Below, piece after piece: positions 1 to 64,000 of a DNA stretch of 64,000 nucleotides. Below the pieces are notes generated by a model, which searched no databases, was not told where the DNA came from, and was given only the letters and a program-made list of their open reading frames with translations. Source of the DNA: Hyphomicrobium sp. NDB2Meth4. GTDB lineage: Bacteria > Pseudomonadota > Alphaproteobacteria > Rhizobiales > Hyphomicrobiaceae. Position 1 is the first letter of the stretch, and each line of letters begins with the position of its first letter. The stretch spans positions 186,001-250,000 of the forward strand of contig NZ_FPEJ01000001.1 in NCBI RefSeq assembly GCF_900117445.1, written 5' to 3'. The position numbers and the translations under genes were made by a program.

Positions 1-1
1 C

Positions 2-1450
2 GTATTCCGCCACAAGGAAACGGGCGACATCATCCCTTCGCAGAAGTTCGCCAAGTCGAAGGAGCTGATCGCGCGCGTCACCAGCGCCTTCTCCGAGCGC
101 GGCGCCGACGTCTGGTTCGAGGATGGCGCGACCGAGCGCTTCCTCGATGGCCTCGTCGACGATCCCTGGAACTGGGAGCAGGTGCGCGACATCCTCGATG
201 TCTGGTTCGATTCAGGCTCGACGCATGCCTTCACGCTGGAAGACCCGCAGCACTTCCCGACCCTCGCCGGCGTCAAGCGCGTACGCGACGGCGGCAAGGA
301 TCGCGTCATGTACCTCGAAGGCTCCGACCAGCACCGCGGCTGGTTCCAGTCCTCGTTGCTGGAATCGTGCGGCACCCGCGGGCGCGCACCTTATGACGTG
401 GTGCTGACGCATGGCTTCATCCTCGACGAAAAGGGGGATGAGAAGATGTCGAAGTCGAAGGGCAACGCGCTCTCGCCGCAGGACGTGATGGCGAAATCCG
501 GCGCCGACATCCTGCGCCTGTGGGTCGCCTCGGCCGATACCACCAACGACATTCGCTTCGGACCAGCCATCGTGCAGTCCGCCGCCGAAGCGTACCGCAA
601 GCTGCGCAATACGCTGCGCTGGATGCTCGGCGCTCTGGCCCACCTCGACGAAGACGAGCGCGTTAAGTTCAAGGATATGCGCGAGCTCGAGCTCGAGCGG
701 CTGATGCTGCATCGCCTGATCGAGCTCGACGAGGAAGTGCGCGCCGCCTACCTCGCCTACGACTATCGCAAGATCGTCGCCGTGCTGTCGCAGTTCATGA
801 ACACCGAGCTTTCGGCGTTCTACTTCGACATCCGCAAGGACACGCTCTACTGCGAGCCGTATTCGAGCATGAAGCGCCGCGCCGCGCTCACCGTCATCGA
901 CGAAATCTTCAAGGCGCTCGTTGCCTGGCTCGCACCGATCCTGTCGTTCACCGCCGAAGAAGCATGGCTCGCGCGCCAGCCCGGTCGCGAAGGCTCGATC
1001 CATCTCGAAACCTTCCCCGAGCCGGACAAGTCCTGGCGCGACGACGAGCTTGCTGCCAAGTGGAATAAGGTGCGCGACGTCCGCCGCGTCGTCACTGGCG
1101 CGCTCGAGTTGGAGCGCGCCGCCAAGCGCATCGGCTCCAGCCTCGAGGCAGCGCCCGAAGTCTACGTTGCCGACCCCGACCTCTTGCGCGCCCTCGAAGG
1201 CGTCGACCTGGCCGAGGTCGCAATTACCAGTCAGGCGCGGCTCATCGCCAAAGCCCCTCCCGAGGACGCCTTCACGCTCCCCGACGTTGCTGGCGTTGGC
1301 GTCGTGCCAAAGCTCGCCGAGGGCAAGAAGTGCGCGCGCTCCTGGCGCGTACTTCCCGACGTCGGCGCCGACCCGGAGTTCCCCGAGCTGTCGCCTCGTG
1401 ATGCCGAAGCCGTCCGCGAATTCGATGCCCGCGCCGAAGGTGCCATATGA
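2..1450 (+). CDS. ileS: Isoleucyl-tRNA synthetase, 3' part
   Basis: Cytoplasmic enzyme that charges tRNA-Ile with isoleucine. The frame is open from base 2, so the 5' part lies outside the window and only about 482 residues are visible. The catalytic-domain end is seen as DVWFDSG and the ATP-binding loop KMSKSKGN near base 447, followed by the helical anticodon-binding domain. The stop overlaps the lspA start in an ATGA arrangement, so the two are probably co-translated; ileS-lspA is a common bacterial order. Identification is firm; only the N-terminus is missing. Confidence 0.97.
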
Positions 1451-1977
1451 CCGCTGAGACGTCCGCCTCGCGCAACTGGCTCTGGGGCCCCTACTCGCGC
1501 CTCGGCCTCATCGTGTTCATGGCAACGCTCGCCATCGACCAGGCGCACAAATGGTGGATGCTGCACATCTACGACATTGAGGACAAAGGGCGCGTCTTCG
1601 TCACCCCGTTCCTCGACCTCGTCTACGTGAAGAACATCGGCATCAGCTATTCCATGTTCGATCAGGAGAGCTACACCGGCCAGATCATGCTGGCGGGCTT
1701 CGGACTGCTGGCAACGCTCGCACTGTGGATCTGGCTCGCCAGGGGCGCCTCGAACCGGCTGCTGGCCATCTCGCTCGGCCTCATCATGGGCGGCGCCATC
1801 GGCAATGCGATTGACCGCCTGGTCCTTGGTGGGGTCGCCGACTTCTTCTCGATGCACGCCTTCGGCTTCTATTGGTATGTCTTCAACATCGCCGATGTGG
1901 CCATTGTGGCGGGCGTCATAGGGCTGCTATATGACTCCCTGTTGGCGAGTCGCAAAGACGCCGCAAAGTCGTTGTAG
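1447..1977 (+). CDS. lspA: Lipoprotein signal peptidase II
   Basis: Inner-membrane aspartic protease that removes signal peptides from diacylated prolipoproteins. The 176 residues fit the family length. Four hydrophobic segments are visible, starting near residues 16, 81, 102 and 149. The two conserved aspartates appear as GNAIDR (Asp123) and NIAD (Asp150). The start overlaps the ileS stop by four bases. The next gene downstream encodes a lipoprotein that would be a substrate of this enzyme. Confidence 0.96.
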
Positions 1978-2002
1978 CGCAGTGCATTAGCGCAAAGCGC
2001 TG

Positions 2003-2067
2003 CCTAGAGTGCTTCGGGAAAAGTGGGAACCGGTTTTCCGATAAGAGGCACGACAAGGCTCTAGAGT
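2003..2067. repeat. Rhizobial-type intergenic palindromic repeat
   Basis: The lspA-lipoprotein gap holds a dyad built around GGAAAA and TTTTCC arms enclosing GTGGGAACC, flanked on both sides by CTAGAG-type hexamers. The core AAGTGGGAACCGGTTTTC matches, from memory, a dispersed intergenic repeat common in Rhizobiales genomes. Only one copy was noticed in this window. It could act as an RNA hairpin between the two genes. Confidence 0.55.
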
Positions 2068-2111
2068 TTGCGCGGGATTGAGAGCGCGAAGAGGCGCCCC
2101 GGGGGAAAGAC

Positions 2112-2570
2112 ATGCCGCCGAAATTCCGTACTTCCAGCCCGATCCTGCCGCTGCTTGCAGCCGGCTTATCGCTGGCGCTAACCGGTTGCGGAACCGACGA
2201 CATTCAGTTCAACGGCGGCATCTTCGACGCCGTCGGCCTGTCCGATGGCACCAAGGTCAAGGGTGGCGATCCCAAGCTCGCGGAGCGTGCGCCGCTCGTG
2301 GTGCCGCCGACGCTCGACAACTTGCCGGCCCCCGGGCAGGCGCCCGCCCCGACGGAAATCGCTGGCATTAACGACCCCGACGCAGCGAAGCAAAAGTCCA
2401 AGGCTGAGCTCGAAGCTGCACAAAAGGCATACTGCGATAAGAACTATCGCGACGCGGGAATGCGCGGCGAGGAAACCTCGATGGTCGAGGGTCCGCTGGG
2501 TCCCTGCCGCCCCTCGATCTTGACCTCGGTCAAGAAGTGGAACCAGGGCGACGACGCGGAAGGTCAGTAA
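2112..2570 (+). CDS. Putative lipoprotein
   Basis: A 152-residue protein with a lipoprotein signal peptide: a hydrophobic stretch (residues 11-24) ending in the lipobox LTGC, with Cys26 as the lipidation site. The mature part is proline-rich (about residues 60-85), then carries a charged segment with two cysteines. A G-rich Shine-Dalgarno (GGGGGAAAGAC) precedes the ATG. It lies 134 bases downstream of lspA, separated by a palindromic repeat. I do not recognise a functional family; attachment to the inner or outer membrane is inferred from the lipobox only. Confidence 0.8.
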   Translation: MPPKFRTSSPILPLLAAGLSLALTGCGTDDIQFNGGIFDAVGLSDGTKVKGGDPKLAERAPLVVPPTLDNLPAPGQAPAPTEIAGINDPDAAKQKSKAELEAAQKAYCDKNYRDAGMRGEETSMVEGPLGPCRPSILTSVKKWNQGDDAEGQ

Positions 2571-2696
2571 TCCGTATTGCCACTTGTCCTGGTGCACTGC
2601 GAAGGCTGCCCAGTCGTCGAGCAAAGCCGCATATCCATAACCAAAAGCGCAAGAATCCGGTTGCAGCCTCGGGTGCGGCAACTTATACCGCTGTTG

Positions 2697-2722
2697 GGGG
2701 GACGAAGCCCTTTTTCGTCCTC
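2697..2722 (+). promoter_or_regulatory. Leader hairpin upstream of pqqA
   Basis: GGGGGACGAA can pair with TTCGTCCTCC (ten pairs including one G-U) around a short loop, ending about ten bases before the pqqA Shine-Dalgarno AAGGAGG. It is not followed by a T-run, so it is more likely a leader stabiliser or translational element than a terminator. Function is inferred from position only. Confidence 0.35.
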
Positions 2723-2743
2723 CGCTTAAGGAGGAAACTACCC

Positions 2744-2833
2744 ATGAAGACCTGGAACAAGCCGCAGGTGCGTGAGCAGGAAGTTGGCCTCGAGGTCACT
2801 TCCTATATGCCGGCCGAAATCGACATCATCTAA
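2744..2833 (+). CDS. pqqA: PQQ precursor peptide PqqA (copy 1)
   Basis: A 29-residue peptide beginning MKTWNKPQVREQ, with the conserved Glu-Val-Thr-Ser-Tyr segment (Glu17 to Tyr21). PqqE crosslinks this Glu and Tyr to start PQQ synthesis. A strong Shine-Dalgarno (AAGGAGG) sits eight bases before the ATG. A perfect intrinsic terminator follows within 25 bases and no pqqBCDE genes are present, so this is a monocistronic precursor gene. A second pqqA lies at 31994-32083 on the other strand; the peptides differ only at positions 3, 5 and 8. PQQ is the cofactor of the methanol dehydrogenase encoded at 58.5-60.4 kb. Confidence 0.95.
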   Translation: MKTWNKPQVREQEVGLEVTSYMPAEIDII

Positions 2834-2857
2834 GCTGTCGATTTACTGCGGTATCGA

Positions 2858-2892
2858 TACGGTGGTCGAGCAATCGACCACCGTATTTTTTT
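2858..2892 (+). terminator. Intrinsic terminator of pqqA
   Basis: A perfect 12-bp stem (TACGGTGGTCGA with its complement) closed by a GCAA tetraloop and followed by seven T residues. It ends the monocistronic pqqA transcript. It is one of the clearest terminators in the window. Confidence 0.93.
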
Positions 2893-2972
2893 GTCCGCAC
2901 GCTATCGCGTGAAGCAGGCGCTCCTCGCACGATACCGAAAACTGCGCGCACGCCGCTTGTGTCAGCTAGAAC

Positions 2973-3254
2973 TTATTCGTCGAACTTGCCTTCGACCTTG
3001 GCCACCCACTTTTCGAAGGTGGTGCGCAGAATGTCGACGTCGTACCGCATGCCCTCGACCACGCCCACGGGATGATCGGGCTGCGCGTCGAGCTTGCGAC
3101 GGATGTCGCTGTGCATCTCGACCATCTTTTCCCAATCCTTCTGCGCAGCATCGCTCAGCTCGCCAGTCGCACCGGGGGCGACGCGGGCTGCCTTGATACG
3201 CTGCTCCAGATCGTCGAGCTTGCTTCTGGTATCGGCGATGAGATCCTGGCTCAT
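2973..3254 (-). CDS. Small helical hypothetical protein
   Basis: A 93-residue charged, predicted helical protein (MSQDLIADTRSKLDDLEQRI). The internal ATG at 3254 is chosen over one at 3290 because GGGGAGAAG sits directly upstream of it. There is no signal peptide or membrane segment. Heptad-like spacing at residues 5-25 suggests a short coiled coil. Family unknown to me; it resembles small conserved Rhizobiales proteins only in composition. It is convergent with pqqA across the terminator. Confidence 0.7.
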   Translation of the reverse strand: MSQDLIADTRSKLDDLEQRIKAARVAPGATGELSDAAQKDWEKMVEMHSDIRRKLDAQPDHPVGVVEGMRYDVDILRTTFEKWVAKVEGKFDE

Positions 3255-3572
3255 GAACTTCTCCCCTATAGACGTTGGGCTTGGCCACATATCTCAGATG
3301 GGGCGGCCCGCGCGCGTACCGTAGGGCGAACCACTTCCGATTTCGTCAAGAACGCACGTCCAAGGACGGCCAAATTGCCGCCCGGGGGCGCCTTGGCTTC
3401 GCATTATGCGACAGCAGGTGAGATAAACGTAAGAATTGGGTCCGCCTCCGCGCCGCCGCGCGCACGGACTTGACCCGGCAAGCTCCGTACACATCCGCGA
3501 GCGCGCACACGCTCAGGCTCCCGCGTGCGGTGAGCTATCGAGCCCGGCTTTGCGATCCGGCGGCCCTCAGCG
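3255..3572. other. Intergenic stretch without convincing gene
   Basis: About 320 bases between two minus-strand small genes. Short ORFs exist on both strands but lack ribosome sites and have arginine/proline-rich compositions typical of non-coding GC-rich frames. It presumably holds the promoter of the 3254 gene. No repeat or strong hairpin was seen. Confidence 0.5.
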
Positions 3573-3695
3573 TCAGCTTGTCACGAGCTGACCGAGCAGA
3601 CCGGCAATTCCTGCGATCATCAGAAGCCCGATGAAGAACCACGTGACCGCGCTGTCGTTGAGGCTCTCTAAGGTATGCCCCCGCTTGCGTGACAT
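3573..3695 (-). CDS. 40-residue single-pass membrane microprotein
   Basis: ATG at 3695 with Shine-Dalgarno GAGGAGA seven bases upstream gives a 40-residue peptide: a basic start (MSRKRGHTLESLND), then a hydrophobic helix of about 22 residues (AVTWFFIGLLMIAGIAGLLG) and the end QLVTS. This is the pattern of a small inner-membrane protein with cytoplasmic N-terminus. No family is recognised. It is monocistronic as far as can be seen. Ribosome site, helix length and stop placement support a real gene, but conservation was not testable. Confidence 0.6.
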   Translation of the reverse strand: MSRKRGHTLESLNDSAVTWFFIGLLMIAGIAGLLGQLVTS

Positions 3696-3992
3696 GGCGT
3701 CTCCTCAAAAAAAGCGCCCATCCACACGCACTGCCTTGCGAATACACGAGATTCACAGCTTCGCTGATTTGCCTACTTCACCGCCAGCATTAATGCAGTG
3801 GACGCCCTATTCAGCTTCGCAACTGCGATATGGCCATGGCAGCCGCCGCTACACGGGGGATTTGCACAATAAAATAGGTCACTTGGACCCGATCTGTGCC
3901 CTCGATCCTGTCGGCCCTTCGGCAAATCAGATAGCCCGGATGGAAGCGTCGCCAGCGTGATTCTGCTGCGCGCGTCACTTGGGGGACAGGCA

Positions 3993-4391
3993 ATGCTGCC
4001 GAAAATCCGCATGAACTGGCTGGTGATCGGCGTTGTGGCGACCGGGCTTCTCGGCGGCTGTGCGGCCGACGCGATCCGCTCCGGCCAGGTTACGAAGAGC
4101 TATCGCCGCGCCAAGTCCGACACCAACGTCGCGCGCCGGCAAACGCAGACGCGTGAAGCAGCCGTCAGGCCGACCCAATCGGCGATCGAAACCGGTTCGA
4201 TCGACAAGAACGCCGCCCCCGTCACGTCCAAGTCCGATCCACGCTGGCAGTGGTGCGAGCAGCGCCACATCGACCATCAGGCCGGCAAGGCACCGGGCGG
4301 CGCGACCGATCTCGCCAAGAAACTGGAAGACGACCGCACCTGCGCCGCCGTCTATGGCAGCAGCGATCCGCAGGGCGACCTCAGCCCCTAG
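3993..4391 (+). CDS. Putative lipoprotein
   Basis: A 132-residue protein with signal peptide MLPKIRMNWLVIGVVATG and lipobox LLGGC (Cys23). The mature region is basic and polar, with a DPRWQWCEQR segment and three cysteines in total. The ATG at 3993 is preferred over one at 3957 because it follows GGGGGACAGG and places the hydrophobic core correctly. The 3' end overlaps that of the convergent gene at 4388 by four bases. Function unknown. Confidence 0.75.
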   Translation: MLPKIRMNWLVIGVVATGLLGGCAADAIRSGQVTKSYRRAKSDTNVARRQTQTREAAVRPTQSAIETGSIDKNAAPVTSKSDPRWQWCEQRHIDHQAGKAPGGATDLAKKLEDDRTCAAVYGSSDPQGDLSP

Positions 4392-4765
4392 TTTGGTGGC
4401 GCTGCGAGCATAACCGCGACGGCCACCGCCACCAGCCCCGACGCTACGGCCAACAGCACGCGCACCAGGTCGATGACGAAGTGCGCGACGGCTCTGATAC
4501 CCGCGATGATGCGTGGATGAACCGCTGCTCGCGCCGTGGCCCGCAGTTTCCTTTGCGCTTTTGTGAAGCCGCTAGCGCTGGCCTCACGCACACGCAGATG
4601 CCAGCGCAGCCTCTCCGCGGGAACGGGCGCCATTGGCGCCCCGCGCTCAGCGCAAAATGCACTTGTGCCGCCAGCCGAGCGCTCGAGCAGAGCCGCGACC
4701 AGCTCCACGTCGTCGAGACGCGAAAGAACACCGCTACGGGAGGACTGAAGCTGCTGCGGACGCAT
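4388..4765 (-). CDS. Hypothetical protein with C-terminal membrane helix
   Basis: A 125-residue protein from the ATG at 4765 (a TTG at 4804 would lengthen it). The middle is basic and helical (PAERLRWHLRVREA, then TKAQRKLRATARAA). The last 35 residues form a hydrophobic helix rich in Val and Ala ending APPN, which suggests a tail-anchored or single-pass protein. No family is recognised. Amino-acid composition and the coherent terminal helix argue that it is real rather than a shadow frame; the start is uncertain. Confidence 0.55.
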   Translation of the reverse strand: MRPQQLQSSRSGVLSRLDDVELVAALLERSAGGTSAFCAERGAPMAPVPAERLRWHLRVREASASGFTKAQRKLRATARAAVHPRIIAGIRAVAHFVIDLVRVLLAVASGLVAVAVAVMLAAPPN

Positions 4766-4908
4766 TTGCTCACACTCGCGCTGCTGCAGGCATTGTGCGG
4801 CCAAGCCGAGGCATGATCAACGCACAGCGCCACATCGTCACCACTAACTCACGCAATTCTGATCGCTCACGATGCGTTGCATTAGCGAAGCCTCGTTGTT
4901 CCACCACC

Positions 4909-5364
4909 ATGAAAAAAGCCCCAGCCAAGACCGCCGCTGCAAAGTCGAAGACGTTTGCCGCCGCCAAGGCGGAGCAAGCTATCGATCCCGCCCGGCTCAT
5001 CGATGCACGAATAGACGAGTTGGACGATTGGCGCGGTGAGATGCTCGCCCGCGTTCGCACCCTCATTCACGAGGCCAACCCCGAGATCGTCGAGGAATGG
5101 AAGTGGAGAGGCGTCCCGGTCTGGTCGCACGCTGGCATCATCTGCACCGGCGAGACTTATAAGAACGTCGTGAAGCTGACGTTCGCCAAAGGCGCATCGC
5201 TGCCCGATCCTACGCGGCTGTTCAACTCCAGCCTCGATGGCAACGCGCGCCGCGCCATCGATCTGCATGAAGGCGATAAGATCGACGTTAAGGCCTTCAA
5301 GACGCTCATTCGCGCCGCCGGTGCGCTAAACATCGCCTCTTCCAAACAGAAAAAGCGCGCATAG
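4909..5364 (+). CDS. DUF1801-family protein
   Basis: A 151-residue cytoplasmic protein. After an Ala/Lys-rich start (MKKAPAKTAAAKSK), the core shows features of the YdhG/DUF1801 fold: the helix near MLARVRTLIHEANPEIVEEW, then WKWRGVPVWSHAGIICTG and VKLTFAKGASLPDP, and a C-terminal Ala/Lys tail. Family function is not established. The ATG at 4909 is chosen because the open frame upstream is in poor-composition sequence. Likely monocistronic. Confidence 0.8.
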   Translation: MKKAPAKTAAAKSKTFAAAKAEQAIDPARLIDARIDELDDWRGEMLARVRTLIHEANPEIVEEWKWRGVPVWSHAGIICTGETYKNVVKLTFAKGASLPDPTRLFNSSLDGNARRAIDLHEGDKIDVKAFKTLIRAAGALNIASSKQKKRA

Positions 5365-5385
5365 AACCCCAATGGGCCGGTGCCG

Positions 5386-5634
5386 CTACCCTTTTGGCCC
5401 GCTCCCGCCGTTACGATCGATCTCCATCACGAGCACGCGAACGGCGGTCATTACCGTTTCCACCCAGCGCCCCGCCGCGACATTGTCCTGTCCGATATTG
5501 TGCATGGCACTGGCGTAGGCGCGATGGGCCTCGTCGAGCGCTTCATCGCGCACATGCGCTGGCATGGCTGCAATCTTCACCGCCGTGCTCTGAATGCTCG
5601 CGAGCGTCTGCACGACGATCTCGTTTTTATCCAT
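5386..5634 (-). CDS. Small hypothetical protein
   Basis: An 82-residue mostly helical acidic protein beginning MDKNEIVVQTLASIQ and ending in a Gly/Pro tail. A G-rich Shine-Dalgarno (AGGGGG) lies about nine bases upstream. No signal peptide or membrane helix. It is convergent with the DUF1801 gene and divergent from the bactofilin. I do not recognise the family. Confidence 0.6.
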   Translation of the reverse strand: MDKNEIVVQTLASIQSTAVKIAAMPAHVRDEALDEAHRAYASAMHNIGQDNVAAGRWVETVMTAVRVLVMEIDRNGGSGPKG

Positions 5635-5820
5635 GAGCTTGGCCCCCTGTTGGCATGGCGCGCACCATCATCACTGCGCGCGGCGTTTGTGAGGCGCACC
5701 ACGTTCTGACGCGGCGCCGACAAAAAAACGCCGCGGATGTGTGTGACCGATACAGCCAGCGGGGAAAGCACCAATTTGTTTTCATGTAATGGATGCGCGA
5801 TGAGCGCTGGAGGTGACCTC

Positions 5821-6381
5821 GTGTTCAACACCGATCCCACTAAGAACGGTCTGCCGCAACCCAAGCTCGGGCCGACGCCCCTCACAGCGACGCCGGCCTC
5901 ACCAGCGCCGCGCTCTGCGCCCTCACCGTTTGAAAGATCTGCGACGGCACCGAGCGGAACATCGGTCATCGGCACTGATCTCACCATTCTCGGCGATCGC
6001 ATTACGATCATCTCCGCCAACAAGTTGCAGGTAGACGGCGACATTCGCGGCAACGTGCACGGCAAGCAGGTCGTCATCACCGAGGAAGGCTCTGTGGTCG
6101 GCATGGTGTGCGCAGAAGCCATCGAAGTGCGCGGCGGCGTGCGTGGATCGATCTGCGCCGTCTCAGTCAAGCTTCAGGCAGGTGCGCAGGTCGAAGGCGA
6201 CATCACGCATCAGAAGCTCATGATCGCTGAGGGCGCTGAGTTCGATGGCCGCGTCAAGCTAACGAAGGACCCGAACGAGCTCATTCCGGTTCTCGATCCC
6301 GAGGTCATCGAGCGCAATCGCCTCAACGGCGACGTTGGCCGCTTCGCAGCACCTGATCAGACATCAGAAAGTACAACGTAG
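5821..6381 (+). CDS. Bactofilin-family polymer-forming protein
   Basis: Bactofilins self-assemble into cytoplasmic, often membrane-bound filaments that shape cells or place other proteins. A proline-rich N-terminal tail (about residues 1-45) precedes a right-handed beta-helix core with repeating short strands, for example VIGTDLTILG, LQVDGDIRGNVHGK and VRGGVRGSICA. The GTG at 5821 is preferred because GGAGG lies seven bases upstream; ATGs at 5737 and 5800 lack one. The next gene starts 12 bases after the stop. In budding or stalked alphaproteobacteria this family acts in stalk and cell-shape formation; that role here is inference. Confidence 0.85.
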   Translation: MFNTDPTKNGLPQPKLGPTPLTATPASPAPRSAPSPFERSATAPSGTSVIGTDLTILGDRITIISANKLQVDGDIRGNVHGKQVVITEEGSVVGMVCAEAIEVRGGVRGSICAVSVKLQAGAQVEGDITHQKLMIAEGAEFDGRVKLTKDPNELIPVLDPEVIERNRLNGDVGRFAAPDQTSESTT

Positions 6382-6393
6382 ACGGGGGAAATC

Positions 6394-6795
6394 ATGACAC
6401 TGGCCGAGGCGCTCGCCAGCGAGCGTGAAAGAAGCCGCAAAGAAACCGAGGAAGCAGCCACAAGGCGGGAAGTCGGCAGGACCGTGTTGCAGGCGCTGGC
6501 GCAGCGCCTCAATGCCGACCCGCTGCCATCCTGGTTCTTCATCTCCAAGGGCGACGAGATTCTCGTCGCCCATACTCGTAACGGGGCGACATCACGCCAG
6601 CACGTCGGCACGTGGAGCGTTGCCGACGACATGCGTCTCGTCTTCGATGAGGAATCGACCGAGTGGATCACGGCCGAAAGCTGTGCACGCGTGCTCGACG
6701 AGGCGGTGAAGATCACCGCTAGGTTCATCGTCGATACCGAGAGCCGGATGCTGCCGGCCGTGCACGAGTTCGCCCAGTTGCCGCAGCGCGCCTGA
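6394..6795 (+). CDS. Hypothetical protein in bactofilin operon
   Basis: A 133-residue soluble protein beginning with a charged helix (MTLAEALASERERSRKETEE), followed by a mixed region containing PLPSWFFISKGDEILVAH. A GGGGGAAATC ribosome site is adjacent to the ATG. It follows the bactofilin gene by 12 bases and is probably co-transcribed. No recognised domain, signal peptide or membrane helix. Confidence 0.75.
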   Translation: MTLAEALASERERSRKETEEAATRREVGRTVLQALAQRLNADPLPSWFFISKGDEILVAHTRNGATSRQHVGTWSVADDMRLVFDEESTEWITAESCARVLDEAVKITARFIVDTESRMLPAVHEFAQLPQRA

Positions 6796-6814
6796 CGCTG
6801 CGGCACTCACGCAA

Positions 6815-7114
6815 TTATTCTGCGGCGATCATAGCTGCAACGGCGGCATCGTGCGCGCCGTCATCCTGGCCGAGCATGCCCAGCGCGTGCAGATAGACTT
6901 CGAGCACCGCATCTTCTTCCTGGCGCTCGGTTGCGCTCTTCTTGCGCAGCCGCACCACCTGGCGCAGCACCTTGACGTCGAACCCAAGCCCCTTGGCCTC
7001 GAGAAACTTGTCGCGGATATCGCCGGCGAGCGCCTTCCTCTCTTCCTCGAGCCGCTCGATCTGCTCAACGAGCTGACGCAGCTGCTTTTGCGCCGAGGCC
7101 TGTAGCGTCGTCAT
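6815..7114 (-). CDS. gapR: GapR-type DNA-binding protein (DUF2312)
   Basis: A 99-residue protein of the DUF2312 family, which includes GapR of Caulobacter, a nucleoid-associated protein that encircles overtwisted DNA ahead of forks and RNA polymerase. The N-terminal coiled coil (QLRQLVEQIERLEEERKALA) and the basic segment KVLRQVVRLRKKS match family features from memory. Some alphaproteobacteria carry several DUF2312 paralogues, so cell-cycle function is inferred. It is convergent with the bactofilin operon. Confidence 0.85.
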   Translation of the reverse strand: MTTLQASAQKQLRQLVEQIERLEEERKALAGDIRDKFLEAKGLGFDVKVLRQVVRLRKKSATERQEEDAVLEVYLHALGMLGQDDGAHDAAVAAMIAAE

Positions 7115-7294
7115 CCCTCTTCTCCATACGTGATAAAGGAGAAGAAACGCTATTCGCCCCGCCTTGCCCCTTCAAGGCGAGCCCGCGAGCCATCCATAGA
7201 AATCTTCAATTGCCCCTGCGGTTTGTGTGTCACACTTCACAAACCTTCCGCATCCCTCTCGGCGATCCACAAAGTTCGCAACACGCAACTCCGC

Positions 7295-7388
7295 TGTCAT
7301 CCTCGGCTTTATGCCGAGGACCCACAGCACCACAACTTCCGGCGCACAAGCGGATGAGTGGGGCCTCGGGACAAGCCCGCGGATGACA
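7295..7388. repeat. RIME-like double-palindrome repeat
   Basis: Two related arms in inverted orientation: TGTCATCCTCGG...CCGAGGACCCAC at the left and, read on the other strand, TGTCATCCGCGG...CCGAGGCCCCAC at the right. Each arm forms its own hairpin (CCTCGGC/GCCGAGG at 7301-7319; CGGGCTTGTCCCG on the right). Size (94 bp) and two-palindrome design resemble the rhizobial intergenic mosaic elements. It lies in the non-coding gap between gapR and the DUF1244 gene. Confidence 0.65.
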
Positions 7389-7410
7389 TTGTGCACGGGC
7401 ACGCATCTTG

Positions 7411-7464
7411 GCCGCGTCAGCGGCAAGGGCCCAAGGGGCCCCGCGCCCAATGACGCGGCTATCA
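7411..7464. repeat. Triple-hairpin repeat, copy 1
   Basis: Three consecutive short hairpins: GCCGC-GTCA-GCGGC (7411-7424), GGGCCC-AAG-GGGCCC (7427-7441) and CGCG...CGCG (7442-7457), followed by CTATCAC. The same order of hairpins with changed but still paired stems occurs at 31829-31883. The paired changes suggest a structured mobile or intergenic element rather than chance. Together with the RIME-like repeat it accounts for most of the 400-base gap upstream of 7520. Confidence 0.5.
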
Positions 7465-7519
7465 CCTTGCGGAACAAGCAGCCGCACAACAAGCTTGCCG
7501 CCGCTCGTGTCACCTAAAA

Positions 7520-7827
<308 letters not shown>

Positions 7828-7831
<4 letters not shown>

Positions 7832-8703
7832 CCTGTGCCCTCGTGCACCGTATAGGGCGGGGCCCCATCCGTGTCGGTATGCGAGCCGAAGTATTGCACT
7901 GCGTGCATTGCCTCGCGCAACTCGGTCCGAGCGAACACCGCCTGCACCGCTTCCGCAAGCCGCGCTGCCCACGCGAGCTGCCCTTCCTCGTTGCGAATGA
8001 GGTCCTGGCGGATCTCGATGATGGTATGTGCGATGCCGCGGCGCGTGCCGTGCTGCCACATGCAGTCGCCCGCGAGCTTGCCGTCGTAGGGCTCGTTCTC
8101 ACCCACGACGATTTCCGGATCCGCGCGCAGCGCATCCAGCAGCGGCACCGAGAACCGGTAGTCGCGATCCCATAGGATCGCCCCGTGCCAAGGCCGAGGC
8201 ACGCCCTTCCAGTTATCTGTGAAGCTATGGATCGAAAGCAGCGCTGGCGGCACACCGGCCCCGACGCAATCCTCGATCAGGTTGTCGACGCGCTGATGAT
8301 AGGGTTCGTAATACTGGCGTACGCGCCGGTCGCGCTCCGCTGTATCGAGATGCCGATTCCCAGGCACCACCGCGCCATCGGAAATGCGCATGATCAGCGT
8401 CGGGTCATCGAGTCCCCGGTTGGGGTCGATCAGCAATCGTGAAAACCGCGTCAGGATTGCAGGCGCCCCGAGCAGCCGAGCGACATGGCGGGTAACGGCC
8501 GCCGCACCAATGTCATAGGCGATGTGCCGCTCCAGCTCGCCAGCGGGCAACCCCAGGGTACCGTACTCGAGCGGGAGCGCGTTGGTGGCGTGGTCGCACA
8601 TGACCAAGAGACCAGCATCGAGCCGGCCCGGCACCACTTCATAGCTGTCGGTGACAAGGGGGTCGGCGAGCAGCAACCCACCGTGGCCGTCGGAGTCAGG
8701 CAT
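7828..8703 (-). CDS. N-formylglutamate amidohydrolase family protein
   Basis: A 291-residue metal-dependent hydrolase. The family cleaves N-formyl-L-glutamate at the end of a histidine degradation route, but no hut genes are near, so the substrate is uncertain. Visible motifs are CDHATNALP, RFSRLLIDPNR, LLSIHSFTDNW and IEIRQDLI. The start at 8703 is chosen because the segment upstream of it has no homology-like features. It overlaps the DUF1244 gene. A second, divergent family member is at 12842-13741. Confidence 0.88.
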
Positions 8704-9124
8704 CGCCTTTATATAGCTTTGCAGCGCTGTCACGAAAACTACCCAGAGGCATTTCAAACACTACCCGACCGAACTACCCGCGTCGGAGGAAGGCTTGACG
8801 CGGCAAACGCGATTGCGCAAACCAGCGTTCGGGCAGGGGGACGGGCTAGAATGACCGCTATCGGCGTTTCGGCGTATCGATCATTGGTCGAAGGCCGCGG
8901 ACGGGGCGTGGCAACGCGTGCCGCTTCGCGTCTGTGCCGCGGTCAACCGCAATGCCGCCAAGTTCCTGTAAAACAAACACTGCACCCTGCCTTGTCGGGG
9001 CGAGTCTCCAAGGCCCGCCGCATGATTAACATTTCTGTTCGCCACAACCGCTCTCTCAGCGGAACCGAGCGCGGTGACGCACCACCGGCAGAACGAATTG
9101 CATAGGCGAGCGGAGCAGTCCAAA
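8704..9124. other. Divergent intergenic region, no gene supported
   Basis: About 420 bases between the divergently read amidohydrolase and DUF1036 genes. Short ORFs on both strands are Arg/Cys-rich and lack ribosome sites. It must carry promoters for both operons, but I could not define them. Confidence 0.5.
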
Positions 9125-9580
9125 GTGTCGGCCGAACGGGGAAACAAGAAGTGGTGGCATCGAAGGCCCGGCTATGCGGCCTGCCTGCTCCTGCCGCTGC
9201 TCGGTTTCTCTGCGCAAGCTCACGCTGATCTCAAACTCTGCAACTCGACCTCAAGTCGCGTCGGCGTCGCCGTCGGTTATCAGGACGCGACCGGTTGGGC
9301 CACGGAAGGCTGGTGGAATATCGCCTCTCAAACTTGTGAAACGCTCCTTAAAGGGGCAGTGCCGAGCCGGTTTATTTACGTTCACGCCCTAGACTATGAC
9401 CGCGGCGGCGAATGGGTCGGCACGAACTTCATGTGCACCGACGAAAAATCTTTTGCCATCCGCGGGGTTCAGGATTGTCAGAAGCGCGGCTATAAGCGCA
9501 CCGGTTTCTTTGAAGTCGATACGGGCGAGTCGCAGGAGTGGACCATCCGCCTCACCGACCCCGAGGCGAGTGAAAAATGA
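9125..9580 (+). CDS. DUF1036 exported protein
   Basis: A 151-residue protein with an N-terminal signal peptide (basic KKWWHRR, then hydrophobic CLLLPLLGFSAQAHA) and a mature DUF1036 domain starting DLKLCNSTSSRVGVAVGY. The domain typically occurs as a small periplasmic protein; function is unknown. I prefer the GTG at 9125, which has GGAG about eight bases upstream, over a GTG at 9074. Its stop overlaps the pyk start (ATGA), so the two form an operon. Confidence 0.82.
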   Translation: MSAERGNKKWWHRRPGYAACLLLPLLGFSAQAHADLKLCNSTSSRVGVAVGYQDATGWATEGWWNIASQTCETLLKGAVPSRFIYVHALDYDRGGEWVGTNFMCTDEKSFAIRGVQDCQKRGYKRTGFFEVDTGESQEWTIRLTDPEASEK

Positions 9581-11022
9581 GACGCAAAAGAAGGGTCAAG
9601 GTCGTCGCGACCTTAGGTCCCGCCTCCTCGGCCACTGAGATGATCGAACGGCTCTTCCTGGCCGGCGTCGACGTGTTCCGCATCAACATGAGCCACTCTT
9701 CGCACGACACCGCGCGTGCGTTGCAGAACTCCATTCGCTGGGTCGGAAAGCGCCACCGGCATCCGATCGGCATCCTCGCTGACCTGCAGGGCCCGAAATT
9801 CCGCGTCGGCGAATTCGCCGGCGGCCGCGTCTTCGTGAACGACGGCGCCATCTTCCGCTTCGAGCGCACCGAGCAGCCTGGCAACTCCGAATCCGTCTTC
9901 CTGCCCCACCCGCAGATTTTCGCCGCCGTCGAGCCCGGCCACACGCTGCTGCTCGATGATGGCAAGCTGCGCATGCGCGTCATCGAGAAGAAGCAGGGCT
10001 CCATCGCCGCCGAGGTACTGGTGGGCGGTGCCCTGTCGAGCCGCAAGGGTATCAGTCTTCCTGATACCCTCTTGCCGATTGGCCCGCTCACCGAAAAGGA
10101 TCGCGCCGACCTCTCTTACATCCTCAAGCTCGGCATCGACTGGATTGCGCTGTCGTTCGTCCAGCGCGGCGAGGACGTGGAAGAGGTGCGCAAGGTCGTC
10201 GGTGATCGCGCCGCCATCCTCGCCAAGATCGAGAAGCCGTCCGCCATTGCCGATCTCGACGCCATCGTTGCGGCCGCCGACGGCCTGATGGTCGCGCGCG
10301 GCGATCTCGGCGTTGAAATGCCGGTCGAGCGCGTGCCCGGTCTGCAGAAGCAGATCACCCGCAAGGCGAGAGCTGCCGGTAAGCCAGTCGTCGTGGCGAC
10401 GCAGATGCTGGAAAGCATGATCTCCTCGCCAGTCCCGACCCGAGCCGAGGTTTCGGACGTCGCTACCGCCGTGTTCGACGGTGCTGATGCCGTCATGCTG
10501 TCGGCTGAATCAGCCGTCGGCCAGTTCCCGATCGAGGCAATCCAGATGATGGATCGCATCGCCATCGAGGTGGAAGCAGACCCGGGCTACGACTCGATTA
10601 TCCACGCCACCCAGACGGCCCCGCAGCCAACCGGCGCCGACGCCATCGCCACGGCAGCCCACGCCATCGCCGACACGGTGAAGCTGTCTGCCATCGTCTG
10701 CTACACGGCGACCGGTTCGACCGCCCTGCGCGTCACGCGCGAGCGCCCCAACCTGCCGATCATGGGCCTGACGCCCGTTGAATCGACAGCGCGGCGGCTT
10801 TCGCTCGTCTGGGGCCTGCATTCGGTGATGACGGGCGACCCGGCGACGCTGACTGACATGGTCAGCAAAGCCTGCCGCATCGCCTTCGACGAAGGATTTG
10901 TTCCACCGCACGGTGGACTGCTGATCACCGCTGGCGTGCCGTTTGGCTCGCCCGGCGCCACCAACATGATCCGCATCGCCTTCGTCGACGAGAACGGCGC
11001 CCCCTCGACCGAGATCCGCTGA
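9577..11022 (+). CDS. pyk: Pyruvate kinase
   Basis: Cytoplasmic enzyme of lower glycolysis, transferring phosphate from phosphoenolpyruvate to ADP. At 481 residues it is of normal length. Seen are the N-terminal VVATLGPASS and FRINMSHSS, the substrate/metal region LAKIEKPSAI and VARGDLGVE, the GKPVVVATQMLESM segment and the C-terminal effector-domain sequence IVCYTATGSTALRVTRERP. It is translationally coupled to the DUF1036 gene. Confidence 0.97.
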   Translation: MRRKRRVKVVATLGPASSATEMIERLFLAGVDVFRINMSHSSHDTARALQNSIRWVGKRHRHPIGILADLQGPKFRVGEFAGGRVFVNDGAIFRFERTEQPGNSESVFLPHPQIFAAVEPGHTLLLDDGKLRMRVIEKKQGSIAAEVLVGGALSSRKGISLPDTLLPIGPLTEKDRADLSYILKLGIDWIALSFVQRGEDVEEVRKVVGDRAAILAKIEKPSAIADLDAIVAAADGLMVARGDLGVEMPVERVPGLQKQITRKARAAGKPVVVATQMLESMISSPVPTRAEVSDVATAVFDGADAVMLSAESAVGQFPIEAIQMMDRIAIEVEADPGYDSIIHATQTAPQPTGADAIATAAHAIADTVKLSAIVCYTATGSTALRVTRERPNLPIMGLTPVESTARRLSLVWGLHSVMTGDPATLTDMVSKACRIAFDEGFVPPHGGLLITAGVPFGSPGATNMIRIAFVDENGAPSTEIR

Positions 11023-11070
11023 GCGGTGACACGGGCTTTGAGAAGCTGTGTCACCCAACAACCAAAGAGA

Positions 11071-11787
11071 CTATATCCCCTGCCCCTCGACCTCGACCGA
11101 TAGCTCGTCGATGGCTTCCTTGGCGCCGCTCTGATGGGGGTTGATCTTCAGGATCTCGCGATACGCCTTCAGTGCTGCCTTCTTCTGACCGGTGTCACGC
11201 AGAATGCGCGCCAGCCCGTCGAGCGCTTTGTAATGGTGCGGATCGAGCGCTAGTGCGCGCCGCAGGTCACCAACCGCAGCTTCGTAATTGTCGAGCCGGA
11301 ATTGCACAACCGCACGCCGGTTCCACCCCTCGGCGTAGTCGGGCATGAGCTCGACAACCGCATCGAGGAATTGCAACGCCAGCTCATCGTCCTTGTCGTT
11401 GAACGCTTTCGCCGCCCGGCTCATTAGAACGCCGACGGTATCGCTGCCAGACTGCTGCCAGACGCCTTCGATGGCCTGCTCGATGGGAGCCGCATCCGCC
11501 TCGCTCGGCGCTTGCGCAAGGTGCGAATAAAGTTCTGAGAGCAGCGCCTCCCGATCTTCCGGCACCGGCTTGTCAGCGGGCATCGCCGGCTTCGCCGACG
11601 GGAACACCGCACCTGGCGGCGCCGGAATCGGCGGCAGGTCGTTGTGCGGCGCTGGAAGAGGCTTCAGCTGATCGGCGCCCGGGAGGCTCTGGGCCTTGGC
11701 GGACATCTGTCCGCCGAAGGAGCCTGCAGCGGCCAGGAGGCCGCAAAGACCGAGGGCGATGAAGAGGCGAGGCATGGTGCTGCGCAT
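11071..11787 (-). CDS. Exported TPR-repeat protein
   Basis: A 238-residue protein with a signal peptide (hydrophobic residues about 6-23), a proline-rich linker (about 40-70) and C-terminal tetratricopeptide repeats, for example NRRAVVQFRLDNYEAAVGDL and GLARILRDTGQKKAALKAYR. Such periplasmic TPR proteins mediate protein contacts; a specific partner is not evident. It is convergent with pyk. The exact start (11787 or 11775) is uncertain. Confidence 0.85.
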   Translation of the reverse strand: MRSTMPRLFIALGLCGLLAAAGSFGGQMSAKAQSLPGADQLKPLPAPHNDLPPIPAPPGAVFPSAKPAMPADKPVPEDREALLSELYSHLAQAPSEADAAPIEQAIEGVWQQSGSDTVGVLMSRAAKAFNDKDDELALQFLDAVVELMPDYAEGWNRRAVVQFRLDNYEAAVGDLRRALALDPHHYKALDGLARILRDTGQKKAALKAYREILKINPHQSGAKEAIDELSVEVEGQGI

Positions 11788-11843
11788 CCGGCTACAATAG
11801 GACGTAGCAGCATGGGCGTCAAAAGGTGGCGAAGATTCGCCGC

Positions 11844-11969
11844 TCAGCCCTGCCGTGCCTTGAAGCGCTTCTGCACCTTGTTGATGATGTACACCTTGCC
11901 CTTGCGACGGACGAGGCGGTTGGCGCGGTGACGGCCGCGCAGTGATTTCAACGAATTCCGAACTTTCAT
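11844..11969 (-). CDS. rpmJ: Ribosomal protein L36
   Basis: A 41-residue highly basic protein, [15 protein letters not shown] then [21 protein letters not shown], matching the longer, zinc-ligand-free L36 form common in alphaproteobacteria. Part of the 50S subunit. It is 24 bases downstream of tRNA-Val on the same strand. Confidence 0.96.
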
Positions 11970-11992
11970 CTCAACACCGAGTGATCAAAGGA

Positions 11993-12067
11993 TGGTGGGC
12001 GCGACAGGGATCGAACCTGTGACCCCTACCATGTCAAGGTAGTGCTCTACCGCTGAGCTACGCGCCC
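11993..12067 (-). tRNA. tRNA-Val (GAC)
   Basis: A complete cloverleaf read on the minus strand: acceptor stem GGGCGCG/CGCGCCC, anticodon stem CTACC/GGTAG enclosing the loop TTGACAT (anticodon GAC), T-arm ACAGG-TTCGATC-CCTGT, and an encoded 3' CCA. Length 75 nt. Confidence 0.97.
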
Positions 12068-12139
12068 CAGAGGCGTGCTTCTATGCGTTCGCCCCCCGCA
12101 AGGTCAACAGCTGATTGCAGGGTTTGGCGAGATCTTGCT

Positions 12140-12526
12140 CTAAGCGGCCAGCAAACGGTCCACTTCACGCACCAAATCCTTCAGATGGAAGGGCTTGGAG
12201 AGGACTCGCGCGTCCTTGGGTGCCGAGTTGTCGCTGTTGAGGACGACGGCGGCAAACCCCGTAATGAACATGATCTTGAGGTCCGGATCCAACTCGCTCG
12301 CCCGGCGGGCCAGCTCGATCCCATCCATCTTCGGCATCACAATATCGGTCAAAAGCAGCGTGAACGGCTCCGATTTCAGCCGCTCGAACGCTTCTTCCCC
12401 GTTGGGAAACGCGATGACATCGTAGCCCGCCTTCTTCAGGGCCCGGACCAGGAAGCCGCGCATCGAATCGTCGTCTTCGGCGAGCAGGATGCGGGAAATC
12501 GTTACACTAGAGGGCTTTGCGGTCAT
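12140..12526 (-). CDS. cpdR: CpdR-type single-domain response regulator
   Basis: A 128-residue receiver-only protein with the CpdR opening RILLAEDDDSMRGFLVRAL, phospho-acceptor Asp61 in LLLTDIVMP and the conserved Lys in LSKPFHLKDL. In Caulobacter, unphosphorylated CpdR primes ClpXP at the cell pole to degrade cell-cycle proteins. It is divergent from an N-formylglutamate amidohydrolase-family gene, a neighbourhood I recall from other Rhizobiales. Confidence 0.92.
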   Translation of the reverse strand: MTAKPSSVTISRILLAEDDDSMRGFLVRALKKAGYDVIAFPNGEEAFERLKSEPFTLLLTDIVMPKMDGIELARRASELDPDLKIMFITGFAAVVLNSDNSAPKDARVLSKPFHLKDLVREVDRLLAA

Positions 12527-12841
12527 GGCTACTCTGAAACTGTCAGTTGGATGCGCCGGTCGATGCCACGCGCGGCCCCGACTGTGATTCGACTATGGTA
12601 AACGGCTGGTGAAGTGTCCGGCAGGAACCTGCCGAGCCCGTTTCGCCCTCCGCAACGAGAAACGGAGCACTAGCGCCCACCAGTGGACATAATGCGGCGA
12701 CGTTGGCACAGTGAGCAAGGCCGGATGACACTGGTTGTTACGCCTTCTTTCAGTAGTGCGCTATTCCGGCAGCGACCAAGCCGTCTGTCCTGAACCGAAT
12801 TGAGCCGGCGCCGGTCAGCGAAGAGGGATACCGCAAGAAGC
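12527..12841. other. Divergent intergenic region, promoters only
   Basis: About 315 bases between cpdR and the second amidohydrolase gene. No ORF with acceptable composition and ribosome site was found. One short hairpin (GGCAGG/CCTGCC near 12620-12635) is present. It must contain both divergent promoters. Confidence 0.5.
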
Positions 12842-13741
12842 ATGCCCGCCCGCGACGGTCATCCTGTCCCCCCCGAGTTGTTGCCGCCTTACCAAGTGAG
12901 CGCGCCGGCAACTCCCATTGCCCCATTCGTTCTTTGCTCTCCCCACTCCGGCAATATCTATCCCGATAGCTTTATCGCTTCTTCCCGCCTCAACCCGCTT
13001 TCGCTGCGCAAGTCTGAGGACTGCCTCGTCGATCAACTATTCATGCCCGTCGCTGCGTGCGGAGTGCCCCTCATCACGGCGCGCTTTCCCCGCGCCTTCC
13101 TCGACGTAAACCGCGAGCCTTACGAGCTTGATCCCGACCTTTTCGACGAACCGCCGCCCGAATTCGCAAACACCCAGTCGGTGCGTGTCGTCGGCGGCCT
13201 TGGCACAATCGCCCGTATTGTCGCCGACGGCGAGGAGATCTACCGCGACAAGCTCCCCCTCAGCGCCGGCCTTGCCCGCGTCGAGCATCTCTACGTCCCG
13301 TTCCATCAGGCCTTGCGCGAACTCGTCGAGGCGACCCGCACGCGTTTTGGCTATGCCATTCTGATAGACTGCCACTCGATGCCCTCCGCCTCGATGGCGC
13401 CGTCCGGCGGCCCACGCCCCGATATCGTCCTTGGCGATCGCTTCGGCGCCTCGGCCGACAGCCGCATTACGCGCTTCCTGAAGGATGCCCTCACGAGCCT
13501 CGGCTACGAAGTGCACATGAACCGGCCATACGCCGGCGGCTACATCACCGAGCACTACGGACGTCCCGCGCGCGACGTCCACGCCGTGCAAATCGAGATC
13601 AACCGCGGCCTTTACCTGGACGAGATGAAGCTGCTCCCCACGGCCGGCTTCGCTGATTTGCAGCGCGACCTGCTCAGCCTCGCCGCGCCGCTGTTCAACG
13701 ATTTGCCCGCTCTGCTCGAGCACCGCATGGCAGCTGAATAG
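12842..13741 (+). CDS. N-formylglutamate amidohydrolase family protein (second copy)
   Basis: A 299-residue member of the same family as the protein at 7828-8703 but clearly divergent. Motifs include FVLCSPHSGNIYP, FPRAFLDVNREPYELDP, ILIDCHSMPSASM and VQIEINRGLYLDE, with His and Glu metal-ligand candidates. The ATG at 12842 is taken; a TTG at 12800 would add 14 residues. Physiological substrate unknown since hut genes are absent. It is divergent from cpdR. Confidence 0.88.
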   Translation: MPARDGHPVPPELLPPYQVSAPATPIAPFVLCSPHSGNIYPDSFIASSRLNPLSLRKSEDCLVDQLFMPVAACGVPLITARFPRAFLDVNREPYELDPDLFDEPPPEFANTQSVRVVGGLGTIARIVADGEEIYRDKLPLSAGLARVEHLYVPFHQALRELVEATRTRFGYAILIDCHSMPSASMAPSGGPRPDIVLGDRFGASADSRITRFLKDALTSLGYEVHMNRPYAGGYITEHYGRPARDVHAVQIEINRGLYLDEMKLLPTAGFADLQRDLLSLAAPLFNDLPALLEHRMAAE

Positions 13742-13925
13742 GGAGCAACCCTCGCTGCATTGCAAAGCTATGCAAAACAATCATGCTGCAGCGCACAACG
13801 TATAGCTCACCGTCGCCGCGTGCCGCACGCGGAGCGGCCACGAAAAGCGCCCGAAGAACCTAGGATAATCGCTGCAAACGGCAGACGCCCGGCCGTCAGC
13901 GCGCCGCCGATGGGCGGCGGGCAAG

Positions 13926-14000
13926 AAAAAAGGGCCGTTCGGGTGTCGAACGGCCCAAGTCTAGGGAGGAAACGCCCAAGGAGGGCTACAACACCGGAGC
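13926..14000 (-). ncRNA. mmgR/suhB-like small RNA, copy A
   Basis: Read on the minus strand: a 5' hairpin (GCCC-TCCTT-GGGC), a single-stranded TTTCCTCCCTAGACTT core with anti-Shine-Dalgarno character, then a perfect 10-bp terminator hairpin GGGCCGTTCG/CGAACGGCCC followed by six T. The order of elements and the TTTCCTCCCT core match, from memory, the alphaproteobacterial mmgR (suhB RNA) family, whose Sinorhizobium member is about 77 nt and affects polyhydroxybutyrate granules. A near-identical copy lies 230 bases away. The 5' end is estimated from the end of similarity between copies. Confidence 0.75.
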
Positions 14001-14159
14001 AAGCTCACGATGTCGCATCGCAAAAGTTACTGGTGCGACGCAGCATAATCAAATGCATTTTTTGCAGAGCTGCCCTTCCAAAATCAGGGGCCCATGCAAA
14101 TCTCGGCTACCAGTCACACCTCTAGAAGTCGAGCAGTACATTCCTACCACCCAAACGTG

Positions 14160-14235
14160 AAAAAAGGCCGTCCGGCGAACGAACGGCCCAAGTCTAGGGA
14201 GGAAACGCCCAAGTGGGCTAACGGTAGTCTGGAGC
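14160..14235 (-). ncRNA. mmgR/suhB-like small RNA, copy B
   Basis: Same architecture as copy A: 5' hairpin GCCC-ACTT-GGGC, identical core GGGCGTTTCCTCCCTAGACT, and terminator stem GGCCGTTCG/CGGACGGCC (one G-U pair) followed by six T. The loop and part of the stem differ from copy A while pairing is kept, which supports a functional RNA. Tandem copies in one gap suggest duplication with partly separate regulation. No promoter could be fixed. Confidence 0.75.
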
Positions 14236-14456
14236 GACCAGCGCCACCGCGCACTTCACATATGAGACTGTTCGCATCTGCAATCAACGGAAGAGCGACG
14301 CTTGGTCCCGCATTGAGGGTATGATGTCACTAGACGGCAACAGCAATTGATTGTCGGACACATATATGAAAGATGCGCACTACAACGTGCAGACTAACCG
14401 CCGTGTTTGGCGGGTCTTATACTGAGATCTAACCTTATCGGGGCGGGCGAAATACT

Positions 14457-15263
14457 GTGGCAAATCGGACTCAGATAGATCTGCAGGCGCTCATCGATTT
14501 CGCTCAGAGCCTGGCTGACGCTTCTGGCGACGCCATTCGCCCGTATTTTCGCACGCCCATTGGCGTCAGCAATAAAGCGGACGGCGGCGACTTCGACCCC
14601 GTGACCGCCGCTGACCAGGCCGGCGAGCGCGTCATCGCCGAACTGGTCGCCCATGCTTGGCCGGAGCACGGCTTCGTCGGCGAGGAGCACGGCACCACGC
14701 GCGCCGACGCCCGCCTCCGCTGGGTGGTAGACCCTATCGACGGCACACGTGCCTTCATTATGGGCTGGCCCCTGTGGGGCACGCTCATCGGATTGCTCGA
14801 TGACGGCGCCCCGGTCCTCGGCATCATGGACCAGCCGTTCACCCGCGAGCGCTTCTGGTCCGGCCAGGACGCAGCTTACGTCCGCACTGCCGATACGCCG
14901 GCAAAGGAGATCAGGACTCGCCCCTGTGCGTCGCTGTCCGACGCCATCCTCTCGACCACGCACCCGGATCTCTTTGCCACCGGATACGAGGCCGACGCCT
15001 TCGCGCGCGTCAAAGCCCGCGTGCGCATGACGCGTTATGGCGGCGACTGCTACGCGTATTGCCTGCTAGCCGCCGGCTTCTCCGACCTCGTCATCGAATC
15101 CGGCCTGAAGCCCTACGACATCGTTGCTCTCATCCCGATCATCGAGAAGGCGGGCGGCATCGTCACCACCTGGGACGGCCGCCCCGCGACCGAAGGTGGA
15201 TGCATCATCGCCGCGGGCGATCCGCGTGTGCACGCCGAGGCCCTGGCCCTGCTCGCCGGCTGA
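14457..15263 (+). CDS. hisN: Inositol monophosphatase family, histidinol-phosphatase-like
   Basis: A 268-residue metal-dependent phosphatase. Visible are the metal-binding motifs GEEHG and VDPIDGTRAF, the substrate-side YGGDCYAYCLLAAG and the second metal-site motif KPYDIVALIPIIEKAGG. The YDIVAL end and overall size favour the HisN branch (histidinol-phosphate phosphatase) over SuhB, but a broader inositol-phosphatase role cannot be excluded. The start is a GTG. It lies directly downstream of the tandem small-RNA region but is read on the other strand. Confidence 0.83.
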   Translation: MANRTQIDLQALIDFAQSLADASGDAIRPYFRTPIGVSNKADGGDFDPVTAADQAGERVIAELVAHAWPEHGFVGEEHGTTRADARLRWVVDPIDGTRAFIMGWPLWGTLIGLLDDGAPVLGIMDQPFTRERFWSGQDAAYVRTADTPAKEIRTRPCASLSDAILSTTHPDLFATGYEADAFARVKARVRMTRYGGDCYAYCLLAAGFSDLVIESGLKPYDIVALIPIIEKAGGIVTTWDGRPATEGGCIIAAGDPRVHAEALALLAG

Positions 15264-15295
15264 GCCAACGGCACTCCCACCAGCGTAGCTTCGGC

Positions 15296-16255
15296 TTAGG
15301 CGACCTTCATCTCGACGCCCAGGTAGGCATCGATCGCAGCCCAGAAACGCGTGCGCACCGCATCATTCTCCTGCAGAATCTCGTGCTTCGAGCCTGGCAT
15401 CAGGATGCACGAGGAGACCTTGGCGCGGACGGCGAAGTCCTCGATGGCCCGGGTCGACACGACGCTGTCGTTGCCGGCCGCGAACATCAGCAGCGGAATA
15501 TTGATCTGCGAGGGAAAATCGGCCGCCTTGAGCATGTGGCAAGACCTCAGCGCGCTGCGCAGCCAGCCCACCGTCGGCGAGCCGATCCCGAGCGACGGCC
15601 TGAGTTCGAGCACCGCCTTCGTTCGCTGCCACCGCTCCGGATCGGACGTTAGCGCATTCCCCTCGAACTTGCGCATCGCATAGAGGTCGTCCGAACCGCC
15701 GACCACATAGGCGGTCGACATCCCCATTAGCGCGGCAACTTCGGAATAGATGCGCGCCCGCCGAGCCGTAGTGCCAAGTGATTCTTCGGCGATCGCGATC
15801 ATCGGTGCCGTCAGAACCAGTCGTTCGAACCAGAGCCCCGGCATTGTCGCGTTGCGCAGCAGAATATTGCCGCCCATCGAATGTCCCAGGCCGATAAACG
15901 GCGGCGGGCAGTCGGGCAGCACGACGTCCTTCATGAAGCGGATGAGATCGCGGTCATACTCCCAGAAGCCGCGCACATGCCCCTTGCGCGGATTGGCCAG
16001 CATCCGCTGCGATCCACCTTGCCCGCGCCAATCCATCGTGGCGACCGCGAAACCGCGCCGTCTCAGATCGGCGATGACCTCGAAGTATTTTTCGATGAAC
16101 TCGGCGCGCCCCGGCAGCAGACACACGGTTCCCCGTCGCGGCAGCCGGGTCGCGTCCCAACGCGCATAGCGTAGCTCGGCCCCGTCATAGCCATGAAAAG
16201 TTCCGACGGTTCCCCCGCTTGGGACCGGGTTCTTGGCGAGCGCCACGAGTTGCAT
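15296..16255 (-). CDS. Alpha/beta hydrolase, lysophospholipase-like
   Basis: A 319-residue serine hydrolase of the PldB/monoacylglycerol-lipase type. Seen are an oxyanion-side HGYDG, the MDWRGQGGS motif and the nucleophile elbow GHSMGG. The later Asp (AAGNDSVV) and His (PGSKHEILQE) complete a triad. The ATG at 16255 is fixed by a perfect AAGGAGG seven bases upstream; longer frames start in the neighbouring gap. Likely cytoplasmic or membrane-peripheral, acting on lysophospholipids or acylglycerols. Confidence 0.88.
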   Translation of the reverse strand: MQLVALAKNPVPSGGTVGTFHGYDGAELRYARWDATRLPRRGTVCLLPGRAEFIEKYFEVIADLRRRGFAVATMDWRGQGGSQRMLANPRKGHVRGFWEYDRDLIRFMKDVVLPDCPPPFIGLGHSMGGNILLRNATMPGLWFERLVLTAPMIAIAEESLGTTARRARIYSEVAALMGMSTAYVVGGSDDLYAMRKFEGNALTSDPERWQRTKAVLELRPSLGIGSPTVGWLRSALRSCHMLKAADFPSQINIPLLMFAAGNDSVVSTRAIEDFAVRAKVSSCILMPGSKHEILQENDAVRTRFWAAIDAYLGVEMKVA

Positions 16256-16349
16256 CGCGCCTCCTTGGGCATTGCACGACTCTTCGCCGCCATCATACAG
16301 GCGGCGAAGAGTTGCGGCCATGCTAGCGCGATTGAGCGGCCGGAGGCTT

Positions 16350-16784
16350 TTAGTATGGCGCCCAGTGCCGGCGCGGTGGTCCCCAGGCATAAGGCCCCAT
16401 CCGCGGTCCCAGCGGCCGCGCATCGACGATTTGCCCGGAACACCGATCGATCGTCAGGTCGAACAACCGCCCGCGCCCGCGCCGCGCCTTCACCAATACC
16501 ACGTCCTCGCGTGGCTCCAGCGCGTGGAAGTCGTACCAGCCGGCATCGCGCAGGCGATCGCGCGCGACATCGCGCGGAATGCACCCGCGCTCCCGGAAGC
16601 GCGGTGGATAGGGAGGCTCGAAGTCATCGGGGACATCGGCGTAACGGTCGCCACGGGGTGGAGGTCCTTCGCCGTATCCATCGTAGGGCGGCTCGTAAAG
16701 ATCGGCCGCATTGGCCGGCAGTGCGGTAAAGGCAAGTGACACGGCAAGCGCAGATGCCGCGGCGAGACGGGCGTACGCTGACAT
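16350..16784 (-). CDS. Exported hypothetical protein
   Basis: A 144-residue protein with a clear signal peptide (hydrophobic AAASALAVSLAFTALPANA, cleavage after about residue 26). A Tyr/Pro-rich low-complexity segment follows, then a conserved-looking C-terminal domain RDRLRDAGWYDFHALE with two cysteines. It resembles small secreted proteins frequent in Rhizobiales genomes. Function unknown. A GCGAGGG/CCCTCGC hairpin lies in its 5' untranslated region near 16836-16852. Confidence 0.8.
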   Translation of the reverse strand: MSAYARLAAASALAVSLAFTALPANAADLYEPPYDGYGEGPPPRGDRYADVPDDFEPPYPPRFRERGCIPRDVARDRLRDAGWYDFHALEPREDVVLVKARRGRGRLFDLTIDRCSGQIVDARPLGPRMGPYAWGPPRRHWAPY

Positions 16785-16945
16785 GTGTAAAGACTCCTTG
16801 GAGAGGAAGGTTGCGGCTGCTTCCCAAAGCCCCGCGAGGGTGACCCTCGCTACATGAACCGCACCTGAAGGGTGTTGGTTTCCTGTTGCCGCAAAGTGAC
16901 TTGAGACCCCGCGCCACAGCCCGTCGACCTAACGCGTACCGGCGC

Positions 16946-16974
16946 CTTGAACCGCCTTCGGGCGCTCCTAAATA
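16946..16974 (+). promoter_or_regulatory. Candidate RpoH (sigma-32) promoter
   Basis: CTTGAA at 16946-16951 and CCTAAATA at 16967-16974 with a 15-base spacer resemble the alphaproteobacterial heat-shock consensus (CTTGAA, CCCATNT). It lies about 100 bases upstream of the small heat-shock gene, which fits its function. The -10 match is only partial. Confidence 0.4.
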
Positions 16975-16976
16975 CA

Positions 16977-17075
16977 GACTGTGCGCATGCCCCTCGGGGG
17001 TGCGCCACAAAGTGGTCGTCCGGCCATCACGGCGGACGCAACTGCATGTCGCTCAACTTCGGAGGATATGTCATG
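16977..17075 (+). promoter_or_regulatory. Possible ROSE-type RNA thermometer
   Basis: The leader of the small heat-shock gene holds a hairpin (CGTCCG/CGGACG near 17020-17041) and, just before the start, TCGCT followed ten bases later by GGAGGA. ROSE thermometers of rhizobial small heat-shock genes carry a U(U/C)GCU box that pairs with the AGGA of the ribosome site. The match is structural and by eye; no energy calculation was made. Confidence 0.45.
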
Positions 17076-17522
17076 CGACAGTTTGATTTTGCCCCTCTCT
17101 ATCGTTCCACCGTTGGTTTCGACCGTCTTGCCAAGCTGCTCGACGGCGTCAGCGGTCTTGAGGCTTCCGACGGCTACCCGCCGTACAACATCGAACGCCT
17201 CGGCGAGAACGATTATCGCATCACCATGGCGGTCGCCGGCTTCAACAAGGATGAGTTCAAGATCGAGGTCAAAGAACAGACCTTGGTCGTCTCGGGCGAG
17301 AAAGAACCCGAGAAGAAGGATCGCGTGTTCCTGCATCGGGGCATTGCCGCCCGCTCGTTTGAGCGCCGCTTCCAGCTTGCCGACCACGTCGAAGTGAAAG
17401 GCGCCGACTTCACCGACGGCCTGCTGCACATCGACCTCGTCCGCAATCTTCCCGAGCGGATGAAGCCGCGCACCATCTCCATCGGCGTCGGCCAGAAGCA
17501 GATCGAGGCAACCACAGCCTAA
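17073..17522 (+). CDS. Small heat-shock protein (Hsp20 family)
   Basis: A 149-residue cytoplasmic holdase chaperone with the alpha-crystallin domain (about residues 30-130): YPPYNIERLGENDYRITMAV, then LVVSGEKE and GLLHIDLVR, ending in an IbpA-like tail. The N-terminus MRQFDFAPLYRSTVGFDRL is typical of class A rhizobial Hsp20. The ATG at 17073 follows GGAGG by seven bases. The upstream heat-type promoter and possible thermometer support heat induction. Confidence 0.93.
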   Translation: MRQFDFAPLYRSTVGFDRLAKLLDGVSGLEASDGYPPYNIERLGENDYRITMAVAGFNKDEFKIEVKEQTLVVSGEKEPEKKDRVFLHRGIAARSFERRFQLADHVEVKGADFTDGLLHIDLVRNLPERMKPRTISIGVGQKQIEATTA

Positions 17523-17567
17523 GGCCGAGCCAGAAACGTCAAGTTTACCCGCGTGAAGCTCCCCAGG

Positions 17568-17598
17568 GGGCGGTCGCCCAAGTCGGCGGCCGCCCTTT
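17568..17598 (+). terminator. Intrinsic terminator after hsp20
   Basis: An 11-bp stem GGGCGGTCGCC/GGCGGCCGCCC with one G-U pair around a CAAGTC loop, followed by TTTCT. It is placed 45 bases after the hsp20 stop. The T-run is short, so efficiency may be moderate. Confidence 0.6.
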
Positions 17599-17969
17599 CT
17601 GCGAATCCCTCGGCCATTGACGCCTCGCTGCTATTGTGTAGGCGGCAGAAATCTGCGAAGCTCGGCTGAAAGGTCAGTACTCCTGTCCTTTATGGATCGT
17701 GGCAGCGGGTGCCTGGCGGGGCTCGGCTGCTGCTGCCATAGCGGCGGGAGTGAGCGAGGTGTTCGAAGATGCGGGCCGCTTGGCCCCTGCAGGATCGCTC
17801 AAGGTCCAACTGCAGCGCCCGGGCAGCATCCCCCAGCAATACCGCTCCGCTTCATCTGACGTTCTTGACTAACGCCGCTTGAGACCGATCAATCGATCTT
17901 TCGCGGCTCACCAAGCTATCCGCCCTGAGCATAGTGCTGAATGCAGCGTCCCCGCACCGAGGTCGCAGT
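17599..17969. other. gltB upstream region, no gene supported
   Basis: About 370 bases between the hsp20 terminator and gltB. Open frames here have skewed composition (Cys/Gly-rich) and no convincing ribosome site. It should contain the gltBD promoter; I could not identify an NtrC-type or other operator. Confidence 0.45.
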
Positions 17970-22694
<4,725 letters not shown>

Positions 22695-22774
22695 GGAATT
22701 TCGCCTCTCCACGCAACGATGGCCGAGGCCAACGGCGAGCCGTGAGTGCTCGCCGCCGCGAATAGGGAACGGGT

Positions 22775-24220
<1,446 letters not shown>

Positions 24221-24248
24221 GCTGGGGTCGCGCTACGCCACAGTAGAG

Positions 24249-24276
24249 AGCCTCGGGCTGGTCCCGAGGCTTGGGT
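24249..24276 (+). terminator. Probable gltBD terminator
   Basis: A perfect 9-bp stem AGCCTCGGG/CCCGAGGCT with loop CTGGT, 28 bases after the gltD stop, followed by a weak T stretch (TGGGTT). The stem sequence also resembles the CGGG...CCCG core of the repeat at 7295-7388, so it may be a repeat used as terminator. Confidence 0.55.
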
Positions 24277-24386
24277 TGCCGCAACCACGACACCAATTGC
24301 TGGAACGATGACCGCCTACGGACGTTGGGGCTTAGCCGGTAGCTTTAGCGCTGCTCGGCGAAGCGCCTGCACCAGGGGGATCATCA

Positions 24387-24629
24387 ATGCAAAAGTTTGC
24401 TACAGCCGCGATCACTGCGGCAGCCATCATCGCCATGAGTGCTACGGCAGATGCCGCCAGCCGCGCAACGCGTACTGCTGTCGGCGCTGTAGCCGGCGGT
24501 CTCATCGCCGGCCCTGTCGGCTTTGTTGGCGGCGGCGCAATCGGCTACGTCGGCGGCCGCAGGATCAGTTGTGACCTCGGCCTCGAACGCTGCCGCCGTT
24601 ACCACAGGCGCCACAAGCACCGCCGCTGA
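24387..24629 (+). CDS. Small exported glycine-zipper protein
   Basis: An 80-residue protein with a signal peptide (MQKFATAAITAAAIIAMSA) and a glycine-rich hydrophobic segment VGAVAGGLIAGPVGFVGGG typical of glycine-zipper membrane proteins. It ends in a very basic His/Arg-rich tail with two cysteines. The ribosome site GGGGG lies seven bases upstream. Function unknown; envelope location is inferred. Confidence 0.75.
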   Translation: MQKFATAAITAAAIIAMSATADAASRATRTAVGAVAGGLIAGPVGFVGGGAIGYVGGRRISCDLGLERCRRYHRRHKHRR

Positions 24630-24712
24630 GAGAGCCTCGATGCCGGCCCGCGGGCCTCTAAGCGCGAGCAAGCCCCCAAGCTTCTCAGCGAGTGTCAGCC
24701 TCAAAAAGAAAA

Positions 24713-26044
24713 CTACCGATTGCTGCCCGTAGACCCATCGCCGGGCACCATCGCCGGAGGCTCGCCGACCTGTGCCGACGCTGTGGGCTGCACGCGCGGC
24801 CAGGTGAAATCGTCGGCGCGGCCTGGCTTCGGCGGCAGACGTTCGCCCTTCTCCAGCACGCGGAAGTAAGCGCTCTGCGTCGGTGACATACGCCGTCGCG
24901 TCGGATCTGAGTTGCGCGCCGGCGTGATCGAACTCATCACCGTCAAGCCGCCCGGGATCTGATCGACCAGCACGTCGCCCATCGACGCCGCCTTGTCGTT
25001 GCTCTGCTTGCGCGTGACCAGCGCCACGATGGAAGCGGGAATGGCGGGACGCACGATATCGACCGTCACCACCTGCTCGGTACCTTCAGGACCGGGAATG
25101 CGGATATCGACCTTGCCGGTTTCCAGCCGCTGGTCGCGCGCGCTGCCATCGCCATTGCCGGCGTTCGCCATCGCAGCCGAGCCCGAACCGCCTTTGGCGT
25201 TCTTCGCAGCACGCTCGCGCGCAGCCTCTTCGGCACGCAGCCGCACCTTCTCCGGATTGACGCGCGACTGCTCGGCCGCATCGCCAGCGAGCGGGATCGA
25301 GCGCTCCGTGCGCGCCTGGGCGATGTCGCGCTTCAGCTCACGCTCGACGAAATGCGCCAGCTTCAGGTAGCCGGCCTCGCTGAAGTGCACACCATCAGGG
25401 TCGCGCAACCTGCGACTCTTGCCGGTGATATCCGGGCCCCAATCGCTGTAGCCGCCGTTCTCATCGATGAAGCTCGCATATGCGTCGATGTAGCGGACGC
25501 CGTTGAGATAGGCGCGCTCGCGAATGACGTCATTCATCCGCTGTGCGCGCTCGTTGTCCTGCCAGCGGCGCATGTTGGGCAGACCGATCCAATAGACAGC
25601 GCGGTTGCCCTTCCTCAGGGCCCGCATCACGCGGTCGATGCGTGCAGCGTATTCGTTGCGCCACTCATCGATGTTTTCGGCCGACCGCCGCCGGTTGAGG
25701 CTGTAGCGGTCCTGTGCGCCGACCATGACGATGGCGATATGGCTTGGATCGGAGGTGAACGCCTGCTCCAGCGCCCCGAGTTCGGTGGTGGAGTTGCTGC
25801 GCATGAGACCTGGAAGGTCATAGCGCTTCGGTGCGATCGAGACGCCCTGGCCGCTGAAGGCCTGCACCAGACCGCCGAGCAATCCCTCGGCCAGCCAGTC
25901 ACCGACGAGCTCCACCTGATAGACGTCATTCTCTGGAAACGGCGTGATGAAGCTGCCGCCAAGCCCCTGCTCCTGCGCGCCGGCAGGCACCACCCGCACC
26001 ATGAGGAGCGCGGAGAGAGCGAGGGTTAATAGGGCGCGCAGCAT
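24713..26044 (-). CDS. Exported SGNH-hydrolase-fold protein (DUF459)
   Basis: A 443-residue protein with a signal peptide ending at AGAQ. The DUF459 domain follows, of the SGNH/GDSL hydrolase superfamily: VELVGDWLAEGLLGGL (block I, with Asp-Trp in place of the usual Gly-Asp-Ser), VMVGAQDRYS, and the catalytic-end motif DPDGVHFSEAGYLKLA with Asp and His. The C-terminal third is low-complexity. The ATG at 26044 follows AGGGGA. Its substrate may be an envelope polysaccharide or lipid; not established. Confidence 0.82.
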   Translation of the reverse strand: MLRALLTLALSALLMVRVVPAGAQEQGLGGSFITPFPENDVYQVELVGDWLAEGLLGGLVQAFSGQGVSIAPKRYDLPGLMRSNSTTELGALEQAFTSDPSHIAIVMVGAQDRYSLNRRRSAENIDEWRNEYAARIDRVMRALRKGNRAVYWIGLPNMRRWQDNERAQRMNDVIRERAYLNGVRYIDAYASFIDENGGYSDWGPDITGKSRRLRDPDGVHFSEAGYLKLAHFVERELKRDIAQARTERSIPLAGDAAEQSRVNPEKVRLRAEEAARERAAKNAKGGSGSAAMANAGNGDGSARDQRLETGKVDIRIPGPEGTEQVVTVDIVRPAIPASIVALVTRKQSNDKAASMGDVLVDQIPGGLTVMSSITPARNSDPTRRRMSPTQSAYFRVLEKGERLPPKPGRADDFTWPRVQPTASAQVGEPPAMVPGDGSTGSNR

Positions 26045-26171
26045 CGAAGATCCCCTGCTGAGCCGGCCGAGCCGAATCCATCGGCGACGCAGCGGCATAT
26101 TCGCCACTGCGTCGCCTAAGGACAAGGCAGAAACGTGACCGGAAAGGCGGGGAGGGCCATTCCGCGCAAGC

Positions 26172-26759
26172 TTAAGCTGCGCGCTTCGGCCGCCTAACGC
26201 CTTTCAGTCGAACCGACGCGCTTTTGTGCTGCGCGGCGGCTTGCCACTTAAGATCAGACAGCTCCGAGCCGCGGTGATGAGTCTTCACCACGACGTCACG
26301 GACACTGAAAGCCTCTCGCAGGATCTCAATGCACTTCTCCGGTTCGGCATCCCCACACATGAAGACGTCGAGAGCCGCATAGTCGGCCTCGGGCCAGCTG
26401 TGGATGGAGATGTGACTCTCCGCAAGAACGGCAACGCCCGACACGCCACCATTGGGCGTGAAGTGATGCAGGTGAAGGTTCAGCAGGGTTGCACCCGCTG
26501 CCTTCGCGCACCGCTTCAGCGTTGCCTCGATGTGCTTGAGATCGTCGAGCCGTCGAGCACCGAACAGGTCCACGATGAGGTGGGTTCCTGCGAAGCGCTT
26601 CCCGTTTCGCTCGACGAAGAAGTCTTTCCTGTCGTCATGCGCAACCTGCGCATGGTCTTCGTGCGCTACAGGCGCAGCTACACGACGATCTTCCTCTTGG
26701 GCGGTGCTTGAACGAGTCAAGTCCATCCCCAATTGGAAGAGGGTGTCATTAAAGGCCAT
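26172..26759 (-). CDS. speD: S-adenosylmethionine decarboxylase
   Basis: Pyruvoyl enzyme making decarboxylated SAM for spermidine synthesis. The core (about residues 55-170) is the bacterial class 1B form: GTHLIVDLFGAR, the self-cleavage Glu-Ser pair at Ser115 in LAESHISIHSWPE, and DVFMCGDAEPEKC. At 195 residues it is longer than the usual 115-135, with a polar N-terminal extension of about 50 residues and a basic tail. GGGAGG precedes the ATG by five bases. The ribosome site and start can pair with an upstream inverted repeat (26853-26873). Confidence 0.94.
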   Translation of the reverse strand: MAFNDTLFQLGMDLTRSSTAQEEDRRVAAPVAHEDHAQVAHDDRKDFFVERNGKRFAGTHLIVDLFGARRLDDLKHIEATLKRCAKAAGATLLNLHLHHFTPNGGVSGVAVLAESHISIHSWPEADYAALDVFMCGDAEPEKCIEILREAFSVRDVVVKTHHRGSELSDLKWQAAAQHKSASVRLKGVRRPKRAA

Positions 26760-26873
26760 ATGACCCTCCCCAACCAGCAGATAGAGGTGACCCGTCCGCT
26801 CCTTACCTTGGGGGTTCTGGAAAACCTCGACCTTAAGGGCAGGTGGACGAACGGAGAGGGGTCATATGAGGCC
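26754..26873 (-). promoter_or_regulatory. speD leader with start-sequestering inverted repeat
   Basis: On the minus strand, GGCCTCATATGACCCCTCTCC (26873 to 26853, shown here only as an arm) can pair with GGGGAGGGTCATATGGCC around the speD start. The second arm contains both the Shine-Dalgarno and the start codon, so pairing would hide them. An 80-base insert separates the arms and carries smaller hairpins. The first arm also contains the start of a 10-codon upstream ORF. The arrangement resembles translational switches; the ligand, if any, is unknown. Confidence 0.5.
26833..26865 (-). CDS. Upstream ORF in the speD leader (MTPLRSSTCP)
   Basis: A 10-codon frame, MTPLRSSTCP then TAA, begins inside the left arm of the inverted repeat and ends 74 bases before speD. 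A run of nine G lies about ten bases upstream and could serve as ribosome site. Ribosomes on this frame would open the arm and free the speD start. Reality of translation is untested; proposed because of its position. Confidence 0.3.
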   Translation of the reverse strand: MTPLRSSTCP

Positions 26874-26889
26874 AACCCCCCCCCTACGC

Positions 26890-26925
26890 AAGAAGAATTT
26901 TGCCCCTGCGGGCAAAATTTTTCGT
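26890..26925 (-). terminator. Hairpin between asmA-like gene and speD
   Basis: A perfect 10-bp stem AATTTTGCCC/GGGCAAAATT with a four-base loop at 26896-26919, AT-rich at its base. On the minus strand it is followed by CTTCTT, so it could end the AsmA-family transcript; on the plus strand TTT follows. It sits at the upstream side of the speD leader. Confidence 0.55.
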
Positions 26926-27004
26926 CGCGCATCCGCGTAGCGGTTTTGCAGGGGCTCTCTGCAGGCTGCGACGAGTTGAACGCGCGCCCTCTCGCGCTGC
27001 CGTC

Positions 27005-29302
27005 TCACTTCTTTCCGAACAGCCCATCGAGGAGCTTTTGCGCCTTTGATGGCCCGCCATCCTCGCTCTTTCCGAACAGATCTTTGACGACTTCGCCTGC
27101 GTTCTTTCCCTTGAGCTGCTTGCCGATTTGCTTCACCGCATCGACCGTGCCTTGGCTGTTCAGCGCGCCGGCGATGTCTGGTTGGAACTTTGGCTGCTGC
27201 CACGAGCCGGTGATGTGCACCGGCACCTCGATGCCCGCAGCGTCCTTCTCGCCACCATCGCCCTTCAGGTTGGCGACGAGCTTCGGCTTCACGGTGTAGT
27301 CGAGCGAACGCTGCGGCAGGTCGACGGAGCCCGCGCCCGTCGCATGCAGGTGCGGGCTGTCGAGCTTCAGGTCGCTGTTGCTGGCGATGCCATTGGCGAT
27401 CGCAAAGCTTCCGGTCATCGACCGGAATGTCGTCCGCTTCGTGCGGTCGTAATTGAAATCCGGGATGCCGCCCTCCGACAGCTCATCAAGAGCACCGCCC
27501 AGATCGAAGCCCATCACCGCGCCGTTGTTGACCGCAACGCGCGAGGAACCATTGAGCGAGTTGACGATCGCAGCTTCGTTCGCCCCGCGCCCACTCACCT
27601 TCCACGACACGTCCGCCGTCCCATCGAGCCAGTCGACTTTGGCGGAATCCCGCAACAGCCTGCCGGCATTGACGCCTGTCAGCGAGATGTCTGAAGTGAA
27701 CGCCGCCTCGCTCTGGGTCGCGTCCAGCGTCACCTGCCCTTTGCCGAGGCCGTTGTAGAGGCGCAGCTCGGCCAGATCGATGCGCGCCACCTGATCTTTG
27801 AGGTCGACAGTCGCCCGCGCCGTATCGATCTTGGTGCGCCCATAGGTGATGTCGACGAGTTGCAGCCGGGCATCGGCATCGACGAGCCCGAGCGCCTTGA
27901 TGTCGATCGGCTCCGAACTCCACGGCCCTGCCGCGCGCTGTGTATAGCCTTTGACCCGCGGCCCCGGCTGCGGCTGGTTCAGCAGGTCGTCAATCGACTG
28001 CGGCTCCTCCGCCGGCGCTGGCGCATCGAGCGACAGCGGCGTCGGAGCCGGTACGGAGCGCCCCTGACCGGCGGTAGCGCGCAGGTCGGCACCGAGCGGC
28101 AGCGCCGCCACGTCGAGCCCGCTGATCCTGAGATCGGCCCCCACGTGCGGACGCGCACCCTGGCGCTCCTCGAAGCTGACCGCGCCGGCAGCCGCCGTGC
28201 GCCCGGCCTTCAGGTCGATGTTCGTCAGCTCCACTGTGCGGGCCGTCGCATTGAGCACGGCCGACAACGACACCGCTCCGGCACCGGCCTCGGGCGACAC
28301 TGGCGTGCCCCACCACTGCGCGAGCGCCGACAGTGAAGGCGAATCCGCCTTCAGCATTCCCCCCGCTTGGTCACCGCCGATCGTGCCGTCATAGCCGAAC
28401 GACAGCGGCGTTCCCGAAACGTCGAGCACGAGCTTGGCCGAACGCCGCGCCGCAAGCTCGGCAGGCGTCGCAAGTGTGCTCTTGAATCTGAAGGTTTCGC
28501 CATCTGCGAGGAAATCGCCGCTGCCGACCAGCGGCTGATCGAGCCCCGGCAGAGAGAAGCGCGCGTTGATGCCGTCGAAGTGGCCCCACGCGCCATTCCG
28601 CTCGTCGTTGTAGCGCACCGCGCCGTTGATGATCGAAATGTCGTCGAGCGACACAGCCGCCAGCTCGCGTGGCGCCGCATGGGCCGATGGCGCGATCAGC
28701 TCTCGCGCACCACTCAGCCAGCCACCAGTCTCGCCACCGCCGGCAAAGCGGAATGGCATCGCCGCGCTAGCCATCTCCCAGTTTCTGCGCCCATCGGCAT
28801 CGACGCGCAGAGAGAACACCGGTTCGTTCAGCACCAGGCGGTCGACGACGATCTCCTGCCGCAGGAGCGGCATCAGCTTGACGCCGACGTCGAAGCTTTC
28901 GGCTTTCAGCAGCGGCGCTCCGCCCATGCCGGGAGGCGCAGACAGCGACACGCCGTTGAGCCGCAGCCCTAGTGACGGGAAGAACGTGAACGAGGCCGGC
29001 CCCGCGATCGTCAGATCTCGTCCAGTCTCCGACTTCACCCGAGCAATGATCTCGCGGCGGATGAAATCGGTCGGCGCCGACATGACGAGCACAGTCGCGC
29101 CGAACACGCCGAGTGCCAGCACCGCAACGCCGCCATAGAGCAGCACTGAGCGCACCCACGACGAGCCCCGCGGCGGCGGTGCCGGCGGTCTGCGCTCGCC
29201 CTGAAACCCATATGGCAGGTTGGCCCCATAGCGCTGATCACCCAGCGTCTGGCGACGCGGCGGCGGCTGCGTTCCCCTGGCCGGCGGCCTCGAGTTGTTC
29301 AT
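27005..29302 (-). CDS. AsmA-family inner-membrane protein
   Basis: A 765-residue protein with a cytoplasmic proline-rich start (MNNSRPPARGTQPPPRRQ), one membrane helix (about residues 50-72, VLLYGGVAVLALGVFGATVL), and a long periplasmic AsmA region. That region has the N-terminal family signature (RDLTIAGPASFTFFPSLGL) and the C-terminal AsmA domain (AIVNSLNGSSRVAVNNGAVMG). AsmA-like proteins are thought to bridge the periplasm for phospholipid transport. The ATG at 29302 has GAGG upstream. Confidence 0.9.
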   Translation of the reverse strand: MNNSRPPARGTQPPPRRQTLGDQRYGANLPYGFQGERRPPAPPPRGSSWVRSVLLYGGVAVLALGVFGATVLVMSAPTDFIRREIIARVKSETGRDLTIAGPASFTFFPSLGLRLNGVSLSAPPGMGGAPLLKAESFDVGVKLMPLLRQEIVVDRLVLNEPVFSLRVDADGRRNWEMASAAMPFRFAGGGETGGWLSGARELIAPSAHAAPRELAAVSLDDISIINGAVRYNDERNGAWGHFDGINARFSLPGLDQPLVGSGDFLADGETFRFKSTLATPAELAARRSAKLVLDVSGTPLSFGYDGTIGGDQAGGMLKADSPSLSALAQWWGTPVSPEAGAGAVSLSAVLNATARTVELTNIDLKAGRTAAAGAVSFEERQGARPHVGADLRISGLDVAALPLGADLRATAGQGRSVPAPTPLSLDAPAPAEEPQSIDDLLNQPQPGPRVKGYTQRAAGPWSSEPIDIKALGLVDADARLQLVDITYGRTKIDTARATVDLKDQVARIDLAELRLYNGLGKGQVTLDATQSEAAFTSDISLTGVNAGRLLRDSAKVDWLDGTADVSWKVSGRGANEAAIVNSLNGSSRVAVNNGAVMGFDLGGALDELSEGGIPDFNYDRTKRTTFRSMTGSFAIANGIASNSDLKLDSPHLHATGAGSVDLPQRSLDYTVKPKLVANLKGDGGEKDAAGIEVPVHITGSWQQPKFQPDIAGALNSQGTVDAVKQIGKQLKGKNAGEVVKDLFGKSEDGGPSKAQKLLDGLFGKK

Positions 29303-29436
29303 GAAAGCCTCGATTGGCTCCTGTTTTCGTCGATTGGCCCTAAGCACCTCGACGCGCGAACCTACAGCAAACCCCGGAAAATGGCCGATTGTGGTGCACT
29401 GCAGAAGCCGCGACACCGGTTCACTTGCTTAATTTC

Positions 29437-29464
29437 TTGGCAACCATGCCGAATCGGTTGGCAA
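29437..29464 (+). promoter_or_regulatory. Dyad operator candidate upstream of phaZ
   Basis: TTGGCAACC and GGTTGGCAA form an inverted repeat with one mismatch separated by ten bases, 129 bases before the phaZ start. It could be an operator for phaZ or for the divergent AsmA gene. The regulator is unknown. Confidence 0.35.
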
Positions 29465-29592
29465 TAAGTGTCCAGAAGGGAACAGTTTTGCGACCGAAAC
29501 CCTATATGATCGCCTATGGCTCTGACAGCCATGTGACGCTGACCACGCGCCGAGATGCGTAAAATGCTGCGGCGCAGCGGAGGGCACGAAGG

Positions 29593-30900
29593 ATGCACTA
29601 CTACGCCTATGAACTGGCTCACACGGTTCTCTCACCGCTCCGCGTCGGCGTGAGCGGTCTGCGTAGCATGCTCGACATGCCCTTCAATCCCTTTGCCATG
29701 ACTCCGTACGGCCGACACCTCGCGGCAGCTTGCGAGCTCTTCGAGAATGTCACCCGCCGCTATGGTAAGCCTGAGTTTGGCCTTAAGACGACACGCGTCG
29801 GCGGCGTCGAGGTCGACGTGCACGAACGCATCGTCGCAGCGACGCCATTCTGTAGCCTCGTCCACTTCAAGCGCGACGAGAACGCGCTGACCGGCATCCG
29901 CCACGATCCCAAGGTGCTCATCGTCGCTCCCATGTCGGGCCATTACGCGACGCTTCTGCGCGGCACGGTCAAGGCGATGCTGCCCGACCACGAGGTCTAC
30001 ATCACCGATTGGTCCGATGCGCGCGACATCCCGCTCGCCATGGGTCGCTTCGACCTTGACGACTTTATCGACCACATCATCCAGTTCACGCGCGTGCTCG
30101 GACCCGACACGCATGTTATGGGCGTTTGCCAGCCGACTGTCGCGGTGCTCGCTGCTGTCGCGCACATGGCCGCCACCGACGATCCATGCCAGCCGGCATC
30201 GATGATCCTCATGGGCGGCCCGATCGACACGCGCCGCAATCCCACCGCCGTCAACAAGCTTGCCGAAAGCCGCTCGCTCTCCTGGTTCGAGAACAACGTC
30301 ATCTCCACCGTTCCGCTGCCGCACGCCGGATTCATGCGCCCCGTTTACCCGGGCTTCATGCAGCTCACCGGCTTCATGACGATGAACCTCGAACGCCACA
30401 TGAATGCGCACGTCGACCTGTTCAAGAACCTCGTCAAAGGCGACTGCGATAGCGTCAAGCAGCACCAGGACTTCTATGACGAATATCTCGCGGTCATGGA
30501 CCTGACCGCCGAGTTCTATCTGCAGACCGTGAAGACGGTATTCCAGGATCATGCGCTGCCAAACGGCACGATGACCCACCATGGTGTGCGCGTCGATTGC
30601 TCGGAGATTCGCGACACCGCCCTCATGACCATCGAGGGCGAGCGCGACGACATTACCGGCATCGGCCAGACGCAGGCCGCTCACGACCTGTGCTCCAACA
30701 TTCCTGACGATCTGAAGGTTCATTACATGCAGGAAGGCGTCGGCCACTACGGCGTCTTCAACGGCACGCGCTGGCGCACTGAGATTCAGCCGCGCATTCG
30801 CGAGTTCATTCGCGCTGTCGAATACGAGCGCGGCGATCTCCCGACCGGACGCACCGCGCGCCGCATGCATCACCCGGCCGTAGCCGTCTCGCCGGTCTGA
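29593..30900 (+). CDS. phaZ: Intracellular polyhydroxyalkanoate depolymerase
   Basis: A 435-residue cytoplasmic enzyme that mobilises stored poly-3-hydroxybutyrate granules. The N-terminus MHYYAYELAHTVLSPLR and the nucleophile box GVCQP, with Cys179 replacing the usual serine, are hallmarks of this PhaZ class. The C-terminal part contains YMQEGVGHYGVFNGTRWR with the catalytic-type His. Normal length. It links to carbon storage in a methylotroph; no phaCAB genes are in the window. Confidence 0.94.
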   Translation: MHYYAYELAHTVLSPLRVGVSGLRSMLDMPFNPFAMTPYGRHLAAACELFENVTRRYGKPEFGLKTTRVGGVEVDVHERIVAATPFCSLVHFKRDENALTGIRHDPKVLIVAPMSGHYATLLRGTVKAMLPDHEVYITDWSDARDIPLAMGRFDLDDFIDHIIQFTRVLGPDTHVMGVCQPTVAVLAAVAHMAATDDPCQPASMILMGGPIDTRRNPTAVNKLAESRSLSWFENNVISTVPLPHAGFMRPVYPGFMQLTGFMTMNLERHMNAHVDLFKNLVKGDCDSVKQHQDFYDEYLAVMDLTAEFYLQTVKTVFQDHALPNGTMTHHGVRVDCSEIRDTALMTIEGERDDITGIGQTQAAHDLCSNIPDDLKVHYMQEGVGHYGVFNGTRWRTEIQPRIREFIRAVEYERGDLPTGRTARRMHHPAVAVSPV

Positions 30901-30919
30901 CGATCGCGTGGACGCGACG

Positions 30920-31261
30920 ATGATCCGCCGGGCAGCAATCGCCGGAATAATGGCGTCGATCTTCGCCAGCCCGGCGAGCGCCGAAGTCTGGATGGTCAAA
31001 AGCCCCAACGTCATCGCCTGCCAGCACAGCCAGACGCTGATCGACCTCGATGCTGCGCCCGCCTCTCATCACAAAACCGCAGGCATGCCAGCCGGCTGCA
31101 TCACCCTCTACTCCGGCGAACGGCTGTTGGAGCAGCCCCGGCTCGCACAAGGCTTCAGCAAGTATCTCGAGGTGGAGCGCGAGGATGGCGCGATCTGGTT
31201 TGTGCGTAGCGCCGACGTTGTTGCTGATCCTGGGATCGGCAGCGTCGACGCAGATCGTTGA
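30920..31261 (+). CDS. Small exported hypothetical protein
   Basis: A 113-residue protein with a signal peptide (MIRRAAIAGIMASIFASPASA) and a mature part of about 92 residues containing two cysteines (IACQHS and PAGCITLYSGE), probably a periplasmic disulfide-stabilised protein. The ATG at 30920 is preferred over 30908 for signal-peptide geometry. It begins 20 bases after phaZ and may be co-transcribed. Family not recognised. Confidence 0.72.
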   Translation: MIRRAAIAGIMASIFASPASAEVWMVKSPNVIACQHSQTLIDLDAAPASHHKTAGMPAGCITLYSGERLLEQPRLAQGFSKYLEVEREDGAIWFVRSADVVADPGIGSVDADR

Positions 31262-31358
31262 GCACCTCTAAACCTGGAAGCCGTCAGTTGAGCGCTTGGC
31301 TTAGGGCGTGGTTAGCGCCTCTCTGCCAGTCTCCCCACCATAACGGAGGAGACGCCTG

Positions 31359-31733
31359 ATGGGACGTCCACTGATTGGACTATTTCTGACGACCCTGCTG
31401 GCGCCCTTGGCCGCACACGCGGAAGATCTTGAGATCGCCTTCAACGATCACTGCCGGGAATGTCATTCGTTCGTGAAGGACGACAATCGCATCGGCCCCT
31501 CGCTCTATGGCGTCGTAGGCCGCAAGGCGGGAACAGAGCCGGGCTTCAGCTACAGCATGTCGATGAAGGATTCCGGCATCACCTGGACGCCAACGGTGCT
31601 CGATCAATGGATCGCTAATCCGGGAGCCGTTGTGCCCGGCAACGCGATGAGCCCGCCCTTCAACGGGATCTCCGATCCGGAAACGCGCAAGCGCATCATC
31701 GCTTTCCTGTCATCGATCTCCCCGCAGCACTAA
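31359..31733 (+). CDS. Class I cytochrome c
   Basis: A 124-residue periplasmic monohaem cytochrome. The signal peptide ends at AHA21; the haem site is CRECH (Cys32, Cys35, His36) and the distal ligand is probably the Met in GNAMSPPF. The GPSLYGVVGRKAG segment is typical of cytochrome c2/c550. GGAGGAG precedes the ATG. In a methylotroph it could accept electrons from cytochrome cL, but this is inference since it is unlinked to mxa. Confidence 0.93.
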   Translation: MGRPLIGLFLTTLLAPLAAHAEDLEIAFNDHCRECHSFVKDDNRIGPSLYGVVGRKAGTEPGFSYSMSMKDSGITWTPTVLDQWIANPGAVVPGNAMSPPFNGISDPETRKRIIAFLSSISPQH

Positions 31734-31828
31734 ACTTCAATCGACGCTCTAGCCGCCAAGCCACCTCCCGGCCTACGCCCGTTTGGCGTAGAGAGAATGC
31801 AAGCGCGTTCCACGTTCCCACCAGCTTC

Positions 31829-31883
31829 GTCGCCGAAGGCGACCAGGGCGCAAAGCGCCCCGCGCCAATGGCGCGGCCATCAA
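31829..31883. repeat. Triple-hairpin repeat, copy 2
   Basis: GTCGCC-GAA-GGCGAC, GGGCGC-AAA-GCGCCC and CGCGCC-AAT-GGCGCG in direct succession, then GCCATCAAC. Same order and spacing as at 7411-7464 with compensated stem changes. It sits between the cytochrome c gene and the second pqqA terminator, in non-coding DNA. Confidence 0.5.
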
Positions 31884-31933
31884 CTCGCGCGCCCTTCCCG
31901 CAAGACAATCGCTCATCAACGCGAGTGACGCGC

Positions 31934-31964
31934 AAAAAAAAAAAGGCGGCCCAGTCGGACCGCC
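31934..31964 (-). terminator. Intrinsic terminator of second pqqA
   Basis: On the minus strand GGCGGTCC and GGGCCGCC pair (eight pairs, one G-U) around GACT and are followed by eleven T. It begins 30 bases after the pqqA stop. Confidence 0.9.
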
Positions 31965-31993
31965 GTCACCGTTCCTTCAGTGCAGAAATCGAC

Positions 31994-32083
31994 TTAGATG
32001 ATGTCGATCTCGGCCGGCATGTAGGAGGTGACCTCGAGGCCAACTTCCTGCTCGCGAACGGCCGGCTTGCTCCAAACCTTCAT
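31994..32083 (-). CDS. pqqA: PQQ precursor peptide PqqA (copy 2)
   Basis: A 29-residue peptide beginning MKVWSKPAVREQ and identical to copy 1 from residue 9 onward, including Glu17 and Tyr21 that become the PQQ skeleton. GAGGAGG lies nine bases before the ATG. It is monocistronic, with its own terminator, 140 bases downstream of polA on the same strand. Two almost equal precursor genes without pqqBCDE suggest dosage or differential control of precursor supply. Confidence 0.94.
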   Translation of the reverse strand: MKVWSKPAVREQEVGLEVTSYMPAEIDII

Positions 32084-32223
32084 CTTGTTTCCTCCTCAAC
32101 GGCCGGACGACCTATTCATCAGGCCTGTGCGAATTATCTAGGCAACCGCGTCGATACGCGCCAATCGCGTTTTCTTGTGCCAGATATAAGCCGCCCTGAT
32201 ACGGTTATAATGTTGCGTCGGCT

Positions 32224-35214
32224 TTAGTGCGCTGCTTCCCAATTATCAGCGGCTTTTGCGTCGACATGGATCGGCACCTTGAGCTTCACCACCGGTAGCG
32301 CCGCGCCTTCCATCACCCTCTTCACGATTGCGAGAGCGCTCGGCACCTCGGCTTCCGCCACTTCGAACACGAGTTCGTCGTGCACCTGCAAGAGCATTCG
32401 CGTCGACCGGAGTCCAGCCTCTTCCAGTGCCTCGGGCATTCGGATCATCGCCCGGCGGATGATGTCGGCGGCCGAGCCCTGGATCGGCGCGTTGATCGCC
32501 GCGCGCTCGAGGAACCCGCGCATCGATGGGTTGCGCGTATTGATTTCGGGGTAATGGATGCGCCGCCCGAAGATTGTCTCCACGAAGCCGCGTTCGTGCG
32601 CCACGCGCTTGGTCTCGTCCATGTACGCGCGAATACCCGGAAACCGCTCGAAATAGGTGGCGATGTAAGCCGCCGCCTCCTCGCGCGCGATGCCCAGCTG
32701 GTTGGCGAGCCCGAACGCCGAGATGCCATAGATGATGCCGAAGTTGATCGCCTTCGCGCGCCGCCGCACCTCGCTCGGCATCCCCTCCACCGGCACCCCG
32801 AACATCTCCGATGCCGTCATGGCATGAATGTCGAGCCCGTCGTCGAACGCCTTCTTGAGCTGCGGGATATCGGCGATGTGCGCCAGCACGCGCAATTCGA
32901 TCTGGCTGTAGTCGGCCGAGATCAGCTGCTTGCCCGGCTCGGCGATGAACGCCGTGCGGATTTCGCGCCCCTCCTTCGTGCGGATGGGGATGTTCTGCAG
33001 GTTCGGCTCCGACGAGGCGAGCCGCCCTGTCGTGGTCGCGCCTAGAGCATAGCTCGTGTGGATGCGTCCCGTGCCGCCGTGCACGTAGCTGGGCAGCGCG
33101 TCCGTATAGGTCGAGCGCAGCTTCGTCAGCTGCCGCCACTCCAGCATGGTGTTGATCAGCCGCCGCGCATCATCCGGCAGATCTTCGTTCGCGGCGAGAT
33201 CATCGAGCAGCCCCGCACGCGTCTCCCATTGTCCGCTCTTGGTGCGCTTGCCGCCCGGAAGCTGCAGCCGGTCGAACAGCAGCTCGCCGAGCTGCCGCGG
33301 CGATCCGAGGTTGAACTTGTGCCCGACAAGCCCGTTCACTTCCTCCTCCAGCCGCGCCACGCCCTGCGCGAACGTCGAGGACAGCCGCGAAAGAATGCCG
33401 CCATCGACGCGGATGCCTGCGCGCTCCATTTCCGCGATCACCGGAATGAGCGGCCGCTCCAGCGTTTCATAGACGGTTGCGACGCGCTCAGCCGCAAGCC
33501 GCGGCTTCAGCAGCATCCACAGCCGCAACGTGACGTCGGCATCCTCGGCCGCATACTCCGTCGCCTTGTCGAGCGGCGCCTGCGCGAACGTGCGCTCCGA
33601 CTTTTTCTTCCCCGGCACATGCGCGATCACCTGATCGAAGGTTATGCACGTATGCCCAAGGTGCTTCATGGCCAGATCGTCCATGCCGTGCGAGCCGCGC
33701 CCCGCATCGAGCGCGTACGACATCAGCATCGTGTCATCGACCGGCGCGACATTGATCCCGTGCTGCGCCAGCACATTGAGGTCGAACTTGATGTTCTGCC
33801 CGATCTTCAGGATCGAAGGGTCTTCCAGCAGCGGCTTCAGCAGCACCAGCGCATCGACCACCGGAATCTGCTGGATGCCGTCATGACTGCCGAAGTCGAA
33901 GGCATCCGACGCCGCGCGATGGCCGAGCGGCACGTAGCACGCTTCACCCGGCGCCAACGCCATCGAGAAACCGACCAGCTCAGCCACCATCGGATCGAGC
34001 GACGTGGTCTCGGTGTCGAATGAGACATGCCCGGCATCGTATGCTTTGCCGATCCACGCTTCGAGCCGCTCGCGCGTCGTTACGGTTTCATACTTTGAGC
34101 GATCGAATGGCGCCCGCGCCCGCTGCGCGACTTCGGCCAAGCCTGCCACTGGCGATTCAGCTATCGCCTCCCCGCTGGCTGCGGCAGCCGGCCCGGCGCT
34201 AGCTTTCCGTCCCTTCGTCGGCACCGTCGAGCCGACCGACACGGCAACCGGTGCTGGCGCCTCGACGCCCAGCGCCTCGGCAATGCGCCGCGTCAGCGTG
34301 TTGAACTCCATGAGCTGCAGGAAGCCCAGCAGCGTCTCCGGCTGCGGATCTTGAACGCCCAGCGCGTCGGCGCCGATTAGCCCCGGCACATCCTGTTTCA
34401 ATCGCACCAGCTCGCGCGAGACCCGGGCCTGGTCCGCAAACTCGATCAGCTTCTCGCGCCGCTTCGGCTGCTTGATCTCGCCTGCGCGCTCCAGCAGGGA
34501 ATCGAGGTCGCCGTATTCGTTGATCAGCTCTGCCGCCGTCTTGATGCCGATCCCCGGCACGCCCGGCACGTTGTCAGTCGAATCGCCTGCCAGCGACTGC
34601 ACGTCGACAACCTTCTCCGGCGGCACGCCGAACTTCTCCATCACCTCATCGCGCCCGAGCTTTTTCGACTTCATCGCGTCGAACATCACGACGCCGGGTT
34701 GCACCAGCTGCATCAGGTCTTTGTCGGACGAGACGATCGTCACGTCGCCGCCCGCCTCGACCACCTCGCGGGCGTACGTGGCGATGAGGTCGTCCGCCTC
34801 GTAGCCTTCCAGCTCCAGGCAAGCGACGTTGAACGCCTTCACCGCGTCGCGAATGAGCGGAAACTGCGGGATGAGCTCGTCCGGCGGCGGGGGCCGGTTC
34901 GCCTTGTATTGATCATAGATCGCGTTCCGATAGTTCTCGCGCGAGGCATCGAAGATCACCGCAAGATGCGTCGGCGCCTCCGAAGCCTTGGTTTCACGCA
35001 GCAGCTTCCACAGCATCGCGCAGAACCCATGCACCGCCCCGACCGGCAGCCCGTCCGACGGGCGCGTCAGCGGCGGCAAGGCATGGAAGGCGCGGAAGAT
35101 GTAGCCCGACCCGTCGATCAGATAGACATGACTGCCCTTGATGATGGGCGTCGCCTCTCCATCGGGCACGGTCGACGTCGAAGCCGTTTTGGCTTTGCTC
35201 TTGGTATCGCTCAT
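32224..35214 (-). CDS. polA: DNA polymerase I
   Basis: A 996-residue protein with three domains: N-terminal 5'-3' exonuclease (YLIDGSGYIFRAFHALPPL, later SLAGDSTDNVPGVPGIG), a 3'-5' proofreading exonuclease that looks intact (SFDTETTSLDPM with Asp and Glu), and family A polymerase (motif A DYSQIELRVLAH, motif C HDELVFEV). It removes RNA primers and repairs DNA. The ATG at 35214 is chosen; the longer frame to 35307 lies in the promoter region and has poor composition. Confidence 0.97.
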   Translation of the reverse strand: MSDTKSKAKTASTSTVPDGEATPIIKGSHVYLIDGSGYIFRAFHALPPLTRPSDGLPVGAVHGFCAMLWKLLRETKASEAPTHLAVIFDASRENYRNAIYDQYKANRPPPPDELIPQFPLIRDAVKAFNVACLELEGYEADDLIATYAREVVEAGGDVTIVSSDKDLMQLVQPGVVMFDAMKSKKLGRDEVMEKFGVPPEKVVDVQSLAGDSTDNVPGVPGIGIKTAAELINEYGDLDSLLERAGEIKQPKRREKLIEFADQARVSRELVRLKQDVPGLIGADALGVQDPQPETLLGFLQLMEFNTLTRRIAEALGVEAPAPVAVSVGSTVPTKGRKASAGPAAAASGEAIAESPVAGLAEVAQRARAPFDRSKYETVTTRERLEAWIGKAYDAGHVSFDTETTSLDPMVAELVGFSMALAPGEACYVPLGHRAASDAFDFGSHDGIQQIPVVDALVLLKPLLEDPSILKIGQNIKFDLNVLAQHGINVAPVDDTMLMSYALDAGRGSHGMDDLAMKHLGHTCITFDQVIAHVPGKKKSERTFAQAPLDKATEYAAEDADVTLRLWMLLKPRLAAERVATVYETLERPLIPVIAEMERAGIRVDGGILSRLSSTFAQGVARLEEEVNGLVGHKFNLGSPRQLGELLFDRLQLPGGKRTKSGQWETRAGLLDDLAANEDLPDDARRLINTMLEWRQLTKLRSTYTDALPSYVHGGTGRIHTSYALGATTTGRLASSEPNLQNIPIRTKEGREIRTAFIAEPGKQLISADYSQIELRVLAHIADIPQLKKAFDDGLDIHAMTASEMFGVPVEGMPSEVRRRAKAINFGIIYGISAFGLANQLGIAREEAAAYIATYFERFPGIRAYMDETKRVAHERGFVETIFGRRIHYPEINTRNPSMRGFLERAAINAPIQGSAADIIRRAMIRMPEALEEAGLRSTRMLLQVHDELVFEVAEAEVPSALAIVKRVMEGAALPVVKLKVPIHVDAKAADNWEAAH

Positions 35215-35404
35215 GGATTGGGTTCTGGTCCTGCCTGAAGCCGGACTATAGGGGCTCGTGGCCGGCCGGTCAGCACACCGGCACCAGTCATATGGGGATT
35301 GAGACACCAGGATAAAGCGCTTCCGCGCACGCCTCGGGCATCCCCCGCGATACCTCGCGCCGCATTTGCCCGAACCGGATGAATAGGCTATCTAGCGCCT
35401 TCAA

Positions 35405-35481
<77 letters not shown>

Positions 35482-35643
35482 ATGCGGTCCTCTGGGCCGC
35501 GCCAGTTTAGCACGCTTCAAATCATCCTCTGGGCGGAAGTCGAGCGAAGCGTCCGCCTACAAGCAACAGGCGAATAACGGAGATCGCGCGACTGCGTCGT
35601 CGTCGCGATCCGCCTTGAAGCGGGCAGGTACCCCGGATGTCGA

Positions 35644-36294
35644 TCAGCGGTTCTGACCGGCTGCTCTGATGGTGTCCTGAAGGGCACTCCGGTGGGCGGG
35701 GCCCGCAAATCCAAGAAGCACCGTGGAGATTGCGCCGCACACTTTACGGTGCAGCTCAGCATCGTCAATTTCGCCAGCAATCCAGAACGAGAGGCAGCCG
35801 CGGATAGTAAAGGCAATTTGCTCGGCGAGGGATGCCTCAGCGGTGCTGCGGCTTGAAGGCGCGATGCCATCGAACTTGCCCAGGGCCTCCGCCCACAGAG
35901 CTCGGGAACGCTTGTGCACTGCGCTGGTACCGGTGTTAGGAGCGCTGAGCGAGCCGACGACGGTGCGATAGACCTTCGGCTGCTCCAGCAAAAGCGTAAC
36001 CGCAATCTGGGCCATAGCCAGAACGCGATCGATTGCGTTGCCGGAAGGGGCATCGGTTCTGAACCGATCGGACATGCGGTCGATTATCCGCGCCGAGAGC
36101 GCCTGCATAATCGCGTTCTTGCTGCCGAAATGATTGAACGGTGTCGCGAAACCGACGCCAGCCTCCAGCGCTAAGGCCCGCATCGAAAAATCTCCCGCAT
36201 CGTCCCGCGCCAGCAGCCGTTCGGCGGCATCGAGGACAACATCTCTGACGAGTTGCCGGTTGCGCTCGCGCAGGGAAGGGACGGTATCCGTCAT
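35644..36294 (-). CDS. TetR-family transcriptional regulator
   Basis: A 216-residue DNA-binding repressor. The N-terminal helix-turn-helix is seen in AERLLARDDAGDFSMRALAL, then EAGVGFATPFNHFGSKNAIM; the rest is a helical ligand domain. It is divergent from an SDR oxidoreductase gene with a perfect 20-bp palindrome between them, so it most likely represses that gene and itself. Ligand unknown. The ATG at 36294 is preferred to the one at 36321. Confidence 0.92.
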   Translation of the reverse strand: MTDTVPSLRERNRQLVRDVVLDAAERLLARDDAGDFSMRALALEAGVGFATPFNHFGSKNAIMQALSARIIDRMSDRFRTDAPSGNAIDRVLAMAQIAVTLLLEQPKVYRTVVGSLSAPNTGTSAVHKRSRALWAEALGKFDGIAPSSRSTAEASLAEQIAFTIRGCLSFWIAGEIDDAELHRKVCGAISTVLLGFAGPAHRSALQDTIRAAGQNR

Positions 36295-36329
36295 GCGGTC
36301 CCTAGTGCTATTGACCACCAAATCGAAAT

Positions 36330-36349
36330 ATCTATATCATGATATAGAT
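36330..36349. promoter_or_regulatory. TetR operator candidate, perfect palindrome
   Basis: ATCTATATCATGATATAGAT is its own reverse complement over all 20 bases. It lies between the divergent tetR and SDR starts (36 and 48 bases away), the expected site for an autoregulating TetR repressor. It is much more AT-rich than its surroundings. Confidence 0.75.
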
Positions 36350-36396
36350 CATAGAGCATGATATGTAAATGCTGATAGAGGCACAGGAGTCGCAGC

Positions 36397-37236
36397 ATGG
36401 CGCAGTCCCCAAAGACCTTCTTGATAACGGGCATAAGCTCCGGCCTCGGCGCGGCATTTGCCGACGCCGCTCTGGCGGCGGGACACCGCGTCGTGGGAAC
36501 ACTACGCAGCGCGGAAAAGGCCGCAGACTTCGAGGCGAAAGCGCCCGGCCGCGCCCACGCGTTGCTGCTCGACGTCACGGACTACGCTGCCATCCCTGCT
36601 GCACTGGCCGAAGCGGAGCGCCTGGGCGGTCCCATCGAAGTTCTAGTGAACAATGCCGGTTATGGTCATGAGGGCGCATTGGAAGAGTCGTCTATGGACG
36701 ACCTCATCCGGCAGTTCGCTGCCAACGTCTTCGGCGCGGTCGCGATGATGAAAGCTGTATTACCAGGAATGCGGCAGCGCCGTTCCGGCCGCATCATCAA
36801 TGTCACCTCGATGGGCGGATTCATCACGTTGCCGGGCATCTCCTATTACTGCGGCAGCAAGTTCGCCCTCGAAGGCATCTCTGAAGCACTCGGCAAGGAG
36901 GTGAAACCGTTCGGCATCCATGTGACTGCACTCGCACCGGGCCAATTCCGAACCGATTGGGCCGGGCGGTCTATGGATCGCACGCCGCGAAGCATCCCCG
37001 ATTACGATGCGGTGATCGACCCGATCCGCGCAGCACGGCAGGTCAAGAGCGGCAAACAGCCTGGTGACCCAGCGAAGGCGGCGCAGGCGCTGCTCAAGTT
37101 GATCGCGTCCGATGATCCGCCAGCCCGGCTCTATTTGGGCGACGATGCGCTGGATCTCGTTGGGAAGAAATTGGATCAGATGAAGGCAGAGATCACCGCC
37201 TGGGAAGCCGTCTCGCGCGCGACGAACTTTGGATAA
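36397..37236 (+). CDS. Short-chain dehydrogenase/reductase
   Basis: A 279-residue classical SDR oxidoreductase. NAD(P)-binding TGISSGLGAAFA, the structural VNNAGYGHEG, the catalytic Ser in INVTSMGG and the YYCGSKFALEG motif (Tyr and Lys) are all present. Arg37 after TL favours NADPH. Substrate unknown. Divergent from and probably controlled by the TetR gene. Confidence 0.93.
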   Translation: MAQSPKTFLITGISSGLGAAFADAALAAGHRVVGTLRSAEKAADFEAKAPGRAHALLLDVTDYAAIPAALAEAERLGGPIEVLVNNAGYGHEGALEESSMDDLIRQFAANVFGAVAMMKAVLPGMRQRRSGRIINVTSMGGFITLPGISYYCGSKFALEGISEALGKEVKPFGIHVTALAPGQFRTDWAGRSMDRTPRSIPDYDAVIDPIRAARQVKSGKQPGDPAKAAQALLKLIASDDPPARLYLGDDALDLVGKKLDQMKAEITAWEAVSRATNFG

Positions 37237-37309
37237 CGGCAGGCGATCGGGGCAGTCATTGCGAACAGGAAAGGAGACGGCTTCTTCCCATTGTCGGCCC
37301 GGCAATATA

Positions 37310-37414
37310 CTATGGTTCCAGCTCCAAGGCCTCGGCACACTCTGTCAATTGAGCCTCAAAGTCTTCCAGAGCGGCAAGCAAAGAGTTCGAACTTTCTCCA
37401 CTTGGATGCGCCAT
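37310..37414 (-). CDS. Possible 34-residue acidic peptide
   Basis: ATG at 37414 with AAGG six bases upstream opens a 34-residue acidic, helix-prone peptide (MAHPSGESSNSLLAALEDFE, then a Glu/Leu-rich end). It is convergent with the SDR gene. Composition is unlike that of neighbouring shadow frames, but length and lack of known family keep confidence low. Confidence 0.3.
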   Translation of the reverse strand: MAHPSGESSNSLLAALEDFEAQLTECAEALELEP

Positions 37415-37652
37415 TCGGACCTTTGAATGCCGCCTGCCGGCCGAGTGACCATTTCGCGGCAGATCGCCGCCGCCGACAGCCCGCCCCTGGGGACTCCGAC
37501 AACACCAGTCGACCGTGATCACCGACGGCCTGGCATCTTTTGCTCCAAGTTGGCTCGGTTTTAGCCGGCTCTCGAGAGCCCGATGCACTACTTGCCTGCA
37601 CGAAACTATTCTAGAAAGTAGGCGTTCTCCTCGCTTTAGAGCCTCGTGTCTC

Positions 37653-38696
37653 ATGCCGAAATTTCGCTTCGCACCGTCCGGGGCTGGGATGGCCCAGCGC
37701 GTCCGCGAGTTCGACTGGAGCTCCACAGCTTTAGGCGATGTCGACACATGGCCATCCGAGCTGAAGTCGGCCGTCGGCTACTTGCTGGATTGCAAATTCC
37801 CAAGCGCGATCGTGTGGGGCCCGGGCCTGACCACAATTTATAACGACGCCTTCCTGCCGATCCTCGGTGACAAGCCAAGTACGCTCGGAAAGTCCTTCGC
37901 CGAGATTTGGCACGAGGCATGGCCGAAAATCGGTTCGATGGTCGAGCAGGCGTACGCGGGCGAAGCAGTCTTCGTCGAAAACTTCCCTCTCGTCGTTGAG
38001 CGCTATGACCGGCCCGAACAGGCCTATTTCACGTTCTGCTATTCGCCACTTCGAATGGCCGACGGATCGATTGGCGGAATGATGGACACTGTCGTCGAGA
38101 CGACGCAAACAGTGGACGCCCACGCCCATAGAAAGTTACTGAGCGAAGAACTCACTCACCGATTGAAGAACACTATTTCAGTAGTGCAAGCGATCGCTAG
38201 GCAAACCCTGAAACCGGCGGTCGATCGAGAGACGCTGGACACGTTCGAAAACCGGCTGAACGCCCTGGGGCTGGCGCACGAGGCCTTGACGAACGGCGGC
38301 TGGACTAAAGCGTCGGTGAAATCGATTGCCGAAACGGCCTTGTCTCTCATTTCAGACCGCAGCAAAATTGATCTGCAAACCTGTAACGTCGAGGTGGGCC
38401 CCAAGACGGCTCTCTCCTTATCGCTATTGCTGCACGAGCTTGCCACCAACGCCGAAAAGTACGGGGCGCTATCGCAGGACTCCGGACGGGTGAAAGTCCG
38501 CTTTGAGGTCCATAGCGGCTCGCTCATTTTGCATTGGACAGAGAGCGGTGGCCCCACTGTCAAACAGCCCGCCAGCAAAGGCTTCGGCTCACGCATCATA
38601 AATATGGGCCTAGGCGGCAAGGTCGATTGCGATTTTCGTCCGGAAGGCCTTGTGCTCCGCGCCGAAGCGCCGCTGTCTCAGGTGCAACGGAGCTGA
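37653..38696 (+). CDS. PAS-containing HWE-family sensor histidine kinase
   Basis: A 347-residue soluble kinase without membrane segments. The N-terminal PAS-like sensor domain (about residues 15-155) contains AIVWGPGLTTIYNDAFLPIL. The HWE kinase core has the phospho-acceptor His169 in ELTHRLKNT, the N-box HELATNAEKYGAL and the HWTESGG (WxE) motif. No response regulator is adjacent, so it is an orphan. Many HWE kinases feed the PhyR general stress pathway; that link is inference. The start ATG lacks a strong ribosome site. Confidence 0.9.
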   Translation: MPKFRFAPSGAGMAQRVREFDWSSTALGDVDTWPSELKSAVGYLLDCKFPSAIVWGPGLTTIYNDAFLPILGDKPSTLGKSFAEIWHEAWPKIGSMVEQAYAGEAVFVENFPLVVERYDRPEQAYFTFCYSPLRMADGSIGGMMDTVVETTQTVDAHAHRKLLSEELTHRLKNTISVVQAIARQTLKPAVDRETLDTFENRLNALGLAHEALTNGGWTKASVKSIAETALSLISDRSKIDLQTCNVEVGPKTALSLSLLLHELATNAEKYGALSQDSGRVKVRFEVHSGSLILHWTESGGPTVKQPASKGFGSRIINMGLGGKVDCDFRPEGLVLRAEAPLSQVQRS

Positions 38697-38914
38697 GCGA
38701 TTGCCGCGCACGTGCCCACGCCGCGCCGCCAATTATCGCCCTTAAGCCCGCGCCCTGAACAACTCGACCGCGTCCTCTTCATACCTGTTGAGCGCGGCTT
38801 CGATGCGGCTGAAGCCTTGCCGGCGCACGCCAGCGCGTCGCGTCACGATGGCAGGCGTCCGTTTCACCCAGGCAACCAGTGGTCAAAGCAAGCCAGCTAG
38901 CCCCGAATTTTTCG

Positions 38915-38929
38915 GTTGAATAATTCAAC
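38915..38929. promoter_or_regulatory. ArsR operator candidate
   Basis: GTTGAATAATTCAAC, a perfect 15-base palindrome with central A, 21 bases upstream of the arsR start in an AT-rich island. ArsR-family repressors typically bind TTGAA-type dyads over their own promoter. A second weaker dyad (TTCAT/ATGAA) overlaps the start codon. Confidence 0.6.
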
Positions 38930-38949
38930 GATCATTGTATTCATGAGTA

Positions 38950-39303
38950 ATGAACACAAAGCAAGCCGTCACATCTCTGGCAGCGCTCGCGCATGAGCAG
39001 CGCCTTGGCATCTTCCGCCGCTTGGTGCGGCAGGGCCCGAACGGCCTTGCAGCTTACGAGATCGCGGAAGCCATCGGCGCGACGCCGACAGCAACCTCGT
39101 TCCACCTGAAGGAGTTGGATCGCTCTGGTCTGCTGCACGCTAGTCGGCATGGCCGATACGTGCGCTACGCGGTCAACGTCGAAGGCATGCGCAAACTGCT
39201 CGAATATCTGACCGAAGACTGTTGCCAGGGTCAGCCCGAGCTGTGCGGCACGACATTCAAAAAAGGAAAGTCACTCTGTTCGAGTAAGGGAGGCAAACCA
39301 TGA
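38950..39303 (+). CDS. arsR: ArsR-family arsenic-responsive repressor
   Basis: A 117-residue winged-helix repressor: AALAHEQRLGIFRRLVRQGP, then the recognition-helix region ATPTATSFHLKELDRSGLL. Metalloid-sensing cysteines are likely C-terminal (EDCCQGQPELCG, with a further KSLCSS), as in type-2 ArsR proteins, rather than in the DNA-binding helix. First gene of the ars operon; its stop overlaps the next start (ATGA). Confidence 0.93.
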   Translation: MNTKQAVTSLAALAHEQRLGIFRRLVRQGPNGLAAYEIAEAIGATPTATSFHLKELDRSGLLHASRHGRYVRYAVNVEGMRKLLEYLTEDCCQGQPELCGTTFKKGKSLCSSKGGKP

Positions 39304-39821
39304 CCCAGCAACCGCTCAATGTGCTCTTTCTCTGCACGCATAATTCCGCCCGATCCATCATCGCCGAAACTGTCATGAACCGGCTAGGAGCGGGAAAATT
39401 CAAGGCCTACAGCGCCGGCAGCCAGCCAACCGGACGCGTCCATCCCTACGCCGTCGAACTGTTGCAGCAGCTCGGCTACGACACGTCGGGCCTACGCTCC
39501 AAATCCTGGGAAGAGTTCAGCGCACCCGGCGCACCGCAGCTCGATTTCGTATTCACCGTCTGCGACAACGCCGCTAACGAGACGTGCCCCTTTTGGCCCG
39601 GCCAACCCGTCAGCGCGCATTGGGGCCTCCCCGATCCATCCGCGGCAGAAGGTACGGAAACCGAGAAGCGTCTGGCCTTCGCCGATACGCACAGAATGCT
39701 CTATCAACGCATCGGCATTTTCGTGAACCTTCCGTTGCAGTCTCTCGACAAGCTTTCGCTACAGCAGCGCCTGGACGACATCGGCCGCGTGCAGATGACG
39801 ACCGAGACGGAGAAGGCGTAA
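39300..39821 (+). CDS. arsC: Arsenate reductase, low-MW phosphatase type
   Basis: A 173-residue enzyme reducing arsenate to arsenite. It has the phosphatase P-loop CTHNSAR (Cys12 to Arg18), the LPDPS loop with general-acid Asp, and a further Cys pair (VCDNAANETCPFW) for the thioredoxin-coupled cascade. It overlaps arsR at its start and acr3 at its end. A second, unrelated reductase lies two genes later. Confidence 0.93.
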   Translation: MTQQPLNVLFLCTHNSARSIIAETVMNRLGAGKFKAYSAGSQPTGRVHPYAVELLQQLGYDTSGLRSKSWEEFSAPGAPQLDFVFTVCDNAANETCPFWPGQPVSAHWGLPDPSAAEGTETEKRLAFADTHRMLYQRIGIFVNLPLQSLDKLSLQQRLDDIGRVQMTTETEKA

Positions 39822-40924
39822 TGACCTCGGTGGCTTCTCACGTTCCGCAGGACAAACCTGCCATGTCGACGTTCGAGCGCTATCTCACTGTCTGGGTGGC
39901 ACTCTGCATTGTTCTGGGCATTGCGCTCGGGCACTTCTTTCCGGCCTTCTTCCAAGCAGTCGGATCAGCCGAGATCGCCAGGGTCAACCTGCCGGTCGCG
40001 GTGCTGATCTGGCTGATGATCATCCCCATGTTGGCGAAGATCGATTTCGCCGCACTCGGCAAAGTGCGCGAGCATTGGCGCGGCATCGGCGTGACACTCT
40101 TCATCAACTGGGCGATCAAGCCATTTTCCATGGCGTTGCTCGGCTGGCTGTTCATCGGCTGGCTGTTTCGCCCCTATCTGCCAGCCGATCAGATCGACAG
40201 CTACATCGCGGGGCTAATTCTCCTGGCTGCTGCGCCGTGCACGGCCATGGTCTTCGTGTGGAGCAACCTCTCCAACGGCGAGCCACACTTCACGCTCAGC
40301 CAGGTGGCACTCAATGACGTGATCATGGTGTTCGCCTTCGCGCCGCTGGTCGGTCTGCTGCTCGGATTGTCAGCCATCACCGTCCCCTGGGAGACGCTGG
40401 TGCTGTCGGTGCTGCTCTACATCGTCGTGCCCGTGATCGTCGCCCAGCTCATCCGCCGCAACGTACTCTCGGCCGGTGGTGAGCCGGCACTTGGTACCCT
40501 CCTCGGGCGGCTGCAGCCCCTGTCCCTCCTGGCGCTGCTAACGACGCTGATCTTGCTCTTCGGCTTCCAGGGCGAACAGATCCTCAATCAGCCGCTCATC
40601 ATCGCCATGCTGGCAGTCCCGATCCTCATCCAGGTCTATTTCAACTCCGGACTGGCCTACCTGCTCAACCGGGCGGCAGGCGAAGCGCATTGCGTCGCCG
40701 CCCCATCGGCCCTTATAGGTGCCAGCAACTTCTTCGAACTGGCGGTCGCAGCTGCAATAAGCCTCTTCGGCTTCCACTCCGGGGCTGCTCTCGCCACGGT
40801 CGTTGGTGTTCTGATCGAGGTTCCGGTGATGCTGTCGGTGGTGAAGATCGTCAATGCATCGCGCGGCTGGTACGAGGCAGGCGGTGCCGTACGTGGGCGA
40901 ATCCAAGCAAAGGTGCGTGTCTAG
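39821..40924 (+). CDS. acr3: Arsenite efflux transporter Acr3
   Basis: A 367-residue inner-membrane carrier of the Acr3 (BASS) family with about ten hydrophobic segments. The essential conserved Cys is seen in AAAPCTAMVFVW, with further family motifs GLILL and LIGASNFFELAVA. It exports arsenite using the membrane potential. The start overlaps the arsC stop (TAATG), which fixes it. This is Acr3, not ArsB. Confidence 0.95.
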   Translation: MTSVASHVPQDKPAMSTFERYLTVWVALCIVLGIALGHFFPAFFQAVGSAEIARVNLPVAVLIWLMIIPMLAKIDFAALGKVREHWRGIGVTLFINWAIKPFSMALLGWLFIGWLFRPYLPADQIDSYIAGLILLAAAPCTAMVFVWSNLSNGEPHFTLSQVALNDVIMVFAFAPLVGLLLGLSAITVPWETLVLSVLLYIVVPVIVAQLIRRNVLSAGGEPALGTLLGRLQPLSLLALLTTLILLFGFQGEQILNQPLIIAMLAVPILIQVYFNSGLAYLLNRAAGEAHCVAAPSALIGASNFFELAVAAAISLFGFHSGAALATVVGVLIEVPVMLSVVKIVNASRGWYEAGGAVRGRIQAKVRV

Positions 40925-40925
40925 A

Positions 40926-41339
40926 ATGGCCGTGACGATCTACCATAACCGTGCCTGTGGCACCTCGCGCAACACGCTGGCCATAATCCGTCAGAGCGGC
41001 GAGGAACCGCGCGTCATCGAATACCTGAAGAACCCTCCCTCGCGTGATGAACTGGTCAAGCTTCTTGCAGCGATGAGAGTTCGGCCGCGCGCGATCCTGC
41101 GCGAGAAAGGCACACCCTACGGCGAACTCGGCCTCGCGAACGACAAGTGGACCGATGATGAGCTGATCGACTTCATGATGCAGCACCCGATCCTGATCAA
41201 TCGTCCCATTGTCGTGACGCCGCTTGGTGTGCGGCTATGCCGGCCATCGGAGGTGGTGCTCGACATTCTGCCCAACGCCGACATCGGGTCGTTCACAAAG
41301 GAGGATGGCGAGATCGTCCCGGCGAGAGGAAGCAAATAA
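40926..41339 (+). CDS. arsC: Arsenate reductase, glutaredoxin-coupled type
   Basis: A 137-residue ArsC of the Spx/ArsC thioredoxin-fold family. Catalytic Cys11 in NRACGTSRN, the conserved Arg in LKNPPSRDEL and the RPIVVTPLGVRLCRPSE segment are present. It uses glutathione and glutaredoxin, in contrast to the thioredoxin-type ArsC upstream. The start is one base after the acr3 stop. Confidence 0.95.
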   Translation: MAVTIYHNRACGTSRNTLAIIRQSGEEPRVIEYLKNPPSRDELVKLLAAMRVRPRAILREKGTPYGELGLANDKWTDDELIDFMMQHPILINRPIVVTPLGVRLCRPSEVVLDILPNADIGSFTKEDGEIVPARGSK

Positions 41340-41342
41340 TCG

Positions 41343-42080
41343 ATGAGCAAAAATGCCGCCGACGGCATCAACGATCTGCCTAACGTCGTTGGTGCGGAAT
41401 TTCGCGTACCGCACATCAGCCCGCCCGCGGCCGTTTCGACGCATAAGCCGCGCATTCTGCTGCTCTACGGATCGCTGCGCGCCCGCTCCTACAGCCGTTT
41501 CCTCACATTGGAGGCCGAGCGCCTGCTGCAGGCGATGGGCGCCGAGACCAGGATCTTCGACCCGAGCGGCCTGCCCTTGCCCGATGATGCTCCCGAAGAT
41601 CATCCCAAGGTGCAAGAGCTGCGCGGCCTCGCCCTCTGGTCAGAGGGGCAGGTCTGGTGCTCGCCCGAACGCCACGGCGCCATGACCGCGATCATGAAGG
41701 CGCAGATCGACTGGATACCGCTCAACTCCGGCGCCGTCCGCCCGACCCAGGGCAAGACGCTCGCGGTGATGCAGGTGAGCGGCGGCTCTCAGTCCTTCAA
41801 TGCCGTCAACCAGCTCCGCGTGCTGGGGCGCTGGATGCGCATGCTCACCATCCCCAACCAGTCATCCGTCGCGAAGGCGTTCCAGGAGTTCGACGACGCC
41901 GGCCGCATGAAGCCGTCCGCCTATTACGATCGCGTTGTCGACGTCATGGAAGAGCTGGTGAAGTTCACCCTGCTGACGCGCGATATCTCGCCCTATCTCA
42001 CCGATCGCTACAGCGAGCGCGTAGAGTCAGCGGAACAGCTTTCCAAACGCGTCAACCTGTCCAAAGCCGCCGGTTCGTAG
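41343..42080 (+). CDS. arsH: ArsH NADPH-dependent FMN reductase
   Basis: A 245-residue flavodoxin-fold protein. The FMN-binding loop [10 protein letters not shown], the [19 protein letters not shown] motif and [17 protein letters not shown] are family markers. ArsH oxidises trivalent organoarsenicals and protects against oxidative stress. Last gene of the ars operon, three bases after arsC; convergent with the permease gene. Confidence 0.96.
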
Positions 42081-42104
42081 CTCCAGCCGCGCCTGCACAG
42101 GCCC

Positions 42105-43454
42105 CTACGGCAGCTTGATCTTCCGGCCGGTCATCTGCCGATAGACTGCTTCCACGGCGAACGACCCTGCGCCGATGCCAACCAGCGCGACCAGGGCCGC
42201 CGGTTGCTGCTGATAAGTGTAGTAGCCGAGGATCCCGAACATCACGAGGCAAATCAGCATCGACAGCCACACGATGAGGGCATTGGCGCCCGTCTCCTTC
42301 AGCAGCCGCAGATGTCCGCCGTTGACGGCAGCGTAGAGCAAGAGGAACGCAGCGCTACCCATCATGGCGATCCCCGACAGATCGAAGCACAGCATGACCA
42401 CGAGCACGAGCCCCGCGGTCAGCAACAGGCCACCCGTCGCCTGCCGCCATTCGATCTGTGCCAAGCGCGCCGGCAGTTCACCGTCGCGCGCGATCATGTA
42501 GCAGACGTTCGCCGACCCGAAGAGCGTCGCGTTTATCGCCGACGCCGTCGAGAACAGCGCCGCAACGGCAATGAGGTGAAAGCCGATCTCGCCGAGAAAC
42601 GGCTTTGCCGCCGCGGCCAGAGCGTAGTCCTTCGTGCGCTCGATTTCCGCGTTCGAAAGGTTGCCGGTCACCGTCACCGCCACCGCCAGATAAAGCAGGA
42701 TGACGAGAATCACCGCGGTATAGAGCGCGCGCGGTAGCATTTTCTTCGGGTTGCGCATGTCGGCGGCCGTATTCGTGATGAGGCCGAAGCCCTCGTAGCC
42801 GATGAACAACACGCCCGCGCCGAACAGCACCGACTCGGCTCCCGGCCACAGCGTCGGCGAGAGATTGCCCGGCTTTACGAAGTAGAGCCCAACCGCCGCG
42901 AAAATGACGAGGATGGTCAGCTTGATGGCGACGATGATCGTCTCGCCGCGCCCCATCACCTTCGCACCCAGCGCATTGACGAACGTGACGACAAGCACCG
43001 AGCCGATCGCCAGAGACTTCAACAGCAGTGTCGACGGGGCGTCGGTGATGAATGTCGCTGCGTAGCTGCCGAACGCGGTCGCATAGAGCGCGAGAGAAAT
43101 GATGTAGCCAGCCCACATGAAGATGTTGAGCCCGCCCGTGAACACGCTGTCCCCGTATCCCTTCACCAGGAAGCTCACGGCACCGCCCGCTGAAGGGTAG
43201 GTCGCCCCCAGCTTGGCATACGAGTAGGTAGACAGCAGTGCGACGACGCCACCGATGGCGAACGCGAGCCACATGGCATTGCCCGCAGCTTGCGCCACCA
43301 CGCCGAGAATCGAGAAGATCCCCGCGCCCACCATGCCGCCGATACCGATCGATACCGCCGCGGTCATGCCGATCTGGCCGGCGCCCGATCGAGCCTTAGC
43401 CGCCTTGGCTTCAGCTGAACTGGCGGCGGATGGAAAGCTCAGAGAAAGGGCCAT
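42105..43454 (-). CDS. APC-superfamily amino-acid permease
   Basis: A 449-residue inner-membrane transporter with about 12 hydrophobic segments. The first helix has the APC signature IGIGGMVGAGIFSILG; GYEGFGLITNTAADMRNPKK is the conserved loop after helix 6. Substrate is probably an amino acid or amine; it cannot be narrowed further. The ATG at 43454 follows GGGAG; the frame to 43556 is upstream of a good start. Convergent with arsH. Confidence 0.9.
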   Translation of the reverse strand: MALSLSFPSAASSAEAKAAKARSGAGQIGMTAAVSIGIGGMVGAGIFSILGVVAQAAGNAMWLAFAIGGVVALLSTYSYAKLGATYPSAGGAVSFLVKGYGDSVFTGGLNIFMWAGYIISLALYATAFGSYAATFITDAPSTLLLKSLAIGSVLVVTFVNALGAKVMGRGETIIVAIKLTILVIFAAVGLYFVKPGNLSPTLWPGAESVLFGAGVLFIGYEGFGLITNTAADMRNPKKMLPRALYTAVILVILLYLAVAVTVTGNLSNAEIERTKDYALAAAAKPFLGEIGFHLIAVAALFSTASAINATLFGSANVCYMIARDGELPARLAQIEWRQATGGLLLTAGLVLVVMLCFDLSGIAMMGSAAFLLLYAAVNGGHLRLLKETGANALIVWLSMLICLVMFGILGYYTYQQQPAALVALVGIGAGSFAVEAVYRQMTGRKIKLP

Positions 43455-43929
43455 GGCTGCTCCCGGCGGCAATGAAGAAGGAGAGAGCAGCCTACGCACC
43501 ATTACTCTCGTTAAGGTGAAAATGCCCTGGACCATGCGACAGAACCGCAGAATCAAATGTTTTCGGATTGAAATGCAGCGATGATCGCCGGACCGGCGCT
43601 TCCCAAAAACGAACAGTCCGTTATTGGAACATCAAGGCTATGGCGCATCACTTGCCCGATCCAGCGACTGAGCGCTTCCGACTTTGCCGTTGTTTAACTG
43701 CGGCCGCCGCTAACTCACACCAGCTTGGGGCCGATCCGGGAAGTCATTTCTTTCCGCGCGCATGAAGCCGATGATCGGCCCAGTCGCTTCGCCGCGACAT
43801 GCAAATCCTGAAACACCTGGAGCTCTCGCGAGCTGGCTGATTGCGCATGAGCGCAACAGCGACTCGCCAGGCCCAGTCCCCAACTGCCGGCCGCGTCGCC
43901 GGCTGTGCATGTCGCCTGTGGAGTATCTG

Positions 43930-44961
43930 ATGCGTATGGACGATCAAGCCAATCTGGTCTCGGAAGCGGACGCGATCGAAGTGAAGGCGTTCGACGATGT
44001 CGCTCAGCCGACGCCGGCCAGCGCTAAGAAGCCACGCAAATCCCGTAGCCGGGCGACGCCGATCCTCCATTTCTTGTCGACGCAGGAATTCGCCAGCCCG
44101 TTCGACGTGAATATGGCCGTTGATGCCGGCTTCAAGGTCGTTGTCCCGCACACCAACGCCCGTCTCGAGCACACAACCGGGCTCGTGCAGGATGCGATCT
44201 TCTCCCGCCCTGTCGAATACGGCGCCAAAACTGGCCTCTTCATCGGTGGCAAGGACGCGCTGCTCGCGCTCGATATGCTGGCGGCAGCCCACGCCGCACT
44301 TGTCCCGCCCTTCCGCTTGTCTGCTTTCGCCGACCCAGGTGGTTCGTTCACCACGGCTGCAGCCATGGTTGCGCTCGTTGAGGACCTCTATCGCACTCAC
44401 GCGGGCCGCACGCTGAAGCACGCCAATGTTGCTGTGTTTGGCGCCACTGGCGTCGTCGGTTTCGCCGCATCGATCATCGCTGCTCAGTGCGGAGCGCGCG
44501 TCACCATGGCGTCGCACATTGGCGAAGAAGCGCTCAAGCCCTTCGTCGACGCCGGCCGTGAACGGTTCAGTGTTGAGCTCCACCCTGTTGCAGCAGCCCG
44601 CGACAGCGATAAAGCCAAGCTCGTCGCGCAGTCGGACATCGTTCTATGTGCTGCGGCCGCTGGCATCCGCGTGCTCACGACCGAACAGCTCGCGAAGTCT
44701 CGCCGTCTCGCTGTGGTCGCCGACGTCAATGCCGTGCCCCCGTCAGGCATCGAAGGCGTCGACCTGTTCGACAACGGCCGCCTTCTCGACGGCACGAGCA
44801 TCGCGTCGGTGGGTCCACTCGCCATCGGCGATATCAAATACAAGACGCAGGCGGCAATGTTCCGCAGCATGCTGAAATCGCGCGAAGCGCTCATGCTCGA
44901 TTTCACGCACGCGTTCGGAATGGCCCGCCGCCTCGTCAAAGCCCGTACAGAGAACGCCTGA
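43930..44961 (+). CDS. mtdB: NAD(P)-dependent methylene-tetrahydromethanopterin dehydrogenase
   Basis: A 343-residue cytoplasmic enzyme of the methanopterin-linked formaldehyde oxidation pathway, converting methylene-H4MPT to methenyl-H4MPT. It has the family N-terminal ILHFLSTQEFASPFDVNMAV, the Rossmann motif VFGATGVVGFAAS and VVADVNAVPPSG. The N-terminal 35 residues are an extension. The ATG at 43930 follows GTGGAG. Other H4MPT genes are not in the window. Confidence 0.93.
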   Translation: MRMDDQANLVSEADAIEVKAFDDVAQPTPASAKKPRKSRSRATPILHFLSTQEFASPFDVNMAVDAGFKVVVPHTNARLEHTTGLVQDAIFSRPVEYGAKTGLFIGGKDALLALDMLAAAHAALVPPFRLSAFADPGGSFTTAAAMVALVEDLYRTHAGRTLKHANVAVFGATGVVGFAASIIAAQCGARVTMASHIGEEALKPFVDAGRERFSVELHPVAAARDSDKAKLVAQSDIVLCAAAAGIRVLTTEQLAKSRRLAVVADVNAVPPSGIEGVDLFDNGRLLDGTSIASVGPLAIGDIKYKTQAAMFRSMLKSREALMLDFTHAFGMARRLVKARTENA

Positions 44962-45164
44962 AGATCACACGATAAATCCGCTTTTGTCCGTGTGCGGCCA
45001 CCGCTTCGCCGCACACGGATCGTCGGCACCCGGCGTCGAAACCTTCCCATGACAACCTGCGACATATGGTGTGTTGCAGCTGTGCACCGAGCGGACCACC
45101 GCACCGGAGCCCGCATAGTTTCGCTTGACTCTGAGCCCATGTTCCGGCGCTCTATTCCCCGCGA

Positions 45165-45362
45165 CGGTTTCGCTGCGTGCCTCGGTGCACAGCGATGAAA
45201 ATGGGAACTCGGTGTGATGCCGTCAGGTATCGAAGCCGAGGCTGCTCCCGCAACTGTAAGCGGCAAGTTTCTTCCGCATATGCCACTGGCAGCCCGCGTT
45301 GGGCCGCCGGGAAGGTCGGAAAGAAACGCTTGAGCCGCGAGCCAGGAGACCTGCCGCCGCAA
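45165..45362 (+). promoter_or_regulatory. Cobalamin riboswitch
   Basis: The leader contains the hallmarks of the B12 aptamer in order: GGTGCACAGCGATGAAAA, TGGGAACTCGGTG, GATGCCGTCAGG, GCTGCTCCCGCAACTGTAAG (B12-box region), and the closing GAGCCAGGAGACCTGCCG. It is about 255 bases upstream of the BtuB-type receptor gene, which it should repress when adenosylcobalamin is abundant. Confidence 0.93.
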
Positions 45363-45616
45363 GTCGCCCATTCGCCATGCGGGATGCTTGGTGGAGCGGA
45401 AACCCGTAGCGGCGACTGATGTGCAACCGAAGGGGAGCTACGTCAGGCATGTCTTTCTACGGTGTCTATTCCCGGCACTAACCGAGTGAGACAGTAACCT
45501 CTGCACTGGCCGCAGCCATGCGCTGTGGCGAGAGCGCTATTGTTTCCGCGCGTAGTAGTAAGCGTTGTGTGGCGTCAGCTTTCCCGAGGCTCAGTTCAGC
45601 ATAACGGGAGGCTAAT

Positions 45617-47635
45617 TTGTATTTGCGTTTGTTGGCGGGGCGTTCATCCGCGTCATATTCTTCAGTTCTGGCCATCAGCTTGACGGCTGCATCGGTCGCC
45701 GCCATTGCCTGCGCGACCAGCGCTGTGGCTCAGTCGGCGGGATCCTCCGAGCTCCCCCCCCTCGAGGTGGAGACAACGGCCAAGAAAAAGCAGGTCAAGA
45801 GAAAGCAGACTTCCGAACCGCAGCCCGCGGTGACGAAGGATACCAGCGCCAGCGCTGATCCCGACGCCCCGGTCGTCTTCTCGGCCAACCGCACGCCGAC
45901 CGACATCGGCAAGGTCGGCTCGTCTGTCTCCGTCATCACCGAGAAGGAAATCGACGGACAGTCGAAAACCTACCTGCAGGACTACCTGCAGCAGGTACCG
46001 GGCGTCTCCATCACCACAAACGGCGGTCCCGGTAAAACGACGACTTTCCGGCTGCGCGGCTTCAACCAGAACTACGTCAAGGTGCTCGTCGACGGCATGG
46101 ACATCAGCGACCCCACCGGGCCGCAGACATCCGTTGCGTTCGAGAATCTGCTCGTTGGCGACGTTGCTCAGGTCGAGGTCTTGAAGGGGCCGCAGAGCAC
46201 CCTCTACGGCGGTGATGCCGTCGCGGGTGTCATCTCCATCGATACCAAATCGGCAACCCGCCCCGGCCTTTTCCAAAGCGGCAGCGCCGAGTACGGCACT
46301 TACAATACCTCGCGTGGCGCTTACTCTGCCGGCTATGCCGACGCCAGCGGCAACAACGTCGCCTTCACCGTCCAGGGCGTGAACACGCAGGGCTTCTCTG
46401 CAGCGCGCCTCGGCACCGAGGATGACGCCTATCGCAACGGCACCATCTCCGGCCGCGGCGAATTCAAGGTTGCAGATGGCGTCACGGTATTCTTCGCCGG
46501 TCGAGCACAGGAAGCCCACAACGAGTACGACACATCGAGCGGCTACGACAATTACGACAACAGCGACACGTCCCTCCAAGCCGGTCGCGTCGGCACGAAT
46601 ATCTCGCTGTTCAACGGCGCGTTCGTGAATACCTTCGCCATTCAGGCGATGGAGGTCAGCCGCGACATGTATGGCAGCTGGCCCTCCTGGTACGACGGTG
46701 ACCGCGTCAAAGGCGAATACCGGGGCGTCTTGAGCTTCAACAAGCAGCTCGCGCTCGTTGTCGGCACCGACTGGGAACAGACCGGCATCGAGACCGACTC
46801 CGTCGATCGCCACACCGTCGATGTCGTCAGCCCCTACGCGCAGCTCATCATCGAACCGATCGACGGCCTCGTCCTCACCGCCGGCGGCCGCATCGACGAC
46901 CACAGCACCTACGGCCAATACGACACGCACCGGCTGACGGCCGCGTATGTTCTACCCGGCACGCAAACGCGCTTCCACGCCAGCTACGGCACCGGCTTCC
47001 GTGCGCCGAGCCTCTATGAGCTCTACTCCGCGTACGGCAACACAGCACTCTCCCCAGAAACGAGCGAAGGCTGGGACGCCGGCATAGAGCAGAGCTTCAT
47101 GAACGGTCGCTTCAGCTTCGGCGCGACCTACTTCTCCATGGACCTCACCGATCGCATCGGCTTCGTCAGCTTGTCTACCGCTCCCTGGGGTCAGTACGCG
47201 CAAGTCTCCGGCGTTACCAAAACGGACGGCGTGGAGTTGACCGCCGTCGCACGGCTTACCGCCACCACCGCCTTGAACGCCGGCTACACTTATACCGACT
47301 CCGAAGAGCCTGATGGCTCACGCGTCACGCGCTTGCCGCGCCACAGTCTCGTGATGGGGGTCACCGCGCAGCCGATCGACAAGCTGACACTGAACGTAAC
47401 CGGGCAGTACATCGCTGATGCGGTCGACAACAACCCATGGCCGCTCACCGGCAAGGGCAGCGTCGACGATTACTTCCTGCTCAGCGCCAAGGTCGGTTAC
47501 GAGATCATGCCCGGCACCATCGCCTACGTTCGCGGCGAGAACCTGCTGGACGAGGATTACGTGACCTCGTTCAACTACAACAATCCAGGCGTCTCCGTGT
47601 TTGGCGGCGTGCAGTTCGCACTGCCGGCACACTGA
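45617..47635 (+). CDS. btuB: TonB-dependent cobalamin receptor, BtuB-like
   Basis: A 672-residue outer-membrane receptor. The signal peptide ends at SAVAQ; a low-complexity Lys/Thr segment precedes the TonB box and plug domain (VFSANRTPTDIGKVGSSVSV, TTFRLRGFNQNYVKVLVDG, then LKGPQSTLYGGDAVAG). A 22-strand barrel follows, ending in VFGGVQFALPAH. The start is a TTG supported by GGGAGG six bases upstream. Control by the cobalamin riboswitch identifies the substrate as B12 or a cobinamide. Confidence 0.92.
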   Translation: MYLRLLAGRSSASYSSVLAISLTAASVAAIACATSAVAQSAGSSELPPLEVETTAKKKQVKRKQTSEPQPAVTKDTSASADPDAPVVFSANRTPTDIGKVGSSVSVITEKEIDGQSKTYLQDYLQQVPGVSITTNGGPGKTTTFRLRGFNQNYVKVLVDGMDISDPTGPQTSVAFENLLVGDVAQVEVLKGPQSTLYGGDAVAGVISIDTKSATRPGLFQSGSAEYGTYNTSRGAYSAGYADASGNNVAFTVQGVNTQGFSAARLGTEDDAYRNGTISGRGEFKVADGVTVFFAGRAQEAHNEYDTSSGYDNYDNSDTSLQAGRVGTNISLFNGAFVNTFAIQAMEVSRDMYGSWPSWYDGDRVKGEYRGVLSFNKQLALVVGTDWEQTGIETDSVDRHTVDVVSPYAQLIIEPIDGLVLTAGGRIDDHSTYGQYDTHRLTAAYVLPGTQTRFHASYGTGFRAPSLYELYSAYGNTALSPETSEGWDAGIEQSFMNGRFSFGATYFSMDLTDRIGFVSLSTAPWGQYAQVSGVTKTDGVELTAVARLTATTALNAGYTYTDSEEPDGSRVTRLPRHSLVMGVTAQPIDKLTLNVTGQYIADAVDNNPWPLTGKGSVDDYFLLSAKVGYEIMPGTIAYVRGENLLDEDYVTSFNYNNPGVSVFGGVQFALPAH

Positions 47636-47677
47636 TCGCCTGCGAGGCCAAACGAGAACTCCCGTGCTCGTCTGACC

Positions 47678-47708
47678 GGCCCGCTGCCTGACCAGCAGCG
47701 GGCCTTTT
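47678..47708 (+). terminator. Intrinsic terminator of btuB
   Basis: A perfect 10-bp stem GGCCCGCTGC/GCAGCGGGCC with a seven-base loop, followed by TTTT, 42 bases after the btuB stop. It ends a monocistronic unit, so other B12 transport genes are not linked here. Confidence 0.88.
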
Positions 47709-47837
47709 CACGTCCGCGTTAGATGCGCGCCAAAGCGCGCTGTCGGGAATTTTTGCCCTGCAGTTTGCCACCACTGCCAGGGCCTGTTGTGCCAGCGTGC
47801 GGCCCAGAGGAAACCCTGGGAAACACAGAAATTACAA

Positions 47838-48455
47838 ATGCGTAACATAGCCTTAGCATTATCCGTGCTGGCACTGACCAGCGCATCCGCCGCGGCCGAT
47901 TGCACCTCGGAAGTCAACGACGCCTTTGCCAAACTGCGCAAGTCCGCCGCCTTCCGCATGGAGACCAAGATCGCCAACTCGGCCGGCACCCTCTCCATGA
48001 GCAACGACTATGTGCTGCCCAATCGCATGCATCAGTCGGTCACCATGGAAACTGGTGCACCCGGCAAGATGGAGATGATCCTCGTCGACGGAAAGGCTTG
48101 GAGCAATCAGGCCAATGCCGGCTGGGCTGAAGTCCCCGCTGACTTCGCAAACAAAATCGCCAAGCAGATGCAGGAGACGGTCGTCGACGCACCGAAGGAC
48201 GAATCCAAATACGAATGCCTCGGCGACGTAACTTTGGACGGCAAGACCTACACCGGCTATCGCACCGTACGCGACCAGCAAAAGACCGACGGCAGCAACG
48301 GCACAGAGAAGGCCATCCAGACCGTCTACGTCGACAAGGATCTCGGCATCCCCGCGCGCAATATCGTGACGCTGGAGAAGGCCCCCGATAAGCGCATCTT
48401 CGACGGTACCTTCAGCCTGCAGGAAGGTCTGAAGATCGAGCCGCCGAAGCTTTGA
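47838..48455 (+). CDS. Exported hypothetical protein
   Basis: A 205-residue protein with a signal peptide (MRNIALALSVLALTSASAAA) and a beta-rich mature part (METKIANSAGTLSMSNDYV, then MEMILVDGKAWSNQANAGW). The pattern recalls periplasmic LolA/LppX-like folds, but this is only a resemblance. Convergent with the distal end of the mxa operon; a 10-bp dyad lies between them. Function unknown. Confidence 0.75.
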   Translation: MRNIALALSVLALTSASAAADCTSEVNDAFAKLRKSAAFRMETKIANSAGTLSMSNDYVLPNRMHQSVTMETGAPGKMEMILVDGKAWSNQANAGWAEVPADFANKIAKQMQETVVDAPKDESKYECLGDVTLDGKTYTGYRTVRDQQKTDGSNGTEKAIQTVYVDKDLGIPARNIVTLEKAPDKRIFDGTFSLQEGLKIEPPKL

Positions 48456-48464
48456 TCAAAAATC

Positions 48465-48495
48465 GCCTGACCTCTCCATCGGCGGGAGGTCAGGC
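48465..48495. terminator. Convergent-gene hairpin
   Basis: GCCTGACCTC and GAGGTCAGGC pair perfectly (10 bp) around an 11-base loop in the gap between the exported protein gene and mxaH. No T-run on either side, so it may be a weak or factor-assisted bidirectional terminator. Confidence 0.45.
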
Positions 48496-48540
48496 TATCG
48501 CCTCTCAGAAGACGCGATCGGCGCCCAAGCGCGTAAACAG

Positions 48541-49254
48541 TCACCGCGGGCCGATGGCATCCCGCGCATCGCTGATCAGCGGACACGACAGTGCCGTCTC
48601 CAGCGCATTCCTCACCTCGTCGATCGTCTTCGTATCGACGTAAGTGCCGCCGGTCTCATCCGCGAAGCAGCGCGACACGAACTCGCCATCCGACCCGACC
48701 GCGCTCGCGATCTCATAACTGATGACGTGCACCACCGTTCCCGCACCGTCCCGCTTCAGCTCGCGAGCCAGCGCGCACGGATCCGCTCCGCAAGTCTCCT
48801 CGCCATCCGTAAGCACGATGATCGTCGCCGCCTTGTTGCGGAAGTTGAGCACCTCGGCCGCCCCGCGCACCGCGCGCGTCAGTGGCCTGCGACCTTCGGG
48901 CTTCAGCGCGTCGACCCGCGACATGATTTGGGTCGCGGCATTGCTTGTCGGCTTCAATTGCAGCGAAACGTTGGAGCACGCATCGCGCGATCCAGGGCCG
49001 TAGGTGATCAGCCCCATGCGCCGACGCGGCGCAACGCGCGGCAACACGTTCGCCAGCGCCGACCGAACCACATCGATACGCCGCAAACCTTTCTCGTCGC
49101 CGACCGAAGCCGCCATCGACTTCGAGGCATCGAATACGATCATCGCGTCATCGAGGCACGGCTGCTTGGATTGTGCGACGACAGCCGAAGCCCCCAAAAT
49201 CAACGCCACCAGTGAGGCGCCCATCCAAACCAGCGTTTGGGCGCCTTTTTTCAT
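48541..49254 (-). CDS. mxaH: VWA-domain protein, mxaH position
   Basis: A 237-residue exported protein: signal peptide ending near VVAQ, then a von Willebrand factor A domain with an intact metal site DASKS (Asp42, Ser44, Ser46) and IIVLTDGEETCG. Named for its place as the last gene after mxaD and mxaE in the order known from Methylorubrum; the role in methanol oxidation is not clear. It overlaps mxaE by four bases. No mxaB follows. Confidence 0.75.
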   Translation of the reverse strand: MKKGAQTLVWMGASLVALILGASAVVAQSKQPCLDDAMIVFDASKSMAASVGDEKGLRRIDVVRSALANVLPRVAPRRRMGLITYGPGSRDACSNVSLQLKPTSNAATQIMSRVDALKPEGRRPLTRAVRGAAEVLNFRNKAATIIVLTDGEETCGADPCALARELKRDGAGTVVHVISYEIASAVGSDGEFVSRCFADETGGTYVDTKTIDEVRNALETALSCPLISDARDAIGPR

Positions 49255-50237
49255 GGATGATGCTCGGCTGAGCGAGCTGATGACGAGGCCACCGCCAGCG
49301 AGCGGGCACCGCCCCCCGTCGTGATGCGCTTGATCTCTTTGCCGCTGGCCGTATCGAGCACCGAGACATCGCCCGAGAACCAATTCGCGACGTAGGCGCG
49401 GCTCCCGTCCGGCGTCATGACGATGCCTTCTGGAAAGCGGCCAACCTTCTCGCGCGAGAGAATACGAAAATCATCCGTGTCGATGAGTGAGACGACACCC
49501 GTGCTCTGGCTAGCAACAAAAAGCCGCTTGCCGTCGATGCTCGTCGCGAGCCCGTAAGGCATGTGCCCCACGTCGATCATCGCGATCGAGCTCAGCGTCT
49601 GCGTGCTGATCACCGAAACGTTGGAGCTTTGCACATTCGCGACATAGACACGCGTACCGTCCGGCGACACCGTCAGCGCGAATGGCGCGCGCCCCACCGG
49701 GATCGTCGCCGCGATCCCCAGCGTCGTCGCATTGAGGATAGTCACCGAGTTGCTCTCCCGGTTTGCGACGATGACGAGCGCACCTTGCGGGCTCGACACG
49801 ATGCCGGCGGGCGAATGCCCGACGACGACCTTGCGCAGCTCCTTGCCCGACTGCGGATCGATCGCTGTAACGGTATTGTTGTTCCAGTCGCTGACGAACA
49901 GCGTATCGTCCTGGCTGACCGTTATCCCGAACGGCGTCCCGCCAACCTTCAGCAACCGCACCACCTGGCGCTTGGCCGCGTCGATGACCGAGATCTCGCC
50001 GCGCTCGGGATGCGTGACATAGAGCATCGCGCCTTGACGATCCGCGGCAATCCCCGCTGGAGCAAAAGCAACCGGGATCGTCGCCACCACGTCATTCGAC
50101 GATGTATCGATGACGCTGACCGTCGCCGCGTCCTGGTTACAGACAAACACCAGCGCGGCCCCACCGCCTGCAAGTGCCGGCGCCGCAACAAGCAGTGCCA
50201 GGGCAAGCCAGACGATGAAGCCGCGCCCAAGGTGCAT
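49251..50237 (-). CDS. mxaE: YVTN beta-propeller protein, mxaE position
   Basis: A 328-residue periplasmic seven-bladed propeller: signal peptide (LALALLVAAPALAGG) and repeated blades such as VSVIDTSSNDVVATIPV, ISVIDAAKRQVVRLLKVGG and VSVLDTASGKEIKRITTGG. Such proteins bind partners or cofactors. Placed between mxaD and mxaH, it corresponds by order to MxaE; whether it helps PQQ or calcium loading is unknown. It begins three bases after mxaD. Confidence 0.78.
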   Translation of the reverse strand: MHLGRGFIVWLALALLVAAPALAGGGAALVFVCNQDAATVSVIDTSSNDVVATIPVAFAPAGIAADRQGAMLYVTHPERGEISVIDAAKRQVVRLLKVGGTPFGITVSQDDTLFVSDWNNNTVTAIDPQSGKELRKVVVGHSPAGIVSSPQGALVIVANRESNSVTILNATTLGIAATIPVGRAPFALTVSPDGTRVYVANVQSSNVSVISTQTLSSIAMIDVGHMPYGLATSIDGKRLFVASQSTGVVSLIDTDDFRILSREKVGRFPEGIVMTPDGSRAYVANWFSGDVSVLDTASGKEIKRITTGGGARSLAVASSSARSAEHHP

Positions 50238-50240
50238 GAC

Positions 50241-50777
50241 TTACTTGCCCTCGGCCTTCGCCTTGAGGCCGGCAAGACCGGTCTTGAAGTATTCGGTCAT
50301 CGCCTTGATCGCCGCGGCATCGTTCTTATCCGGCGCCGGCTCGTTGCCTGTGTCAGCACGATAGAAGCGGCCCATCCAGGTTACGGTCGAACCATCGTTC
50401 GGTCCCGGCTTCACGGTGATCTCGGCGGTGTACGAGCTCACCGGCAGCACATCGATCTTCTCCTTCGACAGGCGATAGAGATAGTCCATCTCCTTGTCGC
50501 TGTAGTAGTCGAGGCCTTCCACCAGTTCGCCACCCGACTTGAATACGATGGTGCGCGAAGCGTTGTTTTCGTTGCCGCCCGTTCCGGTGCTGCTCGTCAA
50601 AGCCGGGTTCCACGTTGCAATGTCGGCAAAGTTTTTGATGATGTCCCAGACCTTCGCCGGCGGGGCGGCGATGTCGATCTTCTCTTCAACCTTCTGCGGG
50701 GTCGGACCGTGGGCGTGAGCGGCAACCGCCGTCACGCCGACGAAGAGGCAGGCAACGAGCGAACGCATTGGCGACAT
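50241..50777 (-). CDS. mxaD: MxaD methanol oxidation accessory protein
   Basis: A 178-residue periplasmic SRPBCC-fold protein: signal peptide ending AHA, then KIDIAAPPAKVWDIIKNFAD typical of the polyketide-cyclase/START-like fold. In Methylorubrum MxaD aids the interaction of methanol dehydrogenase with cytochrome cL. It starts immediately after the mxaL stop. Confidence 0.9.
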   Translation of the reverse strand: MSPMRSLVACLFVGVTAVAAHAHGPTPQKVEEKIDIAAPPAKVWDIIKNFADIATWNPALTSSTGTGGNENNASRTIVFKSGGELVEGLDYYSDKEMDYLYRLSKEKIDVLPVSSYTAEITVKPGPNDGSTVTWMGRFYRADTGNEPAPDKNDAAAIKAMTEYFKTGLAGLKAKAEGK

Positions 50778-51770
50778 TCAGTAGGCTCCTTTGGATGACG
50801 TGGAGGAGGACGAAACAAAGCTCTTGAGCGCGAGGTACGCGCCAAGTCCGTAAAGCGCGAGCAGCAGCACCAGCGCTAAGCTTCCCGGCACCGCGCTCAC
50901 ATCAGTTGCCACGAGCAGCGGCCGGCCGTGCGCAGCGGCCTCGAATGCAGGTACCAGATTGTAGTCGTCGCCGAGGTACGCGTAGGTGAGCCCGGTCACA
51001 GAAGCGAGCTGCTTGAGATACGCTTCACGCACGACCGCGAGATGCTCTTTGTTATTGACGACGGCATTGCCGAACGGCGCCCATTTCGGGTGATAGCCGG
51101 GACGCGACGCGGCATCCGGCGGCGGCGGTCCGGAGCGGTTTTCCTGCGGCACGTCCTGCGCGCCGTAGGTGCCGATCTCGCGTCCATCCTCGTCGTATTT
51201 GAGCAAACGTGCGAACTTGCGCCCGCCATCTCCGACAATCAGCCCGCCGACATCGCCCGGCTTGCCATCGAACGGTGCAAGGCCGCTGAACGGCAGCGGC
51301 GGAAGTTCATGCCCGTCAGTAATGAATATGAGATCGGCCTTCAGGCTGTGCGCTATGTCGAGTGCGCTGTAGAGCCCCTTCGAAACGTAGCTGTCGCCTT
51401 CCCAAGCCATGCGCCAGTCGAGCATGGCAATTGCCCCGTCGATCGCCGCGAAGTTCTCACAAACCTCGACGGGATTGAACAACAGGAACGTGCGACGCTC
51501 CGTGAAAATGCCGAGCCCCAGCCTCGACCCGCACGGCAGCTTTGACAACGTATCGCGCAGCGCGAACTTCGCCGCCTGCAGCCGGCTCGTCTTCTCGCCG
51601 CCGACAGTCATGTCACGCGTGTTCATGCTGGTCGTAATGTCGACTACAGCGACCACATCGTAGACGTCGCGCGTCAGCTTGATGCGCGGCACGAGCATAG
51701 CTCCGAGCACCAGCAGCAGAGCGCCGGCAACCAGCCACAAGCGCGGATCTCGGAATGTCGCCCGGCTCAT
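50778..51770 (-). CDS. mxaL: MxaL VWA-type assembly protein
   Basis: A 330-residue protein with membrane helices at both ends (about residues 10-28 and 297-316) and a periplasmic von Willebrand A domain between. The metal site is DITTS (Asp44, Thr46, Ser48), slightly altered from the standard. With MxaA and MxaK it is required for calcium insertion into methanol dehydrogenase in Methylorubrum. It overlaps mxaK by four bases. Confidence 0.92.
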   Translation of the reverse strand: MSRATFRDPRLWLVAGALLLVLGAMLVPRIKLTRDVYDVVAVVDITTSMNTRDMTVGGEKTSRLQAAKFALRDTLSKLPCGSRLGLGIFTERRTFLLFNPVEVCENFAAIDGAIAMLDWRMAWEGDSYVSKGLYSALDIAHSLKADLIFITDGHELPPLPFSGLAPFDGKPGDVGGLIVGDGGRKFARLLKYDEDGREIGTYGAQDVPQENRSGPPPPDAASRPGYHPKWAPFGNAVVNNKEHLAVVREAYLKQLASVTGLTYAYLGDDYNLVPAFEAAAHGRPLLVATDVSAVPGSLALVLLLALYGLGAYLALKSFVSSSSTSSKGAY

Positions 51771-52357
51771 GGCAAACCTTTCGGTGTTCCCGGCAGGTCG
51801 GTCCAGAGCTTCTCCGGCGTCTCGAGCGGCTTCTCCTCGTCCTCGGGCACAGCCTGAGGCAGATCGCGCACCAGGCGCATGGAGACATCGAGATTGTACT
51901 TCGCGTCCCAGTTACCGGGATCGAGCCGCAACGCGCTGCGATATTCCGACTTCGCCAGCGAGACCATCGGAATGGCCTTGTCGAAATTGCCCTTCTCGAT
52001 CTCCCGCACCGCCGCCCGCATCCGCGCGTTGGCCATGTTATAGAGCATGCGCATCTGGATCGCGTCGTCGGCACGCAGCGGGGCCTGGTCCAGGAGCGGC
52101 TGCGCCTCTTCAATCCGTCCGCGCTTGAGCAGGAATGCCGCGCGTGCATCGAGCAGCGCCGGCGACGCCGTCGCCGGATCGATGACGATGTTCTTGCCTG
52201 CACGCAGCTGATCGATGGCGGCGTTCGTCTTCAGCTTCGAGGCGAAAAGCGCCCCGGCGCTGATCATCACCGCGCAGCTGGCCACAAGCACCACCCACAG
52301 CGCCGCCGACTTCAGCACGCCAACCGATGGTAGCTGTCCTGCGAGCGGGATCCGCAT
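51767..52357 (-). CDS. mxaK: MxaK assembly protein
   Basis: A 196-residue protein with one N-terminal membrane helix (about residues 16-38, AALWVVLVASCAVMISAGAL) and a periplasmic TPR-like helical domain (LLDARAAFLLKRGRIEEAQP, then YRSALRLDPGNWDAKYNL). Part of the calcium-insertion set with MxaA and MxaL. The ATG at 52357 falls one base after the mxaC stop. Confidence 0.9.
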   Translation of the reverse strand: MRIPLAGQLPSVGVLKSAALWVVLVASCAVMISAGALFASKLKTNAAIDQLRAGKNIVIDPATASPALLDARAAFLLKRGRIEEAQPLLDQAPLRADDAIQMRMLYNMANARMRAAVREIEKGNFDKAIPMVSLAKSEYRSALRLDPGNWDAKYNLDVSMRLVRDLPQAVPEDEEKPLETPEKLWTDLPGTPKGLP

Positions 52358-52358
52358 G

Positions 52359-53429
52359 TCAGGCTGCCTCTTTCTCACGCGATATCGCCGCCGCACGCCG
52401 CGTAGCAGTGACACTGGACGACGCCCGTTCGCCACGATGCCCACCGCCGTCCAGCTGCACTTCCGCCAGCTTGGCCAGCGTCAGCAACAGCAGGGCAGCG
52501 CCCGCGATGCCGTACGCGATCTTCGACAGATCGACCTCTGGAATGCGCTCCTGGTAACGGATCGGATTACGCTCCAGCTTGTCGATTTCCGCGATCGCAT
52601 CGGCAACGGCCTTCGGGTTCTCGGCCTCGAAAGCGCGGTACGGCACCTTCAGCGACTGGAAGAAAATGTTGAGATGCCGCTCAGGCAGCGCTTGCGGCGT
52701 ATCCGGAACGTCCTCCCCCGGCGGGTCAAAGATGCCGGGCGCCCCCTCCGTGCGCAGGTAGAGCCAATAAAGATTGACCGGCCGCTTCGCGATTTGTGCG
52801 CGCAGCTTCTCCTGCACCCGACGATCGATTACCGCGGCGCCGTCCGAAACCAAAACGATCGCCCGCGACGCCGCCGTAGGGTCGGCTTCATGCATCGACA
52901 GCGCGAGCGACAGTCCGAGACCCACGTTCGTGTAGGCGAGGCCCGGCCGCGTGATGGCATCGATCGCGCCCAGCACGGCATCTCGCTGACTGGTGATCGG
53001 GAGCACGTACATCGGCAGGGTCGAGAACGCCGCGACACCGAAGCGGTCATGCGGGCGCTTCTCGACGAAATCGCGCAACAGATGCCGCGCCGCCGCTGAC
53101 TTCGACGCTTCGCCATCGCCCGGCGGGCGCCCCGCGAACGTATCGTCCATGCTGCTCGAGCGATCCAGCAGCAGCACGATATGCGATCCCTCTCCGACGC
53201 GCTCGACCGTCTGCCCGCTGAGATGGATACCAGCGAGCGCTGCAAGCAGCGCAGCCAGCGCGACGACACCCGAAAGGTGCAACACCACGTCGATCACGCG
53301 CGACAGCGTATCGGTCTCCACCGCCGCCAGCGAAGGGTAGCCCTGCGCGCGCTGGATCGCGAAAATGACCGGCAACAGCACCAGCGGCAGCAACAGCAGC
53401 ACCAACGGCGAGTTGAACCCGAGGTTCAT
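52359..53429 (-). CDS. mxaC: MxaC VWA-type assembly protein
   Basis: A 356-residue inner-membrane protein: two N-terminal helices (residues 9-26 and 45-70), a periplasmic von Willebrand A domain with an intact metal site DRSSS (Asp89, Ser91, Ser93), and a C-terminal helix (about 300-320). It partners with the MoxR-type ATPase MxaR. It overlaps mxaA by four bases. Confidence 0.92.
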   Translation of the reverse strand: MNLGFNSPLVLLLLPLVLLPVIFAIQRAQGYPSLAAVETDTLSRVIDVVLHLSGVVALAALLAALAGIHLSGQTVERVGEGSHIVLLLDRSSSMDDTFAGRPPGDGEASKSAAARHLLRDFVEKRPHDRFGVAAFSTLPMYVLPITSQRDAVLGAIDAITRPGLAYTNVGLGLSLALSMHEADPTAASRAIVLVSDGAAVIDRRVQEKLRAQIAKRPVNLYWLYLRTEGAPGIFDPPGEDVPDTPQALPERHLNIFFQSLKVPYRAFEAENPKAVADAIAEIDKLERNPIRYQERIPEVDLSKIAYGIAGAALLLLTLAKLAEVQLDGGGHRGERASSSVTATRRAAAISREKEAA

Positions 53430-54361
53430 GCCGCCCTCCGCTCAGCGACGCTGAGGTGCTGGCTGAGTTCGGCTAGGGCCGGCAACGGCATCTGCGCCCG
53501 CGCCTGCTCGACCTCGTTGGCAAAGAACGCGCGCCGCGATGACGCGAACAGCTTCCTCACCTCATCGCCGTAGGGAGCAAACTCAGGATGCTCCGACAGA
53601 AATTGCGCCACATCGTCGGCGAGAACCCGGCGTCCGGCAGCAAGGTCGAACGCGCGGTGCAACTTCAACAGCGCCGCACGATAGCCCCGTGGCCCGCTCA
53701 GCGTTTCTGCGTTCGACCGGATGAACCGAGCCGCGTCTGTGAATGGGCGTTGCGGACGCTTGTGGAATGGCCACCATGCGTTGTGCCACGCGAGCCCTAC
53801 GAGCGACAGCAAGGCAGTGGCCGTTGAAATCAGCAGCGCTGTGCGTTCAGTCCCCGTCACCAGACGTGGCGCAACCGCATCCGGTTGCACTTCCACCGCG
53901 CTGCCGCTGCTCTGGCTGGCTGCAGCAAAAAGCTGCCGGATGGGTGAGGTGATGAAGCCGAAATCGCGCACCTGCACTTCACGCGTCGCCTGCGCGTTCT
54001 TGATCGTTAGCGTAAACCCGGGGATCGTCAGTTTGCGCGGATCGAGAGGCGCGTAGAACGTCTGGTACACCAGCGTCAGCTTGTACAGCGTACCATCGCC
54101 GTCAGCCTCGCTCTCGACGTTGGAAGAGGCAAGCTCCAGCCAGTAGTTGAGCGGGCCAGGCCGCGGAATGGAGGACAGATCCAGCTCTTCTCCAGGCCCG
54201 GTGCGCAGCTCGAACACGCGCTCCAGCTTATCGCCTATGAAGTAGCCGAACGCCCGCGGCTCGACGACCGTGAGCGACGACGTCCCAGATGGCGTAACGG
54301 ACTGCGCGCCGGCCCCGGCCGCAAATCCGAAGACGACGCAGAGGAGCAACATCAGCCTCAT
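53426..54361 (-). CDS. mxaA: MxaA assembly protein
   Basis: A 311-residue protein with a signal peptide (MRLMLLLCVVFGFAAGAGA), a periplasmic beta-rich domain, one internal membrane helix (about residues 155-175) and a cytoplasmic helical domain (LHRAFDLAAGRRVLADDVAQ). Required in Methylorubrum for calcium insertion into the enzyme. The ATG overlaps the mxaS stop, which fixes the start. Confidence 0.9.
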   Translation of the reverse strand: MRLMLLLCVVFGFAAGAGAQSVTPSGTSSLTVVEPRAFGYFIGDKLERVFELRTGPGEELDLSSIPRPGPLNYWLELASSNVESEADGDGTLYKLTLVYQTFYAPLDPRKLTIPGFTLTIKNAQATREVQVRDFGFITSPIRQLFAAASQSSGSAVEVQPDAVAPRLVTGTERTALLISTATALLSLVGLAWHNAWWPFHKRPQRPFTDAARFIRSNAETLSGPRGYRAALLKLHRAFDLAAGRRVLADDVAQFLSEHPEFAPYGDEVRKLFASSRRAFFANEVEQARAQMPLPALAELSQHLSVAERRAA

Positions 54362-55236
54362 GCGTAGCCACCCACGAGGTGCGCGCCCAGCCTGTCCCAG
54401 TCGATCCGGTCTTGAATCTCGAACGGTGCCCGGCCGAACCGCGCAGCAATCGACCTGAGCGCGGCACGGCGGCGTCCGCTCCTCCTTTGCCACGCCTCCC
54501 ATAGACTGGGGCGCATGACGACGAGACGCCGCCGGCCGACCTCAAGGTCGGTGAGAGACATGATCCCCCACCGAGGCAACCTTTCGATCTCAAGACTGTC
54601 GGACAGCACGATAGGTACGATGTCGTGGTGCGCGAAGGCAGCGAAGATCTTCTCCGTCTCCTCGCTCGGGATGTAAAAGTCCGAGATCAGGAATACGAGC
54701 TTGCGCCGCCCCGCGATCAACCCGGCAGCATCGATGAAACCTTGCGAGCCCGCTCCCCGCGGTGTGAACGAGCGCAGTCGGGACAGCATCTCCATCTCGC
54801 TGCCACGCGCCCGCGTCGCCAGAAACGTCAGATCCTTCTGCACCACGGCGTCGCAGCCGATCAGGCCGAATGCATCACCAGCGCGCCGCACCGAACCCGC
54901 CAGAGCTCCGCATAACTGCGCCGCAAGCCGCATCTTGTCCGCGCTGCCGCGAAACCCCATCGACGCCGAGACATCGACGATCGCGTAGACGACGACGGAC
55001 GTTTTCTGCTCGAAGCGGCGAGCATAGAGCCCTTCGAATGGGTCACGCGCGCTGATCCTCAGATCGATGCGGCGCGGATCGGGGCTGCGCAGCAATGGCA
55101 CGACGTCGCGAAAGAAGCCGCCCGCGCCCTCGAGCTTGCCGCGGTGGGTACCAACACGGACATTAGAGCTGCGCCACGGCAGACGATATGGAATATCTGC
55201 CGGCGGCGCAGTGTCGTGCGGGCCCCTGTCGGTCAT
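54358..55236 (-). CDS. mxaS: MxaS DUF58 protein
   Basis: A 292-residue soluble DUF58/VWA protein: GKLEGAGGFFRDVVPLL and the DUF58 segment RISARDPFEGLYARRFEQKT, followed by an intact metal site DVSAS (Asp88, Ser90, Ser92). DUF58 proteins work with MoxR ATPases encoded next to them, here MxaR. The ATG overlaps the mxaR stop. Confidence 0.92.
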   Translation of the reverse strand: MTDRGPHDTAPPADIPYRLPWRSSNVRVGTHRGKLEGAGGFFRDVVPLLRSPDPRRIDLRISARDPFEGLYARRFEQKTSVVVYAIVDVSASMGFRGSADKMRLAAQLCGALAGSVRRAGDAFGLIGCDAVVQKDLTFLATRARGSEMEMLSRLRSFTPRGAGSQGFIDAAGLIAGRRKLVFLISDFYIPSEETEKIFAAFAHHDIVPIVLSDSLEIERLPRWGIMSLTDLEVGRRRLVVMRPSLWEAWQRRSGRRRAALRSIAARFGRAPFEIQDRIDWDRLGAHLVGGYA

Positions 55237-56282
55237 GGCGCCGGCACTCTCTCGAACAGCTGCCGGCAAAGTTCGCGCACGATCGGCTCGCGCCGCAGCT
55301 CGTAGATGGGATCGAAGAAGATGCGATGCGCCATCGTCACGAAGTAGACCGAGCGCAGATCCTCCGGCACCACCATCGTGCGATTATCGAGCCACGCAGC
55401 GACGCGTGCGGCCCGCAACAGGTAGCTCATACCGCGAGGGCTCGCGCCGCCGGCGATGAGACGGCCCATCTCCACGTCCGGAATTTCGATGCCGACCGAC
55501 GCCGGATTGCGCACCGCCTCCCATAGATCCAGCGTGTAGCGCTCCAGATCCGGGCTCGTCTCGATCGTCTCTTGAATGACCGCGGCTACCTTTGGCAGCG
55601 CCTTATGATCGAGGATCGATTCTGGCACCGCATGGATCAGCTTGTCGCTGTCGTGAAAGCGCGCATCGAACGCAAGCTGCCGTCTGACCTCCTGGTCGGC
55701 CGGCGTTGAGATATTGATCTCCATGAGGAAACGGTCGCGCGCCGCCGCGGGCAGCTCGAACGTTTCTTCGCGCTCGATCCTGTTGCGATCGGCAAACACC
55801 AGCAGGTAGGGGAAGTAATATTCGCGGTTGAATGCGGTGATGCTCCGCTCCGCCATGAGGCGCAGCAAAAGCGAGTGCACCTGCGGGCGCGCACGGTTGA
55901 TTTCGTTGAAAAAGAAGATGGTTAGATCGCTGCCGTAGCGGATCACTGGGCCCGGTTCGACACGCGGACGACCATCCTCACCGATATAGGTGTGATAGAT
56001 CATGTCCGCGGGCATCAGGTCGATTGTGCCTTCGACGCGCTCGTAAGCACCGCCGAGGCCGCGCGCGGCCGCCCGCAGCAAAGTCGTCTTGCCGACGCCG
56101 ACGTCGCCCTCGAGCAGCACATGGCCACGTGCGAAGATCGCGATTGTCAGCAGTCTGACGACAGGCCGCTGTCCGACAACGACTTTGTTGAGCTCGCGTT
56201 CGAATTCGAGAGCACGCTGTCGCCACGCACTAAGGTCGATTCCCTCGGAATCCCTCACCGCCGTCACACTTTCGCGGGACAA
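55233..56282 (-). CDS. mxaR: MxaR MoxR-family AAA+ ATPase
   Basis: A 349-residue cytoplasmic ATPase that with the VWA proteins remodels or activates methanol dehydrogenase. Walker A is GDVGVGKTT (Lys65). The Walker B region reads IFFFNEINRA, with Asn where most MoxR proteins have Asp. A TTG start at 56282 is favoured because AGGAG lies six bases upstream; a GTG at 56267 is possible. It is separated from mxaI by a strong hairpin. Confidence 0.92.
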   Translation of the reverse strand: MSRESVTAVRDSEGIDLSAWRQRALEFERELNKVVVGQRPVVRLLTIAIFARGHVLLEGDVGVGKTTLLRAAARGLGGAYERVEGTIDLMPADMIYHTYIGEDGRPRVEPGPVIRYGSDLTIFFFNEINRARPQVHSLLLRLMAERSITAFNREYYFPYLLVFADRNRIEREETFELPAAARDRFLMEINISTPADQEVRRQLAFDARFHDSDKLIHAVPESILDHKALPKVAAVIQETIETSPDLERYTLDLWEAVRNPASVGIEIPDVEMGRLIAGGASPRGMSYLLRAARVAAWLDNRTMVVPEDLRSVYFVTMAHRIFFDPIYELRREPIVRELCRQLFERVPAP

Positions 56283-56352
56283 AAGGCGCTCCTCTCATCA
56301 GGGCCGCTTCTGCGCCGGCCGCTGCTGTTACAATCAAACAGAAATGGGTCGT

Positions 56353-56376
56353 GGGGTGCGGCGGTAGCCGCACCCC
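56353..56376 (-). terminator. Hairpin between mxaI and mxaR
   Basis: On the minus strand GGGGTGCGGC and GCCGCACCCC form a perfect 10-bp stem with a TACC loop, 60 bases after the mxaI stop. A weak T-rich stretch (ATTTCTGTTTG) follows at some distance. It likely attenuates or stabilises, leaving mxaRSACKLDEH at lower expression than mxaFJGI. Confidence 0.6.
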
Positions 56377-56435
56377 GATTCCTCGGGAGGAAGCAGGTTT
56401 AGCGTGGCACTGCTCCGAGGAAAGACTCCGAAAAC

Positions 56436-56723
56436 TTAGTCGGAGATCTCGTCGACGTCGTAGACCCACTCACCGGTCTTGACGAAGTGCGCAGTGCGCT
56501 TCGCGTTGCGAGCTTCCATGGCGCGCTCGGAAGCGCCCTGCTTGGCGAGCTCGGCCGGATCATGCTTGGGGTCGTACTTCGAGCCGGCAACCTTCTCCGG
56601 GAAGCCGGGCTTCGGCTCCCAGCAGTTGCCGGGGGCCTTGCACTTCGTGCCGTCGTAGGCGAAGGCAGACGTAGCAGCGACGAGAGCCGCTGCGGCAGTG
56701 CCGATGAACAACAACTTCTTCAT
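56436..56723 (-). CDS. mxaI: Methanol dehydrogenase small subunit
   Basis: The beta subunit of the periplasmic calcium-dependent methanol dehydrogenase. The 95-residue precursor has a 22-residue signal peptide (to AFA), leaving a 73-residue lysine-rich mature chain with the disulfide pair Cys6 and Cys12 (mature numbering, in GTKCKAPGNCWEP). AGGAGG precedes the ATG. Its presence is specific to MxaFI-type enzymes rather than XoxF. Confidence 0.97.
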   Translation of the reverse strand: MKKLLFIGTAAAALVAATSAFAYDGTKCKAPGNCWEPKPGFPEKVAGSKYDPKHDPAELAKQGASERAMEARNAKRTAHFVKTGEWVYDVDEISD

Positions 56724-56808
56724 GACTAGTTTCCTCCTGGCTTCGTTCAGTTAGCTCGGCGGTGTACCCGCCTTCTTTGCTCGCGCCCCTCCGGAAGCGA
56801 ACATCTCG

Positions 56809-57393
56809 TTATTCAGGCATCGGTCCGCACTTGTCGTTCGGCGCTGCCTTGGCTTCTTCGGCAGTACCGCCGTGCTCACCACCTGGCGGCTGCACATAGG
56901 GCGTGAAATTCGCCTTCTGCTCTTTGCTTAGCCACTTCGCGGTGTTGGCCGGTCCTGTGTAGAGGTGACGAATCCAAGCCATGATCAACAGCAGCTCGTT
57001 GATCGACTTGTCGCTGTGCGGACCCATCATGCCCTGAGCACCGCCATAGACGGTCTCAAACATGCCCTTATCGGTTTTGTTCTTTGGATAGGTCCAATAA
57101 TTGTCGTTGAGACCGGGGCCGACTTTGCCTTCCGCCAAATGCCCATGACATCCAGAGCACGAGGAGAGGAAGAGATATTCGCCGCGCGGCAGACACTCTT
57201 TCACTTCGTTGTACGGGTTCCTGCCTGTCTCGAGGAACTCCTTCACCGCCGGCGTGTCGACCTTCGGAGCCAACGTCATATCAAGCGGCTCGCCGGTAAT
57301 CGTATTGCGGAAAGGCTCATCGAGTGCGAGCGCTACGATCGGAAACATTGCGATAGCAGCACCCGCAAGCAGTCGTCGTGTAAACTTCTTCAT
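56809..57393 (-). CDS. mxaG: Cytochrome cL
   Basis: Periplasmic electron acceptor of methanol dehydrogenase. The 194-residue precursor has a signal peptide to about residue 24 and the haem motif CSGCH (Cys79, Cys82, His83). The family stretch GGAQGMMGPHSDKSINELL follows the haem site. The start overlaps the mxaJ stop (ATGA). Confidence 0.96.
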   Translation of the reverse strand: MKKFTRRLLAGAAIAMFPIVALALDEPFRNTITGEPLDMTLAPKVDTPAVKEFLETGRNPYNEVKECLPRGEYLFLSSCSGCHGHLAEGKVGPGLNDNYWTYPKNKTDKGMFETVYGGAQGMMGPHSDKSINELLLIMAWIRHLYTGPANTAKWLSKEQKANFTPYVQPPGGEHGGTAEEAKAAPNDKCGPMPE

Positions 57394-58295
57394 CCAGCGC
57401 GCCCCTCAGGAGTCTTGGCAATCGCATCGAGGGGAATGCCTTCTTCCTTCAAGATGGTTTCAATTTCCGGCCCCGCTTTCTCAAGCGCGGCATTCACTTC
57501 ATCGAGCAGTTTCTTATCGTCCTTGCGCACACCGACCGACTGGTCGAAGTGGAAAGGAATGTGCTTGCCGTCGCCCCGCGTTGCGTTATCGGGAATGACA
57601 ACCAGCTTCACTTGATCGCCACGCTGCTTCGCGTAGCGAGCCACCTCCGGCGCAAACACGACAGCTAAGTCGGCCTTGCCCGAAGCGACCTCGTCGACAT
57701 ATCGCTGCGGCTCGATGCGGACGTACTGGTTCCGCTTGCTCTTGAAGCCGGTGAGCGATTTCATGTAGTTGAAGTTGCGGTTGAACAGTCCGAGCTTCTC
57801 CAGCATCACCTGCGCGGGAGTGTCGGCTGCAATCGCGATCTTGTTCGCCTTCAGCAGGTCAGGGCTGTCCCAGCTCGTGATGTCGAGCGGCGAGTCTTTG
57901 CGCAGCACGAAGACGTAGGGAGCGCGATAGTACGGCTTGGATGTCAGCACGCGTTCATCGCCGGTATCGAGGCCGATGACGACGTCGCATTCCTTCTTGT
58001 CAAGCTGATCTCGAACAAGATAGATGGCCGGCTTTTTGATCCAGGAGAACTTGACCTTGCGGTCCATGGCCTGGCCAAGAGCCTTGGCGATCTTGTTCTC
58101 AAATCCTTCGCCGTCGCCCGTCGAATAAGGTGCTTCGACTTCGGAGGCGCATACGCGCAATATCGAAGGGTCTGCAGCTTTAGCAGTTGCCGACTTGGAG
58201 TCCTCGGCCCATGCAGAGGCTGAGAGGCTCATAAGCACCACTGCAGACGAGAGCATCAGCCCCGCTGCGTGATGAGTTTTGATTCTCTTGCTCAT
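57390..58295 (-). CDS. mxaJ: MxaJ periplasmic protein
   Basis: A 301-residue periplasmic protein of the bacterial solute-binding (type 3) fold: signal peptide to AWA30, then ILRVCASEVEAPYST, GLDTGDERVLTSKPYYRAPY and a C-terminal lobe. It is essential for methanol oxidation in Methylorubrum and may act as chaperone for MxaFI. It follows mxaF after a 198-base gap that contains a strong hairpin. Confidence 0.94.
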   Translation of the reverse strand: MSKRIKTHHAAGLMLSSAVVLMSLSASAWAEDSKSATAKAADPSILRVCASEVEAPYSTGDGEGFENKIAKALGQAMDRKVKFSWIKKPAIYLVRDQLDKKECDVVIGLDTGDERVLTSKPYYRAPYVFVLRKDSPLDITSWDSPDLLKANKIAIAADTPAQVMLEKLGLFNRNFNYMKSLTGFKSKRNQYVRIEPQRYVDEVASGKADLAVVFAPEVARYAKQRGDQVKLVVIPDNATRGDGKHIPFHFDQSVGVRKDDKKLLDEVNAALEKAGPEIETILKEEGIPLDAIAKTPEGRAG

Positions 58296-58447
58296 GTTTA
58301 CGCTATGATTCCTGAAGCAGATCTGCTCCGGGCGCAGGCCTGATGTTCAAGTTGGTTCTTTGGCCAACGCTCACACCGCTCGGGTGTTTGGAGACAGCAT
58401 CCTTACCGTTGGAGGAGGAGACGGATCGGTAGCTGTGAGGCAATCGC

Positions 58448-58477
58448 CCCGCCAGGGCACCGAAGTGACCTGGCGGG
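58448..58477 (-). promoter_or_regulatory. UUCG-capped hairpin after mxaF
   Basis: CCCGCCAGG and CCTGGCGGG pair perfectly; inside them CAC-TTCG-GTG forms a cUUCGg tetraloop, so the whole is a 12-bp helix with one internal mismatch. It starts 17 bases after the mxaF stop and has no T-run. It fits an mRNA 3'-end stabiliser or partial block that keeps mxaF message more abundant than mxaJ. Function is inferred. Confidence 0.65.
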
Positions 58478-58493
58478 AACGATCAGCTCGTTA

Positions 58494-60383
58494 TCAGAGC
58501 TTCGGCATCTCCGGCGGATACTCGTCGAGTTCGACGTTCTCCGAGTACGGGCTCTTGCCGTCGAGCGAGAAGACCAGGAGGCCACCGCCCATCTGCGTCC
58601 AGTTCTGGAGGTTCTTGAACGCACCCACAGCGCCGAGACCGGCAGTCGGGTCGTTCAGGTCGAACACCAGACCAACGCCCGGCCAACCACCAACACCGTA
58701 GTAGATGGCGACGTACTGCGTGCCCTTATGCTCGTAGGTCATCGGGTAGCCGATGGCACCAGACGGCATCTTGAACTTCCACAGCAGCTTGCCGGTGTCG
58801 CTGTCGCGAGCCTTCAGGTAGCCGTCGAGCGTTCCGTAGAACATCACGCCGCCCTTGGTGGCCATCGTGCCGCCCCAGGCTGCGAAGCGCTCCATGATCG
58901 CCCACTTGTCCTTACCGGTGATGACGTTGCGCGCCTTCACCTGGCCGAGACCAAGGTAGTTCTGACGGTCACCCTTCGGACCAGGGTACATCCACAGCGT
59001 GGCGCCGACGAAGAACTGACCGGCACGGTACGGAAGCATGAAGGGCTCCCAGTCCATGCAGATGTGGTTGATCGCCAGATAGAACACCTCGCGCTCCGGA
59101 TCGTAGGAGTCGTGGGCCTGATCGTGGTAGCCCATGGCCGACGGACACACGTTGGTGGCCTTGTGGTCCATGCGCGTGCCGTATTCCGGGTTGCGAACCG
59201 GAATACCGGTCTTGAGGTCGACGTGCGTCCAAACGTTGACGGTGTCGTCGATCTTGTCGGCCGAAACCAAGCTGCCGTCCGTACGGTCGAGCGTGTAGAT
59301 GATGCCGTTACGGTCAGGATGCGTAACGAGCTTGCGCATCTTGCCCGACTTGTCCTTCTGGTCGGACAGCATCATCACGTTGACGCCGGCATAGTCCCAC
59401 TCGTCGTGCGGGGTCTTCTGATAGCCCCACTTGAGTTCGCCGGTGTCGATGTCGCGGGCCATCATCGTCATGGTCCACTTGTTGTCGCCCGGACGCATCG
59501 TCTCGTTCCACGGAGACGGGTTGCCCGATCCGTAATACAAGAGGTTCAGGTCCGGATCGTAGGCATACCAACCCCAGTTGGTGCCGCCGCCGATCTTCCA
59601 GGCGTCGCCTTCCCAGGTCGCAGTGCCGAGGCCCTTCTGACCATAGTGCGGGTTGGCCTTGTTGAAGTCGTCGCCGATGCCGATCTCCTCGTCGGGACCG
59701 GTAGCGTACTTGCGCCAAACCATGGCGCCAGTCTTGACGTTGTAGGCCGTCGCGTAACCGCGAACACCGAGCTCAGCGCCCGACGAACCGACGATCACGA
59801 GGTCCTTCACGACGTACGGAGCAACCGTCAGCGTCGAACCGACCTTGATGTCGGAGTTCTCGACCTTCCAGTACTCTTCACCCGTGTCCGCGTTCAGCGC
59901 AACGACATGGCCATCGAGCTGGTTATTGAAGATCAGCGGCGGCGTCTTGCCGTCACCCGGCCAATAGGCAAGGCCACGGTTTACGAGGTCGCAACAAGCG
60001 ACTGAACGAGCAGCCGGATCCTGCTTCGGCTTGTGCTGCCACTTGATCTTGCCGGGGTTCTCCAGGTCCAACGCGTAAACATTGTTGGGGAAGGAGGAGT
60101 TGATGTACATCACGCCGTTGACGACGCGCGGCGTACCTTCGTGACCGTGCAGCAGGCCGGTCGAGAACGACCAAGCAACACGCAGATTCTTCACGTTTTC
60201 TTTGTTGATCTGCGTCATCGGGCTGTAGTTGTCGGACGCATAGGTCCGGCCCGTCATGACCCAGTTTTCGTTGCTCTTCGACAGCTCGATGAGCTTGTCA
60301 TTGGCGCTAGCGCCACTGACAAAGCCCACCAGCGCCGCAATAGATGCGGACGCAAGCAAGCCTGACTTGAGGTGTGCTTTCAT
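58494..60383 (-). CDS. mxaF: Methanol dehydrogenase large subunit, calcium type
   Basis: The PQQ-dependent catalytic subunit oxidising methanol to formaldehyde in the periplasm. The 629-residue precursor has a 27-residue signal peptide (to GASA). The adjacent disulfide cysteines VACCDLV are at mature 103-104, and the catalytic base is Asp303 in EWDYAGVN. The residue two after Asp303 is Ala; XoxF lanthanide enzymes have Asp there, so this is MxaF. GAGGG lies seven bases before the ATG. No xoxF is in the window. Confidence 0.98.
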
Positions 60384-60584
60384 TAACAAACCCTCGCGTT
60401 TTCGCTCCCAGGAAAAGGCGGCTCCTTGAGGATGCCGAGGCCGGTCGTGCGATGAGTTCGCACGCTTTGGCATCTCCGCCTTCTTTAGCTGCAGACCCCT
60501 CCCGCAAACGGGACGGAGCTGCAGGGGTTGAACGAGCTTCCAACTGAAATATCGCCAATTGGAACCTTCGCTCAGCCGTGGGCG

Positions 60585-60613
60585 AAGCTAGAACGCGAAT
60601 GTTGTTGCGTCTT
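60585..60613 (-). promoter_or_regulatory. Candidate mxaF promoter
   Basis: On the minus strand AAGACG (60613-60608) and TAGCTT (60590-60585) with a 17-base spacer resemble the mxaF promoter elements described for Methylorubrum (AAGACA, TAGAAA). This would give an mxaF leader of about 195 bases. It is in the gap between mxaF and the divergent lipoprotein gene, which holds no other gene. Match by eye only. Confidence 0.4.
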
Positions 60614-60758
60614 TAGGTCGACTTCCAAGAGTCCAGTGGCACAAGTGGCAACACGATTTCACTTTCTGACCTCGATGTGCATCGCAACCGGGCGCTAAGA
60701 TCAGCGAAGCCTCTGCGGCAAGCGCATAGTCTCGCAGGCATCGGGAAGATTCGTCGCC

Positions 60759-61340
60759 ATGAGTTTCCAATCGCACCACACAGATATGGCTCACGCAAAG
60801 AACGTAAATAATCGCAATCGAATGCCATCATGCTGCAGGCGCTCACTGCTGTTTGCATGCTTGCTAGCCAGCGGACTTGTCATAACCGCCTGCAGCGATG
60901 AGCCAGAGATCGAGGCAAGTGCGCCCGCACAGCCTGCGTCGGCACCCGCACCTCATCTGCATGCGCTCCCTTGGTTGAAACGCACCGATCCCACTGACGC
61001 CGATGTTTGGCTTGCAAGTCGCGAGGCCGGCCGCGATATCGACCCGCTCGACCCCGCGGTGTCGCAAATGCATCAACGGTTGGAAGTCGCCGCGCAACGT
61101 TTTCGCGATCATCCACGCATGATCGCCAACCGCGCTGTTCAGCTCGAAACGATGCTGAAGGAAAAAGGCATCGACGAGCATGCACCCAGCATCATCGAGA
61201 CGCTTTGCGAGGTCCCTGGCGATCGCCGTTACGTCGAGAGTTTCTCGTCGCTAACGCAGCAATACTACAACCTCCGCCTTGAAGGTTTGGACAAGGCGAA
61301 GGCTATTGAGGCACTGCGTAAGCTCGAAGATCCGGCTTAG
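60759..61340 (+). CDS. Lipoprotein divergent from mxaF
   Basis: A 193-residue protein with a long basic N-terminus and lipobox ITACS (Cys45), a Pro/Ala-rich linker, then a helical domain (DVWLASREAGRDIDPLDPAV, IETLCEVPGDRRYVESF). It occupies the position of mxaW in Methylorubrum, a methanol-induced gene divergent from mxaF, but sequence relation is not established. An internal Met (residue 22) may be the true start, giving a normal signal length. Confidence 0.72.
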   Translation: MSFQSHHTDMAHAKNVNNRNRMPSCCRRSLLFACLLASGLVITACSDEPEIEASAPAQPASAPAPHLHALPWLKRTDPTDADVWLASREAGRDIDPLDPAVSQMHQRLEVAAQRFRDHPRMIANRAVQLETMLKEKGIDEHAPSIIETLCEVPGDRRYVESFSSLTQQYYNLRLEGLDKAKAIEALRKLEDPA

Positions 61341-61344
61341 CCGG

Positions 61345-61776
61345 CTACTTCTTTACGGTGTCCGGGGGACAATCCGGTCCGATGTACTTGCCGTCGATCG
61401 TCACGCCAGCGTTGGGAATTCCCTCAGGCGGATCGAACGTCATTTTCATGATCGCGTGGTAGCGCTTGTTGAAGTCGCCGCCGAAAGCCGTGCTCATGAT
61501 CTGCTTTCCGTACGGCCGCTTGCACACGACATTGACGATCACTTCACTGCCGGCCGGCGTAACCGTTGGCTCTGAGCATTCGCCGCTATCCGCAGGCACG
61601 GCGATATTGTCATCGGGGCCGACGCAGACATCGATAGTCGTCATGCCGGAAGCCGCCGCAACCGTCGTGAGCTGCCAATGTCCGGGCTTGCGCTTGGGTA
61701 GCTCCGCGGTCTCCGCAAATGCGGCAACAGTACCCAGCGCCACGAGGCTGCCGACAACGACAAAACGGGTAGTCAT
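61345..61776 (-). CDS. DUF3617-like exported protein
   Basis: A 143-residue periplasmic protein: signal peptide to AAFA, then KRKPGHWQLTTVAAASGMT, a layout typical of DUF3617 proteins (opening Pro-Gly-Leu/His-Trp), with four cysteines probably in two disulfides. Its stop lies five bases from the end of the convergent lipoprotein gene. Function unknown. Confidence 0.75.
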   Translation of the reverse strand: MTTRFVVVGSLVALGTVAAFAETAELPKRKPGHWQLTTVAAASGMTTIDVCVGPDDNIAVPADSGECSEPTVTPAGSEVIVNVVCKRPYGKQIMSTAFGGDFNKRYHAIMKMTFDPPEGIPNAGVTIDGKYIGPDCPPDTVKK

Positions 61777-62004
61777 TCACCTACTCCTGGTCGGTAATTT
61801 ACCTGCGACAGAAGCGGCGAACACTATCCAGTCTGCGACAAGCCGTGCATGGATCGACTTACAAACATCACTGCAAAATATTCCCGAACTTCACTGCGCG
61901 ATTAGGCGGCCCATTACCAATTTGCAACAGCAGCGATCGCGCTCGAAAAGTCCGTAACGCTAAACGCGCTAACTTGGACTGATGTCTCGGGCAGAGGAGC
62001 CGAC

Positions 62005-62799
62005 ATGCCGCCCAGTGAGCAACAGCCGCCGCGATTGACGGCCGGTTTCGATGCAAACCTCGAATTCCCCTTCGCAGATCCGGCGTGGCAAGCGTTCTCC
62101 CGGTCTTCGAACTGCACGGTTACGAGGTACCTGGACCTTGACGAGCTCACAACCGCACTCGCCGACCAGTTCTTCGGCTTCTCCTATCTTCCGTCCGCTA
62201 ACTGCTTCTTCCTGCAGAAGGCACCCTACCTGGGTCTCGCCAGCGCGCTCACCTCGAAGACCAGACGCCCTGTCCAAAACTCTGTTTTCATCGTCAGCAA
62301 AAAGAGCACCGCGACCAGCTGGCAAGAGTTGCAGGGCAAACGCCTCGGCTACATCAACACCTACTGCACGACGAGTTACTTCGCCCCCGCAATCCTGCTC
62401 TCGCGCTCCGGCTACCGCCTCACGCAGTTCTTCGATGCGGTTCCCGTCGCTCCCTGGCAAGGCCAGATCGATGCGGTCGTTTCTGGCGCAATCGACGCCA
62501 CGATGGTCTACGAGGATGTCTGGTTGTCGACGCCGTCGAACGCACAAAACACGAAGGTGATCGCCCGCATGGACGGTCTGCCGACACCGCCCGTCATCGT
62601 GCACAACAACATCAATCCAGGAACGCGTGCCAGCTTGAAGGCGGCTCTGCTCGATATCAAGTGCGACAGCGGCCCCGAGCTGTATGCCGGCTTCACCGGT
62701 TATCAGGACACTTCTATGCAGCAGTTCTTCGCCGATCTTTCCGCGCTGCCGGGCATCCAGACGCTGCGTAGCGTGTGCCGAAAAGAAGGGGGCCGATGA
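62005..62799 (+). CDS. PhnD-like substrate-binding protein without signal peptide
   Basis: A 264-residue protein of the periplasmic phosphate/phosphonate-binding (PhnD/type 2) fold: FGFSYLPSANCFFLQKAPYL, LQGKRLGYINTYCTTSYFAP and DAVVSGAIDATMVYEDVW match the hinge and lobe pattern. Unusually there is no signal peptide: the ATG at 62005 is fixed by GAGGAG, and the first 20 residues are polar. No ABC permease or ATPase is nearby. It may be a cytoplasmic sensor-like binding protein. Confidence 0.72.
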   Translation: MPPSEQQPPRLTAGFDANLEFPFADPAWQAFSRSSNCTVTRYLDLDELTTALADQFFGFSYLPSANCFFLQKAPYLGLASALTSKTRRPVQNSVFIVSKKSTATSWQELQGKRLGYINTYCTTSYFAPAILLSRSGYRLTQFFDAVPVAPWQGQIDAVVSGAIDATMVYEDVWLSTPSNAQNTKVIARMDGLPTPPVIVHNNINPGTRASLKAALLDIKCDSGPELYAGFTGYQDTSMQQFFADLSALPGIQTLRSVCRKEGGR

Positions 62800-62862
62800 C
62801 GGTATCCGACATCGGCCCCAAGTGCTCGCGGCCTAGAACCCTGGAGGAAGCGCTATAGCGGC
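62781..62862 (-). ncRNA. Diverged mmgR/suhB-like RNA candidate
   Basis: Read on the minus strand: a short palindrome CGCTATAGCG, then CTTCCTCC, later ACTTGGGGCCG, then a perfect 10-bp terminator stem GGGGCCGATG/CATCGGCCCC followed by CTTCTTTT. The order and the CTTCCTCC and ACTTGGG elements mirror the copies at 13.9 and 14.2 kb, but overall identity is low. The terminator arm overlaps the last codons of the PhnD-like gene on the other strand. Confidence 0.4.
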
Positions 62863-63171
62863 GAGAAATCACACGATACACAGTCGGGACGGGGGAACGT
62901 AAGCGAACGACACTCTCAAGATGAGAGCTGATGTTGCCTGTCTTTCCTCCACTATGCATTGAGAGCCATGCCGCTTTTTGCCGCTCAAACCGGGAAAAAT
63001 GTAAGCGCTTGCCTTCTACGTCCGCTGTTACGTTCTAGCATTACGCTCCGCCGCACCAGCGCTTGCCCTGCTTTTCGACACGTCTGGAAGCACGCCGGTG
63101 CAGGACGCGCGAAACCTTCTTGAGCCCCGCGAATCGCGGCATAGAGAAATGATCGCCGGGGGATCTAGCCA
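62863..63171. other. Intergenic region upstream of porin-like gene
   Basis: About 310 bases without an acceptable ORF. It should contain the promoter of the outer-membrane protein gene and, on the other strand, that of the RNA candidate. No clear promoter or repeat was identified. Confidence 0.45.
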
Positions 63172-64000
63172 ATGCGCCGTCAAGCCGCGTCGTTGCAGGG
63201 TCTTGCGTTCCTGATCGCCGCTTCGATGGCCGACCCAAGCAGCGCAGACGAGACCGCTCTCCGCTATGATTGGTCCGGTGCCTACATCGGCGCCAACCTC
63301 GGTGGCGCGCTGACGCTGACCGATATCGACGATCCGTTCGGCGCCTCGATCTATGGCGACACGGTGCGCTCTCCGGGCCCGTTGGCCGGCGGACAGATCG
63401 GCTACAACTGGCAAGTCGGCCGCGCGCTCCTCGGTCTGGAGGCAGATGCGAGCTGGGCCGACCTTTTCGGCACCGAAACCTGTTTTGCCTATTCTGGCTA
63501 CTACATCAGCGCGAACTGCCGCGCGATTATCGATGCGCTCGGAACACTCTCCGCCCGCGCCGGCTGGACAGTCGGCGATGACGCGACGCTTCTCTACGGC
63601 AAGGCAGGCGCCGCTTGGATGCACAGCGATGTCGATGCGACGACCAACAACAACGCCGGCTTCCCGTCGTCCGCAAGTGACCACATGCACTGGGGCTGGA
63701 TGCTGGGCGCCGGCATAGAGCGCGCGATCGGCGGCCGCTGGTCGATGAAAGCCGAATACGATTATCTCTCCTTCGCCGGCTCCGGCTTCGCCACTCCGGT
63801 CGGCTCGCTTCAGCCAACGCCGAACCCGACGCCCGCCAATCTCATCGCTGTGCCCTCCACCGCAACGGATGCCTCGGCTCAGATGCATCTCTTCAAGGTT
63901 GGACTGAACTACCGCCTGTACGAGCCGCACACCGCCACGCCGGCCGACGGCTGGCTTCCTGTCCGCGCGCCACAGCCTGTCACCAACACCGCACTCGAAG
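63172..64000 (+). CDS. Outer-membrane beta-barrel protein, 5' part
   Basis: Omp25/Omp31-type barrel cut by the window end; 276 codons are visible. Signal peptide to SSADE, then DWSGAYIGANLGGALTL, GGQIGYNWQVGRALLGLEAD, LLYGKAGAAWMHSDV and MKAEYDYLSFA, alternating barrel strands. A normal eight-stranded barrel would end at LFKVGLNYRL, yet the frame continues with at least 30 further residues rich in Pro and Ala, so a C-terminal extension or second domain follows. Confidence 0.85.
   Translation, partial: MRRQAASLQGLAFLIAASMADPSSADETALRYDWSGAYIGANLGGALTLTDIDDPFGASIYGDTVRSPGPLAGGQIGYNWQVGRALLGLEADASWADLFGTETCFAYSGYYISANCRAIIDALGTLSARAGWTVGDDATLLYGKAGAAWMHSDVDATTNNNAGFPSSASDHMHWGWMLGAGIERAIGGRWSMKAEYDYLSFAGSGFATPVGSLQPTPNPTPANLIAVPSTATDASAQMHLFKVGLNYRLYEPHTATPADGWLPVRAPQPVTNTALE

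Follow-up and report, generated by a model that had tools for sequence, protein, structure and literature searches.

The locus of Hyphomicrobium sp. NDB2Meth4 analyzed here raises the question of how the start of speD translation is controlled. The gene (26172-26759, minus strand; positions are those of the window, the whole stretch of 64,000 nucleotides that was analyzed) codes for an S-adenosylmethionine decarboxylase of 195 aa (PF02675, 120.7 bits; TIGR03330, 126.7 bits), with the domain starting at residue 56-60 and the catalytic ESHIS intact. The 3' end of its Shine-Dalgarno (SD) box, GGAGG, is 5 nt upstream of the ATG. An earlier note on this DNA had described two near-complementary arms, one at the speD start and the other about 100 bases upstream, that would bury SD and ATG, and a 10-codon frame whose translation would release them. 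Our analysis confirms the observation in part, and the interpretation is partly supported as well. A conserved structure apparently able to mask the SD is present, but its partner strand is CCUCUUCCAA (26742-26733), within the coding region, and not the upstream arm; an exchange between two folds is plausible, although not its opening by the translated 10-codon frame.

Both arms exist, GGCCATATGACCCTCCCC (26754-26771) and GGCCTCATATGACCCCTCTCC (26853-26873, read on the minus strand), with an exact core of 10 nt (CATATGACCC/GGGTCATATG) at a distance of 92 nt, and so does the frame, which runs from ATG to TAA at 26865-26833 of the minus strand and codes for MTPLRSSTCP. When the 201-nt stretch was shuffled 300 times with its dinucleotides kept, 6 shuffles contained a perfect inverted repeat of at least 10 nt, i.e., the repeat is weakly above chance. 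Among 44 family loci with a readable leader the 10-nt pair is exact in just 6, the ATG is missing at its site in 20, and the peptide is exact in 6, with 4 further loci differing by 1-2 residues. These loci came from SpeD searches in the genus and the family (88 of 99 family genomes match) and from 16 stretches taken from weaker matches; two (L024 and L029) were dropped because their upstream side is lost at contig ends. What is near-invariant in the family is the sequence located between the arms and beside them.

Part of this constancy looks like a promoter, TTGCGT-17 nt-CATATG. The -35 box (26886-26891, minus) contains CTTGC and the -10 box (26863-26868, minus) CATA in 44/44 family loci, and the spacing between the two is identical in 43 of them. 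A strict sigma-70 scan did not match the speD promoter; for S. meliloti, conservation of the -10 region has been reported to be poor (PMC3616915). The predicted transcription start, deduced from the promoter, would be at 26857 (about 26858-26855, minus), and the first leader strand begins 13-15 nt past the -10 box. The upstream arm and the ATG of the frame overlap this -10 box, CATATG, which is self-complementary and appears without ATG in other family loci (CATATC, CATAAG, CATACA, CATAAA). Since the ATG of the 10-codon frame sits on the -10 box, this start codon is upstream of the predicted transcript and probably not transcribed. Arms and frame, real as they are in this strain, look accidental in the comparison of relatives, and a switch opened by translation of MTPLRSSTCP is nearly refuted by the position of its ATG and by how rarely arm and ATG are kept. 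An inverted repeat (GAAGAATTTTGCCC/GGGCAAAATTTTTC, 26892-26923) is located at and upstream of the promoter, preceded by an AsmA-like gene that ends at 27005; it is a possible terminator, and the terminator scan lists none there.

The conserved element itself (26689-26784, minus) comprises a 5' box, the SD, the ATG and speD codons 1-24, and is near-invariant in the 44 family loci. Their DNA hardly differs between the SD and codon 24, and past codon 24 SpeD falls to about 31-38% identity in some. We compared codon use in 38 family CDS, all taken from the protein search and free of pattern-chosen loci. In codons 5-24, 12067 of 12227 same-residue comparisons were codon-identical (98.7%), against 22412 of 47483 (47%) in codons 56-165, the catalytic domain. 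Codons 25-55 gave 55% and the other 20-codon windows 58% or less. As silent sites are fixed in codons 5-24, the constraint is, judged by codon choice, on the nucleic acid. Model R2 found the element once in the genome of this strain (99.3 bits); the second-best place (21.4 bits, E 0.08) was taken as chance. Protein hits to the first 20-30 SpeD residues in five family genomes were examined as stand-alone copies and rejected, all five being at contig ends. The contigs that end at the element (G008:C75, G021:C12, G065:C14, G077:C11 and G091:C12) do so perhaps because the hairpin hampers sequencing.

The fixed silent sites bear on an unlikely alternative, in which the nascent peptide would be the sensor, the ribosome stalling on xLFQLGMDL...STAQTEE, as happens with known leader peptides, and the RNA merely setting the pause. 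The peptide is indeed conserved as the start of SpeD, and a separate frame of 62-98 aa is found before nspC in 19 of the 78 named loci among the matches listed, which is the layout of leader peptides. But silent positions show as little variation as coding ones. Arrest peptides of the type of SpeFL, as the orf34 leader peptide of Salmonella speF is called, have a conserved peptide with free codon choice, and codons 5-24 do not show that freedom. Besides, the peptide varies class-wide and the helices P2 and P3 described below mostly stay. In Shinella, a change of UUGGG to UCGGG swaps Leu for Ser while CCCAA to CCCGA keeps the pairing.

The structure was analyzed in two alignments. A3 contains 68 distinct rows out of 106 distinct cores, 13 rows with long P3 inserts being excluded. 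A4 is class-wide, with 52 distinct rows; 3 of 33 class hits were left out, and the class rows were found with R2 and are biased to its structure. The pattern-chosen rows carry the exact CTGGTTGGGGA/CTCTTCCAA (80 loci, those listed of at least 120 stretches), so that the invariance of those columns is by construction. L122, where the exact core is absent, and the false pattern matches L179 and L190 were excluded.

In A3, P1, P2 and P3 together were paired in 95.8% of cells, and two-sided changes were found in 65 cells versus 10.6 in shuffles, a number reached by 0/500. Sliding the partners by one column lowered pairing to 64% or less. Extra pair types were not in excess (14 versus 13.7 in shuffles). 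The strands of P2 are UUGGG (26728-26732, minus, codons 10-11) and CCCAA (26697-26701, minus, codons 20-21), where a UA pair is replaced by CG on both sides (A3 columns 65-101; UA in 62 rows, CG in 6). P3 joins CUUGA (26717-26721, minus) to UCAAG (26707-26711, minus), with UA to CG, GC to AU and AU to GC replacements at A3 pairs 77-90, 78-89 and 79-88, respectively; in A4 each of its five pairs has changed on both sides. By eye, P3 is extended to longer stems in some members (Stappia, Roseibium). There are exceptions in A3: L066, L092, L118 and L123 break the P2 pair 64-102, and the P3 pair 75-92 is missing in 20 rows. Outside P2 an outer helix pairs CUUCC (26735-26739, minus) with GGAAG (26690-26694, minus, codons 22-24); RNAalifold, unaided, found this pairing together with P2 and P3, and the pairing is class-wide in A4. 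In A4 these three helices were 90.1% paired, with two-sided change at 11 pairs and in 48 cells (14.4 in shuffles, 0/500), and slid partners gave at most 63.8% pairing and 22 two-sided cells. The covariation of P2 and P3, along with the gene context described below, indicates that the element is a cis-regulatory structured RNA.

Other pairings are backed to different degrees. P1 would join the SD strand GGUUGGGGAGG (26765-26775, minus) to CCUCUUCCAA (codons 6-9), with the start codon (26757-26759, minus) located in its loop. It was 99.2% paired in A3 (8 of 9 pairs invariant) and 90.2% in A4, where it had 9 two-sided cells versus 3.6 shuffled (2/500). However, partners slid by -3 and +3 gave 13 and 9, so the covariation is no proof of SD pairing, and P1 is proposed from its pairing and position. 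The 5' box (26774-26784, minus; core AUCURCUGG, kept class-wide in A4) has AAUUGGGGAU as partner, paired in 97.5% of cells with one two-sided cell. Upstream, a putative family-only helix P0 between S1 (26845-26856, minus) and S2 (26791-26802, minus) is paired in 96.6% of cells with two-sided change at a single pair, and the case for it is weak. Within 26788-26856, the first leader strand is similar to the coding strand at codons 15-20, and each of the two can pair with 26788-26807. The resemblance of MTPLRSSTCP to the SpeD residues MDLTRSSTA is read as that of two RNA strands, S1 and codons 15-20, each able to pair with S2, which can be a further switching option in the family only. For 43 family rows RNAalifold gave a long hairpin of the leader with codons 6-20. 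It has zero two-sided changes and was set aside, not disproved, because it is incompatible with P2, which covaries class-wide.

The pairings suggest how the element could work. The strand CCUCUUCCAA (26733-26742, minus) would be exchanged between two folds that have CUCUUCCAA in common. In the first one, P1, it is the 3' strand of a hairpin that holds SD and ATG. In the second one it pairs with GGAAG, which rivals the SD for CUUCC, so that the SD would lose its partner; this fold closes a two-part hairpin formed by UUGGG:CCCAA and then CUUGA:UCAAG. Constrained folding of 105 of the 106 distinct cores gave a median of -31.6 kcal/mol with the SD hidden and -29.4 kcal/mol with the outer helix enforced, the difference having a median of +1.8 kcal/mol (quartiles 0.75 and 3.75). 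In unconstrained folding the median probability of the outer helix (CUUCC:GGAAG pair tested) was 0.02, and with a value so small the SD-hidden fold dominates the prediction. The window transcript gave -62.0 (SD hidden) versus -61.2 kcal/mol (outer helix), and in its alternative fold the SD is still in weak local pairs. The stretch 26720-26900 showed no extra stability against its shuffles (z -0.24). A two-state switch that rests off suits these predicted energies, which alone prove nothing. Our proposal, held with slightly better than even confidence, is that spermidine synthesis is controlled here by a new cis-acting translational switch, formed by the 5' end of the speD mRNA.

Many alphaproteobacteria carry the element. 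Model R1 matched in 46 of 297 order genomes, and R2 in 49 of the same 297 and in 33 of 385 class genomes. In a phylum sample R2 matched in 4 of 70 genomes, all four in Alphaproteobacteria, with zero matches in the 52 genomes outside the class. A pattern scan of titled genomes gave 78 real loci out of 80 among the matches listed, the hosts including Hyphomicrobium, Rhodomicrobium, Methyloceanibacter, Parvibaculum, Kiloniella, Stappia, Roseibium, Shinella, Bosea, Chelatococcus and Microvirga. One of the 78 is from a betaproteobacterial isolate, Verticiella sp. GG226 (L172), where the element stands together with nspC, which suggests acquisition by transfer; it may also be contamination.

What lies behind the element is in most cases speD. 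Among the matches listed, SpeD follows in 55 of the 78 named loci, recognized in 53 by sequence motif and in 2 by Pfam; a frame of 62-98 codons before nspC is opened in 19, and the remaining 4 are cut off (L182, with a loose SpeD motif match only, among them). Of 29 class loci read, 28 have the SpeD motif and the other is SpeD-like as far as read. In a sample of 80 order genomes, SpeD was found in 23 and an R2 match (E of 0.001 or less) in 15, at the SpeD start in 15/15 cases, and none of the 57 SpeD-less genomes has a match. In five SpeD loci read, of the eight without R2 match, the LFQ-LG peptide was absent, so SpeD does not require the element. The nspC side is more irregular. The element was found at 0/11 strong nspC genomes of the order sample. 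Of ten plasmid nspC loci just one has it, that of Chelatococcus daeguensis (102 bits). R2 searches with E up to 10 over 1200-1500 nt of flank found none at nspC of S. meliloti 1021, Ensifer, Ciceribacter, Neorhizobium and Pseudochrobactrum, nor, with the same flank size and E, in Paracoccus, Alloyangia, Salipiger and Peptoclostridium. The element is often missing at nspC and there is no general nspC rule.

Where the element does precede nspC (Shinella, Bosea, Microvirga, Chelatococcus etc.), its ATG would open the short frame. Relatives do have a leader frame, then, as the earlier note had imagined for speD, but it starts at the element's own ATG and stands before nspC. The stop of this frame is 110-253 nt before a TPYY motif near the start of the carboxynorspermidine decarboxylase gene. 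Three decarboxylases checked against TIGR01047 scored 400.8, 408.3 and 413.5 bits, one of them above the cut-off of 409.05. Where read, the dehydrogenase gene is also behind the leader frame; the one checked against NF043000 had 478 bits, below the cut-off of 800. Translation of the leader frame could keep transcription going across the gap before nspC, a polarity model in which the transcript may be shielded from Rho by analogy with orf34 at Salmonella speF. In 13 of the 19 nspC loci (L129, L132, L142, L149, L161, L162, L166-L168, L174, L177, L186 and L193) a short hairpin such as GCGCnAAAGCGC, in this or a closely related form, is located 8-44 nt before the end of the leader frame, and it may be a second regulatory part at nspC.

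This double association points to a signal. Synthesis via nspC bypasses decarboxylated S-adenosylmethionine, and both target pathways yield spermidine, which makes spermidine the likeliest ligand. From this shared product of the speD and nspC pathways we infer that the signal is most likely spermidine or a close polyamine, which when plentiful would stabilise the SD-hidden fold.

In part of the family the element precedes SpeD homologues without the catalytic motif. The ESH serine, needed for the pyruvoyl group, is missing with its motif in 34 of the 73 full-length family CDS that begin within the element (e.g., L068, L069, L072-L077, L359-L372 and L374-L381). By genome the share is 32/71 (two genomes are counted twice among the CDS); SpeD matches exist in 88 family genomes, of which these 71 are a part, and some were hand-picked among weak matches, so the share is not free of bias. 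The count covers loci with the exact 21-nt core, 78 of 79 (L373 is without it), 5 of them contig-cut. The exact SD box is kept in 71 of the 73 CDS. Purifying selection acts on codons 51-150 in one genus (12 CDS; median pN / median pS 0.18), where the median change in codons 1-24 is zero. An operon explanation was rejected: in ten family loci examined by eye no polyamine gene is shared downstream of the motif-less speD. As the catalytic motif is gone in 34/73, spermidine synthesis is not the sole reason for the persistence of the element, which seems to outlive catalysis. The motif-less SpeD is best read as a pseudoenzyme under selection, which may serve as a sensor or as a protein partner, and the survival of the element above it raises the question of the role of these proteins. 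Other decarboxylase activities, and degraded domains, have been described among SpeD homologues (PMC10407285); the words Hyphomicrob and inactive do not appear in the available part of that source.

These loci also bear on two alternatives that dispense with a metabolite or with control in cis. The element could be the operator of an RNA-binding protein, SpeD or another regulator, with no metabolite involved. Invariant strands on both sides of a helix are typical of protein sites, and operators that span the start codon are known for the ribosomal protein S4. However, SpeD is strongly diverged in some loci, or replaced by a leader frame and nspC, and the RNA core is kept. This makes autogenous control through SpeD binding unlikely, and nothing points to another protein. 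We give this reading about the same low standing as the stalling peptide. Lower still, and quite improbable, is that the 5' end acts also or mainly as a trans-acting small RNA, its CUCUUCC pairing with the SDs of other mRNAs. Such a role may exist at the motif-less loci, whose element it would explain, and CU-rich anti-SD seeds are common in alphaproteobacterial small RNAs. Yet in the loci read the element and the start of an open frame go together, and the purifying selection on the motif-less SpeD of one genus argues that protein output still matters.

Our preferred reading is still the translational switch in cis. In its widest form, which we put forward tentatively and at less than even chance, the element would represent a second class of spermidine riboswitches, unrelated to the known one, widespread across the Alphaproteobacteria and largely intragenic, with the ligand-gated strand in codons 6-9 and the competitor in codons 22-24. 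It would govern two non-homologous pathways, speD directly and nspC via the leader frame, and in part of the family a motif-less yet selected SpeD homologue.

The element is apparently uncatalogued. Rfam 15 gave zero matches over 26650-27050 with E up to 10, SAM classes and RF00518 included, and in 26 relatives the only matches at gathering score were two tRNAs. Elsewhere in the window there are a cobalamin riboswitch (45148-45372, plus) and two suhB/mmgR-type small RNAs (13917-13993 and 14151-14225, minus). The open-access papers searched describe no such element; subscription papers were mostly outside the search, so novelty in print is uncertain. PMC2864571 nowhere mentions speD or spermidine. 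In a 2026 study of casdh in S. meliloti the fusion took in only 82 nt upstream of that gene, and the part of its text available does not mention 'leader' (PMC13293326). Judged by covariation and gene context, the element is a cis-regulatory RNA; it is a candidate riboswitch. As a candidate it is sharply defined, of about 95 nt, and the exact bases can be tested. If true, the use of codons as switching strands would be unusual, and the fold of the mRNA would dictate the N-terminus of the enzyme. The link to two unrelated spermidine pathways points to a ligand, and through the element these bacteria may monitor their own spermidine.

Several known systems have features in common with it. Like the speF element RF00518 (Corbino et al., 2005, PMC1273637) it is an alphaproteobacterial leader of a polyamine gene. 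RF00518 precedes ornithine decarboxylase as a long leader, at more than 150 nt from the gene, and binding of putrescine or spermidine was not found for it, whereas the present loci have no RF00518 match and the genes behind them, where determined, are speD (PF02675) or nspC. The SAM-II riboswitch at metA (PMC9373788) is also alphaproteobacterial and combines SD sequestration with an upstream AUG, but it is a SAM aptamer located upstream of the start of methionine genes, unlike the present element. Salmonella speF resembles the nspC loci in having a translated short frame, orf34, before a polyamine gene. According to PMC6386406, pausing at arginine codons of orf34 controls Rho termination and a hidden ribosome site; there the gene is that of ornithine decarboxylase, no sequence relation was seen, and here the silent sites are fixed. 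A further one is the spermidine riboswitch, a variant of SAM-I (Salvail et al., 2023, PMC10853860) and the one spermidine class found in the literature searched. Both are RNA leaders at spermidine genes, speD included, with feedback sensing of spermidine proposed here as there. The known class has a four-stem SAM-I aptamer and acts by transcription termination, whereas the present element spans the start codon and has no Rfam match. The authors who described the known class thought it certain that further polyamine riboswitches await discovery.
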